In this document: positions 1 through 64,000 of the stretch, in pieces | Layout of the letters: every line of letters starts with the position of its first letter | Numbering within the stretch: position 1 is the stretch's first letter | Source: Planktothrix rubescens CCAP 1459/22 | GTDB taxonomy: Bacteria; Cyanobacteriota; Cyanobacteriia; Cyanobacteriales; Microcoleaceae | DNA: 64,000 bases | Direction: 5' to 3' | NCBI GenBank assembly: GCA_904830895.1 | Contig: LR882958.1 | Coordinates: forward strand, 1,110,001-1,174,000 | Notes under the pieces: generated by a model | What the model was told of the DNA's origin: nothing | The model's input: only the letters and a program-made list of their open reading frames with translations | The model's database searches: none | Translations under genes and position numbers: made by a program

Positions 1-1
1 C

Positions 2-544
2 AAACGAGTCATGGCTGCTGCCAAGGATTTAATGATGGCAGATCGCAGTACATTATGGTTATTAGATCGTCAAAATCATCAACTTTGGACTAAAATTACT
101 TTTAATGATGGTTCCGAGCATGAAATTAGAATTAAAGTCGGTCAAGGGTATGCGGGAAAAGTTGCGGAAATGGGAGTTTCTTTGAATATTCCCTTTGATT
201 TATATGATTATCCTGACTCAGAAACTGCTAAAAAAACCGATCAAAAAACGGGATATCGTACCTGTAGTTTATTGTGTATGCCTGTTTGGAACCCCGATGG
301 CGAGTTAATTGGTGTGACTCAATTAGTTAATAAAAAGAAACCGCTTGAAGATGATGATCAAGTATTAAGTTATGATACGGAAGTTCCCGAAGCATTTCGA
401 GTTAGTTTTGATAGCAATGATCAGAAATATATGCAAGTTTTTAATAATCAAGTTGGGGTAATATTACAAAATGCCGAACTTTTAGCAGCCGTTAAACACC
501 AGGAGAAAAGTTTCCGCGAGAAATTTAATCAAGGGAATGGGTAA
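2..544 (+). CDS. C-terminal part of a GAF-domain signalling protein (5' end outside window)
   Basis: The reading frame is open to the left edge, so the ATG at 11 is probably internal and the gene is cut by the window. The visible 180 residues form one GAF domain: the segment ADRSTLWLLD, a central G-Q-G-Y-A-G-K-V motif, and a closing helix ending near AELLAAVKHQEK. This is the type found in cyanobacterial GAF-containing adenylate cyclases, histidine kinases and multi-GAF sensors, where it binds a small ligand or mediates dimer signalling. No cyclase, kinase or GGDEF domain follows before the stop, so any output domain must be upstream or absent. The identity of the full protein cannot be given. 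Confidence 0.75.
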   Translation, partial: KRVMAAAKDLMMADRSTLWLLDRQNHQLWTKITFNDGSEHEIRIKVGQGYAGKVAEMGVSLNIPFDLYDYPDSETAKKTDQKTGYRTCSLLCMPVWNPDGELIGVTQLVNKKKPLEDDDQVLSYDTEVPEAFRVSFDSNDQKYMQVFNNQVGVILQNAELLAAVKHQEKSFREKFNQGNG

Positions 545-574
545 TTACGAATTACGAATTACGAATTACGAATT
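543..574. repeat. Tandem 7-bp repeat AATTACG (four copies)
   Basis: Four head-to-tail copies of AATTACG begin inside the stop codon of the GAF gene and end with AATT. This is a simple microsatellite of a kind frequent between genes in this window. No coding role is seen. The rest of 575-764 holds only a GC-rich hairpin and pyrimidine-rich dispersed repeat. Confidence 0.85.
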
Positions 575-621
575 GGTAAGTACCTAAACAAAATTAATTA
601 CACATCCTCCACCCTGTTCCC

Positions 622-660
622 TCCCCCCCTAGCCCCCCGTGCACGGGGGTTTGGGGGGGC
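622..660. repeat. GC-rich palindromic dispersed repeat, copy 1
   Basis: A run of C, a central CCCCCCGTGCACGGGGG palindrome and a run of G form a strong hairpin. Near-identical copies lie at 20084-20124, inside a toxin gene, and at 59156-59193. The repeated architecture and one intragenic copy suggest a small mobile or replicating repeat of the REP/MITE type. Confidence 0.8.
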
Positions 661-764
661 TGTTCCGGTGTTCCCTCTCTCAACTAGGTAATTTATTTTG
701 TGTAACTACTTAATAGAAAAAGTTTACTCCCCCTGCTCCCCCTGCCTCCCCTGCCCATTACCTA

Positions 765-1079
765 TTACCATTCCCTCTCTAAACGAGGGGGTAAACGCAA
801 TTTAGGAAACTGATAAAAGGTGTTTCCCTCGTCATCAATTTCGGGAAAGGCTAAAAAAACTTGAACTTGATGATCTAAATATTTTTGAGCGACTTCGGGG
901 CTAACTCCGGCTAAAGCTGATAGTTGAATTAGGGATACTTTACCACCTTGGGCCGCAACTAATCTATAAAACGCCGAATCTAATTGACGTTGTTGTTCTC
1001 GATTATTTCCTAAATTGACAATTAATAAAGTCATCAATACACCCAAACCAGCAACAGAAATTAACTCTAGGATAGCCAT
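765..1079 (-). CDS. Small conserved cyanobacterial membrane-anchored protein
   Basis: This encodes 104 residues. An N-terminal hydrophobic helix (about residues 3-22) is followed by a polar region with a winged-helix-like stretch (KVSLIQLSALAGVSPEVAQKYLD) and a short basic tail. The layout suggests a single-pass protein with its small domain in the cytoplasm. I recognise the general type as a conserved cyanobacterial hypothetical protein but know no function. It is transcribed in the same direction as the cyclophilin gene upstream, with a 12-bp inverted repeat between them, so cotranscription is uncertain. Confidence 0.65.
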   Translation of the reverse strand: MAILELISVAGLGVLMTLLIVNLGNNREQQRQLDSAFYRLVAAQGGKVSLIQLSALAGVSPEVAQKYLDHQVQVFLAFPEIDDEGNTFYQFPKLRLPPRLEREW

Positions 1080-1115
1080 AATTAATAATAGATAAATTAC
1101 ACAAAATAAGAGATT

Positions 1116-1150
1116 AACAATTAACAGTTTACGGTCTTCTGTTAATTGTT
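1116..1150 (-). terminator. Hairpin after the cyclophilin gene, possible terminator
   Basis: A perfect 12-bp inverted repeat (AACAATTAACAG and its complement) encloses an 11-nt loop just downstream of the cyclophilin stop. No clear U-run follows on the minus strand, so it may be a weak terminator or an RNA-stabilising hairpin. Confidence 0.4.
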
Positions 1151-1166
1151 AATAATTTACCCTAAA

Positions 1167-2300
1167 TTAAGAGGGTTGAACAAGATTATCGGCCCCTCGA
1201 ATCACTTTTGCTGATTCAATCACATCTCCTTTTCGCAGTTCTTCTAATACTTCTTTCCCCTCGGTGACATAGCCAAAGACAGCATAACGACCATCTAATA
1301 AATTAAGTCCAGCCGGAGTTAATTCCGGTTGAAAAAGGAAGAAGAAAATTTGAGAAGATCCACCGTCAGGAATCGCTTCTGGACGGGCTAAAGCTAAGGT
1401 TCCAAAAGCAGAAAAAGGTAAAACTGGATGATCTTGATAACGACCGATTTCTTCAAAGGTGGTGTTATAAATCGGTTCTTGATCTTCCTGGGCTAAAATT
1501 TCCAACGGAATGCCCCGATATTTTCCAGTTTTAGGATCAATAAAACCATCATCTGCACCTTCAGGATCTCCAACTTGTAGGGCATAGGATTCTTCTGAAC
1601 GAATGAATTTTAAGCCATCATAAAATCCCCGTTGCACTAAATCAACAAAATTACCCGCCGTCACCGGGGCACTATAACCATCCACGACAACAGTTAAGTT
1701 ACCTTTATTGGTTTTGATTTCAACGGTAGCCCGACCTTTCAATTGAGGCAAATTAGAATATTCTGCCGGAACTTCAAAGGGAAATTCCTTAACCATTAAT
1801 TCTTCTAATGTGCCAATGTTATCTAATATTTTACCCTGGGTTAATAAAAGCGTTTGCGGATCTTTGAATTCAACCGCCGCCCGCAAACTATCAATATCCT
1901 GTTTAATTTGTTCAACTAATAATTGAGCTTGGGGTTGGCGTTCTTCGGGAATATTAGCTAATAATTCCGCCTCTTTGGTGCTCAAAACCCGAGAAGCGGT
2001 GGTGATATTACCGCTAATATTACTCCAACGTTTTCCCCGAAGTTGGGACTTAATCCCTTCTAAACTCAATTGGATTTTTCTCGCCGCTTCGTTATCAATG
2101 GGCAGAGCATAGCGTAAGAGGGCTTGACCATCGGTGATGGCATTGCCTTGGGGGAGGATACTTTCCCGTTTTGGGGAACTGTCACCGTCCCACCAAGCGG
2201 CGCTCAGACCCACGGATAGGGAAAATAGCAGCACAGCCACTAAACCCGTTTTCAACCAATGTTTATAGGTGTTTCTCATGGAATTGGATAAATGCAACAT
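1167..2300 (-). CDS. Thylakoid-lumen type cyclophilin (TLP40/CYP38-like peptidyl-prolyl isomerase)
   Basis: The 377-residue protein starts with a basic stretch and a hydrophobic segment ending at ALSAAWW-like residues, consistent with a signal peptide or membrane anchor for export to the thylakoid lumen or periplasm. Residues about 60-175 form a helical domain rich in Q, L and K. The C-terminal half is a cyclophilin fold beginning with ATVEIKTNKGNLTVVVDGYSAP and containing NFVDLVQRGFYDGLKF. Plant TLP40/CYP38 and its cyanobacterial relatives combine the same helical and cyclophilin parts and assist photosystem II assembly; catalytic activity in this group is often weak. An ATG seven codons in (2282) is a plausible alternative start. 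Confidence 0.85.
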   Translation of the reverse strand: MLHLSNSMRNTYKHWLKTGLVAVLLFSLSVGLSAAWWDGDSSPKRESILPQGNAITDGQALLRYALPIDNEAARKIQLSLEGIKSQLRGKRWSNISGNITTASRVLSTKEAELLANIPEERQPQAQLLVEQIKQDIDSLRAAVEFKDPQTLLLTQGKILDNIGTLEELMVKEFPFEVPAEYSNLPQLKGRATVEIKTNKGNLTVVVDGYSAPVTAGNFVDLVQRGFYDGLKFIRSEESYALQVGDPEGADDGFIDPKTGKYRGIPLEILAQEDQEPIYNTTFEEIGRYQDHPVLPFSAFGTLALARPEAIPDGGSSQIFFFLFQPELTPAGLNLLDGRYAVFGYVTEGKEVLEELRKGDVIESAKVIRGADNLVQPS

Positions 2301-2434
2301 AAATCTTAACTTTTGTTCTCTATACTGATCTTGCCACTATTTAGCCCGTTGTCGCAGGAAAAAAATTAATCCCCTGTTCCCCATTCTGGGGTAAAATAGG
2401 ATGCCGATTATTCTGCCCAGGTATTAGTGTTTGC

Positions 2435-2992
2435 ATGATTTCCAGTAACGACTTTCGCACAGGTGTCACGATTGTATTAGATGGTTCAGTCTGGCGTGTA
2501 ATAGAATTTCTGCACGTTAAGCCCGGAAAAGGTTCTGCTTTTGTGCGGACAAAGCTCAAAAACTCACAGACAGGTAGTGTGGTAGAACGCACTTTCAGGG
2601 CGGGAGAGACTGTTCCTCAAGCGACCCTGGAAAAAAGCGAAATGAAACATACCTACAAAGATGGGGAATACTTCGTTTTTATGGATATGGAAACCTATGA
2701 AGAAGCCCATTTGAAGGAATCTGAAATTGGCGATCGGGTTAAATATCTTAAAGATGATATGACTGTTAACGTGGTTCGTTGGGGAGAACAGGTTTTGGAA
2801 GTGGAACTCCCGAACTCTGTCACCTTAGAAGTAGTCGAAACCGATCCCGGAGTCAAAGGAGACACCGCCACAGGGGGGACAAAACCCGCTATTGTGGAAA
2901 CAGGTGCTCAAGTGATGGTTCCCTTATTTATTACTAAAGGGGAACGAATTCGGATTGATACCCGTACCGACAGCTACCAAGGTCGAGAGTGA
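2435..2992 (+). CDS. efp: Translation elongation factor P
   Basis: The protein has 185 residues, the usual EF-P length. It begins [10 protein letters not shown] and carries the KOW-like N-terminal domain with the loop VKPGKG, whose Lys32 corresponds to the lysine that is modified in some bacteria. The OB domains end with [14 protein letters not shown], a standard EF-P terminus. EF-P relieves ribosome stalling at consecutive prolines. The gene lies 118 bp upstream of accB in the same direction, an order I recall from other cyanobacteria, so the two probably form an operon. Confidence 0.96.
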
Positions 2993-3110
2993 AAACTCGC
3001 CGAACTATGATTTCATATTTAAGCGGTTTAGACTGTTGGGCGATGGGTCAAACATACACCCAACGGACTGAATCAAGATAGACTGCAAATTTAGGGGAGA
3101 CATACCAACT

Positions 3111-3647
3111 GTGCAACTAGATTTGAACCAGCTTCGTGAACTGCTGGCTGATCTCGATAAAACTAATATTTCAGAGCTAACACTCAAAAGCGCAGATTTT
3201 GAACTGACCGTTCGTAAAGAAGTTTCGCCCGGATCTCAGGCTTTATCCTCGGTTGAAACTCTGTTAACGGCTGCGGGGGTTGGTTCACAGTTGGTGTCGT
3301 CTCCGGTGGTGCCCACTGCGATTGTTCCTCCAGTTGGGGAAAATCTCACTACAGCGACCCCAGCAACGCCAGTGGCTGCTCCTCCACCTCTTTCGCCGGA
3401 ATCGAAGTGGGTCGAAATTACTTCCCCAATGGTGGGAACCTTTTATCGTTCTCCCGCACCGGATGAAGTGCCTTTTGTGGAAATTGGCGATCGCATTTCT
3501 ACGGGTCAGAGTGTTTGTATTATTGAAGCCATGAAGTTGATGAATGAAATTGAGGCCGAATTTTCTGGCCAAGTCATGGAAATTTTAATTCAGAATGGTT
3601 CCCCCGTTGAATATGGCCAGCCGTTAATTAAAATTAAGCCGGATTAA
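3111..3647 (+). CDS. accB: Biotin carboxyl carrier protein of acetyl-CoA carboxylase
   Basis: This 178-residue protein carries biotin for the first step of fatty-acid synthesis. Residues 1-45 are the typical AccB N-terminal segment, followed by a Pro/Ala/Val-rich linker (about 60-95) and a biotinyl domain. The biotinylation motif [12 protein letters not shown] places the modified lysine at residue 142. The start is GTG, preceded by the Shine-Dalgarno-like GGGGAG 12-17 bp upstream, and no in-frame ATG lies nearer. The stop overlaps the stop of the converging GerMN gene within a shared TTAA. Confidence 0.95.
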
Positions 3648-4258
3648 AACCGAAATTCCCGATCAAAAATTGAGCGCGTGATTGGTTGAGGAATTTCTAA
3701 ACCTTCGCCCCCCAATACCGTTAAAGGTTTTCCGGCAACGGATAGCCAAACTTTGCTGTTGGGGTTAAGGGTTGTAGCAGTATAAACGATTTGGCCAAGG
3801 CGTCCGGTCATGGATGCACTTCCCCCGCCTTGGGTGAATTCGGGGGATAAGTCCACATAAACGTCATCGTTGTTAGTGGTTAAGTTCAGAAGTTTTGTTC
3901 CTTTAGGAATTTCACTAAATTGATTCGGGTCGGAAACCCCGGCTAATAATCGATCCAGGGCGATATTTAAAAATACCGTCGGGTCATTTTGGGCTTGAAT
4001 TTGTACAGGTTGAGAAATAATTGCCAACTTACCGCTTTTATCTTCTACCCAATAAATAGCCAGGGTTTTCTCAACGGTTTCCGATGGCGAGGGAGTGGGC
4101 TGTGGTAAGGTTAGGGTTGGGGAGGAAACAACGGGTTCTTTGGGAGAACGGGAGCTTAATGTCCACCAGCTTAACCCTGCGCCCACAGCAATTAAGCAGG
4201 CGGCAATTCCTGCCATAATTCCAACGGGAATAACACGAGTCTTTTGGGGATCTTCCAT
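3644..4258 (-). CDS. GerMN-domain protein with N-terminal membrane anchor
   Basis: The 204-residue protein has an N-terminal transmembrane helix (about residues 11-32), a Pro/Thr/Ser linker, and a GerMN domain from about residue 65 ([21 protein letters not shown] to [20 protein letters not shown]). GerM was first described in Bacillus spore germination, but the domain is common in non-sporulating bacteria as an extracytoplasmic module with an unclear role. It converges on accB and the two genes share four bases at their stops. The Lys-Thr-Arg start and anchor suggest the domain faces the periplasm. Confidence 0.8.
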
Positions 4259-4417
4259 TGATTTTAAATTTTATTTTCGTAGCAACTGAAATTCTGATCA
4301 AGGTCTAACATCAAAAAACCTGACTAGGGATAAACCAAGCCAGTCTCAAAAATAATATACTATAATTACCCTTAAAATATTAACATCAAAAATATCCAAC
4401 AGAATGATAACTTCTTC

Positions 4418-4466
4418 ACTGATGACTGATAACTGATGACTGATGACTGATAACTGATAACTGATT
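4418..4466. repeat. Short tandem repeat array of ACTGAT(A/G) units
   Basis: Seven or so degenerate copies of the heptamer ACTGATA/ACTGATG run up to and into the stop codon of the CsbD gene. Related arrays (TTATCAG units) occur at 58052-58284. Such heptameric repeats are common in filamentous cyanobacteria. The rest of 4259-4464 shows no gene. Confidence 0.8.
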
Positions 4467-4647
4467 AGTTAATGGCGTCTTTGGTTGCGTCCTTTACATC
4501 TTCAACCGTATGACGGACTTTTGCTTCGGCTTGCTTGGCTTTTCCTTCCGCTTGAGTTTCGGGATCTCCAGTTATATCCCCCACGGTTTCTTGAATTTTA
4601 CCTTCAATATTTTTGGCAGTTGCTTTAACGCGATTTTCTAAACTCAT
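4465..4647 (-). CDS. CsbD-family small stress protein
   Basis: The 60-residue, highly charged Lys/Glu/Ala-rich protein begins MSLENRVKATAKNIEGKIQE and contains the CsbD core GDITGDPETQAEGKAKQAEAK. CsbD proteins are small, probably disordered or helical, and often induced by general stress; their molecular role is unknown. The ATG at 4647 is preceded by GGAGGAT on the minus strand, a good ribosome binding site. A heptamer repeat array abuts the stop. Confidence 0.85.
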   Translation of the reverse strand: MSLENRVKATAKNIEGKIQETVGDITGDPETQAEGKAKQAEAKVRHTVEDVKDATKDAIN

Positions 4648-4893
4648 GATATCCTCCGTATTGGCTTGATTACAGCTAAATAAACCGAATTGAACTATAC
4701 TAATTTTTTACAGTTGGCTTAGTTATCTGTATAAATATTAATAGCAAGCACACCGAAAAAGAGTCTTCCTTAAGACAGATATCTATTCAATTAATCCAAA
4801 ATATAATGAATGAGTTCGGATTAAGATTTTAGGTTTTCAGCATTCTCATGTTTTCCTAAAGGTTAAGTTCAGTACAAGTTTAGCCAATGTTTT

Positions 4894-5565
4894 CTAATTT
4901 TGGGAAGAAGGATAGGAGCGTTCGGCTGTCCAATGGCGATCAGAAGACTGATAAATTCTTATCTTCTCTAAACCCACAGACTCGACAAAATTAATAATTT
5001 CATCTAAGGTATAGGCAGCTTGTAAGGAATCTCTAAATAGTTTTTTCTGATGGTCATTACAATTTCCAGCATACTGTTCAACTAAAGTATTAAGTTCAGT
5101 TTCACTACTCGGACGAGTTAAATCTCTCAGAAATATTACCCCCTGGGGTTTTAACACGCGCTGAATTTCTTGAAAAAATAGTAGAGGATCTGCTAAATGG
5201 TGAACAATACTATTGGAAATTACCATATCAAATTGATCATCCGTATAGAGTAACTGTTTCGCATCCACTTGTTCTAATTTAATTTGTTCCTGTAACCCCG
5301 CTTGCTCAATATTTTGATTGCCAATAAATAGCATATTTGCCGACAAATCAATTCCGGTAATTTGCCATTGGGGTTGCTTTTGAGTTATTAAAATTGGAAT
5401 TCGGGCTGTCCCGGTTCCCACATCTAATATTAATCCGGTTTCTGGCCCTAATTCTAGGGCTAATTCGGCAAATTCTTGGTTAACTTGGCTAAAGTCCATC
5501 GCATCATATTCGCTGGCTTCTTCCCAAGTATCCATAACTTCTGCTTCGGGAATACGTTCTATCAT
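4894..5565 (-). CDS. Class I SAM-dependent methyltransferase
   Basis: The 223-residue protein has a Rossmann methyltransferase core. Motif I is LILDVGTGTARIPILI (about residues 43-58), an acidic residue follows in GIDLSANML, motif IV is DMVISNSIVHHL, and FQEIQRVLKPQGVIFLRDL is the post-IV strand. This is the Methyltransf_11/25 type. The substrate cannot be inferred. It is a single gene between CsbD and the TnpB element, with no partner suggesting a pathway. Confidence 0.8.
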   Translation of the reverse strand: MIERIPEAEVMDTWEEASEYDAMDFSQVNQEFAELALELGPETGLILDVGTGTARIPILITQKQPQWQITGIDLSANMLFIGNQNIEQAGLQEQIKLEQVDAKQLLYTDDQFDMVISNSIVHHLADPLLFFQEIQRVLKPQGVIFLRDLTRPSSETELNTLVEQYAGNCNDHQKKLFRDSLQAAYTLDEIINFVESVGLEKIRIYQSSDRHWTAERSYPSSQN

Positions 5566-5641
5566 TATTATTGTTAATTAACCTGATCTCAAAATATAGT
5601 ATGATAAATTGCTATAATCTCCTTACATGAAGTCGTTTTGA

Positions 5642-7092
5642 CACTCTCAGGTCTGAAGACACGCTCGATTCTGCGGACAGAATTAGTTTAATCTAATTCT
5701 CGCTACGACTGCCGCATATCGTCTACTGAGTTGATTAAGCGACAAACCTAATCTTCCCGATACTTTTTTTAAAATATTAGCTGCACCATTTAAGTCAGCA
5801 TTAACAACAAAACCATCAGATGTCCGATAAAGACCACGCTTAATTCTATTCCCAGATGCTTTCCACCCCATCGGTTTTTCACCGTATTTGGGTAGGGAGT
5901 CCCCATCTAAGAAACTAGCTTTTGAAGTGTAGGCTTCCTCGGTTTCAATAAACCTAATCCCGTGTAAATCACAAAGTTGTTTTACACGGGATTTTAATTT
6001 ACCCAAAGGCATTTGAACAAACTTTTGATTATTCAAATTCCCTAAATTTGCATCAACTTTAAACCCTTCATTCCAACCCATCACTAAAGTTCCAATGCCA
6101 TATTTAAGACAGTGGTTAATAATTAGTTTTGCAGCTTTATTAATCCCGTCACGCATTTGGTGATTACGTTTACGAGTTACACAGTCTAACCAATTATCCC
6201 AATATCCTTGGGGTTTACCTTCTTTACGGGTTGATACCTTTTTATTCCAAAGTTGATTCATAGCCTTCATTGCTCTAGCATCAATCAAAAAGGAATTCCC
6301 TAAAGTATCAACACAAGCTGCCAAATTATCAGCAGTTCCTAAATCAATAGACAACGCTTGGTTAATATCTAACTCATGGTTTTGTTTCTCTACTTCGTAG
6401 GACATTTCCAGATAAAAAACACCATTTTTAGGTAGAATCGTGAACTCTTTAACTTTGGAATAGTCAAGATTTGATGGCATAGGTAAGAAAAATTCAGATA
6501 CCCCAAACCATCTTTTAACTGTTAATCCCAGAGCGAATCTAAGTTGACCATCAATTAATGTTGGTCTTTGACCTCCAGAATTAGGATAAGCAACTTTAAA
6601 TAGTTTAGAACCCTGGAGATAACCGGGAGGTTTAGGTCTAAAATGTAGCTGACCTTTCTTGTGTGAATCTCTCAAGTTTTTGAAAGATTTGAATGCTTCT
6701 GTCACCGACATTAAGGTTTGTTGCATCGGTGTTGATGGCATTGATTGTGCTAATAAAGATTTTGATACCGATGGTTCAAAAGCTAAATCAAACTTTCCTG
6801 TTAATAACTTACCTGTCTTAAACAATGTTTGACGGGCAAAATAAATTCCCGTGTTGTACAATTTACCGGATTGTTGACAAAGGTATTCTAGTAACGCACA
6901 GGTTTCTAGGTCGGGAGACAACAAGATTTGCTGTACTCCGATTGTTTTACTTGCTTTAGTCATTGACTCGACTATTACGACCATGTTGGTTTTTTTATGA
7001 TAGCATTACTAAATATTTCTAGGGGAATAAATTCCCCTGGGTCGTGTTTCCTCTCAGGTCTGAAGACACTGAGTTTCCACACTCCCATCCTT
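5642..7092 (-). mobile_element. IS200/IS605-type element carrying only tnpB
   Basis: The element is bounded by subterminal motifs that recur in the tnpB-less element at 20861-21290. The left end (near 7092) has TGGGAG, then CTCAGTGTCTTCAGACC and a small hairpin (GGGGAATAAATTCCCC at 7020-7035). The right end (near 5642) has GTCTTCAGACCTGAGAGTG. There are no long terminal inverted repeats and no tnpA, so movement would need a Y1 transposase in trans. Exact ends are uncertain by several bases. The element lies directly upstream of the NTRC gene. Confidence 0.75.
5683..6984 (-). CDS. tnpB: TnpB, RNA-guided nuclease of IS605-type element
   Basis: The 433-residue protein has the TnpB layout: an N-terminal helix-turn-helix/WED-like part, the OrfB central region (KPPGYLQGSKLFKVAYPN), and a split RuvC. 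RuvC-I is ALSIDLGTADNLA with Asp214 and RuvC-III is VNADLNGAANI with Asp397. The usual RuvC-II position reads VMGWNEGFK, and a conserved EEAYTSKAS motif with Glu350 may supply the glutamate, as proposed for some TnpB clades. The CxxC zinc-finger pairs typical of TnpB are absent. TnpB proteins cut DNA guided by an RNA made from the element's right end, helping the element persist. The frame is intact, so the protein may be active. Confidence 0.88.
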   Translation of the reverse strand: MVVIVESMTKASKTIGVQQILLSPDLETCALLEYLCQQSGKLYNTGIYFARQTLFKTGKLLTGKFDLAFEPSVSKSLLAQSMPSTPMQQTLMSVTEAFKSFKNLRDSHKKGQLHFRPKPPGYLQGSKLFKVAYPNSGGQRPTLIDGQLRFALGLTVKRWFGVSEFFLPMPSNLDYSKVKEFTILPKNGVFYLEMSYEVEKQNHELDINQALSIDLGTADNLAACVDTLGNSFLIDARAMKAMNQLWNKKVSTRKEGKPQGYWDNWLDCVTRKRNHQMRDGINKAAKLIINHCLKYGIGTLVMGWNEGFKVDANLGNLNNQKFVQMPLGKLKSRVKQLCDLHGIRFIETEEAYTSKASFLDGDSLPKYGEKPMGWKASGNRIKRGLYRTSDGFVVNADLNGAANILKKVSGRLGLSLNQLSRRYAAVVARIRLN

Positions 7093-7114
7093 TTCTTATG
7101 AGTTTGAAATAAAC

Positions 7115-8476
7115 ATGACAAACCCAACCGTTGAAAACCTTGTAGTTATTGGTTCTGGGCCTGCGGGCTATACTGCCGCCATTTATGCAGGACGGGCGAA
7201 TTTGAAACCCGTGGTCTTTGAAGGCTATCAAATTGGGGGGATACCGGGGGGGCAGTTAATGACCACTACAGAAGTTGAGAACTTCCCAGGTTTTCCCGAA
7301 GGCATTACCGGGCCAGAACTCATGGATAGAATCAAAGCCCAAGCCCAACGGTGGGGGGCGGAACTCTTTACCGAGGATGTGATTTCCGTTGATTTGAGTC
7401 AACGTCCGTTTACGGTTAAATCGGAAGACCGGGAAATCAAAACCCATACTATTGTAATTGCTACCGGGGCAACGGCGAAACGGTTAAATTTACCCCAGGA
7501 AGAAACCTTTTGGAATGCGGGAATTTCCGCCTGTGCTATTTGTGATGGGGCGAGTCCAATTTTCAAAGGAGTCGAATTAGCGGTAATTGGGGGAGGAGAT
7601 ACGGCCGCCGAGGAAGCGGTTTATTTAACTAAATATGCCACCCATGTTCATCTATTAGTTAGACGGGATGAGCTACGGGCGAGTAAAACTATGCAGCAAC
7701 GGGTGATTACCCATCCTAAAATTACCGTACATTGGCATACCGAGGCGCTTGATGTGTATGGGAATGGCAAATTAGGCGGAATTAAAATTAAGAATAATCA
7801 GACGGGAGAACAGCAAGATTTACCTGTACAGGGTTTATTTTATGCTATCGGTCATACTCCTAATACCCAAGTTTTCCAAGGACAGTTAGAACTCGATGAG
7901 GTAGGATATATTGTTACGAAACACGGGACTCCAGAAACTAGCGTGGAAGGAGTTTATGCGGTGGGGGATGTCCAGGATCATGAGTTTCGTCAAGCAATTA
8001 CGGCGGCGGGTAGTGGTTGTATGGGGGCGATGTTAGCAGAACGTTGGTTATCGCTAAATGGGTTAGGGGAGGAATTTCAACAGACGGAAACCACGGAAGT
8101 GGAAACCCCGAAGTCAACTCCACCTCAAAATACTACTTCGGAGAATTTCGATATCCAGAATACTCGCCATACTGGGGGTTATGCGTTGCGGAAACTGTAC
8201 CATGATAGCGATCGCCTAATTATGGTAAAATATTCTTCACCAACCTGTGGGCCTTGTCATGCCCTCAAACCGATTTTAGATAAAGTCGTGGCTGAATTTG
8301 AGGGTAAGATTCATTATATTGAAATTGACATTGAAGAAGATCCTGACATTGCCCAAAATGCCGGGGTAGTTGGGACTCCAACGGTGCAGTTTTTCAAAAA
8401 TAAGGATTTAATTGAAAACCTCAAAGGTGTCAAACCCAAGAGTTTATATAGAGAATTAATTGAGAAAAATTCATAA
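7115..8476 (+). CDS. NADPH-thioredoxin reductase C (thioredoxin reductase fused to thioredoxin)
   Basis: The 453-residue protein is a single-chain redox system. Residues 1-315 form a flavin NADPH-thioredoxin reductase: FAD motif [16 protein letters not shown], redox pair Cys140-x-x-Cys143 (CAIC) and NADPH motif [11 protein letters not shown] linker rich in T, E and P (about 318-345) leads to a thioredoxin domain with the active site CGPC (Cys378, Cys381). NTRC of chloroplasts and cyanobacteria reduces 2-Cys peroxiredoxin and tunes photosynthetic enzymes with NADPH as donor. The ATG at 7115 begins [18 protein letters not shown], as expected. The IS605-type left end lies just upstream and may have altered its promoter. 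Confidence 0.94.
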
Positions 8477-8482
8477 AACAAT

Positions 8483-8737
8483 GTAGTGAGTCCTTCAGGA
8501 CTCCTAACTCAATTAGGAAAAGACAGCCCTGAAGGGCTTACTACCGTAGTGAGTCCTTTAGGACTCCTAACTTAAATTGGGAAGAAATAAGCCCTGAAGG
8601 GCTTACTACCGTAGTGAGTCCTTCAGGACTCCTAACTCAATTAGGAAAAGACAGCCCTGAAGGGCTTACTACCGTAGTGAGTCCTTTAGGACTCCTAACT
8701 TAAATTGAGAAGAAATAAGCCCTTCAGGGCTTACTAC
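8483..8737. repeat. Four tandem hairpin repeats in A-B-A-B order
   Basis: Four units of about 62-64 bp, each separated by one C, start GTAGTGAGTCC and end GGGCTTACTAC, so each can fold into a long hairpin. Units 1 and 3 share an A-type interior and units 2 and 4 a B-type interior, so the array is a duplicated A-B dimer. It fills the space between the converging NTRC and YggT genes. A related half-copy is seen near 60870. Confidence 0.9.
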
Positions 8738-8744
8738 GTTTGAG

Positions 8745-9032
8745 TTAAAATACTTGCTGCATACTTCCTAATAAAGCAATAATGACTTGGGAACCAAATT
8801 GTAAGGCAAAAATAGCAATAATCGCAGAAAAATCAATTCCACCTAAAGGGGGAATAAAAGACCGGAATAGGTTGAGGTAGGGATCAGTTAATTGGCTTAA
8901 GATAGAAAAGGGCGGATCATACCAATTAATTGTCGGAAACCAGCTTAATAGAATCCTAACAAATAGGATCAACATATAAATGTTCAGGAACTGTGCCAGG
9001 GTACTAGCGAGTAAGCCAAAAGGAAATGCCAT
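8745..9032 (-). CDS. YggT/Ycf19-family membrane protein
   Basis: The protein of about 95 residues has two hydrophobic helices and the YggT signature: LAQFLNIYMLILFVRILLSWFPTINW, then LSQLTDPYLNLFRSFIPPLGGIDFSAIIAI. The frame opens further upstream at 9134, but the extra 34 residues are unlike the family and MAFPFGLLAS at 9032 is the likely start. Plastid and cyanobacterial relatives (YlmG/Ycf19) are linked to nucleoid distribution and membrane protein assembly; function here is inferred from family only. It follows the glycine-zipper protein and upp in one direction, possibly an operon. Confidence 0.85.
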   Translation of the reverse strand: MAFPFGLLASTLAQFLNIYMLILFVRILLSWFPTINWYDPPFSILSQLTDPYLNLFRSFIPPLGGIDFSAIIAIFALQFGSQVIIALLGSMQQVF

Positions 9033-9134
9033 AAAATTTTTTGGATGTTTGACTGAAATTTGACATAAAGTTATGTTCCCCAGTGTACCACATTGGAAAC
9101 CAGGGGATAGATTCAAACCAGCAGCTAGAATCAA

Positions 9135-9431
9135 TTAATTTTCGGTTTCCGACCCACCATTGCCATTGACACTGCCTAACTGTTGACGAACATCATCAAT
9201 GGCTTGATTTAGTTGAGCTATTTTATCCTCCAAACCCAACCGGGAAGTTTCCATATTTTCCCCCGTCAATTTAGTCGCCTTCCCCGATTTTCCCTGTGCT
9301 TCTAACAGAGGTTCAACCCGATCTTGATTACTGATGCGGTTGGCAAGTACCACCCCTAATACCCCCCCAACCAAACCTCCTAACGTTGCACCGAGGAAGA
9401 ATCCACTCGTAAAGCCGTCTCGATTACCCAT
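9135..9431 (-). CDS. Glycine-zipper membrane protein with C-terminal coiled coil
   Basis: The 98-residue protein opens with a glycine-rich hydrophobic segment (SGFFLGATLGGLVGGVLGVVLA), a glycine-zipper transmembrane helix resembling YtxH proteins. Residues 60-85 form a likely coiled coil (LGLEDKIAQLNQAIDDVRQQL). I recognise it only as a conserved cyanobacterial type. It sits between upp and the YggT gene, all on the minus strand, with about 30 bp to upp. Confidence 0.7.
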   Translation of the reverse strand: MGNRDGFTSGFFLGATLGGLVGGVLGVVLANRISNQDRVEPLLEAQGKSGKATKLTGENMETSRLGLEDKIAQLNQAIDDVRQQLGSVNGNGGSETEN

Positions 9432-9462
9432 AATTTAACCACTATGTCAGAATAGCTTGATT

Positions 9463-10140
9463 TTACTCCGATTGGGTAGGCGGACGGTCGAAGGTGCCAA
9501 AGGTGCGATCGCCCGCATCCCCTAATCCTGGTATAATGAATCCCTGTGCATTAACTTCCGAATCAATAATAGCGGTATATACTTGCAAACTGGGATAGGC
9601 TTGACTTAACTTTTGTAACGCTGGGGGGGCGGCGACAATGGAAATAATTCTAATTAAAGCCGGGTCAAGATGACGTTGGGTAAGTTCGGCCATCACCGCC
9701 ATAATTGTTCCCCCGGTTGCTAACATGGGTTCACTGATGATCACCCGGGTTTGGGGGTCAAATTGGGCGGGTAATTTATTTAAGTAGCAAGTAGGCTCTA
9801 GGGTTTCTTCGTTGCGTACCATGCCTAAATGATATACCGAAGATAGAGGTACAACGCTTTGAATTCCCTCCATTAAGGCTAAACCCGCCCGTAATATTGG
9901 AATTACAATTAGGGGAACTTCAGGATTAACAAAAGTTGCATTACATTCGGCTAAGGGTGATTGTACCGTTGTTTCCAGGGTCGGTAACCAGTCCCTCGCC
10001 GCTTCATAGGTCAGCCAACGTCCTAACTCCGTCATCGCCGTCCGAAACAAACCCGGAGGCGTCGCCTGGTCACGAGCAACCCCTAACCAATGTTTAATCA
10101 GGGGATGGGGTGGGACATAAATACGCAGTTGAGGAGCCAT
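9463..10140 (-). CDS. upp: Uracil phosphoribosyltransferase
   Basis: The enzyme converts uracil and PRPP to UMP in pyrimidine salvage. The sequence from 10140 begins MAPQLRIYVPPHPLIKHWLGVARD, the typical Upp N-terminus; six extra codons reach an earlier ATG at 10158. VPILRAGLALMEGI and the PRPP-loop region (EPMLATGGTIMAV) are visible, and the C-terminus has the uracil-site segment IIPGLGDAGDRTFGT. Length of about 225 residues is normal for the family. Confidence 0.94.
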   Translation of the reverse strand: MAPQLRIYVPPHPLIKHWLGVARDQATPPGLFRTAMTELGRWLTYEAARDWLPTLETTVQSPLAECNATFVNPEVPLIVIPILRAGLALMEGIQSVVPLSSVYHLGMVRNEETLEPTCYLNKLPAQFDPQTRVIISEPMLATGGTIMAVMAELTQRHLDPALIRIISIVAAPPALQKLSQAYPSLQVYTAIIDSEVNAQGFIIPGLGDAGDRTFGTFDRPPTQSE

Positions 10141-10256
10141 ATTAAAACCGTTCTTCATTTCTCAACTATCATCCCATACCGTTGCCCGGGTCGAGTTGAA
10201 GGTTTGTAACCTCACCCTGACCGATTAAAATATTGTTCTGCCTTAAGAGTGATTAT

Positions 10257-11723
10257 ATGAAAGCAATTATGATTGTGGGAACGACTTCCCACGCCGGAAA
10301 GTCGATGATGGTTACGGCTATTTGTCGAATTCTACATCGTCGCGGGGTGCGAGTTGCACCGTTTAAGGGACAAAATATGGCCCTCAATTCCTATGTTTCT
10401 CCAGGGGGGTCAGAAATAGGTTATGCTCAGGCGGTGCAGGCTTGGGCGGCGGGAGTTACTCCTTCGGTGACAATGAATCCGATTTTATTGAAACCCCAAG
10501 GGAATATGACCTCTCAGGTGATTTTGAAAGGTAACCCTGTGGGGGTGGTAAAAGCTAGTGATTATTATGAACAATATTTTGATCGGGGTTGGAAAGCAAT
10601 TACCGAATGTTTAGATTATTTAACTCAAGAATTTGATATTTTAGTTTGTGAAGGTGCGGGAAGTCCGGCGGAAATTAATCTCAAACATCGAGATTTAACT
10701 AATATGCGGGTGGCTAAATACTTAAATGCGAAAACCTTATTAGTAGTTGATATTGATCGGGGTGGCGCCTTTGCCCATGTTGTGGGAACTTTACAATTAT
10801 TAGAACCCGATGAACGGGCGTTAATTTGCGGTATTGTGATCAATAAATTTAGGGGACAGCGATCGCTCTTAGAATCTGGGATTATCTGGTTAGAGGAATA
10901 TACAAAAATTCCGGTAGTTGCGGTGATTCCTTGGATTGATAATCCGTTTCCCGCAGAGGATTCTTTAAGTTTATTAGATCGTCCTTCTAGTTCTCCCCAA
11001 ACGGAATTAACCATTGCCGTGATCCGTTTTCCTCGCATTTCTAATTTCACCGATTTTGATCCTTTGGATTCGGAATCAACGGTTAGTATTAAGTATGTTA
11101 ACCCGGCTGAATATTTAGGACATCCCGATGCTGTAATTCTTCCCGGTTCTAAAACTACTATATCAGATTTGCAAGTATTAAAAGAATCGGGAATGGCTGA
11201 TCAAATTAAAAATTATATACAAGCCGGGGGTCAAGTTATGGGAATTTGTGGCGGTTATCAAATGTTAGGAAAAGTTGTATCTGATCCCTATGGTTTAGAA
11301 GGCGAGCAAGGAGATTATGAAGGGTTAGGATTATTAGCTCTAAAAACAGTAATTTCTAATCAAAAAACCTCCCGTCAACGGTTAGTAACTTCTAATTATC
11401 CCCAGAAAAATTTACCCGTTGAAGGCTATGAAATTCATCAGGGACGAACTCAACTCTTAGATGCTAATGATATTTTTCCTTTATTTGATGACCAAAATTT
11501 AGGATATGTCAATGGTCAAAAATCTATTTGGGGGCATTATTTACATGGAATTTTTGATAATGGATCTTGGAGACGAACTTGGCTAAATCATCTGCGAAAA
11601 GCCAGGGGTTTAAATCCTTTACCTACTGGTATTGCTAATTATCGAGAACAGCGAGAAATATTATTAGATGTATTAGCAGATACGGTAGAAGCTCATTTGG
11701 ATCTTAAATCTATTCTGGGTTAA
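10257..11723 (+). CDS. cobQ: Cobyric acid synthase
   Basis: CobQ/CbiP amidates four side chains of adenosylcobyrinic acid a,c-diamide using glutamine and ATP in cobalamin or pseudocobalamin synthesis. The N-terminal P-loop domain has MIVGTTSHAGKSMM and APFKGQNMALNSYVSPGG. The C-terminal class I glutaminase-like domain has the nucleophile in MGICGGYQMLG and the histidine in WGHYLHGIFDN. I prefer the ATG at 10257 (MKAIMIVG) because it matches the family start; the frame extends eight codons upstream. A small ferredoxin gene follows 36 bp downstream and may be cotranscribed. Confidence 0.94.
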   Translation: MKAIMIVGTTSHAGKSMMVTAICRILHRRGVRVAPFKGQNMALNSYVSPGGSEIGYAQAVQAWAAGVTPSVTMNPILLKPQGNMTSQVILKGNPVGVVKASDYYEQYFDRGWKAITECLDYLTQEFDILVCEGAGSPAEINLKHRDLTNMRVAKYLNAKTLLVVDIDRGGAFAHVVGTLQLLEPDERALICGIVINKFRGQRSLLESGIIWLEEYTKIPVVAVIPWIDNPFPAEDSLSLLDRPSSSPQTELTIAVIRFPRISNFTDFDPLDSESTVSIKYVNPAEYLGHPDAVILPGSKTTISDLQVLKESGMADQIKNYIQAGGQVMGICGGYQMLGKVVSDPYGLEGEQGDYEGLGLLALKTVISNQKTSRQRLVTSNYPQKNLPVEGYEIHQGRTQLLDANDIFPLFDDQNLGYVNGQKSIWGHYLHGIFDNGSWRRTWLNHLRKARGLNPLPTGIANYREQREILLDVLADTVEAHLDLKSILG

Positions 11724-11759
11724 GTTTAAAAATCTGATTTTTAGCGGTTAAAACTAATT

Positions 11760-11993
11760 ATGAAAATACATTTTTTACCCGACGAAGTTACTATTGAAGC
11801 CGAACCAGGAGAACCCTTATTAGACGTCGCAAAACGGGCAGGTGTGGTGATTCCTACCGGGTGTTTAATGGGGTCTTGTCATGCTTGTGAAGTGGAAATA
11901 GACGAAGATAATTTTATCTGTGCTTGTATTTCTGCTGTTCCCCCCGGAAAAACTGAAATGACTATTAATATTTATAGTGATCCGACTTGGTAG
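11760..11993 (+). CDS. Small plant-type [2Fe-2S] ferredoxin-like protein
   Basis: The 77-residue protein has the plant-type cluster-binding pattern GCLMGSCHACEV (C-x4-C-x2-C) with a final cysteine in ICACISAVP. A beta-grasp start (MKIHFLPDEVTIEAEPGEPLLDVA) precedes it. It is shorter than photosynthetic ferredoxin, so it is probably a specialised electron carrier whose partner is unknown. It lies 36 bp after cobQ in the same direction; a role tied to cobalamin is possible but unproven. Confidence 0.85.
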   Translation: MKIHFLPDEVTIEAEPGEPLLDVAKRAGVVIPTGCLMGSCHACEVEIDEDNFICACISAVPPGKTEMTINIYSDPTW

Positions 11994-12017
11994 GATGTTG
12001 GGTAATGGGTAATGGGG

Positions 12018-12096
12018 ATCACGGATTTCAGAGGATTTCACGGATTTCACGGATTTTAATTTGTGTTAATCTGCGTCATCCGCTTAAATCCGTGAT
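12018..12096. repeat. Dispersed inverted repeat with ATCACGGATTT ends
   Basis: ATCACGGATTT at the left and its complement AAATCCGTGAT at the right enclose internal copies of GATTTCACG. The unit could fold into an imperfect hairpin. It fills most of the space between the ferredoxin and sigma-factor genes. Confidence 0.7.
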
Positions 12097-12152
12097 CGGT
12101 AATGGGTTTGACGTTATTGTTAATATCCTAACTGTTTGAATTACTGCTATAT

Positions 12153-12183
12153 AAAAAAATAGGGATTGGGAAACCCAACCCCT
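12153..12183 (-). terminator. Rho-independent terminator of the sigma-factor gene
   Basis: On the minus strand AGGGGTTGGG, loop TTT and CCCAATCCCT are followed by a run of seven T. It lies 25 bp beyond the sigma-factor stop. Confidence 0.8.
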
Positions 12184-12207
12184 ACAGGTGTTTTTTTTAA
12201 CTAATGA

Positions 12208-13206
12208 CTAACTAGCTAAATATTCTCGAACTTGAGCTTTACGACGGCGCAGGTGGTTCAACGCTTGGCTTTCCAGTTGACGAACCCGTTCACGACTGAT
12301 GCTCATTTGCACCCCCACTTTAGACAGGGACATCTCCTTACCATCTTCCAACCCGTAGCGCAGGGTAATAACTTCCCGTTGTTGGGCTGTTAAGTCCGCC
12401 AGTAAATTTTTCAAGTCCTGACGCAGTAACTCTTGGGTGACAAAAGCATCGGCGGAGGTATTATGATCTTCGAGGAGATCTTGCAATTCCGTATCTTGAT
12501 TATCCCCCACCCGCAAATCCAAAGAAACCGGATGACGAGACGCCAACAGATAATCCCGAATTTGAGCCGGGTCTAACTCTAACGCCTGAGCAATCTCCCC
12601 CGGAGTGGCGTTGCGGCCTAATTTCTGTACTAACTCCCGTTGAACTTTTTTAATTTTGTTCAGTTTTTCGGTAATATGGATCGGCAGACGAATGGTGCGA
12701 GAAGTTTGGGCAATGGCGCGGGTAATAGCTTGACGAATCCACCAGTAAGCATAGGTCGAGAATTTATATCCCCGCATGGGATCAAATTTTTCCACACCCC
12801 GTTCTAAACCCAGGGTTCCTTCTTGGATTAAATCCAAAAATTCCATGTTGCGTTTTTGATATTTCTTAGCAATGGAGACCACTAAACGCAGGTTGGCCTC
12901 GATCATTTTTCCCTTAGCCCGACGTCCTTGCTTCAAGATGGTTTGAAGTTCATCTTGACTCATTTCTACCGCATCAGACCACTCTTGCTGACTCGGTTCC
13001 CGACCCAGTTGTTCTGCGAGAGTATTTTTCGCTTCCAACTGTTGCATCATGGTCTGTACCTGCTTACCGTAGGTAATCTCCTGTTCTCGGGTCAGTAAGG
13101 GAACGCGCCCAATTTCATGCAAATAGGTACGAACTGCGTCGGTAGTTGCAGGTCGAGTGCTTCTGGAAGCCACTTGCTCTTTGTATGTAGTATTGACAGT
13201 TGGCAT
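12208..13206 (-). CDS. Group 2 RNA polymerase sigma factor (SigB/SigD type)
   Basis: The 332-residue protein has a short N-terminus, region 1.2 (DAVRTYLHEIGRVPLLTREQEI), region 2 with KFSTYAYWWIRQAITRAI, region 3 and region 4 with the helix-turn-helix MSLSKVGVQMSISRERVRQLE. It lacks the long acidic region 1.1 of a primary sigma factor, placing it in the cyanobacterial group 2 set used for stress, light or nitrogen responses. I do not assign a Sig letter with certainty. It is a single gene with its own terminator. The GTTAATTG-free upstream region (13207-13480) shows no other gene. Confidence 0.92.
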   Translation of the reverse strand: MPTVNTTYKEQVASRSTRPATTDAVRTYLHEIGRVPLLTREQEITYGKQVQTMMQQLEAKNTLAEQLGREPSQQEWSDAVEMSQDELQTILKQGRRAKGKMIEANLRLVVSIAKKYQKRNMEFLDLIQEGTLGLERGVEKFDPMRGYKFSTYAYWWIRQAITRAIAQTSRTIRLPIHITEKLNKIKKVQRELVQKLGRNATPGEIAQALELDPAQIRDYLLASRHPVSLDLRVGDNQDTELQDLLEDHNTSADAFVTQELLRQDLKNLLADLTAQQREVITLRYGLEDGKEMSLSKVGVQMSISRERVRQLESQALNHLRRRKAQVREYLAS

Positions 13207-13648
13207 GACTATGAATTACACTCCTAAAAACAGAATTTACAGGGGCAGCAAATTTTTTTCATCTCTCTACAGGAACTTATACCGGAATCGACAACAAAGG
13301 CTCCCCCGCACTTTGATTCTGGGAAGGATTCCGAATTCTGTCTGTCTCCGTAAAGACTAATTCTGTCCTATCTTGATTTTTCGTTAGGATTGAATAGAGG
13401 ATTCCTCTCCAGAGCCTAGGGCTAATAAACGTCCTGACAGGATTATGACATATAACTAGGGTTAAAAGTCAAGGGTTTCATGGCGCAACCTCCCATCGTA
13501 GCCAATTTTATTAACATATTTTCATCATGCCCTGATTGTTTTGATAGTACAACTGTAGTAATTGAGTAATAACCGAACTTTCAGGTATCGGTTTCAGGGT
13601 GTATGGGTTCTCCCATGCCCATGCAAACAAATTTTGACAGCCAATAAA

Positions 13649-13915
13649 TTAGACTACAGCGAGATTGGGACTGATTACTGAAAAAGTTTCATTAAATTGA
13701 CTACCGCTAAATAGAGGCGGCGTATAAGAAGTAATCCCAATGGGTCGATTTAAGCGGGAATCTGGGCCAACAAAGATATTAGAATTGGGGTTATTAGGAT
13801 TAGGAATAGGAACACCTGTTAGGGGATTATAAGCTAAAACTGCCCCGATATTATTAGCATCTTTTCGAGTATCAAAACCGACGGTATAAAACAGAGAAAA
13901 TATGAACTGTTTTTT
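13649..13915 (-). pseudogene. C-terminal fragment of an unidentified protein
   Basis: An open frame on the minus strand ends at TAA (13649-13651) and reads FYTVGFDTRKDANNIGAV, then a Pro/Asn-rich stretch (GVPIPNPNNPNSNIFVGP) and GITSYTPPLFSGSQFNETFS. It has no start codon or ribosome binding site and runs into a stop near 13915. It looks like the tail of a larger, probably extracytoplasmic protein. I do not recognise the family. The rest of the 13207-13996 gap shows no gene. Confidence 0.45.
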
Positions 13916-13996
13916 TGTATAATAACACTATAAGCTATAAGGTTTTATTTTTCAATAGGAAATATTAAAATCATCTTAATTTTGGGATACTAAATT

Positions 13997-15763
13997 TTAA
14001 AATCCTAAATCATCCTTAGCTAAAGCCGCCGCTTTTAATACCTTTTCATCGGATTGTTGTGTCCAGTCCGTTTCTCCAATTTCTTCATAGAATGTTTGAT
14101 CATAGGGACGGGTGCGAACTACAACGGGCATCGGGACAGCATGACCTAAGACTAATGCTTGTTGTTTGGAATCTAATTTTGATAACACCGACCGCAAGCT
14201 TTGTCCCCCAGAAACCCCGGTAAAAATTGCATCAATATCTTTATCATCGTTTAATAAAGCTGTAATTCTGGTTCCAACTTGAGACATGACTTCCGCATCA
14301 ATACCAGAGGGACGTTGATCAACAATTAATAGAGTCACAAAATATTTTCGCATCTCTCGCGCAATAGTTCCAAAAATAGTAGAACGTACAATAGCTGGAT
14401 CTAAAAAACGGTGAGCTTCTTCAATAGTAATTACTAATTGTGTCGGACGGTCTACGGGATTTTTAGAGGCTAAAAAATTCTCGGCTTTTTTCACATAGGC
14501 GTGATGAATACGACGAGTGATCATATTAGTTACTAACATATAGGATAGCATATCTGATTGCGATCCAAACTCCACTACAACATTTTTTCCCGCGTCCAAA
14601 GATTGTAATATTCTATCGACATAATTAAACGGACAAGTAGGACGCATATATTTTAAATTATCCATCCGTAGTAATTTCCGTTGGAGCGCCATAATTGAAC
14701 CTTTATGTCCCCGGCGTTCATCACAAAATAGTTGAATTTCTTCGTTAGTCATGGATAACAATTGAGAAATCCAAGATGAGCCAAATTCACTACGGAGAAT
14801 ATTAGCATTATCAATACTAGCTTCGGAAAGATTTAATTCCCGTTGCACTAACATAATATCTTCTACCTCAATTTGAGCATAGCTTAGATATAATTCCTGT
14901 GCATCTTTAATCCCTCGGCGTCGGCTAGATTCAGGATCAAGCGTATAGACTTCTACTTGACCAGGAAACAGTTGTCTTAACCCTTTAACCGTACTAAATT
15001 GTTTGCCCTCCGATACCGCTTCCCAGCCGTATTCTGAGTGCATATCAAAGATTAAATTAACGGCGGCTTTCTTCTTAATAATTCCCGATAATAATAACCG
15101 GGTTAAAAAGGATTTTCCGGTTCCCGATTTTCCGAAAACTCCATTACTGCGTTCTACAAACCGATCTAAATCTAAACAAACTGGCACATCCATATCCAGG
15201 GGTTTACCGATGGCAAAATTGCGCCGAGTGGGGTCATCTTCCCAACCAAAAATGATTCTAAAATCCCGTTCACTGGCTTCATAAACCTGGGAAAAATGTA
15301 CGGGAATGGTTTTTACTGGTAAGAGTTCAATTTCGGTGTTATTGGTTTGGGTTTGGAATGAAGCGATCGCAGATTTTCCATTATTAAGAGGGCGAGAAGA
15401 CCTCGCCCCTACGGTTTTTTCTTGTTGGGCGATAACACGAATAATTTCTTCTTCTCGTTCTGAGACTTCCCGACTTAACATCAACATCGGGCTGAGTTCA
15501 ATAGTTCCGTAGGTGCTATTTCCGGCTAAAATTGCTTGTAAAAAATCATCATCGGGGTGAGGTGGGTTGGCGATAATTCGCAAGCTGGATGTTCCTAAAG
15601 AGACATCAGTTAATAAACAGAAAAAATGCGATCGCTTTCCTCGCACGACTAAAAATTTTCCTACCCGCATTTCTTCTACAGACACATCGGGATGTAAGCG
15701 AACTTCTAAACCTTTGGTCAGGGAACCTTGAATGACAGAACCTAGAGGTTTTTCAGTAGTCAT
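13997..15763 (-). CDS. HerA/DUF87-type ATPase
   Basis: The 588-residue protein has an N-terminal HAS-barrel-like region (about residues 1-120) and a HerA-family ATPase domain with Walker A GVFGKSGTGKSFLTRLL and Walker B LVITIEEAHRFLDP, followed by VDQRPSGIDAEVMSQVGTRI, the sensor region. HerA-type hexameric motors move DNA in repair, segregation or defence. No NurA nuclease or other partner is adjacent, so a housekeeping DNA-processing role is as likely as a defence one. The gene stands alone between an unidentified gene fragment and ribBA. Confidence 0.85.
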   Translation of the reverse strand: MTTEKPLGSVIQGSLTKGLEVRLHPDVSVEEMRVGKFLVVRGKRSHFFCLLTDVSLGTSSLRIIANPPHPDDDFLQAILAGNSTYGTIELSPMLMLSREVSEREEEIIRVIAQQEKTVGARSSRPLNNGKSAIASFQTQTNNTEIELLPVKTIPVHFSQVYEASERDFRIIFGWEDDPTRRNFAIGKPLDMDVPVCLDLDRFVERSNGVFGKSGTGKSFLTRLLLSGIIKKKAAVNLIFDMHSEYGWEAVSEGKQFSTVKGLRQLFPGQVEVYTLDPESSRRRGIKDAQELYLSYAQIEVEDIMLVQRELNLSEASIDNANILRSEFGSSWISQLLSMTNEEIQLFCDERRGHKGSIMALQRKLLRMDNLKYMRPTCPFNYVDRILQSLDAGKNVVVEFGSQSDMLSYMLVTNMITRRIHHAYVKKAENFLASKNPVDRPTQLVITIEEAHRFLDPAIVRSTIFGTIAREMRKYFVTLLIVDQRPSGIDAEVMSQVGTRITALLNDDKDIDAIFTGVSGGQSLRSVLSKLDSKQQALVLGHAVPMPVVVRTRPYDQTFYEEIGETDWTQQSDEKVLKAAALAKDDLGF

Positions 15764-15930
15764 AGTGAAGTTTTTTGGGGGTGAGCAATGGGTAACTTTG
15801 GTTACGCATTGGGGGTTTATAGCTGGTTGTTGTATTGTTCATACTTCAACATTTTGCCATAAAATTAATTACAACTTACATTTTACAATAAGAATGTTTA
15901 TTGTTTTTCGTCAAGAGATTGAAAGAACTT

Positions 15931-15977
15931 CGTTGTTGGGCTTTAGCCCTAACAGGATGGGCTAAAGCCCAACAACG
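15931..15977. repeat. Dispersed hairpin repeat CGTTGTTGGGCTTTAGCCC
   Basis: CGTTGTTGGGCTTTAGCCC and its exact complement flank a 9-nt spacer, giving a perfect 19-bp stem. Members of the family recur at 52234-52340 and 63690-63755. This copy lies between ribBA and the HerA-like gene. It could terminate transcription, but the repeated occurrence indicates a dispersed element. Confidence 0.9.
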
Positions 15978-16014
15978 GGGGATTTTTTGATATTTGTTTA
16001 TTTTTTCCTATTAT

Positions 16015-17742
16015 TTAGGATGAAAAACTATAAATGGTTTGGGGTTGTAATTGTTGACAAATGGAAGAAGGAAGTTGAGTCAGGGGAAATTGTTCCCGAT
16101 GGAGTTGTACCTGTAAATTGGTTAGGGGATCAACCCCGGAAGAAATGATAAATTGTAGTTTTTGGAGATGGGGCCATTGGGTAATTTGATCTAAAATTTG
16201 GGTAATGGCTTTTAGGTAGGGATGATCTAGTTGTTGATACCAATGGGGATCGGCGACTCCGGCTTGATCAAAGCCTAAATTAACAATTAATTGTGCTTGA
16301 TCAAATAAAGCGGTTGTTACGGGTCGAGCTTCTTCTTGTAATAGTAAATCATTGGTTTTAGCTAAAAATCTCAACTTTTCTAACCGTTCATAACTGCTGA
16401 GAATTGAGGTTTTATTGCGTTTTGACTCCATATATTCTGCTTCTGGATTTTTAACTAAAGGTTGGGATTTATCCCAATTAATAGCCACAGTAATTAAGTA
16501 GGTTTGTAATAATAAATGCCCTAATTTTTCTGCTTTTGTCGCCAAATAAACCGTATTATAATCCGTGGCTTCAATAATTAAGGGAACCCGATCCACAATT
16601 TCAATCCCATAGCCTTTTAACCCGGCAATTTTACGGGGATTATTAGTAATTAAACGAATTTTACGCACCCCTAAATCATTCAGCATTTGCGCCCCCATGC
16701 CATAATCCCGTAAGTCAGGAGCAAAACCTAATCTTTCATTAGCTTCAACGGTATCAAATCCAATATCCTGCAAAGAATAGGCTTTAATCTTATTAATTAA
16801 TCCAATACCGCGTCCTTCTTGGCGGAGATAAATAATCACTCCTGATCCGGCATAATCAATCATTTTCATCGCTGTTTGTAACTGCATTCGACAGTCACAA
16901 CGCAAAGATCCGAAGGAATCTCCAGTTAAACATTCGGAGTGAACCCGCACCATTACTGGCATTTCTTTTAATTTTTCCAGATCACCTTTAACTAATGCAA
17001 TATGTTCCGTATTATCTAAGGAATTACGATAGGCATAAATTTTAAAATCCCCAAATTGTGTCGGTAATTGAGCCACGGTTTCTCGATACACAAAACGGTC
17101 ATGTTGGAGGCGATAACTAATTAAATCCGCAATTGTAATTAATTTTAAATGGTGAACTTTAGCATATTCAATTAATTCGGGAAGTCGCGCCATTGACCCA
17201 TCGGGATTTTGAATTTCACAAATCACCCCCCCAGGATATAACCCCGCTAACCGAGATAAATCCACGGCGGCTTCCGTATGTCCGGCTCGTTTTAATACCC
17301 CGCCATCTTTAGCCCGCAGGGGGAAAATATGGCCCGGACGTCGTAAATCTTCGGGACGAGTCGCTGGGTTAATAGTTATTTGAATGGTGCGGGCGCGGTC
17401 ATCGGCGGAAATTCCCGTAGAAACGCCCATTTGAGGGGAGGCGTCAATACTAACGGTGAAGGCGGTTTGGTTGGCGTCGGTGTTTTTTGTCACCATTAAG
17501 GGCAAGTCTAACTGATCCAGACGCTCTCCAGTTAGGGCCAAACAAATTAATCCCCGGGCGTACACCGCCATGAAGTTAATCATATCGGGGGTAGCAAATT
17601 GGGCGGCACAAATTAAGTCGCCTTCGTTTTCGCGGTGTTCATCATCCACCACGACAACACAGCGCCCGGCTTTGAGATCGGCTAGGGCGGCTTCTATAGT
17701 ATCGAATTGGTAGGGGTTTGTCGGTAGCACGGACTCGTTCAA
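16015..17742 (-). CDS. ribBA: Bifunctional 3,4-dihydroxy-2-butanone-4-phosphate synthase / GTP cyclohydrolase II
   Basis: This protein makes both precursors of riboflavin. The N-terminal RibB part has [16 protein letters not shown] and the metal/substrate residues of [15 protein letters not shown] and HTEAAVDL. The C-terminal RibA part has the zinc ligands in [17 protein letters not shown] and RQEGRGIGL. At 575 residues it is longer than the usual fusion of about 400; the last 165 residues form an extra domain without a motif I recognise, which I recall as common in cyanobacteria. It is a single gene and no FMN riboswitch is evident upstream. Confidence 0.94.
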
Positions 17743-17877
17743 AATCGTTTTCTCATCAACGCTTATTGATTAATTGTAACGCTGTTGATCAATTGAGATC
17801 CTATTCTAACTGAAAGGGATTTGATTTTGCCGGGGTAGTTGCAGAAAAATATCTCAACTGACGAATTCAAAACACTT

Positions 17878-18041
17878 TTAGGCTACTTTTATATTTACCT
17901 CAACGTGAATATCCATACCCGCTTGAGCTATCATTATTACTAATTTATTAATACTAAATCTTTCGATATCACCGTTGATCAAATCGCTAATCCGAGGTTG
18001 AGTTTCGCCAAAAAATACAGCAGCCTGCTTTTGAGTCCATA
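17878..18041 (-). pseudogene. C-terminal remnant of an XRE/HigA-type antitoxin
   Basis: On the minus strand the frame reads WTQKQAAVFFGETQPRISDL, then INGDIERFSINKLVIM and a tail ending VEVNIKVA. This is the helix-turn-helix of HigA-like antitoxins, whose consensus has LTQxEAA, QPRISDL and ERFSxDxL. An in-frame stop just upstream (near 18044) and a frame change near the missing start show it is decayed. The IS701-type element lies 105 bp away. No toxin is seen. The rest of 17743-18145 holds no other gene. Confidence 0.6.
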
Positions 18042-18145
18042 ATCATAGCGTGATCGCTCCTTTAAAAAAAAGGTGATCGCTTTTCTGACTGGGTTCATGT
18101 GTTGGAATGCGATCGCATCTGATACAATTTACTAAGATGGTCTAA

Positions 18146-19505
18146 TGGGACTTAAACAAAAATCAAGCCCAAATCAAGCCTAAACTTGCTTTGTAGGCTG
18201 CAAATACATCCCTATTATTCTGGAGCCACTCCACAAATCGAAAGGAAATCGCTGTGCGGAAGGCTTCAAGGGCATCAGCAAATGTGTTTAAAGGTTTGTT
18301 AGCCCATCGACGTCTTAACCCTCCAGTTAAACTATGCCAGAGAATAAAAGTATAGGCACAAAATACCAAAATCCAATGTCTGATTAGACTTCTTTTATCT
18401 CGGACTTGATATTCTTTCAGCCCCAACCAACCCTTAGCTTCCCTGTAAAAAACTTCTATCCAATTTCTTTGTGAATAGGTCGTTACTATCCATTCTCCTG
18501 TGGCTTTTGATGCCTCAACATTAGTCATTAAATAATCAATATCACTGGCTTGGTCGAAAGTGGCAGCATTCATGACGATGGCTATTACTTTCTTCCCTGC
18601 ATACTTTGATAATTCAATTTCTTTTGTTGCTACCCACACAGTTCTGGGTTTTTCTAGTTGGAGTTGAATTTCACTAAAAGCTCCTTGGGGCAACGATTTG
18701 GCTAAATTATCTAATCGAGTTTCCTCTGTTTTATCTTCCCCCTTTTTGAGGATTACCTTTCGATTCTTGGCGACTCCCCCTATATATTTTAATCTTTTTT
18801 TCTCTAACTCTTGTAAAAAATTTGTGTTATTTCCATACCCGGCATCTGTTAGCACAATTCCCGGTTGATATCCTCTCTCTAAGCTCCTTTCTATTAATTC
18901 TAATGCTATTTCCGGTTTCTTTTTAAATTCCGGGTCAGCTTTTCCTGACGGTAATGACTCGGCTTTTTGATATAATTCTATATCTAATGGTAGGCTTTTT
19001 TTGCCATCGTATAGATGGCTCGTTACTGCTACGATTCCATTGTCGGTTTTTCCGATTTCTCCGATGTATTGTCGTCCCACTCCATCAGTAAAGTTCCCGC
19101 TTTTTCGATGTCCTGAATCATCAATAATTAGGGCAAATCCCCGACTAATCTGGGTTTGCTTACACTGATTCATCACCTCCAGGCGACGCTGATTCAGTTT
19201 CATTGCTAACCAGGGAGCTTCGGTTAAAAAGTGGTGTAATCGGTGGTAAGCTACTCCTACGGAGTTATTCGCCATTTGCGACAGGTTTTTTCGCTCACTT
19301 TCTCCCAATAATCCCCCTAAATAGTTCCTAAATTCCCGTTTTTGGGCAAGATGACCAAATATATCGTCAAATCTTTGACACCATCGGTCAAAGCAGGGGG
19401 GCATCGCTGCCGGGGTTGTCTCTTTCATTCGTTATTCTTGAATGTTATGTGCTTGCTACATAATCATTATCATCTATTTCTTCCCTTATTTTTGTTTAAG
19501 TCCCA
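18146..19505 (-). mobile_element. IS701-type insertion sequence, copy 1 (complete, 1360 bp)
   Basis: The element begins TGGGACTTAAACAAAAAT and ends with its complement, an 18-bp perfect terminal inverted repeat. The flanks carry the direct repeat CTAA (18142-18145 and 19506-19509), a 4-bp target duplication that fits the YTAR preference of the IS701 family. A copy of the same length, apparently identical, is at 44928-46287 and a terminal fragment at 36559-36607. Intact TIRs and a full transposase suggest recent, possibly ongoing movement. Confidence 0.93.
18163..19428 (-). CDS. IS701-family DDE transposase
   Basis: The 421-residue protein encodes the cut-and-paste transposase of the surrounding element. 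Catalytic blocks are visible: GFALIIDDSGHRKSG (first Asp), PGIVLTDAGYGNNTNFL (second Asp) and RNWIEVFYREAKGWLGLKEYQVR (Glu in the YREAK signature). The YREAK-type block assigns it to the IS4/IS701 group. Its product looks identical to that of the copy at 44945-46210. It starts 77 bp inside the right terminus and stops 17 bp inside the left one. Confidence 0.93.
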   Translation of the reverse strand: MKETTPAAMPPCFDRWCQRFDDIFGHLAQKREFRNYLGGLLGESERKNLSQMANNSVGVAYHRLHHFLTEAPWLAMKLNQRRLEVMNQCKQTQISRGFALIIDDSGHRKSGNFTDGVGRQYIGEIGKTDNGIVAVTSHLYDGKKSLPLDIELYQKAESLPSGKADPEFKKKPEIALELIERSLERGYQPGIVLTDAGYGNNTNFLQELEKKRLKYIGGVAKNRKVILKKGEDKTEETRLDNLAKSLPQGAFSEIQLQLEKPRTVWVATKEIELSKYAGKKVIAIVMNAATFDQASDIDYLMTNVEASKATGEWIVTTYSQRNWIEVFYREAKGWLGLKEYQVRDKRSLIRHWILVFCAYTFILWHSLTGGLRRRWANKPLNTFADALEAFRTAISFRFVEWLQNNRDVFAAYKASLGLIWA

Positions 19506-19537
19506 CTAATTAACTTACATTAATTACTAAAAACACT

Positions 19538-19786
19538 ATGACAACCAAAGAAATAATTCTACAGGAATTAGAACAAATTCCTAGTTCTCAACTGGATGAG
19601 GTCTTAGATTTCATTCGATCTCTTAAGCAAGCCGTTAAACCGACAGAAAAACCGTATAAACCCATTTGGGAAGTAGCAGATGATATTATTAAAGATATTC
19701 CTGAAGAAGTTTTAAGTCAATTGCCAAAAGACGGGGCGGAAAATCATGATTTTTACCTGTCTAAAAACCTCCATCAAGAATTATGA
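19538..19786 (+). CDS. DUF2281-like antitoxin of a PIN toxin-antitoxin pair
   Basis: The 82-residue protein begins TTKEIILQELEQIPSSQLDEVLDFIRSLK, a helical segment typical of cyanobacterial DUF2281-like antitoxins, then a Pro/Lys linker and an acidic C-terminus likely to wrap the toxin. Its stop overlaps the next start in the sequence TTATGA, the tight coupling usual for type II modules. The IS701-type element lies 33 bp upstream and may have removed the native promoter. Confidence 0.6.
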   Translation: MTTKEIILQELEQIPSSQLDEVLDFIRSLKQAVKPTEKPYKPIWEVADDIIKDIPEEVLSQLPKDGAENHDFYLSKNLHQEL

Positions 19787-20157
19787 AAACTCTTTTTGTC
19801 AATACATTTTATTGGGTCGCTTTAATTAATGTGGCTGACTCATGGCATCAGTCCGTTAGGGATTATAGTCGCAATCTTAATAATATTCAATTGGTAACAA
19901 CAGAAGAAGTATTAACAGAAACAATTAATTTTTTTGCCTCCTTTCCATCACCTATGAAAAAAGCTGTTTTTCAGTTACTTACTCAAGTGGTGACTGATAG
20001 CCATATCAATGTTATTCCTCAAAGCCATGAATCTTTTACATTTAAAATCGCTCAAAGCGAAGAAACTTACCAAGAATTCAAACACCCCCCCCCAAACCCC
20101 CCGTGCACGGGGGCTTGGGGGGGAGGGAACACCGGAGGAAAAGACTTCACCGTCTAG
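19783..20157 (+). pseudogene. PIN-domain toxin, truncated by a hairpin repeat
   Basis: Residues 1-103 read as a PIN (VapC-like) ribonuclease: MKTLFVNTFYWVALINVADSW, with the strand and TTEEVLTETINFFASF. The first acidic residue expected in the FVDTFYW motif is Asn here, so catalysis may already be lost. The frame then enters a GC-rich hairpin repeat (20084-20124), reads HPPPNPPCTGAWGGG and stops soon after. The expected C-terminal acidic residues are missing, so the toxin is probably inactive. Confidence 0.65.
20084..20124. repeat. GC-rich palindromic dispersed repeat, copy 2 (inside a toxin gene)
   Basis: It shares the CCCCGTGCACGGGG core with copies at 622-660 and 59156-59193. Here it interrupts the PIN toxin frame at codon 104, which is direct evidence that this repeat family can insert into genes. 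Confidence 0.85.
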
Positions 20158-20257
20158 CTTTGCTGCATCACTAACTCAGAATGGCGATCGCAGAAGAAAC
20201 TGAAAAACGAGAACCTCAAATTATTTGTTCTTTAGGATTATTTGAATCAAAGGATTA

Positions 20258-20833
20258 ATGATTACCATGACATCAGTTCAATTAACTACAAATTTTTCCC
20301 TAGAAGAGTTCCTGCAATTGCCGGAAACTAAACCCGCTTGCGAGTACATTGACGGTCAAATTTATCAAAAACCAATGCCCCAAGGAAAACACAGTATTCT
20401 GCAAACTCGCTTAGTAACCATTATTAATCAAGTTGGCGAACCGCAGCAATTAATTTATGGACTTACAGAATTACGATGCACGTTTGCTGGGCGTTCTCTT
20501 GTCCCAGATATTGCCGTATTCGAGTGGTCGCGCATTCCTGTTGATGAAGATGGAGAAATTTCAAACCGAGTGGAAATTGCCCCAGATTGGATCATTGAAA
20601 TTCTTTCCCCCGAACAGTCTCCTAACCGCGTGATTAACAAGATTATTTTCTCTCTTAAACAGGGAACAAAGTTAGGTTGGTTCATTGACCCAGATGATAA
20701 ATCTGTGATGGTTTTTCAACCCAATCAATTACCAGAAGTTAAATATGATGCCGATATTTTACCTGTTCTCAGTGTGATAGAAAGTTGGCAAATTTCAGCA
20801 GCCGATGTTTTGGGGTTGTTAAAATTTCAATAA
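20258..20833 (+). CDS. Uma2-family putative endonuclease (DUF820)
   Basis: The 191-residue protein has the Uma2 pattern: TNFSLEEFLQLPETKPACEYIDGQI, then LVPDIAVFEWSRI (the PDxxV motif) and WIIEILSPEQSPNRVINKI (the E-x-x-S core). These proteins have a PD-(D/E)XK nuclease-like fold and are hugely expanded in cyanobacteria; function is unknown. A second ATG lies three codons in. It lies near the toxin-antitoxin relics. Confidence 0.85.
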   Translation: MITMTSVQLTTNFSLEEFLQLPETKPACEYIDGQIYQKPMPQGKHSILQTRLVTIINQVGEPQQLIYGLTELRCTFAGRSLVPDIAVFEWSRIPVDEDGEISNRVEIAPDWIIEILSPEQSPNRVINKIIFSLKQGTKLGWFIDPDDKSVMVFQPNQLPEVKYDADILPVLSVIESWQISAADVLGLLKFQ

Positions 20834-20860
20834 AGATTTTATAACATAAGTCTGGGAGCT

Positions 20861-21290
20861 TGAAAACTCAGTGTCTTCAGACCACCAGATGAAAAGCGAC
20901 TCAGGGGGTTTTAACCCCCGTGAATATTTCTTCAATCTATGTTAATATATCCAGTAACAGGAAAAGGTAAACAACCTGTATAAAAACCTAGTCGCCTAAC
21001 GGCAAAACGCTGAACCCTTCGACTGCGCTCAGGAGAGCCCTTGACAATTGAATCTATAGGGTTCTACTGCAAAGTTCTAGTTTTCCCCCAGCAGTTGGTA
21101 AAAGATTCATGGGAGCTAGACGAACAGTTTTTAAGCAAAAAAGAACTCGCATTAATGCGAATAGGGTAGGGCATACCCGCTCTTTAGCTTGGGGAGAATC
21201 CCACCTCTGGTTAAAGCACTGCAAGGTACTTTGATTAAGTGGTTTCGTTGAACCAAGAATCGAGCGCGTCTTCAGACCTGAGAGTGTCAA
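20861..21290 (+). mobile_element. tnpB-less IS605-type mini-element (about 430 bp)
   Basis: The left end TGGGAG then CTCAGTGTCTTCAGACC is followed by a short hairpin (GGGGGTTTTAACCCCC), matching the layout of the tnpB element at 5642-7092. The right end carries AATCGAGCG, then GTCTTCAGACCTGAGAGTG, again matching. The interior differs and has no tnpB frame. Its 3' half is structured and could descend from the right-end RNA region of another tnpB element. It lies 38 bp before the helicase start of the defence operon. No other gene is seen in 20834-21328. Confidence 0.7.
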
Positions 21291-21328
21291 AGTAATCTTC
21301 CTTTTATTTTGTGAAGTAGAGCGAGATA

Positions 21329-24300
21329 GTGAAACCAGAACAACTGAAGCAAGGTATGATCATTCGCGGTTCAATATTCTCTGAACCAGTAAAAGTGATA
21401 ACTGTCCAACCGATGATGGATGGAGTCAAACTGTTTGGGCAAGGAATTAATACAAATCAAGTACACCAACCATTCTTAACCTCTGAACAGATTGCCCAGC
21501 TTGAAGCTACCCCAGAACAAGAACCCTTTGATGGCGATGCCCAGAAGTTTCGCTATGGGATTGAGGCAATGCGCTTAGGTTTAGCTTATGAATACGATCC
21601 ATTTTTCGCCCTTACCGTTGCACGAGTTGATCCCCTACCCCACCAACTTGAAGCCGTTTACGACTATTTTTTGAAGCAACCGCGAATCCGTTTTTTATTG
21701 GCCGATGATCCAGGTGCGGGTAAAACGATTATGGCAGGTTTACTACTTAAAGAATTGAAGGCTAGAGGATTAGTTAAGCGCGTCCTGATTGTTACACCTG
21801 CAAACCTGACATTTCAGTGGCAACGCGAAATGAAAGACAAGTTTCGTGAAGATTTTGAAGTAGTGCGCGGTGATATTCTGCGTGCTAATTATGGTGCAAA
21901 TCCCTGGCAAGATAAAAATCAAGTTGTTACTTCAGTTTCTTGGATTTCGCGGGTTGATGATGCTAAGGAAAGCCTGTTGCGTAGCCATTGGGATTTAATC
22001 ATTGTTGATGAAGCCCATAAGATGAGTGCCTATAGTTCTGATCAAAAAACACTAGCTTATCAACTCGGTGAGAAGTTGTCAGAAATGACCGATCACTATT
22101 TACTGATGACTGCTACCCCCCACAAGGGCGATCCGAAAAACTTTTGTTTGTTTTTAGCCTTACTGGATCGTGATGTTTATGGGGATGTAAGCAGCTTAGA
22201 AGAGGCGATGAAACGTAATCATGCTCCTTTCTATCTACGTCGAACTAAGGAAGCACTGGTCACATTTCCTGACCCGGAAACTGGAGAAGTAAAAAAGCTT
22301 TTTACTCGTCGCATTGTCCAAACTGCCGATTTTCAAATTAATAACGATGAGCTAGATTTTTACGATGAATTGACACGCTATGTTGAAGATCAGTCAATTA
22401 AGGCAGCAATGGATGACTCCAATCGTGGACGAGCTTTAGGGTTTACGATGGCGATGTTACAGAGGCGTTTTGCCTCAAGTGTTTATGCTGTGCGCCGCAG
22501 TCTGGAACGGATGTGTGAAAAGCGTAAGTATATCCTCGAAAATCCAGCAGCATACCGTCAGGAATTAATTGAACGGAAATTACCTGATGATTTTGACGAA
22601 CTAACCGAAGAAGCTCAAGAAAAGATTTTAGGTGATCTCGAAAATGTAATAGCCAATATTGATCCGATTGCCTTACAAGATGAAATCAGAATACTTAATA
22701 AGCTGATTAAATTAGCGAAAGATTTAGAACATCGTGAAATTGAATCAAAATTACAACGACTGAAGCAGTTATTGGTAGAAAAAGGCTTTTTTAACGATCC
22801 CAAAATGAAGCTGCTGATTTTTACTGAACATAAGGATACCCTTGACTTTTTAGCAGGTGATGGTAAAAATGAACGTCCTCTAGGCAAGCTTAAACAGTGG
22901 GGTTTGAGTGTTACCCAAATTCATGGAGGGATGAATATAGGCGATCGCAATACCCCCAATACCCGCATTTATGCCGAGCGTGAGTTTAAAGAAGATTGTC
23001 AAGTATTAGTAGCAACGGAAGCGGCGGGTGAGGGGATTAACCTTCAGTTTTGCTGGCTAATGATTAACTATGACATTCCTTGGAATCCTGTTCGTTTAGA
23101 ACAACGCATGGGCAGAATTCATCGTTATGGACAGGAAAAAGACTGTTTGATTTTTAATTTTGTTTCTACAAATACCCGTGAAGGGAGCGTATTTTGGAAA
23201 CTATTTGAACGTCTTCAAAAAATTGAGGCTGATCTTGATCCTGAAAATACAGGAAAAGTTTTCAATGTTTTGGGCGATGTTTTTCCGGCAAATCAAATTG
23301 AAAAAATGCTCAGGGAGATGTATGCTCGTAATCTCACCGAAGATGTAATTAAAGATCGGATTGTCAGTCAGGTAGATACGGAACATTTTCGCAGAATTAC
23401 CAAATCGGCATTAGAGGGACTAGCAAAACGCGAACTAAATTTATCCAATTTGATTGGCAGATCTACTGATGCTAAGGAAAAGCGATTAGTGCCTGAAGTA
23501 GTCGAAAATTTCTTTGTTGAAGCATCTCCTATTGTTGGTATTCATCCTAAAGCTATCACCTCTAACCCGAATCCCAAAGGACGAGGGGGGGAGATGGGCA
23601 AAAGCTATCGCATTGGACGTATCCCGCGCCATCTTTGGGTAACAGGGGATGATCAAGAATCGCGTTTTGGTAAACTGGGACGGGAATATAAACAGATTGC
23701 TTTTGATAAAAAAGTTCTCGATTTAGATCCTACGGTGGAATGGGTGACACCAGGACATCCTCTGTTTGAGTGTGTGCGAAAAGAGGTACTAAAACAAACA
23801 GAACAAGACTTGCAACATGGCGCGGTATTTTATGACTTGCATCGCACCCAACCCGCAAGGTTAGATGTTTATTTGGTGGTATTTCAAGATGGACGGGGCA
23901 ATAAACTCCATGAGCGTTTATATGTGGTGCAAACTGAATTAGACCAAACTTTATCGCTCAAACAACCAACGATTTTTCTTGACTTAATACCTGCAACGGA
24001 AACAAGTGAATTTCCTGATCATCTTAATTTACCAGATAGTCTACAGCTTGAACAGTTTTTGATTGAATCTGAGTTAAACGGATTTTTAACAGAAATGCAG
24101 CAGGAAAGAGAGCGAGAAATTAAAATAATCTCTGACCATACGGAAATTAGTTTATTGGCAATTATCGATCGCTTACAGATTCAATATGGTGAATTATTTG
24201 ATAAAAAGGAATCAGGGTCAGAAGAAACGGGTTTAGATGGGCGTTTGAAACAAGCTGAAGATCGTCTGGATGAATTAAATACAAGATTGGATCGGCGCAG

Positions 24301-24826
24301 GATAGAATTAACACAGGAACGTAACTGTATGATAGCTGCTATTGAGCCAAAGGGTAGGGCATGGGTATTACCTCATCCTGAGCGCCACGCGCCTGATATG
24401 GCGGCAATGGTTAGTAATGCTGAAATTGAGCGCATTGCCGTTAATGCGGTGATCTCGTATGAAGAAGCACAGGGTTGGCAAGTGGAAACTGTAGAGTCTG
24501 AAAATCGTGGTTTTGATTTGATTTCGCGCCAACTTCACCCTGAAGATCCCAAGACGGCGATCTCAGTCAAGTTTATTGAGGTTAAAGGGCGATCTCAGGT
24601 TGGACGGGTCGCTTTAAGTGATAATGAATACCGTACCGCCGAGCGTCTTAAACAAGATTATTGGTTGTATGTGGTGTTTAATTGTGCAACCAAGCCAGAA
24701 GTTCACCCCATTCAAGACCCATCTCAATTAGAGTGGGAAGCAGTGGTAAAAGTGAAACATTATCAAATTGGGGCAAATCTAATTCTGGCGACTGAAAATC
24801 AGGAGGAAAATAGTAATGATTCGTAA
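21329..24826 (+). CDS. SNF2-type DNA helicase with C-terminal DUF3883 domain (DrmD-like)
   Basis: The 1165-residue protein starts at GTG. The helicase core spans about residues 100-660, with Walker A LLADDPGAGKTIMAG, DEAH box LIIVDEAHKMS, motif III LLMTATPHKG, motif V VATEAAGEGINLQ and motif VI EQRMGRIHRYGQ. The last 150 residues form a DUF3883-like domain (NRGFDLISRQ, FIEVKGRS, LSDNEYRTAERL), which resembles a PD-(D/E)XK fold. SNF2 helicases of this layout occur in DISARM-type and other methylase-linked defence clusters, where they may translocate on foreign DNA. It opens a seven-gene operon and overlaps the next gene by 11 bp. Confidence 0.88.
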   Translation: MKPEQLKQGMIIRGSIFSEPVKVITVQPMMDGVKLFGQGINTNQVHQPFLTSEQIAQLEATPEQEPFDGDAQKFRYGIEAMRLGLAYEYDPFFALTVARVDPLPHQLEAVYDYFLKQPRIRFLLADDPGAGKTIMAGLLLKELKARGLVKRVLIVTPANLTFQWQREMKDKFREDFEVVRGDILRANYGANPWQDKNQVVTSVSWISRVDDAKESLLRSHWDLIIVDEAHKMSAYSSDQKTLAYQLGEKLSEMTDHYLLMTATPHKGDPKNFCLFLALLDRDVYGDVSSLEEAMKRNHAPFYLRRTKEALVTFPDPETGEVKKLFTRRIVQTADFQINNDELDFYDELTRYVEDQSIKAAMDDSNRGRALGFTMAMLQRRFASSVYAVRRSLERMCEKRKYILENPAAYRQELIERKLPDDFDELTEEAQEKILGDLENVIANIDPIALQDEIRILNKLIKLAKDLEHREIESKLQRLKQLLVEKGFFNDPKMKLLIFTEHKDTLDFLAGDGKNERPLGKLKQWGLSVTQIHGGMNIGDRNTPNTRIYAEREFKEDCQVLVATEAAGEGINLQFCWLMINYDIPWNPVRLEQRMGRIHRYGQEKDCLIFNFVSTNTREGSVFWKLFERLQKIEADLDPENTGKVFNVLGDVFPANQIEKMLREMYARNLTEDVIKDRIVSQVDTEHFRRITKSALEGLAKRELNLSNLIGRSTDAKEKRLVPEVVENFFVEASPIVGIHPKAITSNPNPKGRGGEMGKSYRIGRIPRHLWVTGDDQESRFGKLGREYKQIAFDKKVLDLDPTVEWVTPGHPLFECVRKEVLKQTEQDLQHGAVFYDLHRTQPARLDVYLVVFQDGRGNKLHERLYVVQTELDQTLSLKQPTIFLDLIPATETSEFPDHLNLPDSLQLEQFLIESELNGFLTEMQQEREREIKIISDHTEISLLAIIDRLQIQYGELFDKKESGSEETGLDGRLKQAEDRLDELNTRLDRRRIELTQERNCMIAAIEPKGRAWVLPHPERHAPDMAAMVSNAEIERIAVNAVISYEEAQGWQVETVESENRGFDLISRQLHPEDPKTAISVKFIEVKGRSQVGRVALSDNEYRTAERLKQDYWLYVVFNCATKPEVHPIQDPSQLEWEAVVKVKHYQIGANLILATENQEENSNDS

Positions 24827-25478
24827 TATTACCTTACCAGATTCGTTGAGTTTTTCAGATTACTTTAAGCTAAATTTTTATCCAGAAGAAATTCTCAACT
24901 ATTTTGGTTATTCCTTTGAAATGAAATTATTAACTTTTGTGAAAAGTGTTTGTGATTTAGTAGAATTTGATGCTTTAGAAAAAAGACTAAACAAGAGTTT
25001 ACCTTATATCACTTTTGACAACGAAATGGCAAGGCGTGAGTTTTTAATTGCCCCGGTTTTGATGGATTTAATTGACTATACCAAATCTTATTTGAAGGTT
25101 GCTTATACTTTAACTGTGAATAATCAATTGAAGGGAGAGTTAGATTATTTAATTGAATCTAATATCAAATCTAATGGTGAGGTAAATCATCAATTTTTAG
25201 TAATTGAGGCAAAAGATGAAAATTTAGAGCGTGGCTTTAAGCAATTAGCCGTAGAAATGGTGGCATTAGCTCATATTATTGAAGATGGACAAAGATATAT
25301 TTATGGGGCTGTATCAATTGGTAAAGTCTGGCAATTCGGTTTGTTAGATCGTCAGACTAAGAGTGTAATTCAAGATTTGCATTTATACCGTGTACCTGAT
25401 GATCTAAAAGATTTAATGAGTATTTTGGTGACAATTTTAAAGGGTGAAAATTTATATTTATCAACCGAATCCCATTAA
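24816..25478 (+). CDS. Putative PD-(D/E)XK nuclease-fold protein of the defence operon
   Basis: The 220-residue protein has a helical N-terminus, the segment ARREFLIAPVLMDLIDY, then GELDYLIES and FLVIEAKDENLERGFKQLAVEM. The D-(x)n-E-A-K arrangement matches the catalytic core of PD-(D/E)XK nucleases, followed by a Q-x-x-x-E helix. It is clearly related to the product of 30369-30971 in the same operon (shared EFLIAP, DYLI, IEAK and IYG patterns). Its ATG overlaps the helicase stop, so translation is coupled. Nuclease activity is inferred, not shown. Confidence 0.65.
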   Translation: MIRNITLPDSLSFSDYFKLNFYPEEILNYFGYSFEMKLLTFVKSVCDLVEFDALEKRLNKSLPYITFDNEMARREFLIAPVLMDLIDYTKSYLKVAYTLTVNNQLKGELDYLIESNIKSNGEVNHQFLVIEAKDENLERGFKQLAVEMVALAHIIEDGQRYIYGAVSIGKVWQFGLLDRQTKSVIQDLHLYRVPDDLKDLMSILVTILKGENLYLSTESH

Positions 25479-25497
25479 ATCTACTAACTCCTAAATT

Positions 25498-28400
25498 ATG
25501 ATCTATCCCAAACGCCTAATCGAAGTTGACCTACCTATTAAACGTATTTCTGCCCATGCCAGACGGGAGAAATCCATTAGACATGGACATATTTCAACTC
25601 TACATATATGGTGGGCGCGGCGACCATTAGCAGCTTGTCGGGCGGTGATTTGTGCTTCATTGTGGATTGATCCGGTTGATAGTTTATGTCCCCAAAGATT
25701 TCGAGATCAAGCGGTAGAAATTATTACTAAGTTTGCTCAGAAAGCAGCCGCAGATGGATGCTGTTCGCCAGAAAATTGGAGTAAATGGAAAATATTAGTT
25801 AAACCTGAAAACAAGCTAGATTCACAAAACCCAAAGCATTTAAACAGTTTGCGCTATTTATTGCTAGATTTTATTGCGGATTTTGCTAATTGGGATAATT
25901 CAACTCAGTCTGATTATCTGGAAACAGCGAGGGCTTTGACTCAAGCAGCCCATGAAGCGTTAGGTGGGGAAGTGGGGACGCGCCCCCTTGTGGTTGACCC
26001 GTTTGCGGGTGGTGGTTCGATACCCTTAGAGGCTTTACGAGTGGGGGCGGATGCGTTTGCCAGTGACTTGAATCCGGTGGCGGTGTTGTTAAATAAGGTG
26101 GTTTTGGAATATATCCCCAAATATGGGCAACGTTTGGCGGATGAGGTGCGGAAGTGGGGGCAATGGGTGAAGGAGGAGGCTGAGAAGGAGTTAGGGGAGT
26201 TTTATCCTAAAGATGAGGATGGTAGTACCCCCATTGCTTATTTATGGGCGAGGACGATTATTTCTGAAGCTCCTGATGATGGTACGGGGATTCCTGTAGA
26301 AGTGCCATTGATGCGTTCTTTGTGGTTGGCGAAGAAGGCTGGGAGATATAGGGCTTTGCGCTGGGTAAGGGATGCTTCGGGTATTGTGCAAACTGAGACG
26401 TTAGAAGTGACTTATGCGGATGGGATAACGCGCAACGTGCGCCGTCCTTTGTTGGAGATTTTTGAGCCTAAGAGTGAGAAGGAAGTTGAAAAGGGAACGG
26501 TGGCTAGGGGTTCGGGAACTTGTCCTGTAACGGGTTTTACTACTCCTGTGGTATCGACAAGAAGGCAACTAAAAATAAGAAAAGGTGGAGCTAATGATGC
26601 TCGTTTATTTTGTGTAGTGTTATTAAAGCCAAGTACACAGGGAAGATTTTATCGGTTGCCAAGTTTACAGGATTTAGAAGCAAATGAGAAAGCAGTTACA
26701 GCATTAAGAGAGTTTACAAGTTTAGATTTGATTCCAAATGAACCATTACCACCACAAGGCTCACTTGGTTTTCGAGTACAACTTTATGGCATGGAACACT
26801 GGGGCGATTTATTCACCCCTAGACAATTACTGGCATTAGTGACACTAACAAGACTGGTGAAGACCCTCACCCCTAGCCCCTCTCCCATAGGAGAGGGGGA
26901 CATGATAGTAGGAGATGGGGATAGGATAGGGGATAGGATAGGGGATAGGATAGGGAATAGGATAGGGGATAGGATAGGGAATAGGATAGGGAATGAAACT
27001 TCTCCCCTTCTCCTGCGGGAGAAGGGGTCGGGGGATGAGGGTAATCTATCTGCTTTGGTGGGCGCAAAGCGACAAATTCCGCGTGTATTGCTAGAGAAGG
27101 CAAGAGAATTACGAAAGCAACAAACACCTGCTGAGGAGATTTTATGGGAATGTCTGCGCGATCGCCGATTGTTAAATCTGAAATTTCGTAGGCAGCATAA
27201 CATTGGTCAATATATTGCCGATTTTTATTGCCATGAACTAAAGCTGGTCATCGAACTTGATGGAGGCATTCACCAACAAACCGCATTGCGTGACCAAGAC
27301 CGCGATCGCTGGATGCAAGAACACAGCATTCAAGTCCTACGCTTCAAAAATGAACAAATATTCACCAATTTAGAAAACATTTTAGCTGAGATCGCCCATC
27401 TCTTGTCCCCATCTGAAACCCCATCTGAAACCCCATCCCATATCCAGTCCCCCTCTCCTGTGGGAGAGGGGCTAGGGGTGAGGGAAAAAGACCTAGCAAA
27501 TGCAATTCAAACTTGTTTATCTTTAGCTGTCGATAGACAAGCAAATACTTTAACCTCTCTCTCTCGTTGGCATACATCTCGTGAAAATAATGAAGGATTA
27601 TTTGCCAGACAAGCAATTCCGATGGTATGGGATTTCTCGGAAGCTAATCCCTTCTCAGGTGCATCAGGAGACTTAGATGGTGCTTTAGCATGGATTTTTG
27701 ATGTCTGTAAATCAAATGCCCATCTTGAAGGAATAGAAGGACAAACAGAACAAACGTCAGCTACTAATCTTTTCTATCTTCCTGACGATGCAGCCCAATT
27801 TATCTGTACAGATCCTCCCTACTACGATGCAGTACCCTACGCCGATTTATCAGACTTCTTTTATGTTTGGCTAAAACGCACACTACCGCCTAACCTTTCT
27901 GCAAATTTCTCTAACAAACTTACACCCAAAGATGACGAGTGCATTGTTGATGAAGTCAAAGGAAAAGATAAAGCCTTTTTCGAGCGCACAATGGGAAAAG
28001 CAATGGCAGAAGGTCGGCGAATTGTTGCTCCTAATGGCATCGGTTTAATCGTTTTCGCCCACAAATCAACAGCAGGATGGGAAGCCCAACTTCAAGCAAT
28101 GATTGATGCAGGTTGGATTTTTACAGGCTCTTGGACAATTGATACTGAAATGGGTAGTCGTCTTAGAGCCATGAACTCTGCTGCCCTTGCCTCATCCGTT
28201 CACCTAGTCTGTCGCCCACGCAGCAATAATGAAATAGGCGATTGGCGCAATATTTTACAAGAACTCCCGCTACGGATTAAAGAATGGATGCCACGCCTCA
28301 CCGAACAAGGCGTAGTAGGTGCTGATGCCATCTTTGCTTGTTTAGGCCCCGCCCTGGAAATCTTCTCCCGTTATTCCAGTGTTGAAAAAGCAAGCGGTGA

Positions 28401-29121
28401 AATCGTCCCCTTGCGTGAATATCTCGAATATGTCTGGGCAGCCATTTCCAAAGAAGCCCTCAGCACCATCTTTAAAGACGCAGACACCTCCAACTTTGAA
28501 GAAGATGCCCGTTTAACTGCCATGTGGCTATGGACACTTTCAGCCGGAGAACCCTCACCCCCAGCCCCTCTCCCAGATGGCGAGGGGGGCGAAGATGATG
28601 ATGACGACGAAAATACTAGCAAAAAACCAAAAATAACAGGTTTTAGCCTTGAATATGATACCGCCCGTAAAATTGCTCAGGGACTGGGCGCACATCTGGA
28701 AAACCTGACTCATCTTGTCGAAGTTAAAGGCGATAAAGCCCGACTGCTACCTGTTAAAGAACGTGCTGCTTACCTATTTGGTAAGGAAGGCATTATTCCC
28801 GATATTCCCAAGAAAAAAGCCAAAGGTGATAAACAACTTACTCTTATAGGCGTACTTGATGAACTTCCTGAAGACGAACATGGGGAAGTCAAAATTTCTC
28901 GTATTGGTGAAACCATTTGCGATAAAGTACATCAAGCAATGCTGTTATTTAACTCTGGACGGAGTGAAGCACTCAAACGCTTTTTAGTTGATGAAGCAAT
29001 TGGTAAAGATATTAAATTCTGGCAACTAGCACAATCATTTTCAGCCCTTTATCCGGCGGGTACTGACGAAAAACGCTGGGTTGATGGCTTATTAGCGCGT
29101 AAAAAAGGTTTAGGACTATAG
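25498..29121 (+). CDS. DUF1156-type adenine-specific DNA methylase with an embedded DUF559 domain
   Basis: The 1207-residue protein begins with the DUF1156 region (IEVDLPIKRISAHARREKS and HIWWARRPLAACRA). SAM motif I is DPFAGGGSIPLEALR with SDLNPVAV; the catalytic motif is CTDPPYYDAVPYADLSDFFYVWL near residue 770, so N6-adenine methylation is likely. Between these, residues about 456-662 are an in-frame insertion holding a Vsr-like DUF559 endonuclease domain (YIADFYCHELKLVIELDGGIH). A related zinc-ribbon site reads CPVTGF, lacking the usual second Cys. A further small repeat insertion lies near residue 1020 (28550-28587). The frame is intact throughout. It probably marks self DNA in the operon's restriction-like system. 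Confidence 0.88.
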   Translation: MIYPKRLIEVDLPIKRISAHARREKSIRHGHISTLHIWWARRPLAACRAVICASLWIDPVDSLCPQRFRDQAVEIITKFAQKAAADGCCSPENWSKWKILVKPENKLDSQNPKHLNSLRYLLLDFIADFANWDNSTQSDYLETARALTQAAHEALGGEVGTRPLVVDPFAGGGSIPLEALRVGADAFASDLNPVAVLLNKVVLEYIPKYGQRLADEVRKWGQWVKEEAEKELGEFYPKDEDGSTPIAYLWARTIISEAPDDGTGIPVEVPLMRSLWLAKKAGRYRALRWVRDASGIVQTETLEVTYADGITRNVRRPLLEIFEPKSEKEVEKGTVARGSGTCPVTGFTTPVVSTRRQLKIRKGGANDARLFCVVLLKPSTQGRFYRLPSLQDLEANEKAVTALREFTSLDLIPNEPLPPQGSLGFRVQLYGMEHWGDLFTPRQLLALVTLTRLVKTLTPSPSPIGEGDMIVGDGDRIGDRIGDRIGNRIGDRIGNRIGNETSPLLLREKGSGDEGNLSALVGAKRQIPRVLLEKARELRKQQTPAEEILWECLRDRRLLNLKFRRQHNIGQYIADFYCHELKLVIELDGGIHQQTALRDQDRDRWMQEHSIQVLRFKNEQIFTNLENILAEIAHLLSPSETPSETPSHIQSPSPVGEGLGVREKDLANAIQTCLSLAVDRQANTLTSLSRWHTSRENNEGLFARQAIPMVWDFSEANPFSGASGDLDGALAWIFDVCKSNAHLEGIEGQTEQTSATNLFYLPDDAAQFICTDPPYYDAVPYADLSDFFYVWLKRTLPPNLSANFSNKLTPKDDECIVDEVKGKDKAFFERTMGKAMAEGRRIVAPNGIGLIVFAHKSTAGWEAQLQAMIDAGWIFTGSWTIDTEMGSRLRAMNSAALASSVHLVCRPRSNNEIGDWRNILQELPLRIKEWMPRLTEQGVVGADAIFACLGPALEIFSRYSSVEKASGEIVPLREYLEYVWAAISKEALSTIFKDADTSNFEEDARLTAMWLWTLSAGEPSPPAPLPDGEGGEDDDDDENTSKKPKITGFSLEYDTARKIAQGLGAHLENLTHLVEVKGDKARLLPVKERAAYLFGKEGIIPDIPKKKAKGDKQLTLIGVLDELPEDEHGEVKISRIGETICDKVHQAMLLFNSGRSEALKRFLVDEAIGKDIKFWQLAQSFSALYPAGTDEKRWVDGLLARKKGLGL
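26864..27484. mobile_element. Inverted-repeat-bounded DUF559 endonuclease cassette within the methylase gene
   Basis: A 36-bp sequence beginning CCCTCACCCCTAGCCCCTCT (26864-26899) is repeated in inverted orientation at 27449-27484 with about one mismatch over most of its length. A third, more diverged end-like hairpin lies at 27000-27040. Between them are a 12-bp tandem repeat and a DUF559 (Vsr-like) nuclease coding stretch, all in the frame of the surrounding methylase. Homologous DUF1156 proteins, as I recall them, pass from LLALVTLTRLVK almost directly to AIQTCLSLAVDRQ, so the block is an insertion. Confidence 0.75.
26917..26994. repeat. 12-bp tandem repeat (GGGGATAGGATA), six units
   Basis: Six 12-bp units plus a partial one alternate between GGGGATAGGATA and GGGAATAGGATA and encode the tetrapeptides GDRI and GNRI. 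Because the unit is a multiple of three, changes in copy number keep the methylase frame open. Confidence 0.9.
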
Positions 29122-29145
29122 AACTATTATAGGAGAAAAAAGATT

Positions 29146-29766
29146 ATGCAAGCCAATGAAATCACACTTTATGAACTAGAAGAACGATTAAACCTACAAG
29201 TCGCTACCGATAGCAACTTCTTTACGGAATGGCTAGAACCGATCGCACTCTCTGAAGAAGAAAAAGCCAAGTGCGATCGCATCCGCAACCAATTTATGCG
29301 ACAAGTGTTATATCGCCGTAAAACCATCGAAGTATTAGTAAAAATGCTAGTTTTATCGCCCTTGTTAGACATAGCAGGTTTTTATCAAGACCCCTTTGAT
29401 ATTTCTGCTGAAGATCCTGTTATCATTGACGAAGAAGATAATAGCGAGCCAGTACGCGGTCGGTTAGATGTGTTGGTATTTAATAGCGAATTATGGATCG
29501 CTGTTATCGAAGCCAAAGGCTTAAAATTCAGCACATATTCCGCCATTCCCCAGACCCTTGCCTATATGTATGCCAGCCCTAACCGCCGAGATCGTCCCAT
29601 CTTCGGCATGGTGACAAATGGGAATAACTTTTTATTCCTGAAAATGGCAAAATCTAACCCGCCTCAATACGCATGGTCTGCCGAGTTTTCACTCCTCGAT
29701 CCGCGTGAAAACCCACTGTATGAAGTGCTAGGCATTCTCAAACGTCTATCTACCAAAATTTCGTGA
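29146..29766 (+). CDS. Putative restriction-endonuclease-like protein (type I HsdR_N-like fold)
   Basis: The 206-residue protein has RGRLDVLVFNSELWIAVIEAKGLKFS followed by QTLAYMYASP and PIFGMVTNGNNFLFLKM. The D-V-L-V and E-A-K spacing and the Q/Y helix are those of the PD-(D/E)XK domain at the start of type I restriction subunits. It lies 24 bp after the methylase with AGGAG as ribosome binding site and 7 bp before the Uma2 gene. It could be the cleavage subunit of the operon's system; this is inference. Confidence 0.65.
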   Translation: MQANEITLYELEERLNLQVATDSNFFTEWLEPIALSEEEKAKCDRIRNQFMRQVLYRRKTIEVLVKMLVLSPLLDIAGFYQDPFDISAEDPVIIDEEDNSEPVRGRLDVLVFNSELWIAVIEAKGLKFSTYSAIPQTLAYMYASPNRRDRPIFGMVTNGNNFLFLKMAKSNPPQYAWSAEFSLLDPRENPLYEVLGILKRLSTKIS

Positions 29767-29773
29767 GGTATAT

Positions 29774-30379
29774 ATGATTGCTAACCTTCAATCACTCACC
29801 ATGTCCCCCGCAGAATATCTCGTATGGGAAGCCGATCAAGATACTAAATATGAATACGAAAACGGCAAAATTATCGCCATGACAGGCGGCACAATTCCCC
29901 ATAGCCAAATTTCCGCCAATCTTGCTGCCCTGCTAATTCCCCACTTGCGCGGTAAAGGTTGCAAAGTCGCCGTTAGTGATGCCAAAGTGACAACAAAATC
30001 TGGGAAATATTACTATCCAGATCTTGTTGTTAGCTGCGATGAACGTGATCGTTTTAACCGTGATTTTTTGCAATATCCTAGCTTAATTGCCGAAGTCCTA
30101 TCACCTGCCACCGAAGCCCGCGATCGCGGTATCAAACAGCAACACTATATGCTGATCGAAACTCTGCAAACCTATATCCTAATCACACCAGAGCGACCCA
30201 GAATCGAGATCTACCAACGCCGTAGTGACTTAGCTTGGGAATATTTATCCCTTGCGATCGAGCCAACAGACTTGGTAGAAAACGATCCAGAAATTCACAT
30301 CACCAGCCTAAACCTAACCTTTTCCCTCTCAATTATTTACGAAAATATTAACTTCCCATCCGAAACCAATGCCCTATAG
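29774..30379 (+). CDS. Uma2-family putative endonuclease within the defence operon
   Basis: The 201-residue protein carries the Uma2 signature: MSPAEYLVWEADQDTKYEYENGKIIAM, YYPDLVVSCDE (PD motif) and SLIAEVLSPATEARDRG (E-x-x-S), then a core YIL strand. The fold is nuclease-like but function is unknown. It lies 7 bp after the preceding gene and its end overlaps the next start by 11 bp, so it is translated as part of the operon. Uma2 genes are abundant in cyanobacteria and could be a passenger. Confidence 0.82.
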   Translation: MIANLQSLTMSPAEYLVWEADQDTKYEYENGKIIAMTGGTIPHSQISANLAALLIPHLRGKGCKVAVSDAKVTTKSGKYYYPDLVVSCDERDRFNRDFLQYPSLIAEVLSPATEARDRGIKQQHYMLIETLQTYILITPERPRIEIYQRRSDLAWEYLSLAIEPTDLVENDPEIHITSLNLTFSLSIIYENINFPSETNAL

Positions 30380-30971
30380 CAACTTTACCCTCAGACAAGT
30401 AGAAAAAGACTTTCACTTGCAAATTGAAGAAAAAATCGATCTATTTGCCCATATCGAAGCGATCGCTCCCAGTGACGACCTCAAACGCATTCTTGCCGAA
30501 AATATTCCCTTAGCCCTAGCTATTAATACTGAAAAAGCGCGATCAGAATTTTTAATTGCTCCCACCTTACTCGAACTTAGACGGCGATCACCTACTCCCG
30601 TCAGCTTATTTTCTGGCACAGAATTTAGCATTAGTCCCGAACAAGGATTATCAGGTTATTGCGACTATTTAATCAGCCTATCTAAACAGCAACTAATGAT
30701 TAGTGCGCCAGTAGTTGCCATTGTCGAAGCAAAAAACGAAGATATTAAATCAGGACTAGGACAATGTATCGCTGAAATGATAGCCGCCCAATTATTTAAC
30801 GAACAAGAAAACAACGATATTAAGACAATTTATGGCATTGTTACTTCGGGCGAAATCTGGAAATTTCTGCAAATATCTGAGCAAACCGTAGTGATTGATC
30901 TCACCGACTACTATATCACTAACATCGACAAAATTCTCGGTATTCTCCTACAATTAATCCCCGCGCATTAA
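30369..30971 (+). CDS. Putative PD-(D/E)XK nuclease-fold protein, paralogue of 24816-25478
   Basis: The 200-residue protein shares with the product of 24816-25478 the order KARSEFLIAPTLLEL, GYCDYLISL, VAIVEAKNEDIKSGLGQCIAEM and TIYGIVTSGEIWKFLQ. The core Asp and Glu-Ala-Lys are present in both. Two divergent copies flanking the methylase and Uma2 genes within one operon suggest either a heteromeric nuclease or duplicated specificity proteins. Start ATG overlaps the preceding gene. Confidence 0.65.
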   Translation: MPYSNFTLRQVEKDFHLQIEEKIDLFAHIEAIAPSDDLKRILAENIPLALAINTEKARSEFLIAPTLLELRRRSPTPVSLFSGTEFSISPEQGLSGYCDYLISLSKQQLMISAPVVAIVEAKNEDIKSGLGQCIAEMIAAQLFNEQENNDIKTIYGIVTSGEIWKFLQISEQTVVIDLTDYYITNIDKILGILLQLIPAH

Positions 30972-31018
30972 AAAACTAAATTCAACTAAATTCAAAAACA
31001 ACAAACCAGATTAAACAA

Positions 31019-34018
31019 ATGCCCCTAAAACCTTGGTACAAAATTGAAGGACTCACCCCACGGGAAGATTTACGGAATAACCGACCCCTTGATGCTTCGG
31101 AATTTGCTGTAAACCTTGATCATGTGAGGGAAAATCGCGCCCCCATTGACTACCAAGACCCCGAAAAATTCTTGAGCCGTACCTATCTCACCCGTTGGCT
31201 GGCTGAATTTGCCGGACAAGTAATGCGCCGTTTATCGGGTGTGAAAACAGAAGCTAATGCAGTCTATAACCTGGCGACTCAGTTTGGTGGAGGGAAAACC
31301 CACGCCCTCGCCCTGCTTTACCATCTAGCCCAAAATGGACAAGCCGCAGAATCATGGTCTGGTGTTCGCAAGATTATTACCCAAGCAGATATTAAAACCT
31401 TACCTACTGCTAATGTAGCTGTATTTGTTGGTACAGAATTTGACTCCTTAACTGGTCGCGGCGGTAATGATGGTACACCCTTACGCAAAACTCCCTGGGG
31501 GGAAATAGCCTTTCAGTTAGGTGGAGAGGAAGCTTTTAAAATTGTTGCCCAACACGATGCCGAATTTACCGAACCCAAGGGGGATGTGATTCGGGCTTTT
31601 CTACCTAAAGATAAGCCCTGTTTGATTTTGATGGATGAAATCCTTAATTATGTTTCCAGCTATCGCAAATATGGCTATCATGATCGCCTTTATAACTTTA
31701 TGCAGGCACTTTCAGAAACTGCTAGGGGTGAAGATCATATCGTTTTGATTGCTTCAATTCCTGCTTCAGTTATGGAATATACCGCCGCCGATGAAGCTGA
31801 TGAACAACGTTTCAAAAAAATGCTAGATCGTGTTGGTAAAGCTGTTGTCATGTCTGCGGAAGCAGAAGCTTCAGAAATTATTCGCAGAAGGTTATTTGAA
31901 TGGGATGAACGAGCGGTAACTGCCGAGGGTAAAATTATATTACCTAAAGAAGCGATCGCTACCTGTAATGAATATGCAGATTGGGCTGTGGAAAATCGCT
32001 CCTTACTTCCTAGCTCGTTTCCCATTGATAATGCCCGGGAAGCCTTTGCCGCCACCTATCCCTTTCATCCTACTGTAATTTCAGTCTTTGAACGTAAATG
32101 GGCAGCATTGCCCCGATTTCAGCGTACAAGGGGTATTTTACGCTTATTAGCTCTTTGGGTAGCTCACGCCTATCAAGAGGGTTACAAAGGCAACCACAAA
32201 GATGCACTGATTACATTAGGTACAGCCCCTCTTAACGATCCCATATTTCGATCAGCCGTGTTTGAGCAAATGGGTGAAAATCGTCTCGAAACCGCAGTTA
32301 CAACCGATATCTGTGGCAAAAAAGACTCCCATGCGTTTCGACTGGATATTGAAGCAACTGAGGCGATTAAAAAGGCTAGATTACATGGTAAAGCCGCAAC
32401 TACGATTTTCTTTGAATCAAATGGTGGCGTAGTTCGTGAAACTGCAACCTTACCCGAAGTTCGTTTAGCGATCGCTGATTCTAGTATTAATATTGGTGAT
32501 GTGGAAACAGTCTTAGATACGCTCAAAACAGACTGTTATTACCTGATAGTTGAAAGCACTAAATATCATTTCAGCCTTTCGCCTAACTTAAATAAGATTT
32601 TAGCAGATCGCCTAGCTAGTGTGCAAACGGAAGACATTAGTAAGCGGATTGAAAATGAAATTAAAAAAGCCTTTCCTTCTGTATCTGGTGTAGATGTTAG
32701 TGTTAGACATTTTCCTAAACAATCTAGTGAAATTCCCAATGTACCTAAATTAACTTTGGCAGTATTATCTATTGATCGCCCCATGAATGACCCCAACACA
32801 TTGCTATTTGTGGAAAAGCTGATTCGTGAGTCGGGTACATCTGATCGCACCTATAAAAGTGCCGTGATTTTTGCGATCGCTGACTCGGAAAACCTACTCA
32901 GAGATGAAGCGCGTAAAGTGTTGGCTTGGGAAAATATTGGTGACCAAGAATGGGATACATTAAATGATGTGCATCAAAAACAACTGAGTGTGAGTCTCAA
33001 AAAAGCCGAACGTGATGTTCAAGAAGCCGTGTGGCGTTCCTATAAATATACTATTTTACTGGATAAAAACAATCAACTACGCACGGTTGATATGGGAGTA
33101 GGTTCATCTAGTAGTGCCGATAGTTCTAAATCAATTACAGCACTTATCCTTAACCGACTTAAAACAGAAGATATCCTCCAAGATGCGATCGCCCCGCGCT
33201 TTTTAGTGCGTAACTGGTCACTCGTGTTTAAAGAATGGAGTACAAAAGCCATCCGTGATGTCTTTTTCTCGTCACCTAGCTTGCCTCGTCTTCTCAATGG
33301 TAATGCGATCAAAGAAACCATCGTCAAAGGTGTAAAAGAGGGCAGTTTTGCCTATGTTGGTAAAACATCTGATGGCAAGTATCAGCCATTTTATTTTAAA
33401 AATTCGCCCCTGGACATTGACAGCGTTGAAATTTTAGATGATATTTATCTGATTAAAGGTGAAGATGCCGAACAGTACCAAAAAGAACAGGAAGATCCAT
33501 CTCGACTAACCACTTTAGAGATCACCCCAACAGATGTCACCCTAAAACCAAATCAAGGACAAACATTTACTGTCAAAGGAGTTGATCAACGTCATCAAGA
33601 TATTGCGATCGCTAATGTCCTCTGGACAGCCACAGGCGGTAATATTGACCAGCAAGGAATGTTGATTGTTGGCGAAATCACCGGAAACTTTACAGTTAAT
33701 GCTACCGTTGGTGCGATCGCTAATACCGTCAATTTTACCATTGAAAAAGAAACTGTTCCTAGCAATGACACTCCAGATCCAGATGTGGATGAAAAAAAAG
33801 TCGTACCAACACAATTAAAATGGTCTGGAGAAGTTACGCCCCAAAAATGGACACAGTTTTATACAAAGGTCTTATCCAAATTCTCAGCCACTAAGGACTT
33901 GAAACTAAAACTCAAGGTTGAGGTTGTTGTGGATGGTGAAATTTCAGAACAGAAAATTGAAGAAACAAAAGTTGCATTGCAAGAACTTGGTTTAGATAGC
34001 GACATTCAAACACATTAA
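31019..34018 (+). CDS. DUF499 AAA+-like ATPase of the defence operon
   Basis: The 999-residue protein begins LKPWYKIEGLTPREDLRNNRPLDASEFAVNL-like residues typical of DUF499. Walker A is ATQFGGGKTHALALLYHL (about residue 85) and the Walker B-like strand is CLILMDEILNYVSSY (about 202). A beta-rich Ig-like segment (about 820-905, TLKPNQGQTFTVKGVDQ) precedes a short C-terminal domain. DUF499 ATPases accompany DUF1156 methylases and SNF2 helicases in predicted defence islands and are reminiscent of BREX BrxC/PglY ATPases in role. It closes the operon, 47 bp after the preceding gene. Confidence 0.87.
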   Translation: MPLKPWYKIEGLTPREDLRNNRPLDASEFAVNLDHVRENRAPIDYQDPEKFLSRTYLTRWLAEFAGQVMRRLSGVKTEANAVYNLATQFGGGKTHALALLYHLAQNGQAAESWSGVRKIITQADIKTLPTANVAVFVGTEFDSLTGRGGNDGTPLRKTPWGEIAFQLGGEEAFKIVAQHDAEFTEPKGDVIRAFLPKDKPCLILMDEILNYVSSYRKYGYHDRLYNFMQALSETARGEDHIVLIASIPASVMEYTAADEADEQRFKKMLDRVGKAVVMSAEAEASEIIRRRLFEWDERAVTAEGKIILPKEAIATCNEYADWAVENRSLLPSSFPIDNAREAFAATYPFHPTVISVFERKWAALPRFQRTRGILRLLALWVAHAYQEGYKGNHKDALITLGTAPLNDPIFRSAVFEQMGENRLETAVTTDICGKKDSHAFRLDIEATEAIKKARLHGKAATTIFFESNGGVVRETATLPEVRLAIADSSINIGDVETVLDTLKTDCYYLIVESTKYHFSLSPNLNKILADRLASVQTEDISKRIENEIKKAFPSVSGVDVSVRHFPKQSSEIPNVPKLTLAVLSIDRPMNDPNTLLFVEKLIRESGTSDRTYKSAVIFAIADSENLLRDEARKVLAWENIGDQEWDTLNDVHQKQLSVSLKKAERDVQEAVWRSYKYTILLDKNNQLRTVDMGVGSSSSADSSKSITALILNRLKTEDILQDAIAPRFLVRNWSLVFKEWSTKAIRDVFFSSPSLPRLLNGNAIKETIVKGVKEGSFAYVGKTSDGKYQPFYFKNSPLDIDSVEILDDIYLIKGEDAEQYQKEQEDPSRLTTLEITPTDVTLKPNQGQTFTVKGVDQRHQDIAIANVLWTATGGNIDQQGMLIVGEITGNFTVNATVGAIANTVNFTIEKETVPSNDTPDPDVDEKKVVPTQLKWSGEVTPQKWTQFYTKVLSKFSATKDLKLKLKVEVVVDGEISEQKIEETKVALQELGLDSDIQTH

Positions 34019-34900
34019 GTTCAGTGGTGATTTTTGTCTAAAGTAGAAAAATGACTTTACAAAACTTTGCAGTATTTATCGGGTTTCAGCAGTATTTGTA
34101 TTCACAGGATAGAGCCGCTTAATGGGTCAAGTCGTTACAATTAAACACCTCAGTTCAACGATTAACTTAAAGCTTTTGCGCGATCGCTTTGTACTGTTGG
34201 GCAAAATAAAACCCCAGTTTTGCGCCTGGGTTAAAAGTCAGGGTGTTGAAGGTTAGCGCGTGTTCGGAGCGATCAAGATTCTACAAGTTTTGTAAAAACT
34301 ATTGACAAAGCAAAATAGTTTATTTAGGCTGGTGAAACCTACCGAGAAAACTCTATAGAGGTATTATGCCATAATCTTCAGGTTGGTTGTAACGAGTTCT
34401 AGTGTATTTGCTATTACCTTAGTTATTATGCACTCAGATTGCATTTCAGCCTTCTCAAAATAATTAATTTAATGTTAACATTCTAACCAGGTTACACTAT
34501 GATAAATGAAATAATAAAAAGCCTTGGGGAATTATTTAAACTCTCTGGTTAATTCTACTAATACCGAATTAAGGATCAGGAAAAGGGGGTTCGGCTTTGT
34601 TGGGTAGTGGTCGATTGTTGAATTGGTCTTAGCTTGGTTGCTCTGATATGGCAAAAATAGAAGGTTGGTGTCATCAGGTGCAGCCTTGTAAAGTTTGGTA
34701 AAGTCTAAAGGACATTCAGGCGTTAAAACCTAAATACGGTTATTTGGTATTGGAAATAAACACTGAAACTTTTCTGTATGGACTGAATCAAAACTGGTCA
34801 CTTCAACAAATCTTCAAATTTGGTTGTTATCCTTTCAACATTGCTATAATTTGCTTGAGAGAATCCAATTAGTTTTTGAATAATCAAATCAAGGAGAGTT
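34019..34900. other. Gene-free stretch after the defence operon
   Basis: No open frame with coding character longer than a few tens of codons is seen on either strand. There are many stops and AT-rich tracts. A TTGACA at 34302 could be a -35 box, but no convincing -10 follows. The stretch may contain decayed genes that I cannot identify. Confidence 0.5.
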
Positions 34901-35347
34901 ATGAACAAACTGATGAGTTTAGTTATAATATTTGTTTCATTATCTATCAGCACCAATTTAGTATTAGCCCAAGCTAATTTATCAAAAGATACCAGTCAAG
35001 ATACTATAGCTCAAAAAACATATTCTGAACCGAAATTACTCTCACCAATTAAAGTTAAATTTGCCAGAGGTTCTTATAAAGCAAAAGTCAAATGATATAT
35101 AGAGCCATTTACCATTCAACCCTATATTATTAGTTCTAAGGATAACCAACTTTTTAGAGTTCAAGTTTTTCCTGAAGGTGTGGAAGCCTCAATTTATTTT
35201 GTCAAGGGGAATTCTAAAAAATATTTAGGTAGTGTTAGTGGAGGAGTTTGGTCAGGAGTTGTCCCCCAAACGGGTGATATGGTTGTAGAAATTGTAGCTA
35301 AAGGAGAGATTGGATATTCCTACACAGCCGAATTTACAGTTAGATAG
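34901..35347 (+). pseudogene. Small exported protein interrupted by one in-frame TGA
   Basis: After an AAGGAGAG ribosome binding site the frame begins MNKLMSLVIIFVSLSISTNL and ends its signal peptide at VLAQA. It stops at TGA (35093-35095) after SYKAKVK, then continues in the same frame for 83 codons (IEPFTIQPYIISSKDNQLF through YTAEFTVR) to TAG at 35345-35347. The downstream part looks like a beta-sandwich. A single base change would restore a 148-residue lipoprotein-like or periplasmic protein. I do not recognise the family. Confidence 0.7.
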
Positions 35348-35462
35348 GAGATTAATTATTTTCAACGAGAACAGCAATAAGAATTTAGGTAAAAGCCACG
35401 AATTTTTCAAATCACAACCCGCCGATTCTAGGAAAACTTGCTCTGGAACTCTGACCCCAATA

Positions 35463-35594
35463 ACAACTCATCTTGCTTTAGTTGAGAAGCTTTGGGATAA
35501 GTATGCGGTTTCTAGTCGGGAGTTGGAGGCGGAGCGATCGCAAACTTTAACAGAGTTAAATGAATTTTTGGTTAAACTTGGGTATCTAAATTAA
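35463..35594 (+). pseudogene. C-terminal remnant of a type I DNA methylase (HsdM-like)
   Basis: The frame reads TTHLALVEKLWDKYAVSSRE, then LEAERSQTLTELNEFLVKLGYLN and stop. This is the usual helical C-terminus of HsdM-type N6-adenine methylases (LWxKY..S, ER...L..FL..LGY). No catalytic part is present upstream. It indicates that another restriction-modification locus once stood here. Confidence 0.55.
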
Positions 35595-35613
35595 GTTAAG
35601 GAATATCAAAATT

Positions 35614-35742
35614 ATGCGGTTAATTAAAAAGCAAATTGTGACAGATGAGGAGCTAAATGTCTTTCCAATTATGCAACTAGCAGAAACAGGTTTTTCTGAA
35701 TGGAACGATCCAGAAGAGGATATTTATAATGATGTTGCCTAA
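35614..35742 (+). CDS. Short ORF, possible antitoxin fragment
   Basis: A 42-residue frame begins MRLIKKQIVTDEELNVFPI and ends acidic (SEWNDPEEDIYNDVA). The composition suggests a small antitoxin. It is followed within 15 bp by the decayed frame at 35757-35841. It could be intact or a fragment; the family is not recognised. Confidence 0.4.
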   Translation: MRLIKKQIVTDEELNVFPIMQLAETGFSEWNDPEEDIYNDVA

Positions 35743-35756
35743 AACCAATGAAATTT

Positions 35757-35841
35757 TGTAAAACAATTAGGTTTTCTACCTGTTGATTTAATTTCTTTGG
35801 TTCATAATGCCCTTAAAAAATCTCTGAATTTACCAGATTAA
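35757..35841 (+). pseudogene. Possible MazF/PemK-type toxin C-terminal remnant
   Basis: The frame reads VKQLGFLPVDLISLVHNALK then KSLNLPD and stop, similar in style to the C-terminal helix of MazF-like toxins. No N-terminal part is seen. The assignment is weak. Confidence 0.3.
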
Positions 35842-35920
35842 AATATCCTTTAAATAGAGTTCATATTGGCAAACTCAAGACAAATCCCAAACCACCAATT
35901 CAAAACCCGATTATTCCCCG

Positions 35921-36175
35921 ATGCCCTACCAACTCACAATCAACTACCCCGAAACTTTCCCCGATGCCCTCCAACAAACAAAAGCACAATTTGAACAAGA
36001 GGCTAAATGGGCAATGGCAGTTAAACTCTTTGAACTCAAACGCCTTTCTTCCGGTATGGCAGCCGCGTTAATTGGGGTAGATAGAGTTACATTTCTCCTC
36101 AAATTAAAAGATTATGGTATCCCCATGATTGACTTGACAGAAGAAGAACTACTATCTGATTTAGAGAATGCCTAG
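35921..36175 (+). CDS. UPF0175-family antitoxin
   Basis: The 84-residue protein has the UPF0175 pattern: EAKWAMAVKLFELKRLSSGMAAALIGVDRVTFLLKLKDYGIPM. In cyanobacteria these are the usual partners of DUF3368 PIN-fold toxins. A 32-codon fragment of such a toxin follows immediately in another frame (36175-36273), so this antitoxin is an orphan. The gene itself appears full length. Confidence 0.8.
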   Translation: MPYQLTINYPETFPDALQQTKAQFEQEAKWAMAVKLFELKRLSSGMAAALIGVDRVTFLLKLKDYGIPMIDLTEEELLSDLENA

Positions 36176-36273
36176 CCCCGAAAGAATCTATTCAACAAAT
36201 GATTAACCAAGGGATTCGATTAAGTACAACTGTGATTGAATTTGCCCTAAAACAAGCCGGAGAAAATAATTAA
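36175..36273 (+). pseudogene. C-terminal fragment of a DUF3368 PIN-fold toxin
   Basis: The frame reads APKESIQQMINQGIRLSTTV, then IEFALKQAGENN and stop. This matches the C-terminal helices of DUF3368 proteins (I.QGFRLS...Y..AL.QAGE). The nuclease core has been lost. It overlaps the last base of the UPF0175 stop codon. Confidence 0.6.
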
Positions 36274-36404
36274 TCAAGCTAAAAGCTAAATCCAATCAAC
36301 TCGAAATCGAAACCTATCATCAGAACTTCTGTAGTCTGAATAATTTGGGTTATAATATTTTTATTCGCAATTCACGAATAAAGAACATAGCTGAGTAGAT
36401 GCTC

Positions 36405-36527
36405 ATGAAATATGCTCAAAAACCTCAAGATATGGTAATTTTGTTAAAGGTTCACTGTTTAGGTTCGGAGTGGACTTATGATGATTTGGCGAAAAGCATG
36501 ACTACTTTAGAAAACTTTACATCGTGA
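36405..36527 (+). pseudogene. N-terminal fragment of a winged-helix-like protein
   Basis: The 40-residue frame MKYAQKPQDMVILLKVHCLG, then SEWTYDDLAKSM, resembles the start of a family of small cyanobacterial helix-turn-helix proteins. It diverges after DDLAKSM and stops at 36527, 32 bp before an IS end fragment. Probably truncated by a deletion linked to that fragment. Confidence 0.5.
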
Positions 36528-36558
36528 TAAATTTTGCGCGGATCTTGTCTTTACCCCT

Positions 36559-36607
36559 ACAAAGCAAGTTTAGACTTGATTTGGGCTTGACTTTTGTTTA
36601 AGTCCCA
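36559..36607 (+). mobile_element. Solo terminal fragment of the IS701-type element
   Basis: The sequence ends GTTTAAGTCCCA and matches, in reverse orientation, the first 49-50 bp of the elements at 18146 and 44928, with a few changes (for example one A fewer in the A-run). No other end is present. It is an old, decayed insertion or deletion junction, about 125 bp upstream of the giant LamG gene. Confidence 0.8.
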
Positions 36608-36733
36608 CTATCAACTTTACAAAAATTTTTTTTACTTAACAAATAAAATCTTGACAGAGCCGTCACATCCGTTTAGATTGGGGAAAGAAAGTGCGATTTC
36701 AATATTTTTTGATACTCTGGACCCCACCAATCT

Positions 36734-39700
36734 ATGTACCTCACACAACAAAACCTGCAGCACATCAACAGCATTACCCACGAAGGAAAAGTCCTCGTCT
36801 TTGCTACCGATGCCACCGGAAAAATTTCCTATACTGTTAAACAAGATGGGTTTGAGGATAGCTACCTCAATACACCCCCAGACCAAAGAACGGGTTGGGA
36901 AAGTTGGAAATCTTTGGAATTACCAAATGAAACTGATGATAAGTCAGTAATTGACCAAGAAACAGCCAAACTCACCCACCAAAAAGACACCAGCAATTTT
37001 ATTCTCAGGTCGCGCTACAAAACTGACAATCAAACAGCAGTCGCCCCTGTTCAGGCTATTTCTGCTCTGGGACATATTTATGTTTTCCGCCAGTCCAAGT
37101 CTAATACTCTGTTAGTAGACCGTTTTGTGTTAGATGGGATGACCAATAAGCTAAACCGGAAATTAGAAGTCCGGTTTAAGCGCAGTAAGGAGAAGCACAC
37201 GCCCACAAAAAATATGAATAAGGGGTCTAATGGACTGGTTAATATTGACACCTTAGACTTTCGTGATGCCAATGGTAACTTTTTCTACGAACCCACTACA
37301 GAATTGTGTTTAATTAATAACCTGCACAAAGGCTGGTTTTCTATAGTATTAGTTCCGACAATTGAAAATGATATTCATCGCTGGCATATTTTCGCCTATA
37401 ATAGTCAAACTCAGAAAGTCGAATTAACCACAATTCGGGCTTCGGGAGAAGGGCTATTTGATGTTCAAGATTATACCATTTTTGAAGAAATCAATGAAAC
37501 CCTAGTTCCTCGTCAAATTGGTGGAATCATTAAACGAACCCTAGACATATCAGGAACAACAATTACAAACGGCTTAACCGCTACCAAATACGACCTCCAA
37601 CAGGAACAACAAACCCAATCCGGGGAAATGCAACTGTTAAAAACAGCTACACGATTAATGTTAGCCATTCCCACTGACAAAGGAACAGCTACACTTAATT
37701 TTGCCATTGCTGGAGACGGAACTCTCGCAGAGATTGATGAAACCCCCCACAAAACCATCATTCGCAGTAAGACCAGAGAAATCCTCCTGCCCTTAAACAC
37801 CCTTGATGAAATCAAAGCCCTAGCCGACAGAACTCCCCCTCCCCAAGGGATGATCACAGGATTAGCCGAAGGAACAGACGAAGATGATGCGGAAAATTTA
37901 GTCAAAATTGCCACCCAAGGTAAAGCCAGTGAATTGACGAATGGCGACTTGGTGAAAATCATGGGGACCAGTGATTATCAAGGGCTTTATCGAGCCAAAA
38001 CCGTTGATGAAAATACCTTTGACCTTGACTTAGGATTAACCCAAGGATTAGGTTACTGGGAAAAACAAGACGAAGAAGAAGGCGGCTTAATTTTTGATGG
38101 CATGATTACGGCCTACGAAAAGACGGCTGATGGTAAATTACGAGTAACCTGTCCTAATCATGGCTTAGAAAATGGCGATGAAGTCCAAATTGCCGGAACA
38201 GAAAACTATAACGACAGTTATCCCGTCAAAAAACTGGATGATACCCATTTTGTCATTGAACGTCAATGGGCAATCGGATCGGCTATTAATATTAAATTAG
38301 TCTCTCGCAAACGACGAGGTATTGTCTTCGATGGTACAGATCACCATGTTGCCCTGCCGGAAATGAATCATAACTACTCCAAAGGCATCACCGTCGAAGC
38401 ATGGGTATGGTATGACAGTTTTAACAGTTGGTCAAGAATTATTGACTTTGGCAGTGGATCAGGTGTAGAAAACATTGTCTTTGCCAATGAAGGAACAACC
38501 AATAATCTAGGCTTCCATGTCTTTCAGGGAACAACATCACAGAGTATTACAGCCCCAGGAGTCTTAGAAACCGGAAAATGGATGCACTTAGCCGCTAGTA
38601 TTGACGAGTCGGGTATTGCTACTCTCTACAAAAACGGTGAAGTGATCACAACCGGGTCTGTACACCTTCCTAAAACCATTAATCGGACTAAGAATTACAT
38701 CGCCCGTAGTAATTGGTATGGTGATCAGTATTTTCAAGGCAAAATCAGCGATGTCCGCATCTGGAAAACAAGCCGTACTGCTGAAGACATCAAAAATAGT
38801 ATGTACCTGCAACTGACTGGCCAAGAAGTCGGTTTAGTTGGTTATTGGCGGTTGGGAGCAATTGCAGAAGGACAAGTGATTGACTTTTCCAGTAATGGAA
38901 AGAATGGTATTGTCCATGGCGATGCTTATGTCAGTGCGGCAACGCTCAACCGCAAACTCGCTGGAGGAACAACAGCAGTTAAATATAGCAATTCTGAGCT
39001 ATTTGCTGTCAGCGAACGGGCAACTTATGAGGAAAGTTTTGAGTTTAAGATTAACTCAGCAAATCCGGTCGATCTAGCTTATTTAGACAATGCCGATGGT
39101 AAAAATATTGGCACGAAGATTTTTACCCTATCCTATTGGGGAAAAACCAGCCGCAGTGCGGAAGAGAAAAAGACCATTTCTGCGGTACAAAACAAGTCTG
39201 AAGACTTGGGGAATGGCTGGTATCGCGCTTCCTGCAATGTAACAATTCCCGATGAAGTGAGTCTGTTACGTTCCTTTGAAATTGCCAATGTTCATGGTGA
39301 CTGGGAATCCTTAGAAATTCGCAAACACCGCATCCGTTTGTTGTCCGATAGTATTACGGAGGCAAAATACACAGATGGTGTGAATTTGGCAACTTTGGTG
39401 AATGACCATGCCACATTAGCGGCGAAGTTAAAAGCACTGGAGTTGAAAGAAAAACAGGAAATTGTTCTGCTCAAAGAAAAGCGAGAGTTAGAAGCAAAAA
39501 TTGCTGCCTACAATCGTCTGGATGGGACTAGAGCAGAGATTGGGGCATTAAATGCGAAAATTAGTCACCTAACGACTGAGGAGCAAATCCTATTAGCGAT
39601 CTATAATGCGGAGCAAAATAGTCCTTTTAATTATTATTGTGTGCTTTCCTTCAGGGCAGCAGGAGATGGACAACGAGTTCAAGTCATGGGTCGCCTTTCT

Positions 39701-42700
39701 TCTATGGGTTTTGAATTCGTAAGGGGTTTAGAACTCGTAGGAAATGAAATCAATGATTCGCAAAAAGTAAAGTTTATCTCCACAGGTGATGGCTTCTATG
39801 TGATGTCTTTTAAAGGAGTAGGAGATGGACAACGAGTTCAAGTCATTGGTCGCAGTTATGCGGGTTTAGAACTCGCAGGATCTGAAATCAATGATTGGCA
39901 AAAAGTAAAGTTTATCTCCACAGGTGATGGCTTCTATGTGATGTCTTTTAAAGCAGCAGGAGATGGACAACGAGTTCAAGTCATTGGTGGTCGCATTTAT
40001 TATAATGCGGGTTTAGGATTCGAAATGGGAATGGGAATGGGTTTAGAACTCGTAGGACATGAAATCAATGATTGGCAAAAAGTAAAGTTTATCTCCACAG
40101 GTGAACAGACTAATTTAAACATTGCTTTAGCCTATGGTGCTTGGCAAGCTAAATTACAACAACTCAAACAAGCAAAAGAGGATTTAAAACGGCTTAATGC
40201 GGTGTTAACTGCTACTCCGGCGGATAAATTAGCTTGGGATACTCGTCTTGCTCAACTTTTAAATGAAATTACCACTCTGCAAACTGAAATCAACACCTTA
40301 AACACTGATTTCATTAATGGAGTAAAAAGTACCCAACAAACTCCCCAAACTATGCCCCAAATTGCTAAAGATAGCAAAGGTTTAGTCACGCAAGGAGCGT
40401 TACTTGGTTTTGTCCAATCTGCCAGCCGCCTCAATGCCATTGAAACTTGTGAAGGCAATGTCCAATTGAGTTATTTGGACAGGGAAGGACGGATGCGACA
40501 AACGAACTATGATGCTACCGCAGACGGAAAAAATAGCGCCTTTGAACAGTGGATTCCTGATGCTCAACGGGCTTGTTTGAACTTTAGCAACAGCAATAGT
40601 GTCGTTAAGTTAAATCAAGCCTTGTATCTTACCCCAGACTGGAGTATTGAAGCTTGGTTCGTTTATCCATTACCAGAAGCGGGAGAATGGAATACTTTAA
40701 TCCGAGGAAAAGATGCCGATCATCATATTATGGTCAGAAATCGTAAACAGTTAGGGATTAATCTGAACAATGATTCCTTGGGGCAGAACTTTTACGATAG
40801 CGGTTTCAATATGGAGTTGTTAACCGAGGGATGGCATCATCTCACTGCTGTCGGTCGGGGAGATACTACGCTGTTTTATGTTGATGGCAAAAAAGTGGGT
40901 GATGTGAAAGCAAAAGCCCTAAAAGATGCGGAAGAGAATCTGAATAAAAACCCCAACGATGCCGCTGCTAAGAAAAAGGTTGAAGACATTAAGAAAGCTA
41001 GTCTGAAATCTAATAGCCATGTTTATGCCATTGGTAACTATCAGGGAGGTGGGCAACCTTTTGGAAAAGTTGCCGAAGTGCGTGTTTGGAAAGTTGCCCT
41101 AAGTGATGATGAAATTGCCGTCAACAGCACCCTACTTCTGAGTGGCAACGAACCCGGTTTGCTGGCTTACTACCCCATGAGTGAAGCGACAGGAGTGGAA
41201 GTGCGCGACCATTCCGGTAATGGCTATAATGCCACGGTATCGGGGGCAAATTGGTGGGGTTGTACGGCCCCCATTGGCAAAGTTGACAATCCCAGTAGTG
41301 TCGATGCCCTCGTCTCTGCTGAGTACAGCACCGTGACTGTGGAATCATCCACGAAAACCAAGGTTGCCATTATGCGGCGGTTCTTTGCTTATCCTGCTAC
41401 CAATGGAGTCACCCTGCTACCAGATAAGCGGATTGAAACCTTAGAACTTAAATGGATTGGTAACGCCCAATTTGCTCCTACTTTGTTGGGTTATATTGAA
41501 GGGCCACCCCCCGTACCCAGTGAAAACCTAACCTTGTCAGACGATTACAACGGTGCCACTTCTGTGGAATTAACCATGTCTGAAGATGTGGAGTTTAGCT
41601 GGAACCGATCGCAAGATAGCGGCTTGGGTGCGAATGCCGAAATTTTTGCAGGTAGTGATGCCGAAGCCGATGCTGGTTTTGGGTTTACGACAAAGGTAGC
41701 CAAAGTCCGAGCGGGTTTTAAGGGTGACATTGACTTCAGCTACCAGTTCCAAAATGAAAGTAGCATTACTTCCAGTTCATCTCTGAGCATGACCGATAAG
41801 CTGGAACTGCGCGGCACACCAGAAGAAAGCGTCAAATTCCCCCATTTGGGGACACGATTTATTCCCAAGAATATCGGCTATGCGTTGGTCGTTTCTGCGA
41901 TCGCCGATGTGTTTGTCACCCGACTGGCCCGCAGTGGCAAAATGGTGGGCTACCAAGTACAGCCGGTAGATGGCATTCCTCCCGATGTCAACACCATCAC
42001 CTTTTTGATGAATCCTGCCTACACGATGAACGGTAGTTTAGATGGGATGACCGGAAGTTCTGCTACGAGCGATCGCTTCTTCAAGCACGTTCCCGAAATG
42101 CGTAGCCAATATGGTTCCCTCTATCCCGCTAGTTACTATCGCCTACAAGAAGCTTACGACCTCAAACGCCAAATTGAAGCGGAAGATAAACGCCGAGAAT
42201 CTTACTTCTCTAACTTTGATGTGCGTTTAGTTGATGAAACCTCTTTGAACCGGAATATCGACAGTGGCCCAGCACCAACCACCATTGGAGTACAACGGGA
42301 AGAAGACAAACCCAGCACCGAAATGACTGAGGAGGAAAAGAAAAAAGCTGAAGAAGAAAAACTGAAAAATGCGAAGGCGGATGCTGCGGCGACCGTCAGT
42401 GAGAAAAGTGCCGCCACCAAAGCTAAACAAGCCGAAATCCAAAGCAAAATTGGCGACCAAGAGAAGCGAGTCCAAGCCACAAACAGTTTTGCGGGTTGGC
42501 AGAAACGGATGGAAGACCTGCAAATTCGGGCTGGCAAGCGCAACATCGTCAATACTTACGTTTGGGATGCCGACGGTGGGTTGCGAACTGAAGCTCAAAG
42601 CTTTGCCAATACCGTAGAACATACCATTGGTGGTTCTTTTAGCATGAATGCAGGTTTGGGTTTTGAAGGTAAATTTGGCGGAGGTGGATTCGGTGTAGAA

Positions 42701-43219
42701 TTAACTGCCCAAGCTACGGTCAATTTAACCCAAACCATGAGCAAAACTGAAGCTCGGAGTAAGGGTTTTGAGTTGAATGTAGACCTGAGTGGTTTGGAAT
42801 ATAAAGGCATCACCGATTACAACGATCGCCCGATTATGCCTGGGGAAAAAGTAGACCGCTATCGGTTTATGAGTTTCTACCTCGAAGGCAGTACCAATCA
42901 CTTCCAAGACTTCTTTAACTATGTGGTTGACCCGGAATGGTTACGCAGTAATGATGAGGAAGCGGTGGCGTTGCGTCAAGCCCAAGCAGGTAAACCCAAT
43001 AAAGCATGGCGGGTGCTGCACCGGGTTACTTATGTGGAACGTCCGGCTTTAATGGGTTTTGGTCGAGATGTCCGTAAATTAAAAGCGGCGGCGACAACCT
43101 CCGAAAATCAACAACTGTTGGATAAAATTGCCAAGCTGGAGGAGGATAACCGCAAACTCGAAGCGAAACTCGAAGCGAAACTCGATCAAATCCTCCAGTA
43201 TTTGCAACAGTCCAAATAA
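36734..43219 (+). CDS. Giant 2161-residue protein with two LamG-like domains, candidate surface protein or toxin
   Basis: No signal peptide is visible at the start MYLTQQNLQHINSITHEGKV. In order: a beta-rich N-terminal part; a LamG/concanavalin-type domain at about 525-735 (RGIVFDGTDHHVALPEMN); a coiled coil near 880-960; three tandem repeats of about 50 residues (AAGDGQRVQV and DWQKVKFISTGDGFYVM; 39640-40110); a second coiled coil; a second LamG domain at about 1280-1510; two segments of alternating polar and apolar residues (about 1655-1700 and 1965-2010); a Lys/Glu-rich helix; and a C-terminal coiled coil. LamG domains bind glycans or proteins. An adhesin, carbohydrate binder or pore-forming toxin are all possible. 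HIP1 sites inside suggest long residence. No secretion genes adjoin it. Confidence 0.75.
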   Translation: MYLTQQNLQHINSITHEGKVLVFATDATGKISYTVKQDGFEDSYLNTPPDQRTGWESWKSLELPNETDDKSVIDQETAKLTHQKDTSNFILRSRYKTDNQTAVAPVQAISALGHIYVFRQSKSNTLLVDRFVLDGMTNKLNRKLEVRFKRSKEKHTPTKNMNKGSNGLVNIDTLDFRDANGNFFYEPTTELCLINNLHKGWFSIVLVPTIENDIHRWHIFAYNSQTQKVELTTIRASGEGLFDVQDYTIFEEINETLVPRQIGGIIKRTLDISGTTITNGLTATKYDLQQEQQTQSGEMQLLKTATRLMLAIPTDKGTATLNFAIAGDGTLAEIDETPHKTIIRSKTREILLPLNTLDEIKALADRTPPPQGMITGLAEGTDEDDAENLVKIATQGKASELTNGDLVKIMGTSDYQGLYRAKTVDENTFDLDLGLTQGLGYWEKQDEEEGGLIFDGMITAYEKTADGKLRVTCPNHGLENGDEVQIAGTENYNDSYPVKKLDDTHFVIERQWAIGSAINIKLVSRKRRGIVFDGTDHHVALPEMNHNYSKGITVEAWVWYDSFNSWSRIIDFGSGSGVENIVFANEGTTNNLGFHVFQGTTSQSITAPGVLETGKWMHLAASIDESGIATLYKNGEVITTGSVHLPKTINRTKNYIARSNWYGDQYFQGKISDVRIWKTSRTAEDIKNSMYLQLTGQEVGLVGYWRLGAIAEGQVIDFSSNGKNGIVHGDAYVSAATLNRKLAGGTTAVKYSNSELFAVSERATYEESFEFKINSANPVDLAYLDNADGKNIGTKIFTLSYWGKTSRSAEEKKTISAVQNKSEDLGNGWYRASCNVTIPDEVSLLRSFEIANVHGDWESLEIRKHRIRLLSDSITEAKYTDGVNLATLVNDHATLAAKLKALELKEKQEIVLLKEKRELEAKIAAYNRLDGTRAEIGALNAKISHLTTEEQILLAIYNAEQNSPFNYYCVLSFRAAGDGQRVQVMGRLSSMGFEFVRGLELVGNEINDSQKVKFISTGDGFYVMSFKGVGDGQRVQVIGRSYAGLELAGSEINDWQKVKFISTGDGFYVMSFKAAGDGQRVQVIGGRIYYNAGLGFEMGMGMGLELVGHEINDWQKVKFISTGEQTNLNIALAYGAWQAKLQQLKQAKEDLKRLNAVLTATPADKLAWDTRLAQLLNEITTLQTEINTLNTDFINGVKSTQQTPQTMPQIAKDSKGLVTQGALLGFVQSASRLNAIETCEGNVQLSYLDREGRMRQTNYDATADGKNSAFEQWIPDAQRACLNFSNSNSVVKLNQALYLTPDWSIEAWFVYPLPEAGEWNTLIRGKDADHHIMVRNRKQLGINLNNDSLGQNFYDSGFNMELLTEGWHHLTAVGRGDTTLFYVDGKKVGDVKAKALKDAEENLNKNPNDAAAKKKVEDIKKASLKSNSHVYAIGNYQGGGQPFGKVAEVRVWKVALSDDEIAVNSTLLLSGNEPGLLAYYPMSEATGVEVRDHSGNGYNATVSGANWWGCTAPIGKVDNPSSVDALVSAEYSTVTVESSTKTKVAIMRRFFAYPATNGVTLLPDKRIETLELKWIGNAQFAPTLLGYIEGPPPVPSENLTLSDDYNGATSVELTMSEDVEFSWNRSQDSGLGANAEIFAGSDAEADAGFGFTTKVAKVRAGFKGDIDFSYQFQNESSITSSSSLSMTDKLELRGTPEESVKFPHLGTRFIPKNIGYALVVSAIADVFVTRLARSGKMVGYQVQPVDGIPPDVNTITFLMNPAYTMNGSLDGMTGSSATSDRFFKHVPEMRSQYGSLYPASYYRLQEAYDLKRQIEAEDKRRESYFSNFDVRLVDETSLNRNIDSGPAPTTIGVQREEDKPSTEMTEEEKKKAEEEKLKNAKADAAATVSEKSAATKAKQAEIQSKIGDQEKRVQATNSFAGWQKRMEDLQIRAGKRNIVNTYVWDADGGLRTEAQSFANTVEHTIGGSFSMNAGLGFEGKFGGGGFGVELTAQATVNLTQTMSKTEARSKGFELNVDLSGLEYKGITDYNDRPIMPGEKVDRYRFMSFYLEGSTNHFQDFFNYVVDPEWLRSNDEEAVALRQAQAGKPNKAWRVLHRVTYVERPALMGFGRDVRKLKAAATTSENQQLLDKIAKLEEDNRKLEAKLEAKLDQILQYLQQSK

Positions 43220-43729
43220 AAAGAAGGCATTGAGCCGAGATCCGTGTCAGTGCGATTTGTTCTGAAAAAACCCAGTATATGGGGGATTTCAGGCTTCAGT
43301 AGAGTAACTCCGTCAAGAGTTGAGTCCGCACTTTAATCCTCTGCTGATGACAACTTGATATCCATGTAGGTTAAAAAGAAATTTTTCTTTTTAAGTGCTG
43401 TTGACCTGTGTAACGAAACGTCCTTGAATTTTAAATAAATTAATGGGTATTTGGCTTGAAAATCAGATATTTCAGACAATACCCTAGATATTTCTTTGTA
43501 GGTTAGGTTACAAGGTTAGGACAATATTAAACCTTGTAATAAGGGTCATAACCTACTGTTGCGGTGTTGCGGTGTTCCCTAGCGCGTAGTGCTATAACTT
43601 GCCCAAACTGATACAGAATAGAGTTTTCAGGCTGAATGATCAAAAAATAAGGGGGTTTTAGCAATGGGGGGTGACACCCATCATTTTATGTGTTATAGTT
43701 CAATTATTAAGTAGATGCACCCTGAATTT

Positions 43730-43764
43730 ATCTCCCGCAGTACGAACTGATAGGGAGATTTTTG
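43730..43764 (+). terminator. Hairpin with T-run ahead of 43782
   Basis: ATCTCCC and GGGAGAT enclose a 21-nt loop and are followed by TTTTG. It could terminate transcription from 36734-43219 or act as a leader hairpin of the next small gene. No gene is seen in the rest of 43220-43781. Confidence 0.45.
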
Positions 43765-43781
43765 TTTAGTTTGAAATTCCT

Positions 43782-44018
43782 ATGCTGTCTTTCCATGTTA
43801 AGGGACTCTCGAATCGACCTATCCTCAAATATGGTCTTTTGGTGATCACTGCCTGTATAATCTCTGTAACTCTAACAAAATTACCCGACTGGTTTAATTC
43901 CTATTCCCCCACACCTGAAAAGGAAATCTTGGTGCGTCATTTCCTTTCCCATAGCTCGAAAATCGCCAGTCACTATCAGCAAAATCAAACCACTCCGTCC
44001 GTTTCCATCCCAAACTAA
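43782..44018 (+). CDS. Small single-pass membrane protein, unidentified
   Basis: The 78-residue frame begins MLSFHVKGLSNRPILKYGLL, has a hydrophobic helix at about residues 15-33 and a polar tail. It lacks any motif I recognise. Start at 43782 follows a short AT-rich leader. It faces the tmRNA gene across a shared hairpin. Expression is uncertain. Confidence 0.5.
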   Translation: MLSFHVKGLSNRPILKYGLLVITACIISVTLTKLPDWFNSYSPTPEKEILVRHFLSHSSKIASHYQQNQTTPSVSIPN

Positions 44019-44026
44019 ACCTAACC

Positions 44027-44061
44027 AAAAACCACCTAGGAATTTTCCTAAGTGGTTTTAA
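44027..44061. terminator. Bidirectional terminator between 43782 gene and tmRNA
   Basis: AAAACCACCTAGGA and TCCTAAGTGGTTTT form an imperfect stem with A-run on the left and T-run on the right, suitable for stopping transcription from both sides. Confidence 0.7.
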
Positions 44062-44074
44062 GAGTATAGGGGAA

Positions 44075-44462
44075 TGGAGCATATGGGAATCGAACCCATG
44101 TCCAGAACAAGTATTTACTCCTCGCTCATTCACAGACTTAGCCCTTCTAATCCTCAAGGCGGGAACCCCTCATTATCCCGAAGGGTGGGATGCAATGGTT
44201 AAATCTTAACTAACTTTTCAACCAAAGAAACTAAGTTAGAGCATCCGTTGGGGGTTTGTCTATTGTCCTTAACGGAGTCAAACAGTAGACGCTCGAACCT
44301 ACTAGAGGTGTTTAGGCAGCAACAGTAGCCGCTTTACGAGCAAAAGGAACGATGTTGTTCGCAGTTACGTTTTTGTTTGAGTCTTGATTTACGAGAGTTG
44401 ACTCACTCTCGGCCTGCATCACTCGGTAGCTTTCCTTACCCTGTCGAAACCAGTAATGCCCC
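44075..44462 (-). ncRNA. ssrA: Transfer-messenger RNA (tmRNA)
   Basis: On the minus strand the 5' end GGGGCATTACTGGTTTCGAC and the 3' end GGTTCGATTCCCATATGCTCC form the alanine-tRNA-like acceptor (seven pairs including one G-U) and T arm. The tag frame at 44312-44362 reads ANNIVPFARKAATVAA then TAA, close to known cyanobacterial tags ending in AA for ClpXP-type degradation. CCA is not encoded. tmRNA with SmpB rescues stalled ribosomes. The one-piece, about 388-nt form is the standard type for filamentous cyanobacteria. Confidence 0.95.
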
Positions 44463-44590
44463 CTACTTATTCACCATAATACACAATATTTTTGCGATCG
44501 TCAAGTATGATGTTCAATCAGATTATTCACCTTAATGGGTGCGCCGCCCTTCTCTGATATTGACTCTCATTTTTTTTATTGGTACAAAAC

Positions 44591-44927
44591 ATGAGTTTAG
44601 AAGCAACAAACCCCGAAATCATCACCCAGAACTTAGAGCGTTTTTTAATGGTTTTTTCCGTTTCTTTGGCAGTAGCAGCACTATCTCGCTCCTGGGCTAT
44701 CTTTCGCAAAATTCCCTATACCTTATTATTGGTAATTGTCGGAATCGGATTAGCATTTGTGGATGTCAGGTTAGTCAACCTTTCTCCGCAATTAATTTTG
44801 GAAATTTTTCTCCCTCCTTTATTATTTGAAGCGACTTGGAATTTGTCATGGAAAAATTTAAAGTCTAATTGGCTATTAATTACTTTATTCGCTATTTTTG
44901 GTGTGCTTATTTCCATCATTGGCATAG
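44591..44927 (+). pseudogene. Na+/H+ antiporter (CPA1/NhaP type), 5' part, split by IS
   Basis: The frame MSLEATNPEIITQNLERFLM continues through membrane helices (FSVSLAVAALSRSWAIF, YTLLLVIVGIGLAFV, LPPLLFEATWNLSW) to LISIIGI, where the IS701-type element enters. Joining to 46292 after removing the element and one ATAG copy restores the frame as SIIGIGFSLHQWAGLTLPIA. A TTG four codons earlier is an alternative start. The intact gene would encode a plasma-membrane sodium/proton exchanger. Confidence 0.88.
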
Positions 44928-46287
44928 TGGGACTTAAACAAAAATCAAGCCCAAATCAAGCCTAAACTTGCTTTGTAGGCTGCAAATACATCCCTATTAT
45001 TCTGGAGCCACTCCACAAATCGAAAGGAAATCGCTGTGCGGAAGGCTTCAAGGGCATCAGCAAATGTGTTTAAAGGTTTGTTAGCCCATCGACGTCTTAA
45101 CCCTCCAGTTAAACTATGCCAGAGAATAAAAGTATAGGCACAAAATACCAAAATCCAATGTCTGATTAGACTTCTTTTATCTCGGACTTGATATTCTTTC
45201 AGCCCCAACCAACCCTTAGCTTCCCTGTAAAAAACTTCTATCCAATTTCTTTGTGAATAGGTCGTTACTATCCATTCTCCTGTGGCTTTTGATGCCTCAA
45301 CATTAGTCATTAAATAATCAATATCACTGGCTTGGTCGAAAGTGGCAGCATTCATGACGATGGCTATTACTTTCTTCCCTGCATACTTTGATAATTCAAT
45401 TTCTTTTGTTGCTACCCACACAGTTCTGGGTTTTTCTAGTTGGAGTTGAATTTCACTAAAAGCTCCTTGGGGCAACGATTTGGCTAAATTATCTAATCGA
45501 GTTTCCTCTGTTTTATCTTCCCCCTTTTTGAGGATTACCTTTCGATTCTTGGCGACTCCCCCTATATATTTTAATCTTTTTTTCTCTAACTCTTGTAAAA
45601 AATTTGTGTTATTTCCATACCCGGCATCTGTTAGCACAATTCCCGGTTGATATCCTCTCTCTAAGCTCCTTTCTATTAATTCTAATGCTATTTCCGGTTT
45701 CTTTTTAAATTCCGGGTCAGCTTTTCCTGACGGTAATGACTCGGCTTTTTGATATAATTCTATATCTAATGGTAGGCTTTTTTTGCCATCGTATAGATGG
45801 CTCGTTACTGCTACGATTCCATTGTCGGTTTTTCCGATTTCTCCGATGTATTGTCGTCCCACTCCATCAGTAAAGTTCCCGCTTTTTCGATGTCCTGAAT
45901 CATCAATAATTAGGGCAAATCCCCGACTAATCTGGGTTTGCTTACACTGATTCATCACCTCCAGGCGACGCTGATTCAGTTTCATTGCTAACCAGGGAGC
46001 TTCGGTTAAAAAGTGGTGTAATCGGTGGTAAGCTACTCCTACGGAGTTATTCGCCATTTGCGACAGGTTTTTTCGCTCACTTTCTCCCAATAATCCCCCT
46101 AAATAGTTCCTAAATTCCCGTTTTTGGGCAAGATGACCAAATATATCGTCAAATCTTTGACACCATCGGTCAAAGCAGGGGGGCATCGCTGCCGGGGTTG
46201 TCTCTTTCATTCGTTATTCTTGAATGTTATGTGCTTGCTACATAATCATTATCATCTATTTCTTCCCTTATTTTTGTTTAAGTCCCA
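44928..46287 (-). mobile_element. IS701-type insertion sequence, copy 2 (1360 bp), within an antiporter gene
   Basis: Termini TGGGACTTAAACAAAAAT and its complement match copy 1 at 18146-19505. The target duplication is ATAG (44924-44927 and 46288-46291). Sequence appears identical to copy 1, so at least one transposition was recent. Confidence 0.94.
44945..46210 (-). CDS. IS701-family DDE transposase, copy 2
   Basis: The 421-residue product appears identical to that of 18163-19428, including the catalytic Asp blocks (ALIIDDSGHR, IVLTDAGYGN) and the YREAK signature. It is transcribed against the interrupted antiporter gene. Confidence 0.93.
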   Translation of the reverse strand: MKETTPAAMPPCFDRWCQRFDDIFGHLAQKREFRNYLGGLLGESERKNLSQMANNSVGVAYHRLHHFLTEAPWLAMKLNQRRLEVMNQCKQTQISRGFALIIDDSGHRKSGNFTDGVGRQYIGEIGKTDNGIVAVTSHLYDGKKSLPLDIELYQKAESLPSGKADPEFKKKPEIALELIERSLERGYQPGIVLTDAGYGNNTNFLQELEKKRLKYIGGVAKNRKVILKKGEDKTEETRLDNLAKSLPQGAFSEIQLQLEKPRTVWVATKEIELSKYAGKKVIAIVMNAATFDQASDIDYLMTNVEASKATGEWIVTTYSQRNWIEVFYREAKGWLGLKEYQVRDKRSLIRHWILVFCAYTFILWHSLTGGLRRRWANKPLNTFADALEAFRTAISFRFVEWLQNNRDVFAAYKASLGLIWA

Positions 46288-47517
46288 ATAGGCTTTTCTT
46301 TACATCAATGGGCGGGTTTAACCCTTCCGATCGCTTTGTTAATCGGGGCTGCTTTAGCCGCCACAGATCCGGTTTCTGTGATTGCCTTATTTAAAGAATT
46401 GGGAGCTAGTAAAAAATTAACTATTCTGATGGAAGGAGAAAGTTTATTTAATGATGGCGTCGCGGTTGTGGCTTTTGTTTTATTAGTAGGAATTCCATTA
46501 GGAATGGATTCCCTTTCTGTTTCACAAATTCTAGGCAATTTTTTCGCTGTTGTGGGTATTGGGGTGGGAGTTGGATGCGTAATTGGTTTTGGCATTTCCT
46601 TTATTACCCAACGGTTTGATATCCCTTTAGTTGAACAATCTTTAACCTTAGTTTCTGCCTATGGAACCTATTTAATTACAGAGGAATTAGGGGGGTCTGG
46701 GGTAATTGCCGTTGTGATTGTTGGGATCATTTTAGGAAATTGGGGTTCCAGAATTGGCATGAGTCCCAGAACTCGTTTAATTGTCACGGAATTTTGGGAG
46801 TTTCTGGCATTTTTTGTCAATTCAATGATATTTTTATTAATTGGCGATCAAATTCAATTTGCTAGTTTAGGCAGTCATCTGCATTTAATTGTTGTTGCGA
46901 TTGTGGCTTCTCTGGTTACTCGTTTAATTGGTATTTATGGATTAAGTTTTTTAAATAATGCGATCGCTAATAGTCGGGTAACATTTCAAGAACAAGCTGT
47001 TTTATGGTGGGGCGGATTAAGGGGTTCTGTTTCTATTGCTCTAGCTTTAAGTGTACCAGAAATCATTGCAGAAAGACAAGAGATTATTGATATCGTTTTC
47101 GGTGTGGTTTTCTTTACGCTTTTGGTTCAAGGGTTAAGCATTCAAGGATTACTAAAAGGTCTGAACTTAATCGGAGATCAACCCATTCGTCAAAAATACT
47201 CGGAATTAATTGCTCGGAAAGTGGCTATGCAACGGGTTTTAGATTATTTTGACAAAGTTAAACAATTTCCCGACCTAGAACCCGAATTTTATCGGTATAA
47301 ACAGCAATTAGTGGAGGGAGAATTAAACAGTATTAAACACAAATTCCAGCGATTACTTCAAGAATATCCGCAACTACAAGAGATGGCTATGGAAGAATTT
47401 CAAGAAACCTTGTTAGACATTGAAGCGGATACCTATGCAGAACTCATTCAACTCGGTAGACTTAATGAAAATTTAGCCCTGGTTTTGATGGAAGCAGTGG
47501 CGGAAGAACAAGAATAA
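46288..47517 (+). pseudogene. Na+/H+ antiporter, 3' part, split by IS
   Basis: The separated 3' portion carries the antiporter core: ALAATDPVSVIALFKELGA with the ion-binding Asp-Pro, EGESLFNDGVAVVAF, and the arginine-rich LWWGGLRGSVSIALAL typical of CPA1 exchangers, then a cytoplasmic helical tail of about 130 residues. An internal ATG at 46336 could start a truncated protein but would lack the first helices. Loss of function is likely unless the IS excises precisely. Confidence 0.88.
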
Positions 47518-47528
47518 TTAATGAACAG

Positions 47529-47566
47529 ATCATTAGAGACGTTGTATGCAACGTCTTTACTGATCA
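47529..47566. terminator. Terminator hairpin after the antiporter gene
   Basis: AGACGTTG, loop TATG and CAACGTCTTT form a strong stem, extended by outer GATCA pairs. It lies between the converging antiporter and radical SAM genes and may serve both. Confidence 0.75.
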
Positions 47567-47580
47567 TGCTTGATAACTGT

Positions 47581-48390
47581 TTACTCTACCGAAGCAAAAC
47601 GCACCGGAATACCTGTCTGATCTTGAATTTCTTGGGCAAAATTTTGTAAAACAGACGGACTAACGGATTTTAATTTTATGGTCTGATAGGGTAGGTTTTC
47701 TAGTGGGGAATGATTTTCCCGTCCAGCTAATTCATGTTTTAACGGTTTGGGACGGGTGGGAGTATTCAGTTGAATTTCAGTGGGTGCGATCGCTTTTACC
47801 CAACGGAGATATTCTTGGCGCTCTGACAATGACCAAGGAGATAAAAGCATCGTTTGTAGTCCCAATTCTCCGGGGAAAATTCGACTAAATTCTTGAATAT
47901 CACTAAGCAACTCGGTGAGATTAATTTCCGTTACGGGTCGATTAACTCGTTGCAGTTGGGCGGTAGAAATTCCATCGAGTTTGATAGATACGCGATCGGC
48001 TAAAGCTAATTGTTTTCTAACTTGCGGATCATATAAAGTTGTACCATTGGTTAATACTAATGTGCGACGATGAGTTAAGATTTTAATTGCTATCAGAATT
48101 TCCCCTAAATTCGCCGCCAAAGTTGGTTCTCCACTCCCGCTTAAAGTAATTACATCCACATCCCAAGGGGAAAATTCTATTAATGCTTGTAATATCCGAT
48201 CCGTCGCCACATAAATTTGGCGTTGCTCGGTTTTTAGTTCAATTTCTCCAAGTTGACAATAAACACAGTTAAACGAACAGGTGGAAATCTCACCAATCGG
48301 ATCAATTCCCAAGGATTTCCCATATCGCCATGAAGATACGGGGCCATAAACCGGGGTAAATTCTGAGGGGGATGGTTTTATAGTTGTCAT
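47581..48390 (-). CDS. Radical SAM protein
   Basis: The 269-residue protein has the [4Fe-4S] motif CSFNCVYCQ (C-x3-C-x2-C), a glycine-rich SAM segment TLSGSGEPTL and strand LVLTNGTTLYD, typical of the COG0731-type radical SAM oxidoreductases. A C-terminal region (residues about 220-269) is poorly conserved. Substrate is unknown. It starts 6 bp after the CPBP gene stop and is probably cotranscribed with it. Confidence 0.88.
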   Translation of the reverse strand: MTTIKPSPSEFTPVYGPVSSWRYGKSLGIDPIGEISTCSFNCVYCQLGEIELKTEQRQIYVATDRILQALIEFSPWDVDVITLSGSGEPTLAANLGEILIAIKILTHRRTLVLTNGTTLYDPQVRKQLALADRVSIKLDGISTAQLQRVNRPVTEINLTELLSDIQEFSRIFPGELGLQTMLLSPWSLSERQEYLRWVKAIAPTEIQLNTPTRPKPLKHELAGRENHSPLENLPYQTIKLKSVSPSVLQNFAQEIQDQTGIPVRFASVE

Positions 48391-48396
48391 ATTAAC

Positions 48397-49290
48397 TTAA
48401 CCCATTTCTTGATAAACAATTCCCAATAGGCCAGCCACAAACAGCAACATCACAATTCCCAACAAACCAGCCAAGGGTTTACCTCCTAATCCTGTTACCC
48501 ATTCTGGAACCTTCTTAGACGTTGTAACACTTCCCAGGGTATCCACACTGGTGATTCCCCAAATCCAACCACCGTGTAGTCCGATAGCTAAACCTAAAGA
48601 ACCTTGATCGTAAAAACAAGCGAAAGCCAACACCATTCCCATTAACCCCAGTCCGGGTAATTGGGGTAAGGTGTTGCGGACTTCCCAAAGCAGATGGCTG
48701 AGGGCAAAAATCAAGCTGGCGATGGTCGCCGCCACAAACCAGGAATAATCTTGCTGTAATTGTTTTTGTAAAAATCCTCGAAATATTAACTCCTCTGTAC
48801 TGCTAATCCACAGAGCAATCAGCAAAATCGGCAGTAAAATAGATGCTTTTTTTCCTAACTGAATCCACCTATTTCTAGGGTGCAGATCGGCATTCAAGGT
48901 TGAGGACTGTTGATCGGTTTGCACAGATTCCTGGGGTCGCCAATGACTCAAACCCAGAACAAATTGAAATCCAAACAACAGGATCAGGCTGATAACAGCT
49001 AGACCGAAACCAATGGCAGTGGATTGAAAAAACTGCGATCGCCAACTTAAACCATAATCCCAGAAGGATTGACCCTGAACTTGGCTAATTTTCCACAAAA
49101 CTATCGGGGCAATTCCATAAAGAGGCACCAGTAACCCCAATTTTTGGGTTTCATTTAGGGGTTGAGGAGGACGCCAATTCAGAGCGATCGCACTGATAAC
49201 AGCAATTGGCATCCATAGACCCATCCACACCCCAAAAAAAATTATAATTTTAATCGGGGTTGGTGCATTTACCAGCCATGAAAACGTCAT
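48397..49290 (-). CDS. CPBP-family intramembrane glutamic protease
   Basis: The 297-residue, multi-helix membrane protein carries the CPBP motifs STEELIFRGFLQ (EExxxR) and FALSHLLWE (FxxxH) in adjacent helices, the Glu/His catalytic site of Rce1/CAAX-type proteases. About eight hydrophobic segments are visible. Bacterial members include immunity proteins for self-made peptides and enzymes of unknown substrate. It lies between cyAbrB (24 bp) and the radical SAM gene on the same strand. Confidence 0.85.
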   Translation of the reverse strand: MTFSWLVNAPTPIKIIIFFGVWMGLWMPIAVISAIALNWRPPQPLNETQKLGLLVPLYGIAPIVLWKISQVQGQSFWDYGLSWRSQFFQSTAIGFGLAVISLILLFGFQFVLGLSHWRPQESVQTDQQSSTLNADLHPRNRWIQLGKKASILLPILLIALWISSTEELIFRGFLQKQLQQDYSWFVAATIASLIFALSHLLWEVRNTLPQLPGLGLMGMVLAFACFYDQGSLGLAIGLHGGWIWGITSVDTLGSVTTSKKVPEWVTGLGGKPLAGLLGIVMLLFVAGLLGIVYQEMG

Positions 49291-49313
49291 TTTAATGGCT
49301 CAGGTGGTAGAAT

Positions 49314-49712
49314 TTACTCTTCTTCGTCACCGCCAGCATCTTTACCATTTTCGACTTGAATCAGGTGAATATGCTTGTATCCGAGCTTGATATCAAACTC
49401 ATCCCCCGGTTTAAGTCCCATTTCTTTGGTATAGGTTGAGCCAATCACAATTTGACCGTTTTTGTGAACGCTCACCATATAAGTTGCTTCCCGACCCCGA
49501 CCATCTTTTGTACCATCGGGACTGAGCGGAATACCCCGTGCTTTGAGCACTGCGTCATAAAAATCCGTGAGATTGACCCGGACTTGACTGTCCTTTGTCG
49601 TGCTGTAATAACCGCACAGCTTTGCTGTTTCACGCCGAGGCATATGAGACAGTTCTTTTACTTTTTGAAGCAGAGCCTTTCCGGTTAAGGGAGTGGGTGC
49701 AGGTTTATTCAT
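49314..49712 (-). CDS. cyAbrB-type transcriptional regulator
   Basis: The 132-residue protein matches the cyanobacterial AbrB family: TPLTGKALLQKVKELSHMPR, KLCGYY, VNLTDFYDAVLKARG, and the C-terminal swapped-hairpin DNA-binding part KNGQIVIGSTYTKEMGLKPGDEF. These abundant proteins affect carbon and nitrogen genes, hydrogenase and cell division. I do not decide between cyAbrB1 and cyAbrB2. An acidic tail (DAGGDEEE) ends it. A purine-rich AAGGAGATT lies 12 bp before the start. Confidence 0.92.
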   Translation of the reverse strand: MNKPAPTPLTGKALLQKVKELSHMPRRETAKLCGYYSTTKDSQVRVNLTDFYDAVLKARGIPLSPDGTKDGRGREATYMVSVHKNGQIVIGSTYTKEMGLKPGDEFDIKLGYKHIHLIQVENGKDAGGDEEE

Positions 49713-50188
49713 GTTCTTCTTAATCTCCTTACTTCTCTATGGGGTAATTTTTATCCAATTAAACTTTTTGGAGTTATAAGAAATAATATATACTTAAATA
49801 CATCAATTTGACAAATATTTTTTTTCTCAGTTACAAATCTTTCCATATAGCGAATCACCATCTTCCCCCAGGGGAAAAAAGCCGGACTTAAAAATCCCAT
49901 TATCATTGAACCGGGCAAGATTGACTTATTCGATGGTACTTGAACCCATCTGTTGTTTTTGTCTGGAAATTTCTATGGCCTTCCTCTTTGGTGGCTTCCG
50001 AGTCACACCTAAGCAATTTTTTAATCAAGTCTTCTGCCAAGGTAAAAATGCTCTATCCTCACCACCCCATCCCATTAAAAAAGATCCGCCATCAGAGCAG
50101 ATCAATACATCCGTGATCACGGGGTAAGAGGTAATAGGTAAGAGGTAATAGGTAAGAGAAAGAGTTTACCTCCCCCTGCTCCCGGTGC
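49713..50188. other. Intergenic region upstream of cyAbrB, with tandem repeats
   Basis: About 475 bp without a convincing gene. A frame at 49906-50127 has no coding character that I can support. GTAAGAGGTAATAG direct repeats lie at 50123-50157. A pyrimidine-rich repeat at 50161-50189 recurs in inverse form near 60841. The cyAbrB promoter should be in 49730-49850, which is very AT-rich. Confidence 0.5.
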
Positions 50189-51238
50189 TCAACGGTTAGA
50201 CTTAATGATTTGTTCTAATGCTTTTAAAGAGCGGTAGAGTTCGGGTAATCGTCTATAAATAGCAGCAGTCTTTAAATAGAGTTTATTGGCGAGCGCCGGA
50301 GAACCGGAAACCACCTCTCCGGGTGAAATATTATTATGAACCCCAGATTGAGCCGTAACAATTACCCCATCCCCTACTTTGACTTGATTGGCAATGCCAA
50401 CTTGACCCGCAAGTAACACACCGTTGCCAACGGTGACACCCCCCGCTAATCCGACATGACCCGCGAAGGCGCAATTTTGCCCGACGGTACAACCGTGACC
50501 AATATGAACTAAATTGTCTAATTTTGTAGCTTTTCCGATGCGAGTTTCTCCCACCGCCGGACGATCAATTGTGCTATTACATCCGACTTCTACCCCATCT
50601 TCTAAAACCGTAATTCCCGATTGTTCCATTTTCAGCCAACCCGTATCCGTCGGCACAAAACCAAAGCCTTCAGCCCCGATCACAGCCCCGCTATGAATTA
50701 CACAATCACAACCAATTTGGGCGCGTTCATGAATAGTACAATTGGCGTGTAAAATGCTGCGATCGCCAATTTTCACCCCTGGATAAATTACGACATTTGG
50801 ATGTAAACAAACCTGATTTCCGATGGTAACTCCCCCTTGAATCACAACATGGGGGCCAATATAAACTTCCTCTCCAATTTGGGCACTTGGATCAATCACC
50901 GCCGTCGGATGAATTTGGGGTTGGGGTTGATAGGGTTGATAAAATAAAGCGATCGCCTGGGCGAAAAAAGCCCTAGGATTTGCTACGGAAATCCATGCCT
51001 TACCCCCGGCTGTGGCTTGATTTTGTAACGATTCATCTAAGGGCAAAATCAACGCACTCGCGGCAGAAACCTGCACAAAGGAAGCAAATTTTAATCCATC
51101 AATATAACTGAGAGTTCCAGAAGTTGCCGTATCCACCGCCGCCACTCCTTGAATATCGGGATTAAGGGTGGGGTCATGGATCAAGCTATGATTATCAATT
51201 CCAGAGTTGAGTTTTTCAACCAGTTCACTAAATTTCAT
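50189..51238 (-). CDS. lpxD: UDP-3-O-acylglucosamine N-acyltransferase
   Basis: The 349-residue protein has an N-terminal uridine-binding domain (SELVEKLNSG to FFAQAIALFYQP) and a long left-handed hexapeptide beta-helix (IHPTAVIDPSAQIGEEVYIG and onward) with the catalytic His in LVHIGHGCTVG. It adds the N-linked acyl chain of lipid A precursor. Length and order fit LpxD. Other lpx genes are not adjacent here. Confidence 0.93.
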   Translation of the reverse strand: MKFSELVEKLNSGIDNHSLIHDPTLNPDIQGVAAVDTATSGTLSYIDGLKFASFVQVSAASALILPLDESLQNQATAGGKAWISVANPRAFFAQAIALFYQPYQPQPQIHPTAVIDPSAQIGEEVYIGPHVVIQGGVTIGNQVCLHPNVVIYPGVKIGDRSILHANCTIHERAQIGCDCVIHSGAVIGAEGFGFVPTDTGWLKMEQSGITVLEDGVEVGCNSTIDRPAVGETRIGKATKLDNLVHIGHGCTVGQNCAFAGHVGLAGGVTVGNGVLLAGQVGIANQVKVGDGVIVTAQSGVHNNISPGEVVSGSPALANKLYLKTAAIYRRLPELYRSLKALEQIIKSNR

Positions 51239-51520
51239 TCTTAAGAAGAATACCAGGGGTAGGAAATTTTAATTTTAGGCAGTGGAATATAACCGATTAT
51301 ATTATTAATCTGATCTCCTGTTAACAAATTTTGATCAAAAAAAATAAACAAAGGCGCCAGGCGCTGGTCACACAGTTTCAATTGCAATGAAGCAAAACCC
51401 TTGGGGAGAAAACCATCTCTAGTATTAAAAGAGTGATCCTATAATATTAAATAGACTCGCGCTCACCAAGAATCCACTTGCCTTTAGGCAGTAGAGTGTC
51501 AACGAACTGGACTAATAAAT

Positions 51521-52231
51521 ATGAATAATCCTCTCGACAATGGCTCCCAATATGACCTAGATTCCATCTTTAATCAACTGATCCAATCCCTAGACATCGA
51601 CCCCCAGCAACACCCTATTCCTGAACAGACACACCATAATATTATGTCTGTCCCTGATTTCAATAGTTACGACCCCCATCATCCTCATTTTGATATCTCT
51701 AACTCCGGTTGGAATGGGGAACAGGATCAAGGTTTGCAGAGTTCTCCTCTCCCTAATTTTGACTATCCTACCCCAGAATTTAATCCAGGTCAGACGGACT
51801 TAGAACAATTTAATCCCTATCAACTACCCGAACAGACGGACTATTCCACAGGATATCAAACCGATCACCATTTTGGAGGCATGGGAGATCACTCACAACA
51901 AATGTCTACCTTTTCCGCAATGCACAGTTCCGATCCTGTAGAAAAGGGAGATTCTAATAGTGTCACAATTTATTCAAATGGTGATGTTTATTGGGATAGA
52001 AGTGGCGGACAAGCTGGACATATTGATGGGCAAAAATTTTATAATACTGGCGACCATTATATTGGGCATTTAGGTGCTGATATGAAGGTCTATGATGCCC
52101 ATGAAAAATGTATTGGTTGGGTGGATGCCAAAGGTCATGCCTATACTTTAGATGGGGCGGTTTTTGCCGAAGGAAAGACACCAATTTGGGCGGCAACGGT
52201 GTTAGTTTATAACCTCTCTAGTCCCGCTTAA
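51521..52231 (+). CDS. Unidentified protein with repetitive C-terminal beta domain
   Basis: The 236-residue protein has an N-terminal low-complexity region rich in Gln, His, Pro, Asp and Tyr (to about residue 145). The C-terminal 85 residues form short repeated beta turns (SVTIYSNGDVYWDRSGGQ, HYIGHLGADMKVYDAHEK, IGWVDAKGHAYTLDGAVFAEG). I do not recognise it. A fragment joining its first 28 or so bases to its last 20 exists at 63647-63700. The 52234-52340 repeat follows the stop immediately. It is 168 bp before the FGE protein and could be cotranscribed. Confidence 0.6.
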   Translation: MNNPLDNGSQYDLDSIFNQLIQSLDIDPQQHPIPEQTHHNIMSVPDFNSYDPHHPHFDISNSGWNGEQDQGLQSSPLPNFDYPTPEFNPGQTDLEQFNPYQLPEQTDYSTGYQTDHHFGGMGDHSQQMSTFSAMHSSDPVEKGDSNSVTIYSNGDVYWDRSGGQAGHIDGQKFYNTGDHYIGHLGADMKVYDAHEKCIGWVDAKGHAYTLDGAVFAEGKTPIWAATVLVYNLSSPA

Positions 52232-52233
52232 AA

Positions 52234-52340
52234 CGTTGTTGGGCTTTAGCCCCCTCCGAACTCGTTGTTGGGCTTTAGCCCCCTCCGGACTCGTTGTTGG
52301 GCTTAAACCCTCAAGAAGAATGGGCTGAAGCCCAACAACG
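52234..52340. repeat. Dispersed repeat array, three direct and one inverted unit
   Basis: Three direct copies of CGTTGTTGGGCTT with spacers CCCCCTCCGAACT-like are closed by one inverted unit (GGGCTGAAGCCCAACAACG). It belongs to the family at 15931 and 63690. Confidence 0.9.
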
Positions 52341-52399
52341 GGGGAAATTTATTAACAGGAGATTAACTAATGACACGCTTATTACCAGGAGAAACAAAA

Positions 52400-55213
52400 A
52401 TGGGACTTTGGGATAAAGTCAAGAGAGGGTTTGAATCTGTATTTCTTCCTCAGAAATACATCGCTGATACCCAAGAAAGAAATACAAAAAAAATAGTAGC
52501 CAACAATGCTGAAATGGAGGAAAAACGACAACAAATTCAATTAGCACAGTATAAATTACAATGTGTACAAGTAGCGAATAGTGCTATAATAGAGGAAAAA
52601 AGACAGGAAATTCAATTAGAACAAATTAAATTACAATATATCGAAAATGAAAAAAATCGAGAATTTCAAAAAGAACTACAAGAATATATCCAAAGCGTTA
52701 ATTTAGCAATTCACAAAAGCAATATTGAGTTTCAACGTTGGCGTTTTGAACAGGAAAAAACCCTACAATCAGAATTAGCAACTTATGGCCGAGAAACTCA
52801 ATTAATGGTGGCTGAATATCAACGAGAAACCGCGATAAAAGCTGCCCATAACCAAGCAGAAGTTCAGAAAATTTTTGCTAATTGGCCGTTAACATTGCCT
52901 CCGGCGCAAATTTTAGAATCCTACAATAATAGTTTAATTCCCATGCGAGTTTTTATCGCCCCCCCTAAAGTTCAGTTTGAACGTTTTGCCACCACGCCAC
53001 AAAATTTCCCCGATATTGAATTAACTATCAATCAAAAAATGCGCGATTTTTTTGATCAGTATTCTCAACAGGGAAGACCCATCGAATTTTTAGCAGGCGC
53101 TTGGGAAAGTAAACGTTTTCATAGCGAAGCCAGTATTAAAGCATTATTCGGGATGCTAAAATCAGAACCGACATTAATATTAGAGTCGGAATTTGATGGA
53201 GATTATATCAATTTCCGAGTCGCCTATTGGACAATAGGACAACCTAACTATTCCTATCAAACCATTATTTCTCAACTGTCCTATCGGGATATTTTATATG
53301 ATTCTGCTAAAACTCGCGCCCGGAAATGGAAAGTTACAAAAGACAAACTATTAGCACTGGGAAAAACCCAAGCTGATATTGATAAACGCGGCGGGGATAA
53401 TGAAATTAATCTCAAAATTTGGGAAGAAGAACAAAGTTTACGAGAGGAGGGAATAGACGATGATGAGTTAGAAATTCACTATAAAATTAATAGCAAGCAT
53501 TTTGAAGATTTGTACCAATTTTTAATTACCTGTCATTGTTTGGTTGCAGGTTGGATAGCTGACACTCATCATTTATTTCTCCATGATTTCACGCCTTTAT
53601 TACCGCAATTACTCCCAGATTTAACTCAGAATATCCCAGAAGGAGAAGTTGCAGATTCAGTAATATGGATGGTCATTTCTGGCTATGAACAAATCTACAA
53701 AATCCTAGAAGCAGAAAGTTCTCACCGTCTCCCTGAATTAATCCTAGAATTAGCCCAGGGTTTAGTCAATTTACCCAATAAATCTTGGGCTAAAAATCAA
53801 TTAATTAATTCTGTAGAATCTTGGTTGAAGTTAAGAAACCCCAGAAACCCGGTTTCTGAATTATGGGATACCGTTAATTCCGTGGTCATGGCTAAGGATT
53901 TAGACTATATTGAAAAAATCAATAATTTGTTAGAATCCTTGGGAGAAACTCACCGGGTTAATATTGTTCAAGCTTGTTATCAACGGGGACAAAACCATTG
54001 TCAACAGGGAGAATATACTACCGCCATTGATGACTTTACCCAAGTCTTGTTACTCGAACCTAATTCCCCCGATGCCAATTATAATCGCGGATTAGCCTAT
54101 AGTAAATTAGGGGAATATTCCGCCGCTATTGAGGATTATAACCAAACCTTGCGACTGAATCCTAATTATGTCGGAGCTTACAATAATCGCGCTAATGCTT
54201 ATTATAAATTAGGGCAATATGAAAAAGCGATCGCCGATTACAATTCCTGTCTCGCCCTTAATCCTAATTTACCCGATGTTGCCCATAATCGGGATGTTGC
54301 TCAAGGAGTTTGGGATGAAAAACGCCGTCAGGGACAAACGGAAGTAGAAACAAAACGCCGTCAGGAGGAAGAAATAAAACGTCAGGAAGAAGCAGAAAAA
54401 CGCCGTCAGCAAAAGGAATTTGAGTTTGATGTGATTACCGTTAACGCCCAAGGAAAGGAAACCAAACGAGAACGCCGTCAGGCTGAATTTTTTAAAGAAG
54501 ATTTAGGCAATAATATCAGTTTAGAAATGGTATCCATTCCTGGGGGAACTTTTATGATGGGTGCAGTCCAAAATGAAGCAAATGCGAGTAGCGACGAATA
54601 TCCCCAACATCCCGTTAATATTGCTGCATTTTCTATGGCAAAATATCCCATTACTCAAGCTCAATGGGAAGCTATTATGGGAAATAATCCTTCTAATTTT
54701 AAAGGCGCAAACCGACCCGTTGAGAATGTAAATTGGCATCAAGCGCAGGAATTTTGTCAGCGACTTTCCCAAGAAACAGGTAAAACCTATCGTTTACCTT
54801 CTGAAGCGGAATGGGAATACGCCTGTCGCGCTAAAACTACAACTCCTTTCCATTTTGGTGAAACCATTACAGCCGATTTAGCTAATTATGAATGTAATCG
54901 TAATCAAACCACCGATGTCGGTAGTTTCCCTCCAAATGCCTTTGGATTATACGATATGCACGGCAACGTTTGGGAATGGTGCGCTGACCCTTGGCATGAA
55001 AATTATACTGGTGCGCCAGATAATGGAAGTGTTTGGGAGTCGGGCGGAAATACTCAATTAAGGTGTGTGCGGGGCGGTTCGTGGATCTACTATCCTGATG
55101 GCTGCCGTTCTGCTGTTCGTGACTCCGGACACCCCGACCTCTTCAACTACGGCAGCGGCTTTCGGGTTTGTTGGGTTGTTGGTGCGTCCCTGGTTAGTGT
55201 GCAGGACTTTTAG
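52400..55213 (+). CDS. Coiled-coil/TPR/FGE-sulfatase-domain protein, probable DGR variable protein
   Basis: From MGLWDKVKRGFESVFLPQKY the protein has long coiled coils (residues to about 170), a middle helical domain, three TPR units (about 535-645; DFTQVLLLEPNSPDANYNRG), a charged helix, and a formylglycine-generating-enzyme-like domain (MVSIPGGTFMMGAVQ, YRLPSEAEWEYACRA, GLYDMHGNVWEWCAD) with a C-type-lectin-like fold. The last part RGGSWIYYPDGCRSAVRDSG to GSGFRV is the surface that diversity-generating retroelements mutate in such proteins; its codons fit derivation from AAC/AAT. Start is chosen at 52400 (AGGAG 9 bp upstream); ATG 52370 is possible. Likely a diversified ligand-binding protein. 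No catalytic Cys pair is evident. Confidence 0.85.
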   Translation: MGLWDKVKRGFESVFLPQKYIADTQERNTKKIVANNAEMEEKRQQIQLAQYKLQCVQVANSAIIEEKRQEIQLEQIKLQYIENEKNREFQKELQEYIQSVNLAIHKSNIEFQRWRFEQEKTLQSELATYGRETQLMVAEYQRETAIKAAHNQAEVQKIFANWPLTLPPAQILESYNNSLIPMRVFIAPPKVQFERFATTPQNFPDIELTINQKMRDFFDQYSQQGRPIEFLAGAWESKRFHSEASIKALFGMLKSEPTLILESEFDGDYINFRVAYWTIGQPNYSYQTIISQLSYRDILYDSAKTRARKWKVTKDKLLALGKTQADIDKRGGDNEINLKIWEEEQSLREEGIDDDELEIHYKINSKHFEDLYQFLITCHCLVAGWIADTHHLFLHDFTPLLPQLLPDLTQNIPEGEVADSVIWMVISGYEQIYKILEAESSHRLPELILELAQGLVNLPNKSWAKNQLINSVESWLKLRNPRNPVSELWDTVNSVVMAKDLDYIEKINNLLESLGETHRVNIVQACYQRGQNHCQQGEYTTAIDDFTQVLLLEPNSPDANYNRGLAYSKLGEYSAAIEDYNQTLRLNPNYVGAYNNRANAYYKLGQYEKAIADYNSCLALNPNLPDVAHNRDVAQGVWDEKRRQGQTEVETKRRQEEEIKRQEEAEKRRQQKEFEFDVITVNAQGKETKRERRQAEFFKEDLGNNISLEMVSIPGGTFMMGAVQNEANASSDEYPQHPVNIAAFSMAKYPITQAQWEAIMGNNPSNFKGANRPVENVNWHQAQEFCQRLSQETGKTYRLPSEAEWEYACRAKTTTPFHFGETITADLANYECNRNQTTDVGSFPPNAFGLYDMHGNVWEWCADPWHENYTGAPDNGSVWESGGNTQLRCVRGGSWIYYPDGCRSAVRDSGHPDLFNYGSGFRVCWVVGASLVSVQDF
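55065..55185 (+). other. Candidate DGR variable region (VR)
   Basis: The stretch encodes GGSWIYYPDGCRSAVRDSGH, then PDLFNYGSGFRV. Codons at variable positions are ATC, TAC, TAT, GAT, GGC, GTT, GAC, TCC, CAC, CTC, TTC, AAC, TAC, GGC and AGC. Almost all are NNC or NNT, the outcome of adenine-targeted mutation of AAC/AAT in a template repeat. Base composition is much more GC-rich than the rest of the gene. A CGCGC-GTCA-GCGCG hairpin lies about 90-110 bp downstream (55276-55289). Confidence 0.7.
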
Positions 55214-55321
55214 CCCTGTTTTCTTTAGCCCTTTAGCCCTTTACCCTTCTTTCTTCTTTTCCCTTCTTCCCTTTTCGCGCGTCAGCGCGTTTAAAAATTT
55301 TTTTTTCAGGGGGAGCCCCTT

Positions 55322-55420
55322 GTTCCCTGGTTCTACCAGGGAATGCTATCTTAGAGGCTCCGCCTCCGTTGAACAGCAGGCGGAGCCTGCCAGAAAGCAT
55401 TGCGAGGTAGAACCTCGCAA
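55322..55420. repeat. Cluster of three dispersed hairpin repeats
   Basis: Three stems follow each other: TTCCCTGG/CCAGGGAA, AGGCTCCGCCT/AGGCGGAGCCT and GCGAGGT/ACCTCGC. Such hairpins are frequent between genes in filamentous cyanobacteria. Confidence 0.75.
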
Positions 55421-55425
55421 CGAGG

Positions 55426-55461
55426 AAAGATGACTGAAGAAACCCGATTTCTGAACACCTA
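55426..55461 (+). repeat. 36-bp direct repeat, left copy
   Basis: The sequence starting AAAGATGACTGAAGAAACCC recurs at 56609-56644 with one difference. The two copies flank the Uma2-hicA-hicB block. Confidence 0.85.
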
Positions 55462-55506
55462 TAAGTATTCCGAGACTTCTACCTTATGATTATAGGAAAT
55501 TAAACT

Positions 55507-56109
55507 ATGACAACAACACAGGTACAAAAACTAACATTTGACAACTTTTTAGAACAATGTCCAGAAACAGGAATCTATGAATTTGTGAAGGGAGAAATTG
55601 TAGAAGTGAGAGCAACAAGAAACCATGATGATGTAGCCAATTTGCTTTTATTCTGTTTTAATGATGAAATTAGAAGACTTAATCTTAATTTAGTTGTAAC
55701 TAATACTGCGGTGATCAAAACGGTAACAAAAGATGGCTTAGAACAGGGTAGAAATCCTGATGTTAGTGTGATTGACCGAACAATTTGGCGTTCTAATCGT
55801 TCTGATTATAATGCCTTAGAAGTGCCAATTCAGTTGGCAGTAGAAGTGACATCAACGAATTGGGAAGATGACTATGTAGATAAATTAGAAGAATATCAAC
55901 GGTTAGGAATTTCTGAATATTGGATTGTAGACTATTTAGCGATCGCTTCCAGGGCTTACTTAGGAAATCCTAAAATTCCGACTATCTTTGTTTACTCTCT
56001 GGATGAAAAAGGTCAGTATCAAAAAACTCAATTTAGAGGAACTGATCGGATTATATCACCCACTTTTTCAGAATTATCCTTAACAGCAGAACAAGTGTTA
56101 AATGCTTAA
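55507..56109 (+). CDS. Uma2-family putative endonuclease
   Basis: The 200-residue protein has the Uma2 order: FDNFLEQCPETGIYEFVKGEIVE, then GRNPDVSVID (PD motif), LAVEVTSTNWEDDYVDKLEEY and YWIVDYLA. It belongs to the nuclease-like DUF820 group expanded in cyanobacteria. It stands 46 bp before hicA within a block bounded by 36-bp direct repeats, so it may have travelled with the toxin-antitoxin pair. Confidence 0.85.
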   Translation: MTTTQVQKLTFDNFLEQCPETGIYEFVKGEIVEVRATRNHDDVANLLLFCFNDEIRRLNLNLVVTNTAVIKTVTKDGLEQGRNPDVSVIDRTIWRSNRSDYNALEVPIQLAVEVTSTNWEDDYVDKLEEYQRLGISEYWIVDYLAIASRAYLGNPKIPTIFVYSLDEKGQYQKTQFRGTDRIISPTFSELSLTAEQVLNA

Positions 56110-56155
56110 AAAAATCTGGTTTATGTACGGTATAAATATGTGGGAAAATTAATTA

Positions 56156-56350
56156 ATGAAAGTTCGTGAGGTACTAAAGCGATTAGAAGTAGATGGATGG
56201 TATGAAGCAAGAATGCGAGGAAGTCATCGAGTCCTAAAACATCCTGAAAAATCTGGTATTGTTGTTGTACCGGGTAATTTTTCTGATGAAGTTGCCATTG
56301 GAACCCTCAAAAGTATCTGGAAACAAGCACAATTAGAGGATAAACCATGA
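56156..56350 (+). CDS. hicA: HicA-type mRNA interferase toxin
   Basis: The 64-residue protein has the double-stranded-RNA-binding-like fold of HicA: MKVREVLKRLEVDGWYE, GSHRVLKHPE with the catalytic His in GSHR, and a C-terminal helix AIGTLKSIWKQAQLE. HicA cleaves mRNA when released from HicB. The stop overlaps the HicB start by four bases (ATGA). Confidence 0.9.
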   Translation: MKVREVLKRLEVDGWYEARMRGSHRVLKHPEKSGIVVVPGNFSDEVAIGTLKSIWKQAQLEDKP

Positions 56351-56562
56351 AAGAATATATTGTCATTTTTGAATGGGCTGGGAGTAACTATTCTGCTTAT
56401 GTTCCCGACTTACCCGGTTGTATTTCTACAGGAAAAACCTTAGAAGAAACTGAAAATAATATTAAAGAAGCGATTGAACTGTATATTGACACTCTGCGGG
56501 AAGATGGTCAAGCTATTCCCGAACCTTCTCTAACCGTTAAGACAATTTCTGTTGCTGCTTAA
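56347..56562 (+). CDS. hicB: HicB-type antitoxin
   Basis: The 71-residue protein shows the HicB degenerate RNase H fold: FEWAGSNYSAYVPDLPGCISTGKTLEE, then NIKEAIELYIDTLREDG. It lacks the extra C-terminal DNA-binding domain of longer HicB proteins, so autoregulation may differ. Translationally coupled to hicA. Confidence 0.9.
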   Translation: MKEYIVIFEWAGSNYSAYVPDLPGCISTGKTLEETENNIKEAIELYIDTLREDGQAIPEPSLTVKTISVAA

Positions 56563-56608
56563 CGAGTCGAGAAATCGGGTTTCTGCCTTAACCTTTGCTG
56601 AATCATAA

Positions 56609-56644
56609 AAAGATGACTGAAGAAACCCGATTTCTGAGCACCTA
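56609..56644 (+). repeat. 36-bp direct repeat, right copy
   Basis: Partner of 55426-55461. It contains the inverted motif AGAAACCCGATTTCT, also present in looser form within 53838-53870. Confidence 0.85.
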
Positions 56645-56653
56645 CAATAACAA

Positions 56654-58045
56654 TTATAAACGCCGTAAGAAAGCCATAGATTCAACATGGGAAGTTTGTG
56701 GGAAAAAATCCGCAGGTTGTACCCGTACTAATTCATAAACTCCGGTTTCACATAAAATTTTCAGATCTCGGGCTAGGGTTGCGGGTCTACAACTAATATA
56801 AATCAAGTGTTGCGGTTGCATATCTAGCAGTGTTTCTAAGACCGTGCGATCGCATCCTTTCCGGGGTGGATCAAGCAAAACAATATCAGGTTTATACCCC
56901 AAATTGGGTAACAACTTTTGCACCGTTCCTAATTTAAACTCCACTTGATCAAGTTGATTAAAAATCGCATTTTTTCGAGCTTGCTCTATGGCGGTTTCTT
57001 GGACTTCTAAACCCATGACTTGAGGAAGATCGGAGCCCTGAATTGAACCTCCTTGTTTTTTCAATAAATAGGAAGCTAGGGGTAAAGTAAAAGTTCCAAT
57101 TCCACAATAGGCATCAACAATACGTTCAGTTCCTTGTAAATTAAGTTGCTGTAGCATTATTTCTAATAACCTTTCCGCCACTTCCGTATTCACTTGAAAA
57201 AACGTATCGGGGCCCAGAAAAAACGTTAACCCCCCAAATTCTTCTTTTAAATATGGATGACCCGCTAAACATCGGGTTTCCTGACCAAAAATCACATTAG
57301 TTTGATCGGGATTTAGATTTAAACAAACTCCTTGTAACCCCGGATATTGTTCTAACCAAGTTTCCGCTTGTTCAGTGAGTCCGGGTAAACTAGCTTGGGT
57401 GGTAATTAAAGTTAATAACATTTCCCCGGTACGCCGCCCAATTCTTAGGGATAGGTGGCGAAGTTTACCCCGATGTTGGGCTTCATCATAAATTGACCAT
57501 CCCCGGTTTTGAATATCCTGTTTAATATTAGCTAATAAAGGATTTAACCGTTGATCCTGTACCGGACATTGATTTAAGTTAACCAAACGATGGCTATGTT
57601 TTTGGAAGTAACCCGCCTGAACTTGACCCGTGGCTGACCGTCCTAGGGGATAGGTAACTTTATTGCGATAGCCTAATTCTGACTCTCCTGCTAACACCTG
57701 ATCTACCGGAGGATCAATAAATCCTCCAATTTTTTCTAAGGTTTTAACCACTAAATTTCGCTTACTTTGTAGTTGCAGCGCATAATCAATATGTTGCCAC
57801 TGACATCCCCCACATTTATCCGCCACAATACATCGAGGGGAAATCCGATCATTTGATGGGCTTAAAAGTCGGTCTAACTTGCCTTCTGCATATTTGCTTT
57901 TAACCCGCACTAACCGCACCCGCACCATATCCCCAGGAACCGTATCAGGAACAAATATAACCCGCTCTTGGTAACGACCGACGCCACTACCTTCATCGGT
58001 CAAATCTGTAATTTCGACTTCAACTTGTTGCCCTTGTTGCCACAT
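56654..58045 (-). CDS. rlmD: 23S rRNA (uracil-C5)-methyltransferase, RlmD/RumA family
   Basis: The 463-residue protein has an N-terminal TRAM domain (QQVEVEITDLTDEGSGVGR), an iron-sulfur cluster motif with CIVADKCGGCQWQH, and a C-terminal methyltransferase with VDAYCGIGTFTLPLA and the catalytic Cys region LLDPPRKGCDRTVLE followed by YISCRPATLARDL. The family makes m5U in 23S rRNA or tRNA; which uridine is modified is not decided by sequence alone, as RlmC, RlmD and TrmA-like enzymes share these motifs. Confidence 0.9.
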   Translation of the reverse strand: MWQQGQQVEVEITDLTDEGSGVGRYQERVIFVPDTVPGDMVRVRLVRVKSKYAEGKLDRLLSPSNDRISPRCIVADKCGGCQWQHIDYALQLQSKRNLVVKTLEKIGGFIDPPVDQVLAGESELGYRNKVTYPLGRSATGQVQAGYFQKHSHRLVNLNQCPVQDQRLNPLLANIKQDIQNRGWSIYDEAQHRGKLRHLSLRIGRRTGEMLLTLITTQASLPGLTEQAETWLEQYPGLQGVCLNLNPDQTNVIFGQETRCLAGHPYLKEEFGGLTFFLGPDTFFQVNTEVAERLLEIMLQQLNLQGTERIVDAYCGIGTFTLPLASYLLKKQGGSIQGSDLPQVMGLEVQETAIEQARKNAIFNQLDQVEFKLGTVQKLLPNLGYKPDIVLLDPPRKGCDRTVLETLLDMQPQHLIYISCRPATLARDLKILCETGVYELVRVQPADFFPQTSHVESMAFLRRL

Positions 58046-58051
58046 TATTAA

Positions 58052-58284
58052 TCAGTTATCAGTTATCAGTTATCAGTGTAGAGGCTACCTTCACCCTATG
58101 GGCGCGTTTGTACCAGTTATCAGTCGTAATTGGGTTGATCAAGATTTTAGTTGATTTAAAAAAATCTCTCCAGAACCTGCCTCTACACGCTAAACAGTGA
58201 AATAAAGTCAAGATTTATTTTACTCCAAATAACTGCTAACTACCTCTTAACTGATCGCTGATGACTGATAACTGATGACTGATT
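58052..58284. repeat. Heptamer repeat arrays (TTATCAG / ACTGATA) around a gene-free stretch
   Basis: AGTTATC units at 58052-58077 and their reverse-type ACTGATA units at 58249-58284 form an interrupted inverted arrangement over about 230 bp. The same heptamer family is found at 4418-4466. The rest of 58046-58508 shows no gene; it should contain the apcD promoter. Confidence 0.75.
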
Positions 58285-58508
58285 AACCGTTGAGGGTTAA
58301 AAATTAAGAATTGTTAAGGGTATTCATACTGAACCTGGGCAGATAACTCTTGACTCTGCCTGCTCTCCACGACTTTGCACAGGTGTTTCCACCCGACTTT
58401 GATCACGATGGGTGAAAGTTTACGGGGTTATGACTTCCCCTGTTCCCCTCAAGTCGCTAAACTACTTAATGGTATCTTGAAAAACTTTAATAGCCCTTGA
58501 GGTTTTAG

Positions 58509-58994
58509 ATGACAGTAATTAGCCAAGTTATTCTCAAAGCTGATGATGAACTCCGTTATCCTAGCGTTGGTGAACTCAAAAACATCAATGACTTTTTAAA
58601 AACGGGTGAACAGCGCGTGCGAATTGCTTCGACCCTTGCGGATAATGAAAAGAAGATTGTAGACCGTGCTAGTAACCAACTGTGGAAAAAACGCCCTGAT
58701 TTTATTGCCCCGGGTGGTAATGCTTCAGGATCACGGGAACGGGCCCTATGTATTCGGGACTATGGTTGGTATCTGCGACTGATTACCTATGGAATTCTTT
58801 CGGGTGACAAAGATCCCATTGAAGACATTGGTTTAATCGGCGTCAAAGATATGTACAACTCTTTGGGTGTTCCGATGCCTGGGATGGTGGAAGCGGTTCG
58901 TTGTCTCAAAGAAGCGTCTCTGGCGTTACTCGATGACGAAGATGCTAAGGCAGCATCCCCCTACTTTGACTTTATCATTCAAGCCATGTCGTAA
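58509..58994 (+). CDS. apcD: Allophycocyanin alpha-B subunit
   Basis: The 161-residue biliprotein matches Apc[22 protein letters not shown], the chromophore segment [20 protein letters not shown] with the phycocyanobilin-binding Cys, and [22 protein letters not shown]. ApcD is a terminal emitter of the phycobilisome core and helps pass energy to photosystem I and in state transitions. It is a single gene, as usual for apcD in cyanobacteria, with its own strong terminator. Confidence 0.95.
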
Positions 58995-59016
58995 TTTTGA
59001 GCCTGGGTTTCAGGTG

Positions 59017-59057
59017 TCTGTGAAGATGTCCCTAGCGTCCGTCTTCACAGATTTTTT
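59017..59057 (+). terminator. Rho-independent terminator of apcD
   Basis: TCTGTGAAGA and TCTTCACAGA form a perfect 10-bp stem with a 15-nt loop, followed by six T. It lies 22 bp beyond the apcD stop. Confidence 0.92.
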
Positions 59058-59155
59058 GTATATGGCGGGGAATAGGGAATTACGACTGATATAGCAGTTG
59101 CCGCATCTATGCTGTTCACAGTAAGTATTTACCTATTGCCCATTGCCTATTCCCT

Positions 59156-59193
59156 CCCCCCCTAGCCCCCCGTGCACGGGGGGTTTGGGGGGG
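59156..59193. repeat. GC-rich palindromic dispersed repeat, copy 3
   Basis: Same CCCCCCGTGCACGGGGGG core and flanking C and G runs as copies at 622 and 20084. It lies between apcD and the converging HEAT-repeat gene. Confidence 0.85.
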
Positions 59194-59209
59194 TTTGTTC
59201 CCTATTCCC

Positions 59210-60823
59210 TTAAGAATTGGGAAAAGAACGCCGATAATTGCGTAGGGTTTGAATTAATCTGCCTCCTCGTTTTAGGGCAATATCGGCTAGTTCTACAATC
59301 CATTGATTCGGTATAGCTTGGGGCTGCACCGCCGCAATATAATTGAGAGCTTCCGTTTCTTTTCCGATTCCTAAACGATATGCATATAGGGTAAATGCGA
59401 TCGCAGTTGATCGGCTAATTCCTGTTTGACAATGAATTAATAAATCTCCTTGATGGGCACGAACAGATTTCATAAAATGAAGGGCTTTTAAAATATGTTG
59501 AAGATTGGGTAAAACATATTCAGGATCATAGTAGGGGGTATCAATATCATCAAATTCTAATCGTAACCGATTCGGAACTTGATCAAATCCTTCAGGAAGT
59601 TCACTCCCCGGACTACCAATAGAAATTAAATGACGAATATTTGCCCCTCGAAATTGTTTTAAAATATATTCACCTACTTCTGTCCTAGAAGCAATCCAGA
59701 GTTTGGGTAAATTAGCATGGGGAGAATTAATACCAGAATCAAATAATATTTTAAATAGGGTTTTTGACGAAGGAGAATCTAATTTTTTTAAGGCTGTTTC
59801 TGCCCAAGAACGAACATAAATATCCGTATCATTTAAGGCGATTTTTAGCCCCCCAATGGCTAAGGGAGTATTCATAGATTGAATAGTTTCAACCACTTTT
59901 GCCCGTACAAACGGATCAGGATCATGAATTTTATTCAGGAGTTTATTAACCATAAAATCTCCACCAATTCGACCTAAGACCTCAACAACCCGGATTCTTA
60001 CATCTGAATTATCATGATTAAGAGCCTCTAACAACACCTTAACTGCAAAGGAATCGCCAATGGTTTCTAAGCCATAAACAGCATTAGTATAAACATAAAA
60101 TTCTCGATCATCAAGGGAATTTTTTAACCCAATAATTGCTGCTGCTCCCCCTAAATGTCCCAATGCAGTTGCCGCCCGACCTCGAACATAATGATCGGGA
60201 TCGGAAACTAAAATTTCTCTTAATTTTGTTGTGGCTAAACGATTTTTAATTTTTCCTAAAGCGGTGGCGGCTCGCCAACGAACTTGACTATCTTCATGGT
60301 GCAAAGCCAGAATTAATACTCGAATTGCCCGATCGCTGCCAATTTCTCCTAACCCCCAAATTGCCCAAAGACGGACTTTTTGCTGGGGATCTTTTAAGGC
60401 TTTTAATAAAGAAGATTCAGCAACTTGACCGATTTGAGCGATCGCCCAAGCTGACCAAGCATTCACCAATTGATTGTTATGATGTAATCCTTTAAGGAAC
60501 CAAGATAGTAATAGGGGCGAACGGGTTTGTCCTAACAGACGAATTTTTAAAGCTAGGGGAATATTTAACTGGAGTACCAGAGAAAAAACTTTAATTTGAA
60601 ATTCAGGTTTAACATTTTTTGTTAATAGTATTCCTTGAATAATATTCAATTTTAAACCCAAATTTACCAATCGCAGAATTAATTCTTCGGACTCAACCTC
60701 TGCCAAAACCTTTGCCAGAAAATCAAAAGTCAATTTCCCCCGCAAATAGTCTTGTTTGAGTTGTTCATCACTCAACTGATGCAGTTGTTTTTTGAATATC
60801 TCAACATCTGAATAATTAATCAT
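59210..60823 (-). CDS. HEAT-repeat protein fused to a dual-specificity/tyrosine phosphatase domain
   Basis: The 537-residue protein has about seven HEAT/PBS-lyase-type repeats (residues about 110-345; LLKALKDPQQKVRLWAIWGLGEIG is one). The C-terminal 165 residues form a phosphatase domain with the signature HCQTGISRS, Cys465 and Arg471 (C-x5-R), and an acidic loop with DDIDTPYYDPE upstream. PBS-lyase repeats occur in phycobilin lyases but also in generic scaffolds. The fusion suggests a protein-targeted phosphatase. It converges with apcD; a regulatory link to phycobilisomes is speculation. Confidence 0.85.
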   Translation of the reverse strand: MINYSDVEIFKKQLHQLSDEQLKQDYLRGKLTFDFLAKVLAEVESEELILRLVNLGLKLNIIQGILLTKNVKPEFQIKVFSLVLQLNIPLALKIRLLGQTRSPLLLSWFLKGLHHNNQLVNAWSAWAIAQIGQVAESSLLKALKDPQQKVRLWAIWGLGEIGSDRAIRVLILALHHEDSQVRWRAATALGKIKNRLATTKLREILVSDPDHYVRGRAATALGHLGGAAAIIGLKNSLDDREFYVYTNAVYGLETIGDSFAVKVLLEALNHDNSDVRIRVVEVLGRIGGDFMVNKLLNKIHDPDPFVRAKVVETIQSMNTPLAIGGLKIALNDTDIYVRSWAETALKKLDSPSSKTLFKILFDSGINSPHANLPKLWIASRTEVGEYILKQFRGANIRHLISIGSPGSELPEGFDQVPNRLRLEFDDIDTPYYDPEYVLPNLQHILKALHFMKSVRAHQGDLLIHCQTGISRSTAIAFTLYAYRLGIGKETEALNYIAAVQPQAIPNQWIVELADIALKRGGRLIQTLRNYRRSFPNS

Positions 60824-61060
60824 TGAATTGGGACAGACAGTGGAGCACCGGGAGCAGGGGGCATCTCAACGTAGTGAGTCCTTTAGGACTCTCTGAGAGG
60901 GATTACCGGGAGGTAAACTCTTGCTATTACCCATTCCCTAATTGCCTATTCCCTTATTCAGTTCTTATTTTATATTGGTTTGGAGACTAATAATAGGATT
61001 AGTTTCACCCAAAACCTGCTAAAGTTGGAACCTGTAGCCCCGGTATGGCATAGGTCTATT

Positions 61061-62194
61061 ATGGCGATTATTTCTTCAAAAAAGCAGTCCCCTGAACCCG
61101 AACCGTCTGATGAGTTTTCTGGGTTGGCGGCTCCCATGGCTAAAAAATCCAGAAAATCTAAGAATAGTCAGCCGACGGATGAATTGGATTATTTGTTAGA
61201 AGCGGAAGCGACACCCGAAGAAGAAATTAATCGTCAACAGGATGAGAAAATCCGACCCCATCGTTTAGAAGATTATGTGGGACAAAAAGATTTAAAAGAG
61301 GTTTTATCAATTGCGATCGCCGCCGCAAAATCCCGTCAGGAACCTTTAGATCATTTATTATTATATGGCCCCCCAGGATTGGGAAAAACAACCATGTCCC
61401 TAATTTTAGCTTCGGAAATGGGGGTGACTTGTAAAATTACCACGGCTCCCGCCTTAGAAAAACCACGGGATATTGCGGGATTATTAGTCAGTTTGAAACC
61501 GGGGGAAGTATTATTTATTGATGAAATTCATCGCTTATCTAAAGTGGCGGAGGAAATTTTATATCCGGCGATGGAGGATTGTCGATTAGATATTACTATT
61601 GGTCAGGGAAGATCGGCAAAAACTCGGAGTATTCCCCTGAAACCTTTTACGATTGTGGGCGCTACAACCCGGGTAGGTTCTTTAACGGCTCCCCTGCGCG
61701 ATCGCTTTGGAATTATTCAAAGGTTACGCTTTTATGAAGTAGACGAATTAAGTTTAATTATTCAACGGAGTGCGAAGTTATTAAATACTCCTATAACCCC
61801 AGAAGGCGCGATCGAAATTTCCCAACGGGCTAGGGGAACACCTCGAATTGCTAATCGTTTATTACGTCGAGTTCGGGATTATGTACAAGTTAAAAGTACG
61901 GGGGAAATTAATGCAGAAGTGGCGAATATTGCTTTGGAATTATTTAATGTTGATCCCCTGGGATTAGATTGGACGGATCGAAATATGTTAACAGCTATCA
62001 TTGAAAAATTTAAAGGGGGGCCAGTGGGATTAGAAACCATGGCGGCAATTACGGGGGAAGATACCCAAACTATTGAAGAAGTTTATGAACCCTATTTAAT
62101 GCAAATTGGGTTTATTCAACGGACAAATCGGGGTCGTGTGGCGACGCCTGCGGCTTGGAAACATTTGGGATTAGATCATCCTGAAAATAGTTAA
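61061..62194 (+). CDS. ruvB: Holliday junction branch-migration ATPase RuvB
   Basis: RuvB drives branch migration with RuvA. The core reads [18 protein letters not shown], Walker [16 protein letters not shown], Walker [13 protein letters not shown], sensor [19 protein letters not shown], and the winged helix with [24 protein letters not shown] choose ATG 61061 ([15 protein letters not shown]); the frame also opens 27 codons earlier. The N-terminal 75 residues are an extra Lys/Ser/Glu-rich tail that I recall as common in cyanobacterial RuvB. Confidence 0.94.
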
Positions 62195-62233
62195 ATTAGC
62201 TATAATAATAATTGCAATAATAATGGGTGAATT

Positions 62234-63580
62234 ATGTCAGGGACAATTTTCCTCTTAGCTGATGAGACTCAGCAAGAAACTCTGGTTGACTTTGTGACTC
62301 AACACGCGAATGTTCTGTCCCATTATCATCTAGCGGGTTTAGACAGTATCGCAACGGCTTTAACTCAACAGACCTGGTTAAAGGTTGAGACGGTTTTGCC
62401 TTTGCGACAAGGGGGAGATATGGTGATCGCCTCTAAAATCACTGCAAGAGAAGAAATTGTAGCTGTTATTTATTTAGTAGAATCCACCCAAACCCACCTT
62501 TATGAATTCCCGCTTTTAAATTTATTAAGAGTTTGCAATATCTATAATATTCCAATCGCTACTAATATTGGAACCGCCGAAGCCATTGTTGTGCAATTGC
62601 GACGAACTCGTTCGGCTCATTTGATTTTTAATCCCGTTGCTGGAGTAGGAAATGCCAATCAAGATTTATTATTAATTCGGCAATTATTAGAACCCTATTT
62701 TCACTTAAAAGTTTGTTTAACAACCAGAGAAAATGATCCGACTCAATTAGCACAAGATGCGATCGCAGAAAATGTGGATTTAGTCATCGCATCGGGGGGA
62801 GATGGTACGGTTTCCGCCGTAGCTGGAGCCGTGATCAATACTAATATTCCCTTGGGAATTATTCCTAGGGGAACTGCTAATGCGTTTTCAGTAGCCTTGG
62901 GAATTCCAACTAATATTCAAGGAGCTTGTGAAGTAATTATTGCCGGATTAACCCGCACCGTTGATATGGCTTATTGTAATAGTTTACCAATGATTTTATT
63001 AGCGGGAATTGGATTTGAAGCAGAAACAGTTAATAAGGCGGATCGAGATGCGAAAAAACGCTGGGGGCCCTTAGCTTATATTATGGCGGGATGGCAACAA
63101 TTAAAAGAACAAAAAGACTTTGAAACGACAATTGAAATTAATGGCGAAATTAATCAAGTTGAAGCCGCCGCCATTACTATTGCTAATGTCGCCCCTCCTA
63201 CTTCGGTTTTAGCCCAAGGTTTGGGACAAATTGTTCCTGATGATGGATTATTAGAGGTTTTAATCTATACGTCTCCGGCGAATAAAATGCAGGCGGTGGC
63301 GGGAATGATGGGTTTATTGGGGGCGGGTTTACTGAAAGTAGAAATTCAACGGGATAATTTGATTGCATTTAGAACTCAACGGATTAGAATTTCTACAAAT
63401 CCACCCCAAAAAGTAGTTGTAGATGGGGAAATTATTGGGACAACACCGATAGAAGTGGAATGTGTTCCCAGGGGATTAATAATTATGACTCCGGCTTTTT
63501 CATCTTTACCAATGGTTGAAAGTATAGAAGCTATTGATGTGGTTAAAGTTGATCAAATAGGGAATAGCTTAACTGATTGA
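62234..63580 (+). CDS. Methylglyoxal-synthase-like domain fused to diacylglycerol/lipid kinase
   Basis: The 448-residue protein has an N-terminal MGS-like domain (about residues 1-125: FLLADETQQETLVDFVTQH, LPLRQGGDMVIASKI and NIPIATNIGTAEAI) and a C-terminal YegS/DagK-type kinase (HLIFNPVAGVGNANQDLLLI, catalytic GGDGTVSAVAGAV, PRGTANAFSVALGIP). The kinase part would phosphorylate diacylglycerol or a related lipid; the MGS-like part may be catalytic or regulatory. The fusion occurs elsewhere in bacteria as I recall. It follows ruvB by 39 bp and may be cotranscribed. Confidence 0.88.
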   Translation: MSGTIFLLADETQQETLVDFVTQHANVLSHYHLAGLDSIATALTQQTWLKVETVLPLRQGGDMVIASKITAREEIVAVIYLVESTQTHLYEFPLLNLLRVCNIYNIPIATNIGTAEAIVVQLRRTRSAHLIFNPVAGVGNANQDLLLIRQLLEPYFHLKVCLTTRENDPTQLAQDAIAENVDLVIASGGDGTVSAVAGAVINTNIPLGIIPRGTANAFSVALGIPTNIQGACEVIIAGLTRTVDMAYCNSLPMILLAGIGFEAETVNKADRDAKKRWGPLAYIMAGWQQLKEQKDFETTIEINGEINQVEAAAITIANVAPPTSVLAQGLGQIVPDDGLLEVLIYTSPANKMQAVAGMMGLLGAGLLKVEIQRDNLIAFRTQRIRISTNPPQKVVVDGEIIGTTPIEVECVPRGLIIMTPAFSSLPMVESIEAIDVVKVDQIGNSLTD

Positions 63581-63646
63581 TAACATTGTTTTTAGAGAAG
63601 GCGATCGCCTAAGTTATCCTCCATTTACCGAACCGAATTAATAACT

Positions 63647-63700
63647 ATGAATAATCCCCTCGACAATGACTCCCTAGTCCCGCTTAAAACGTTGTTGGGC
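63647..63700 (+). pseudogene. Internally deleted relic of the gene at 51521-52231
   Basis: ATGAATAATCC, CTCGACAATG and CTCC match the start of 51521-52231, and the sequence then jumps to CTAGTCCCGCTTAAAACG, its last codons and downstream bases. About 680 bp are missing between short shared CTC/TCC bases. The following repeat is also shared. Confidence 0.75.
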
Positions 63701-63755
63701 TTTAGCCCTCTCTGAACTTGTTGTTGGGCTTTAGCCCTCAAGAAGACTAGGCTGA
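63690..63755. repeat. Dispersed repeat, third locus
   Basis: Two direct copies of GTTGTTGGGCTTTAGCCCT followed by a diverged inverted unit (AGGCTGAAG). Same family as 15931-15977 and 52234-52340. Confidence 0.85.
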
Positions 63756-63762
63756 AGATATC

Positions 63763-64000
63763 TTATCGTTTCTTACCATGATTCCTTAATCCCAGCAACC
63801 GGATAACTAACCCCGTTAACCCCGCCCCGATCAAGCCTATGATCAGGCTCAAAAACAGTGAAATAAAGGGCATTAACGCAGATTCTGGAATTGTCAAACT
63901 CCTCAAAACTTGCCCTAAATTCTGCTCTACAAGGGTTTTTGCTTCCTCTGATTTGATAATAGTAACAGGTGCAACAACATTGGGGAATTGTCCAGAAATC
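63763..64000 (-). CDS. C-terminal part of a membrane protein (5' end outside window)
   Basis: On the minus strand the frame is open from the window edge to TAA at 63763-63765. It reads ISGQFPNVVAPVTIIKSEEA, a helical linker, then a hydrophobic helix (LMPFISLFLSLIIGLIGAGL) and a basic tail LRNHGKKR. This is the end of a protein anchored by a C-terminal transmembrane helix. Family is not recognisable from 78 residues. Confidence 0.6.
   Translation of the reverse strand, partial: ISGQFPNVVAPVTIIKSEEAKTLVEQNLGQVLRSLTIPESALMPFISLFLSLIIGLIGAGLTGLVIRLLGLRNHGKKR

Follow-up and report, generated by a model that had tools for sequence, protein, structure and literature searches.

The window analyzed here is a stretch of 64,000 nucleotides (G000:C1:1110001-1174000) from a genome of 5.7 Mb that is assembled in 5 contigs and listed as 100% complete. 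The target gene of a diversity-generating retroelement (DGR) lies on its forward strand at 52370..55213 (ORF call; Pfam) and encodes a protein of 947 amino acids, in which an N-terminal part that has no Pfam match is followed by TPR repeats and then, at the C-terminus, by an FGE-type domain. This FGE-sulfatase (C-type-lectin-like) domain spans residues 719-934 (54524..55171, forward strand) and was identified by PF03781, with an E-value of 8.5e-53, and by matches to PDB structures, which together support a lectin-like scaffold for the predicted protein. The protein matches by sequence the structure of a DGR variable protein from Treponema denticola (PDB 2y3c; E-value of 6.8e-25). Pfam also returned a beta-flower match, below threshold, upstream of the gene. 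Two small genes at 56158-56500 of the window, located 3′ of the gene next after the target, look to us like a HicA/HicB pair, and the first of the two is missing from the alignment with G003.

The variable region (VR, 55069-55203) forms the 3′ end of the TPR/FGE gene and consists of a type-B variable core of 88 nt (55069..55156, forward strand) and a constant 3′ segment of 47 nt (55157..55203, forward strand), the latter occupying the position that the IMH has in other DGRs. In the 120-nt step from 55070, 82.5% of the codons are of the form NNC or NNT and 10% of the bases are A. The GC content of the core is 0.61, compared with a window mean of 0.41, and among all 88-nt stretches of the window, 0.24% are equally GC-rich and 0.77% equally A-poor. 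These values bear out an earlier, sequence-only reading of the window, which had noted a GC-rich, A-poor segment at 55065..55185 and had taken it for the variable region at the C-terminus of an FGE/TPR protein; the coordinates fit and are refined by the core and constant segment given above, and the TPR repeats, the PF03781 match, and the template match in G059 described below agree with the assignment. It had also derived the NNC/NNT codons from AAC and AAT, of which the G059 template contains 8 and 2, respectively, and had seen no reverse transcriptase (RT) or Avd in the window, within which no RVT_1 or bAvd match of the genome falls.

Adenine-specific variation against a template repeat in a sister strain

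In G059, which is listed as the same species as the window genome G000, an RT of the DGR type, avd, and a template repeat (TR) were found together with a VR, all within 1.9 kb (DGR-B). The RT carries the motifs GLPIGNLTSQ and YVDD, the frames of RT and Avd are open, and Avd scores above its curated cut-off. The type-B target gene beside DGR-B (locus G059:C1:3435000-3454900) has its N-terminal and VR parts in different frames, which may be either a real break or an assembly error; because this adjoining target is out of frame, a working DGR-B in G059 is only putative, unless the assembly is at fault.

When we aligned the TR with four VRs, three from G000 and one from G059, every A column of the TR core was variable (26/26), compared with 5 of the 62 non-A columns, and these five all lie within 11 nt. 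All 26 adenines of the TR core occupy the first or second position of their codons. Between the window VR and the TR there are 20 differences over the 88 core positions, and 16 of these fall on the 26 adenines (hypergeometric p of 1e-7), with the remaining four confined to one 12-nt block. Differences at A account for 13/13 in the G059 VR, 14/15 in the second G000 VR, and 15/20 in the third. Three control stretches outside the VRs have no A bias (12/52, 0/5, and 2/7 differences at A). In the gene common to G000 and G059, the core differs at 22 of 88 positions, 17 of them in A columns, whereas the 400 positions directly upstream hold 5 differences. The expectation of the sequence-only reading that strain differences would be confined to adenine positions thus holds for the most part in the three G000 VRs, though not without exception, and on this comparative evidence 55069-55203 is confirmed as a DGR variable region.

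The exceptions are themselves patterned. Five non-A columns vary, four of which differ in the window VR, and therefore the G059 TR is not the exact parent template. Most of these exceptions are common to the window VR and the third VR, which suggests that the parent was a template slightly different from the G059 TR and now missing. Across the 47 nt of the constant segment, the window VR is identical to the G059 TR, the second VR has 6 differences, and the third has 2.

DGR components in the window genome

A DNA search of G000 with the window VR identified a second VR gene at C1:4026012-4026311 (86% identity) and a third at C1:3367540-3367736 (85% identity), and all three VRs have a common scaffold. 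The second encodes a protein of 659 amino acids with kinase-like and FGE-type matches, both below curated cut-offs; the third lies in an FGE frame of 594 amino acids that follows genes matching iSTAND, AAA, and VWA_CoxE (G000:C1:3359000-3376000). The other matches were a 46-bp VR fragment at C1:5183431, one piece of the third gene, and six matches with E-values above 1. Fragments of a VR 3′ end plus flank that lack an FGE gene around them occur at G000:C1:5183431-5183476 (46 bp), G059:C1:4338104-4338149 (46 bp), and G005:C3:21018-21091 (74 bp); the last was considered as a template and rejected, because it is only a short piece of a VR and lies in no FGE ORF.

No TR was found in the five G000 contigs by BLAST with the window VR at E-values up to 10, and the same DNA query retrieves the TR in G059 at an E-value of 5e-43. 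No DGR-type RT was found among the 16 RVT_1 matches of G000, all of which lack the GxxxSQ motif before YxDD; they sit in frames of 514-697 amino acids and are probably group II intron RTs. When the RT of a second DGR type (DGR-A, from G003) was used as the query, the best G000 match had 26% identity and was to a long RT frame. PF22296 was used as the Avd marker, PF05635 having been dropped after one weak match. A complete avd was not found in G000, for which the bAvd profile gives one copy covering model positions 3-54 of 107 and 1-55 of 104. A search of a plasmid collection gave only partial VR matches, covering at most 52% of the query.

Several RTs of other genomes were rejected as DGR candidates: a 372-residue RT of G005 (C4:18186) carries LPQGAPTSP, which we take to be a retron-like motif, and the RTs on G001:C43, G003:C4, and G003:C17 are without a DGR-type motif.

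The sequence-only reading had proposed a remote target diversified in trans, with a TR and a DGR RT to be sought in the full genome. A fitting RT and TR do exist at another locus, in G059, and neither was found in the G000 assembly; the DGR origin nevertheless stands by the deletion scar described below. As far as these sequences indicate, a remote target in trans is a description that fits the past of the window VR and not the present assembly.

A truncated avd at the DGR-B locus

In G000, the third VR lies at the locus orthologous to that of DGR-B in G059. The alignment of the two genomes there enters avd, breaks, and resumes about 1.6 kb further on along the G059 side, with flanks of 92% and 97% identity. 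The approximately 1.6 kb missing in G000 comprises the 3′ half of avd, the RT, and the TR, and the G000 avd keeps 55 of 104 model positions before running into other codons. Because half of avd remains at the same place, the alignment argues for a deletion in G000 rather than an insertion in G059. The three G000 VRs are apparently stranded and no longer rewritten, a freezing that we infer from the absence of the parts in the assembly. On this reading of the alignment, DGR-B seems to have been lost from G000 with its targets kept, and the sister strain G059 to have retained the machinery.

A type-B variable region in a gene with type-A orthologues

The G003 relative lies beside an RT with the motifs GLPIGNLTSQ and YVDD, after which comes the template of DGR-A, and all 12 core differences between its VR and this TR are at template adenines. 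Colinear counterparts of the window gene are the DGR-A targets in G003 and in G001 and one gene each in G008 and G059. All four of these colinear orthologues have a type-A VR, a type also found in a G007 gene of lesser colinearity, and the core differences of the four from the G003 template are largely at A (12/12 in G003, 14/15 in G001, 15/17 in G008, and 17/21 in G059). Among the genomes compared, G000 is the only one in which this gene has a type-B VR. The DGR-A template of G001 (G001:C36 near 7588) lacks 4 nt internally relative to the G003 template, although the two RTs are 97% identical, and retrohoming from the shorter template would shift the frame of the target. An ungapped count of the G001 against the G003 template (7/21 at A and thus no A bias, with a weaker A bias against the VRs) was discarded as not meaningful given this internal shortfall of 4 nt.

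The type-B tract within the window gene covers about 159 bp (55064..55222, forward strand), as delimited by the outermost departures from the G059 orthologue. Positions 55059-55060 also differ from that orthologue, and 3′ of 55210 only 55218, 55220, and 55222 differ. The likeness of the tract to the TR fades near 55210, and 55220 and 55222 agree with the other two type-B genes of G000. From these few positions there is a thin case that the tract outruns the template and was therefore donated by another type-B gene. Compared with the other two G000 VRs, the window VR has 20 and 23 differences over the 88 core positions, 18 of them at A columns in each case; either it was rewritten where it stands or its donor has been lost.

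In G003 and G001, the orthologue of the window gene is separated from the next gene by the avd, RT, and TR of DGR-A. The corresponding site in the window (55313..55492, no strand assigned; blastn blocks) measures 180 bp, and of the G003 interval only short repeats and the initial 103 bp of gene flank remain in the window. G059 is also without the DGR-A cassette, but of the G003 interval ahead of avd it has kept 459 bp (90%). Judged by these alignments, the window gene is one that has changed DGR family, approximately 159 bp of foreign VR having replaced type A by retrohoming or by recombination.

DGR components in related genomes

A protein search of named genomes, from which the best 80 of 266 matches were kept, placed Planktothrix among the best relatives. 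With the G003 DGR-A RT as the query and E-values up to 1e-20, matches were found in 3 of the 10 genus genomes (G003 at 100% identity, G001 at 97%, and G059 at 73%), and no DGR RT was found in G000 and the six others. Avd scored above the bAvd cut-off in 4 of the 10, namely G059, G001, G003, and G008. G008, a draft of 160 contigs, combines a type-A VR with a complete avd, and the search found no DGR RT in it. G007, a draft of 180 contigs, has two type-B VRs and an avd remnant with a breakpoint different from that in G000, and again no DGR RT. Targets kept without their RT thus seem to recur in the genus, with the two further cases coming from these fragmented drafts. G005 has only a VR fragment, and in G002, G004, and G006 neither a VR match nor a DGR RT was found.

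DGR RTs up to 72% identical to the G059 RT occur on cyanobacterial plasmids. FGE genes are numerous in the compared genomes, and they recombine. Tandem arrays of FGE genes with VR-like ends are present at G017:C1:1004000-1023000 and G022:C1:4649000-4668000, and in the latter array several of the genes are nearly identical.

Discussion

We consider it very probable that a single history explains these observations jointly: the window VR was written by DGR-B at another locus, DGR-B was later deleted, and the window gene had formerly belonged to DGR-A. The RT would have copied the TR RNA of DGR-B, putting random bases opposite or in place of its adenines, and the VR would then have been replaced by the resulting cDNA (mutagenic retrohoming); the VR pattern is there in the alignments, and the biochemical steps we infer from DGRs already known. 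A deletion would then have removed DGR-B from G000, leaving the truncated avd and stranding the window VR and the two other G000 VRs, which would still be read as protein but apparently not rewritten. At an earlier time the window gene would have served DGR-A, whose cassette is missing from the locus, and its type-A VR would have been replaced by the type-B tract.

That the adenine pattern has nothing to do with a DGR, and reflects ordinary divergence or recombination among FGE paralogues, might be argued from the many recombining FGE genes and from the block of five non-A columns that differs; we regard it as extremely improbable, with all 26 A columns variable against 5 of 62 others, controls without A bias, 22 of 88 differences in the core against 5 of 400 upstream in the shared gene, and a TR that adjoins a DGR RT and Avd. 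A VR that is still active, diversified in trans by a DGR elsewhere in G000 or on an unassembled plasmid, has more in its favor and is nonetheless unlikely. Trans diversification of remote targets is described in two published studies (PMC10907252, PMC7517822), related RTs are known from cyanobacterial plasmids, and the constant segment of the window VR is unchanged (0/47). Against this stand the lack of a TR at E-values up to 10, the 16 RVT_1 frames without the GxxxSQ motif, a best match of 26% identity to the DGR RT query, the truncated avd, and a genome given as 100% complete.

The direction of the DGR-B event could also be reversed, with G059 having gained DGR-B by insertion and G000, which never had it, having received its VRs from elsewhere. 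The plasmid RTs suggest mobility and DGR RTs were found in just 3 of 10 genus genomes, but G000 still has the front half of avd at the corresponding position, which fits a deletion, and three VRs of the matching type are present in that genome, so we hold an insertion to be very unlikely. As to how type B arose in the window gene, a type-B template retrohoming directly into the type-A VR, in place of recombination with another type-B gene, is possible but somewhat doubtful. It would draw on the 5′ scaffold common to types A and B and on a constant segment that matches the TR fully in the window VR but carries differences in the second and third (0, 6, and 2 of 47); type-A genes, however, have no type-B constant segment, and the tract appears to extend beyond the point near 55210 where the likeness to the TR ends, although three positions are thin evidence.

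Returning to the reading in which DGR-B wrote the VR and was then deleted, a broader picture can be offered tentatively, as one we think could be true but would not expect to be. VR cassettes may be exchangeable modules, so that a gene that had lost its type-A DGR came under a second DGR with another template (type B) by taking up a foreign VR with its constant segment, and was rewritten by that DGR and then fixed by the deletion of DGR-B; Planktothrix DGRs would on this account be transient writers, repeatedly dropped, with targets kept and re-assigned.

The target probably serves as a sensor or adaptor linked to TPR repeats, and diversification of its lectin-like face would have allowed it to bind ligands that change. 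A ligand-binding role is ascribed to the diversified face because it has been published for such proteins, and a ligand-sensing role of the window protein would go with it. Published proposals for function include the tuning of signalling (PMC7517822) and a role in sensing antigens within MoxR/vWA conflict systems (PMC10907252). The third VR locus of G000 fits the antigen-sensing proposal, as far as its gene content goes, while for the window gene there is, upstream of it, only the beta-flower match below threshold.

DGRs of cyanobacteria with C-type-lectin targets and remote targets have been described by Vallota-Eastman et al. 2020 (PMC7517822), and the system found here resembles them in having RT, Avd, and TR with FGE/CLec-type targets, including kinase-linked and remote ones. 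The remnant target without an RT nearby in that study is all3226 of Nostoc PCC 7120. The main text names Planktothrix 0 times, and PMC3610870, the sole paper found with both ‘Planktothrix’ and ‘diversity-generating retroelement’, concerns Nodularia. Target switching between two DGR types is not described in the titles and abstract openings found, nor in the full texts as far as they were covered.

In Thiohalocapsa PB-PSB1 (Dore et al. 2024, PMC10907252), there are likewise several DGR loci, some incomplete, with targets in trans, and disrupted loci with intact structural variants; the iSTAND, AAA, and VWA_CoxE neighborhood of the third VR of G000 resembles the MoxR/vWA conflict-system context there. 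Unlike that organism, which keeps working DGRs, G000 has no DGR RT or TR that we could find, and the passages covered of the study contain no target moving between DGR types. The T. denticola variable protein shares the FGE/CLec-type fold and C-terminal VR with the window protein, which differs in its large N-terminal part with TPR repeats and in the missing DGR of its own genome.

The mechanism and the family of DGRs are already known, and the interest here is the stranding, seen with a sister strain, and the change of VR type. The same-species pair offers one genome with the writer parts and another with a deletion scar and targets that match those parts. PMC7517822 suggests that the components for diversification may be discarded after a favorable variant has arisen, and this could be tested by comparing stranded with live VRs within this species. 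The window gene, in having switched VR type, suggests that a target can be handed from one DGR to another. Unlike the cases in the portions covered of that study, the loss is visible here between two genomes of the same species, with a truncated avd as its scar, and one target has changed its VR type.
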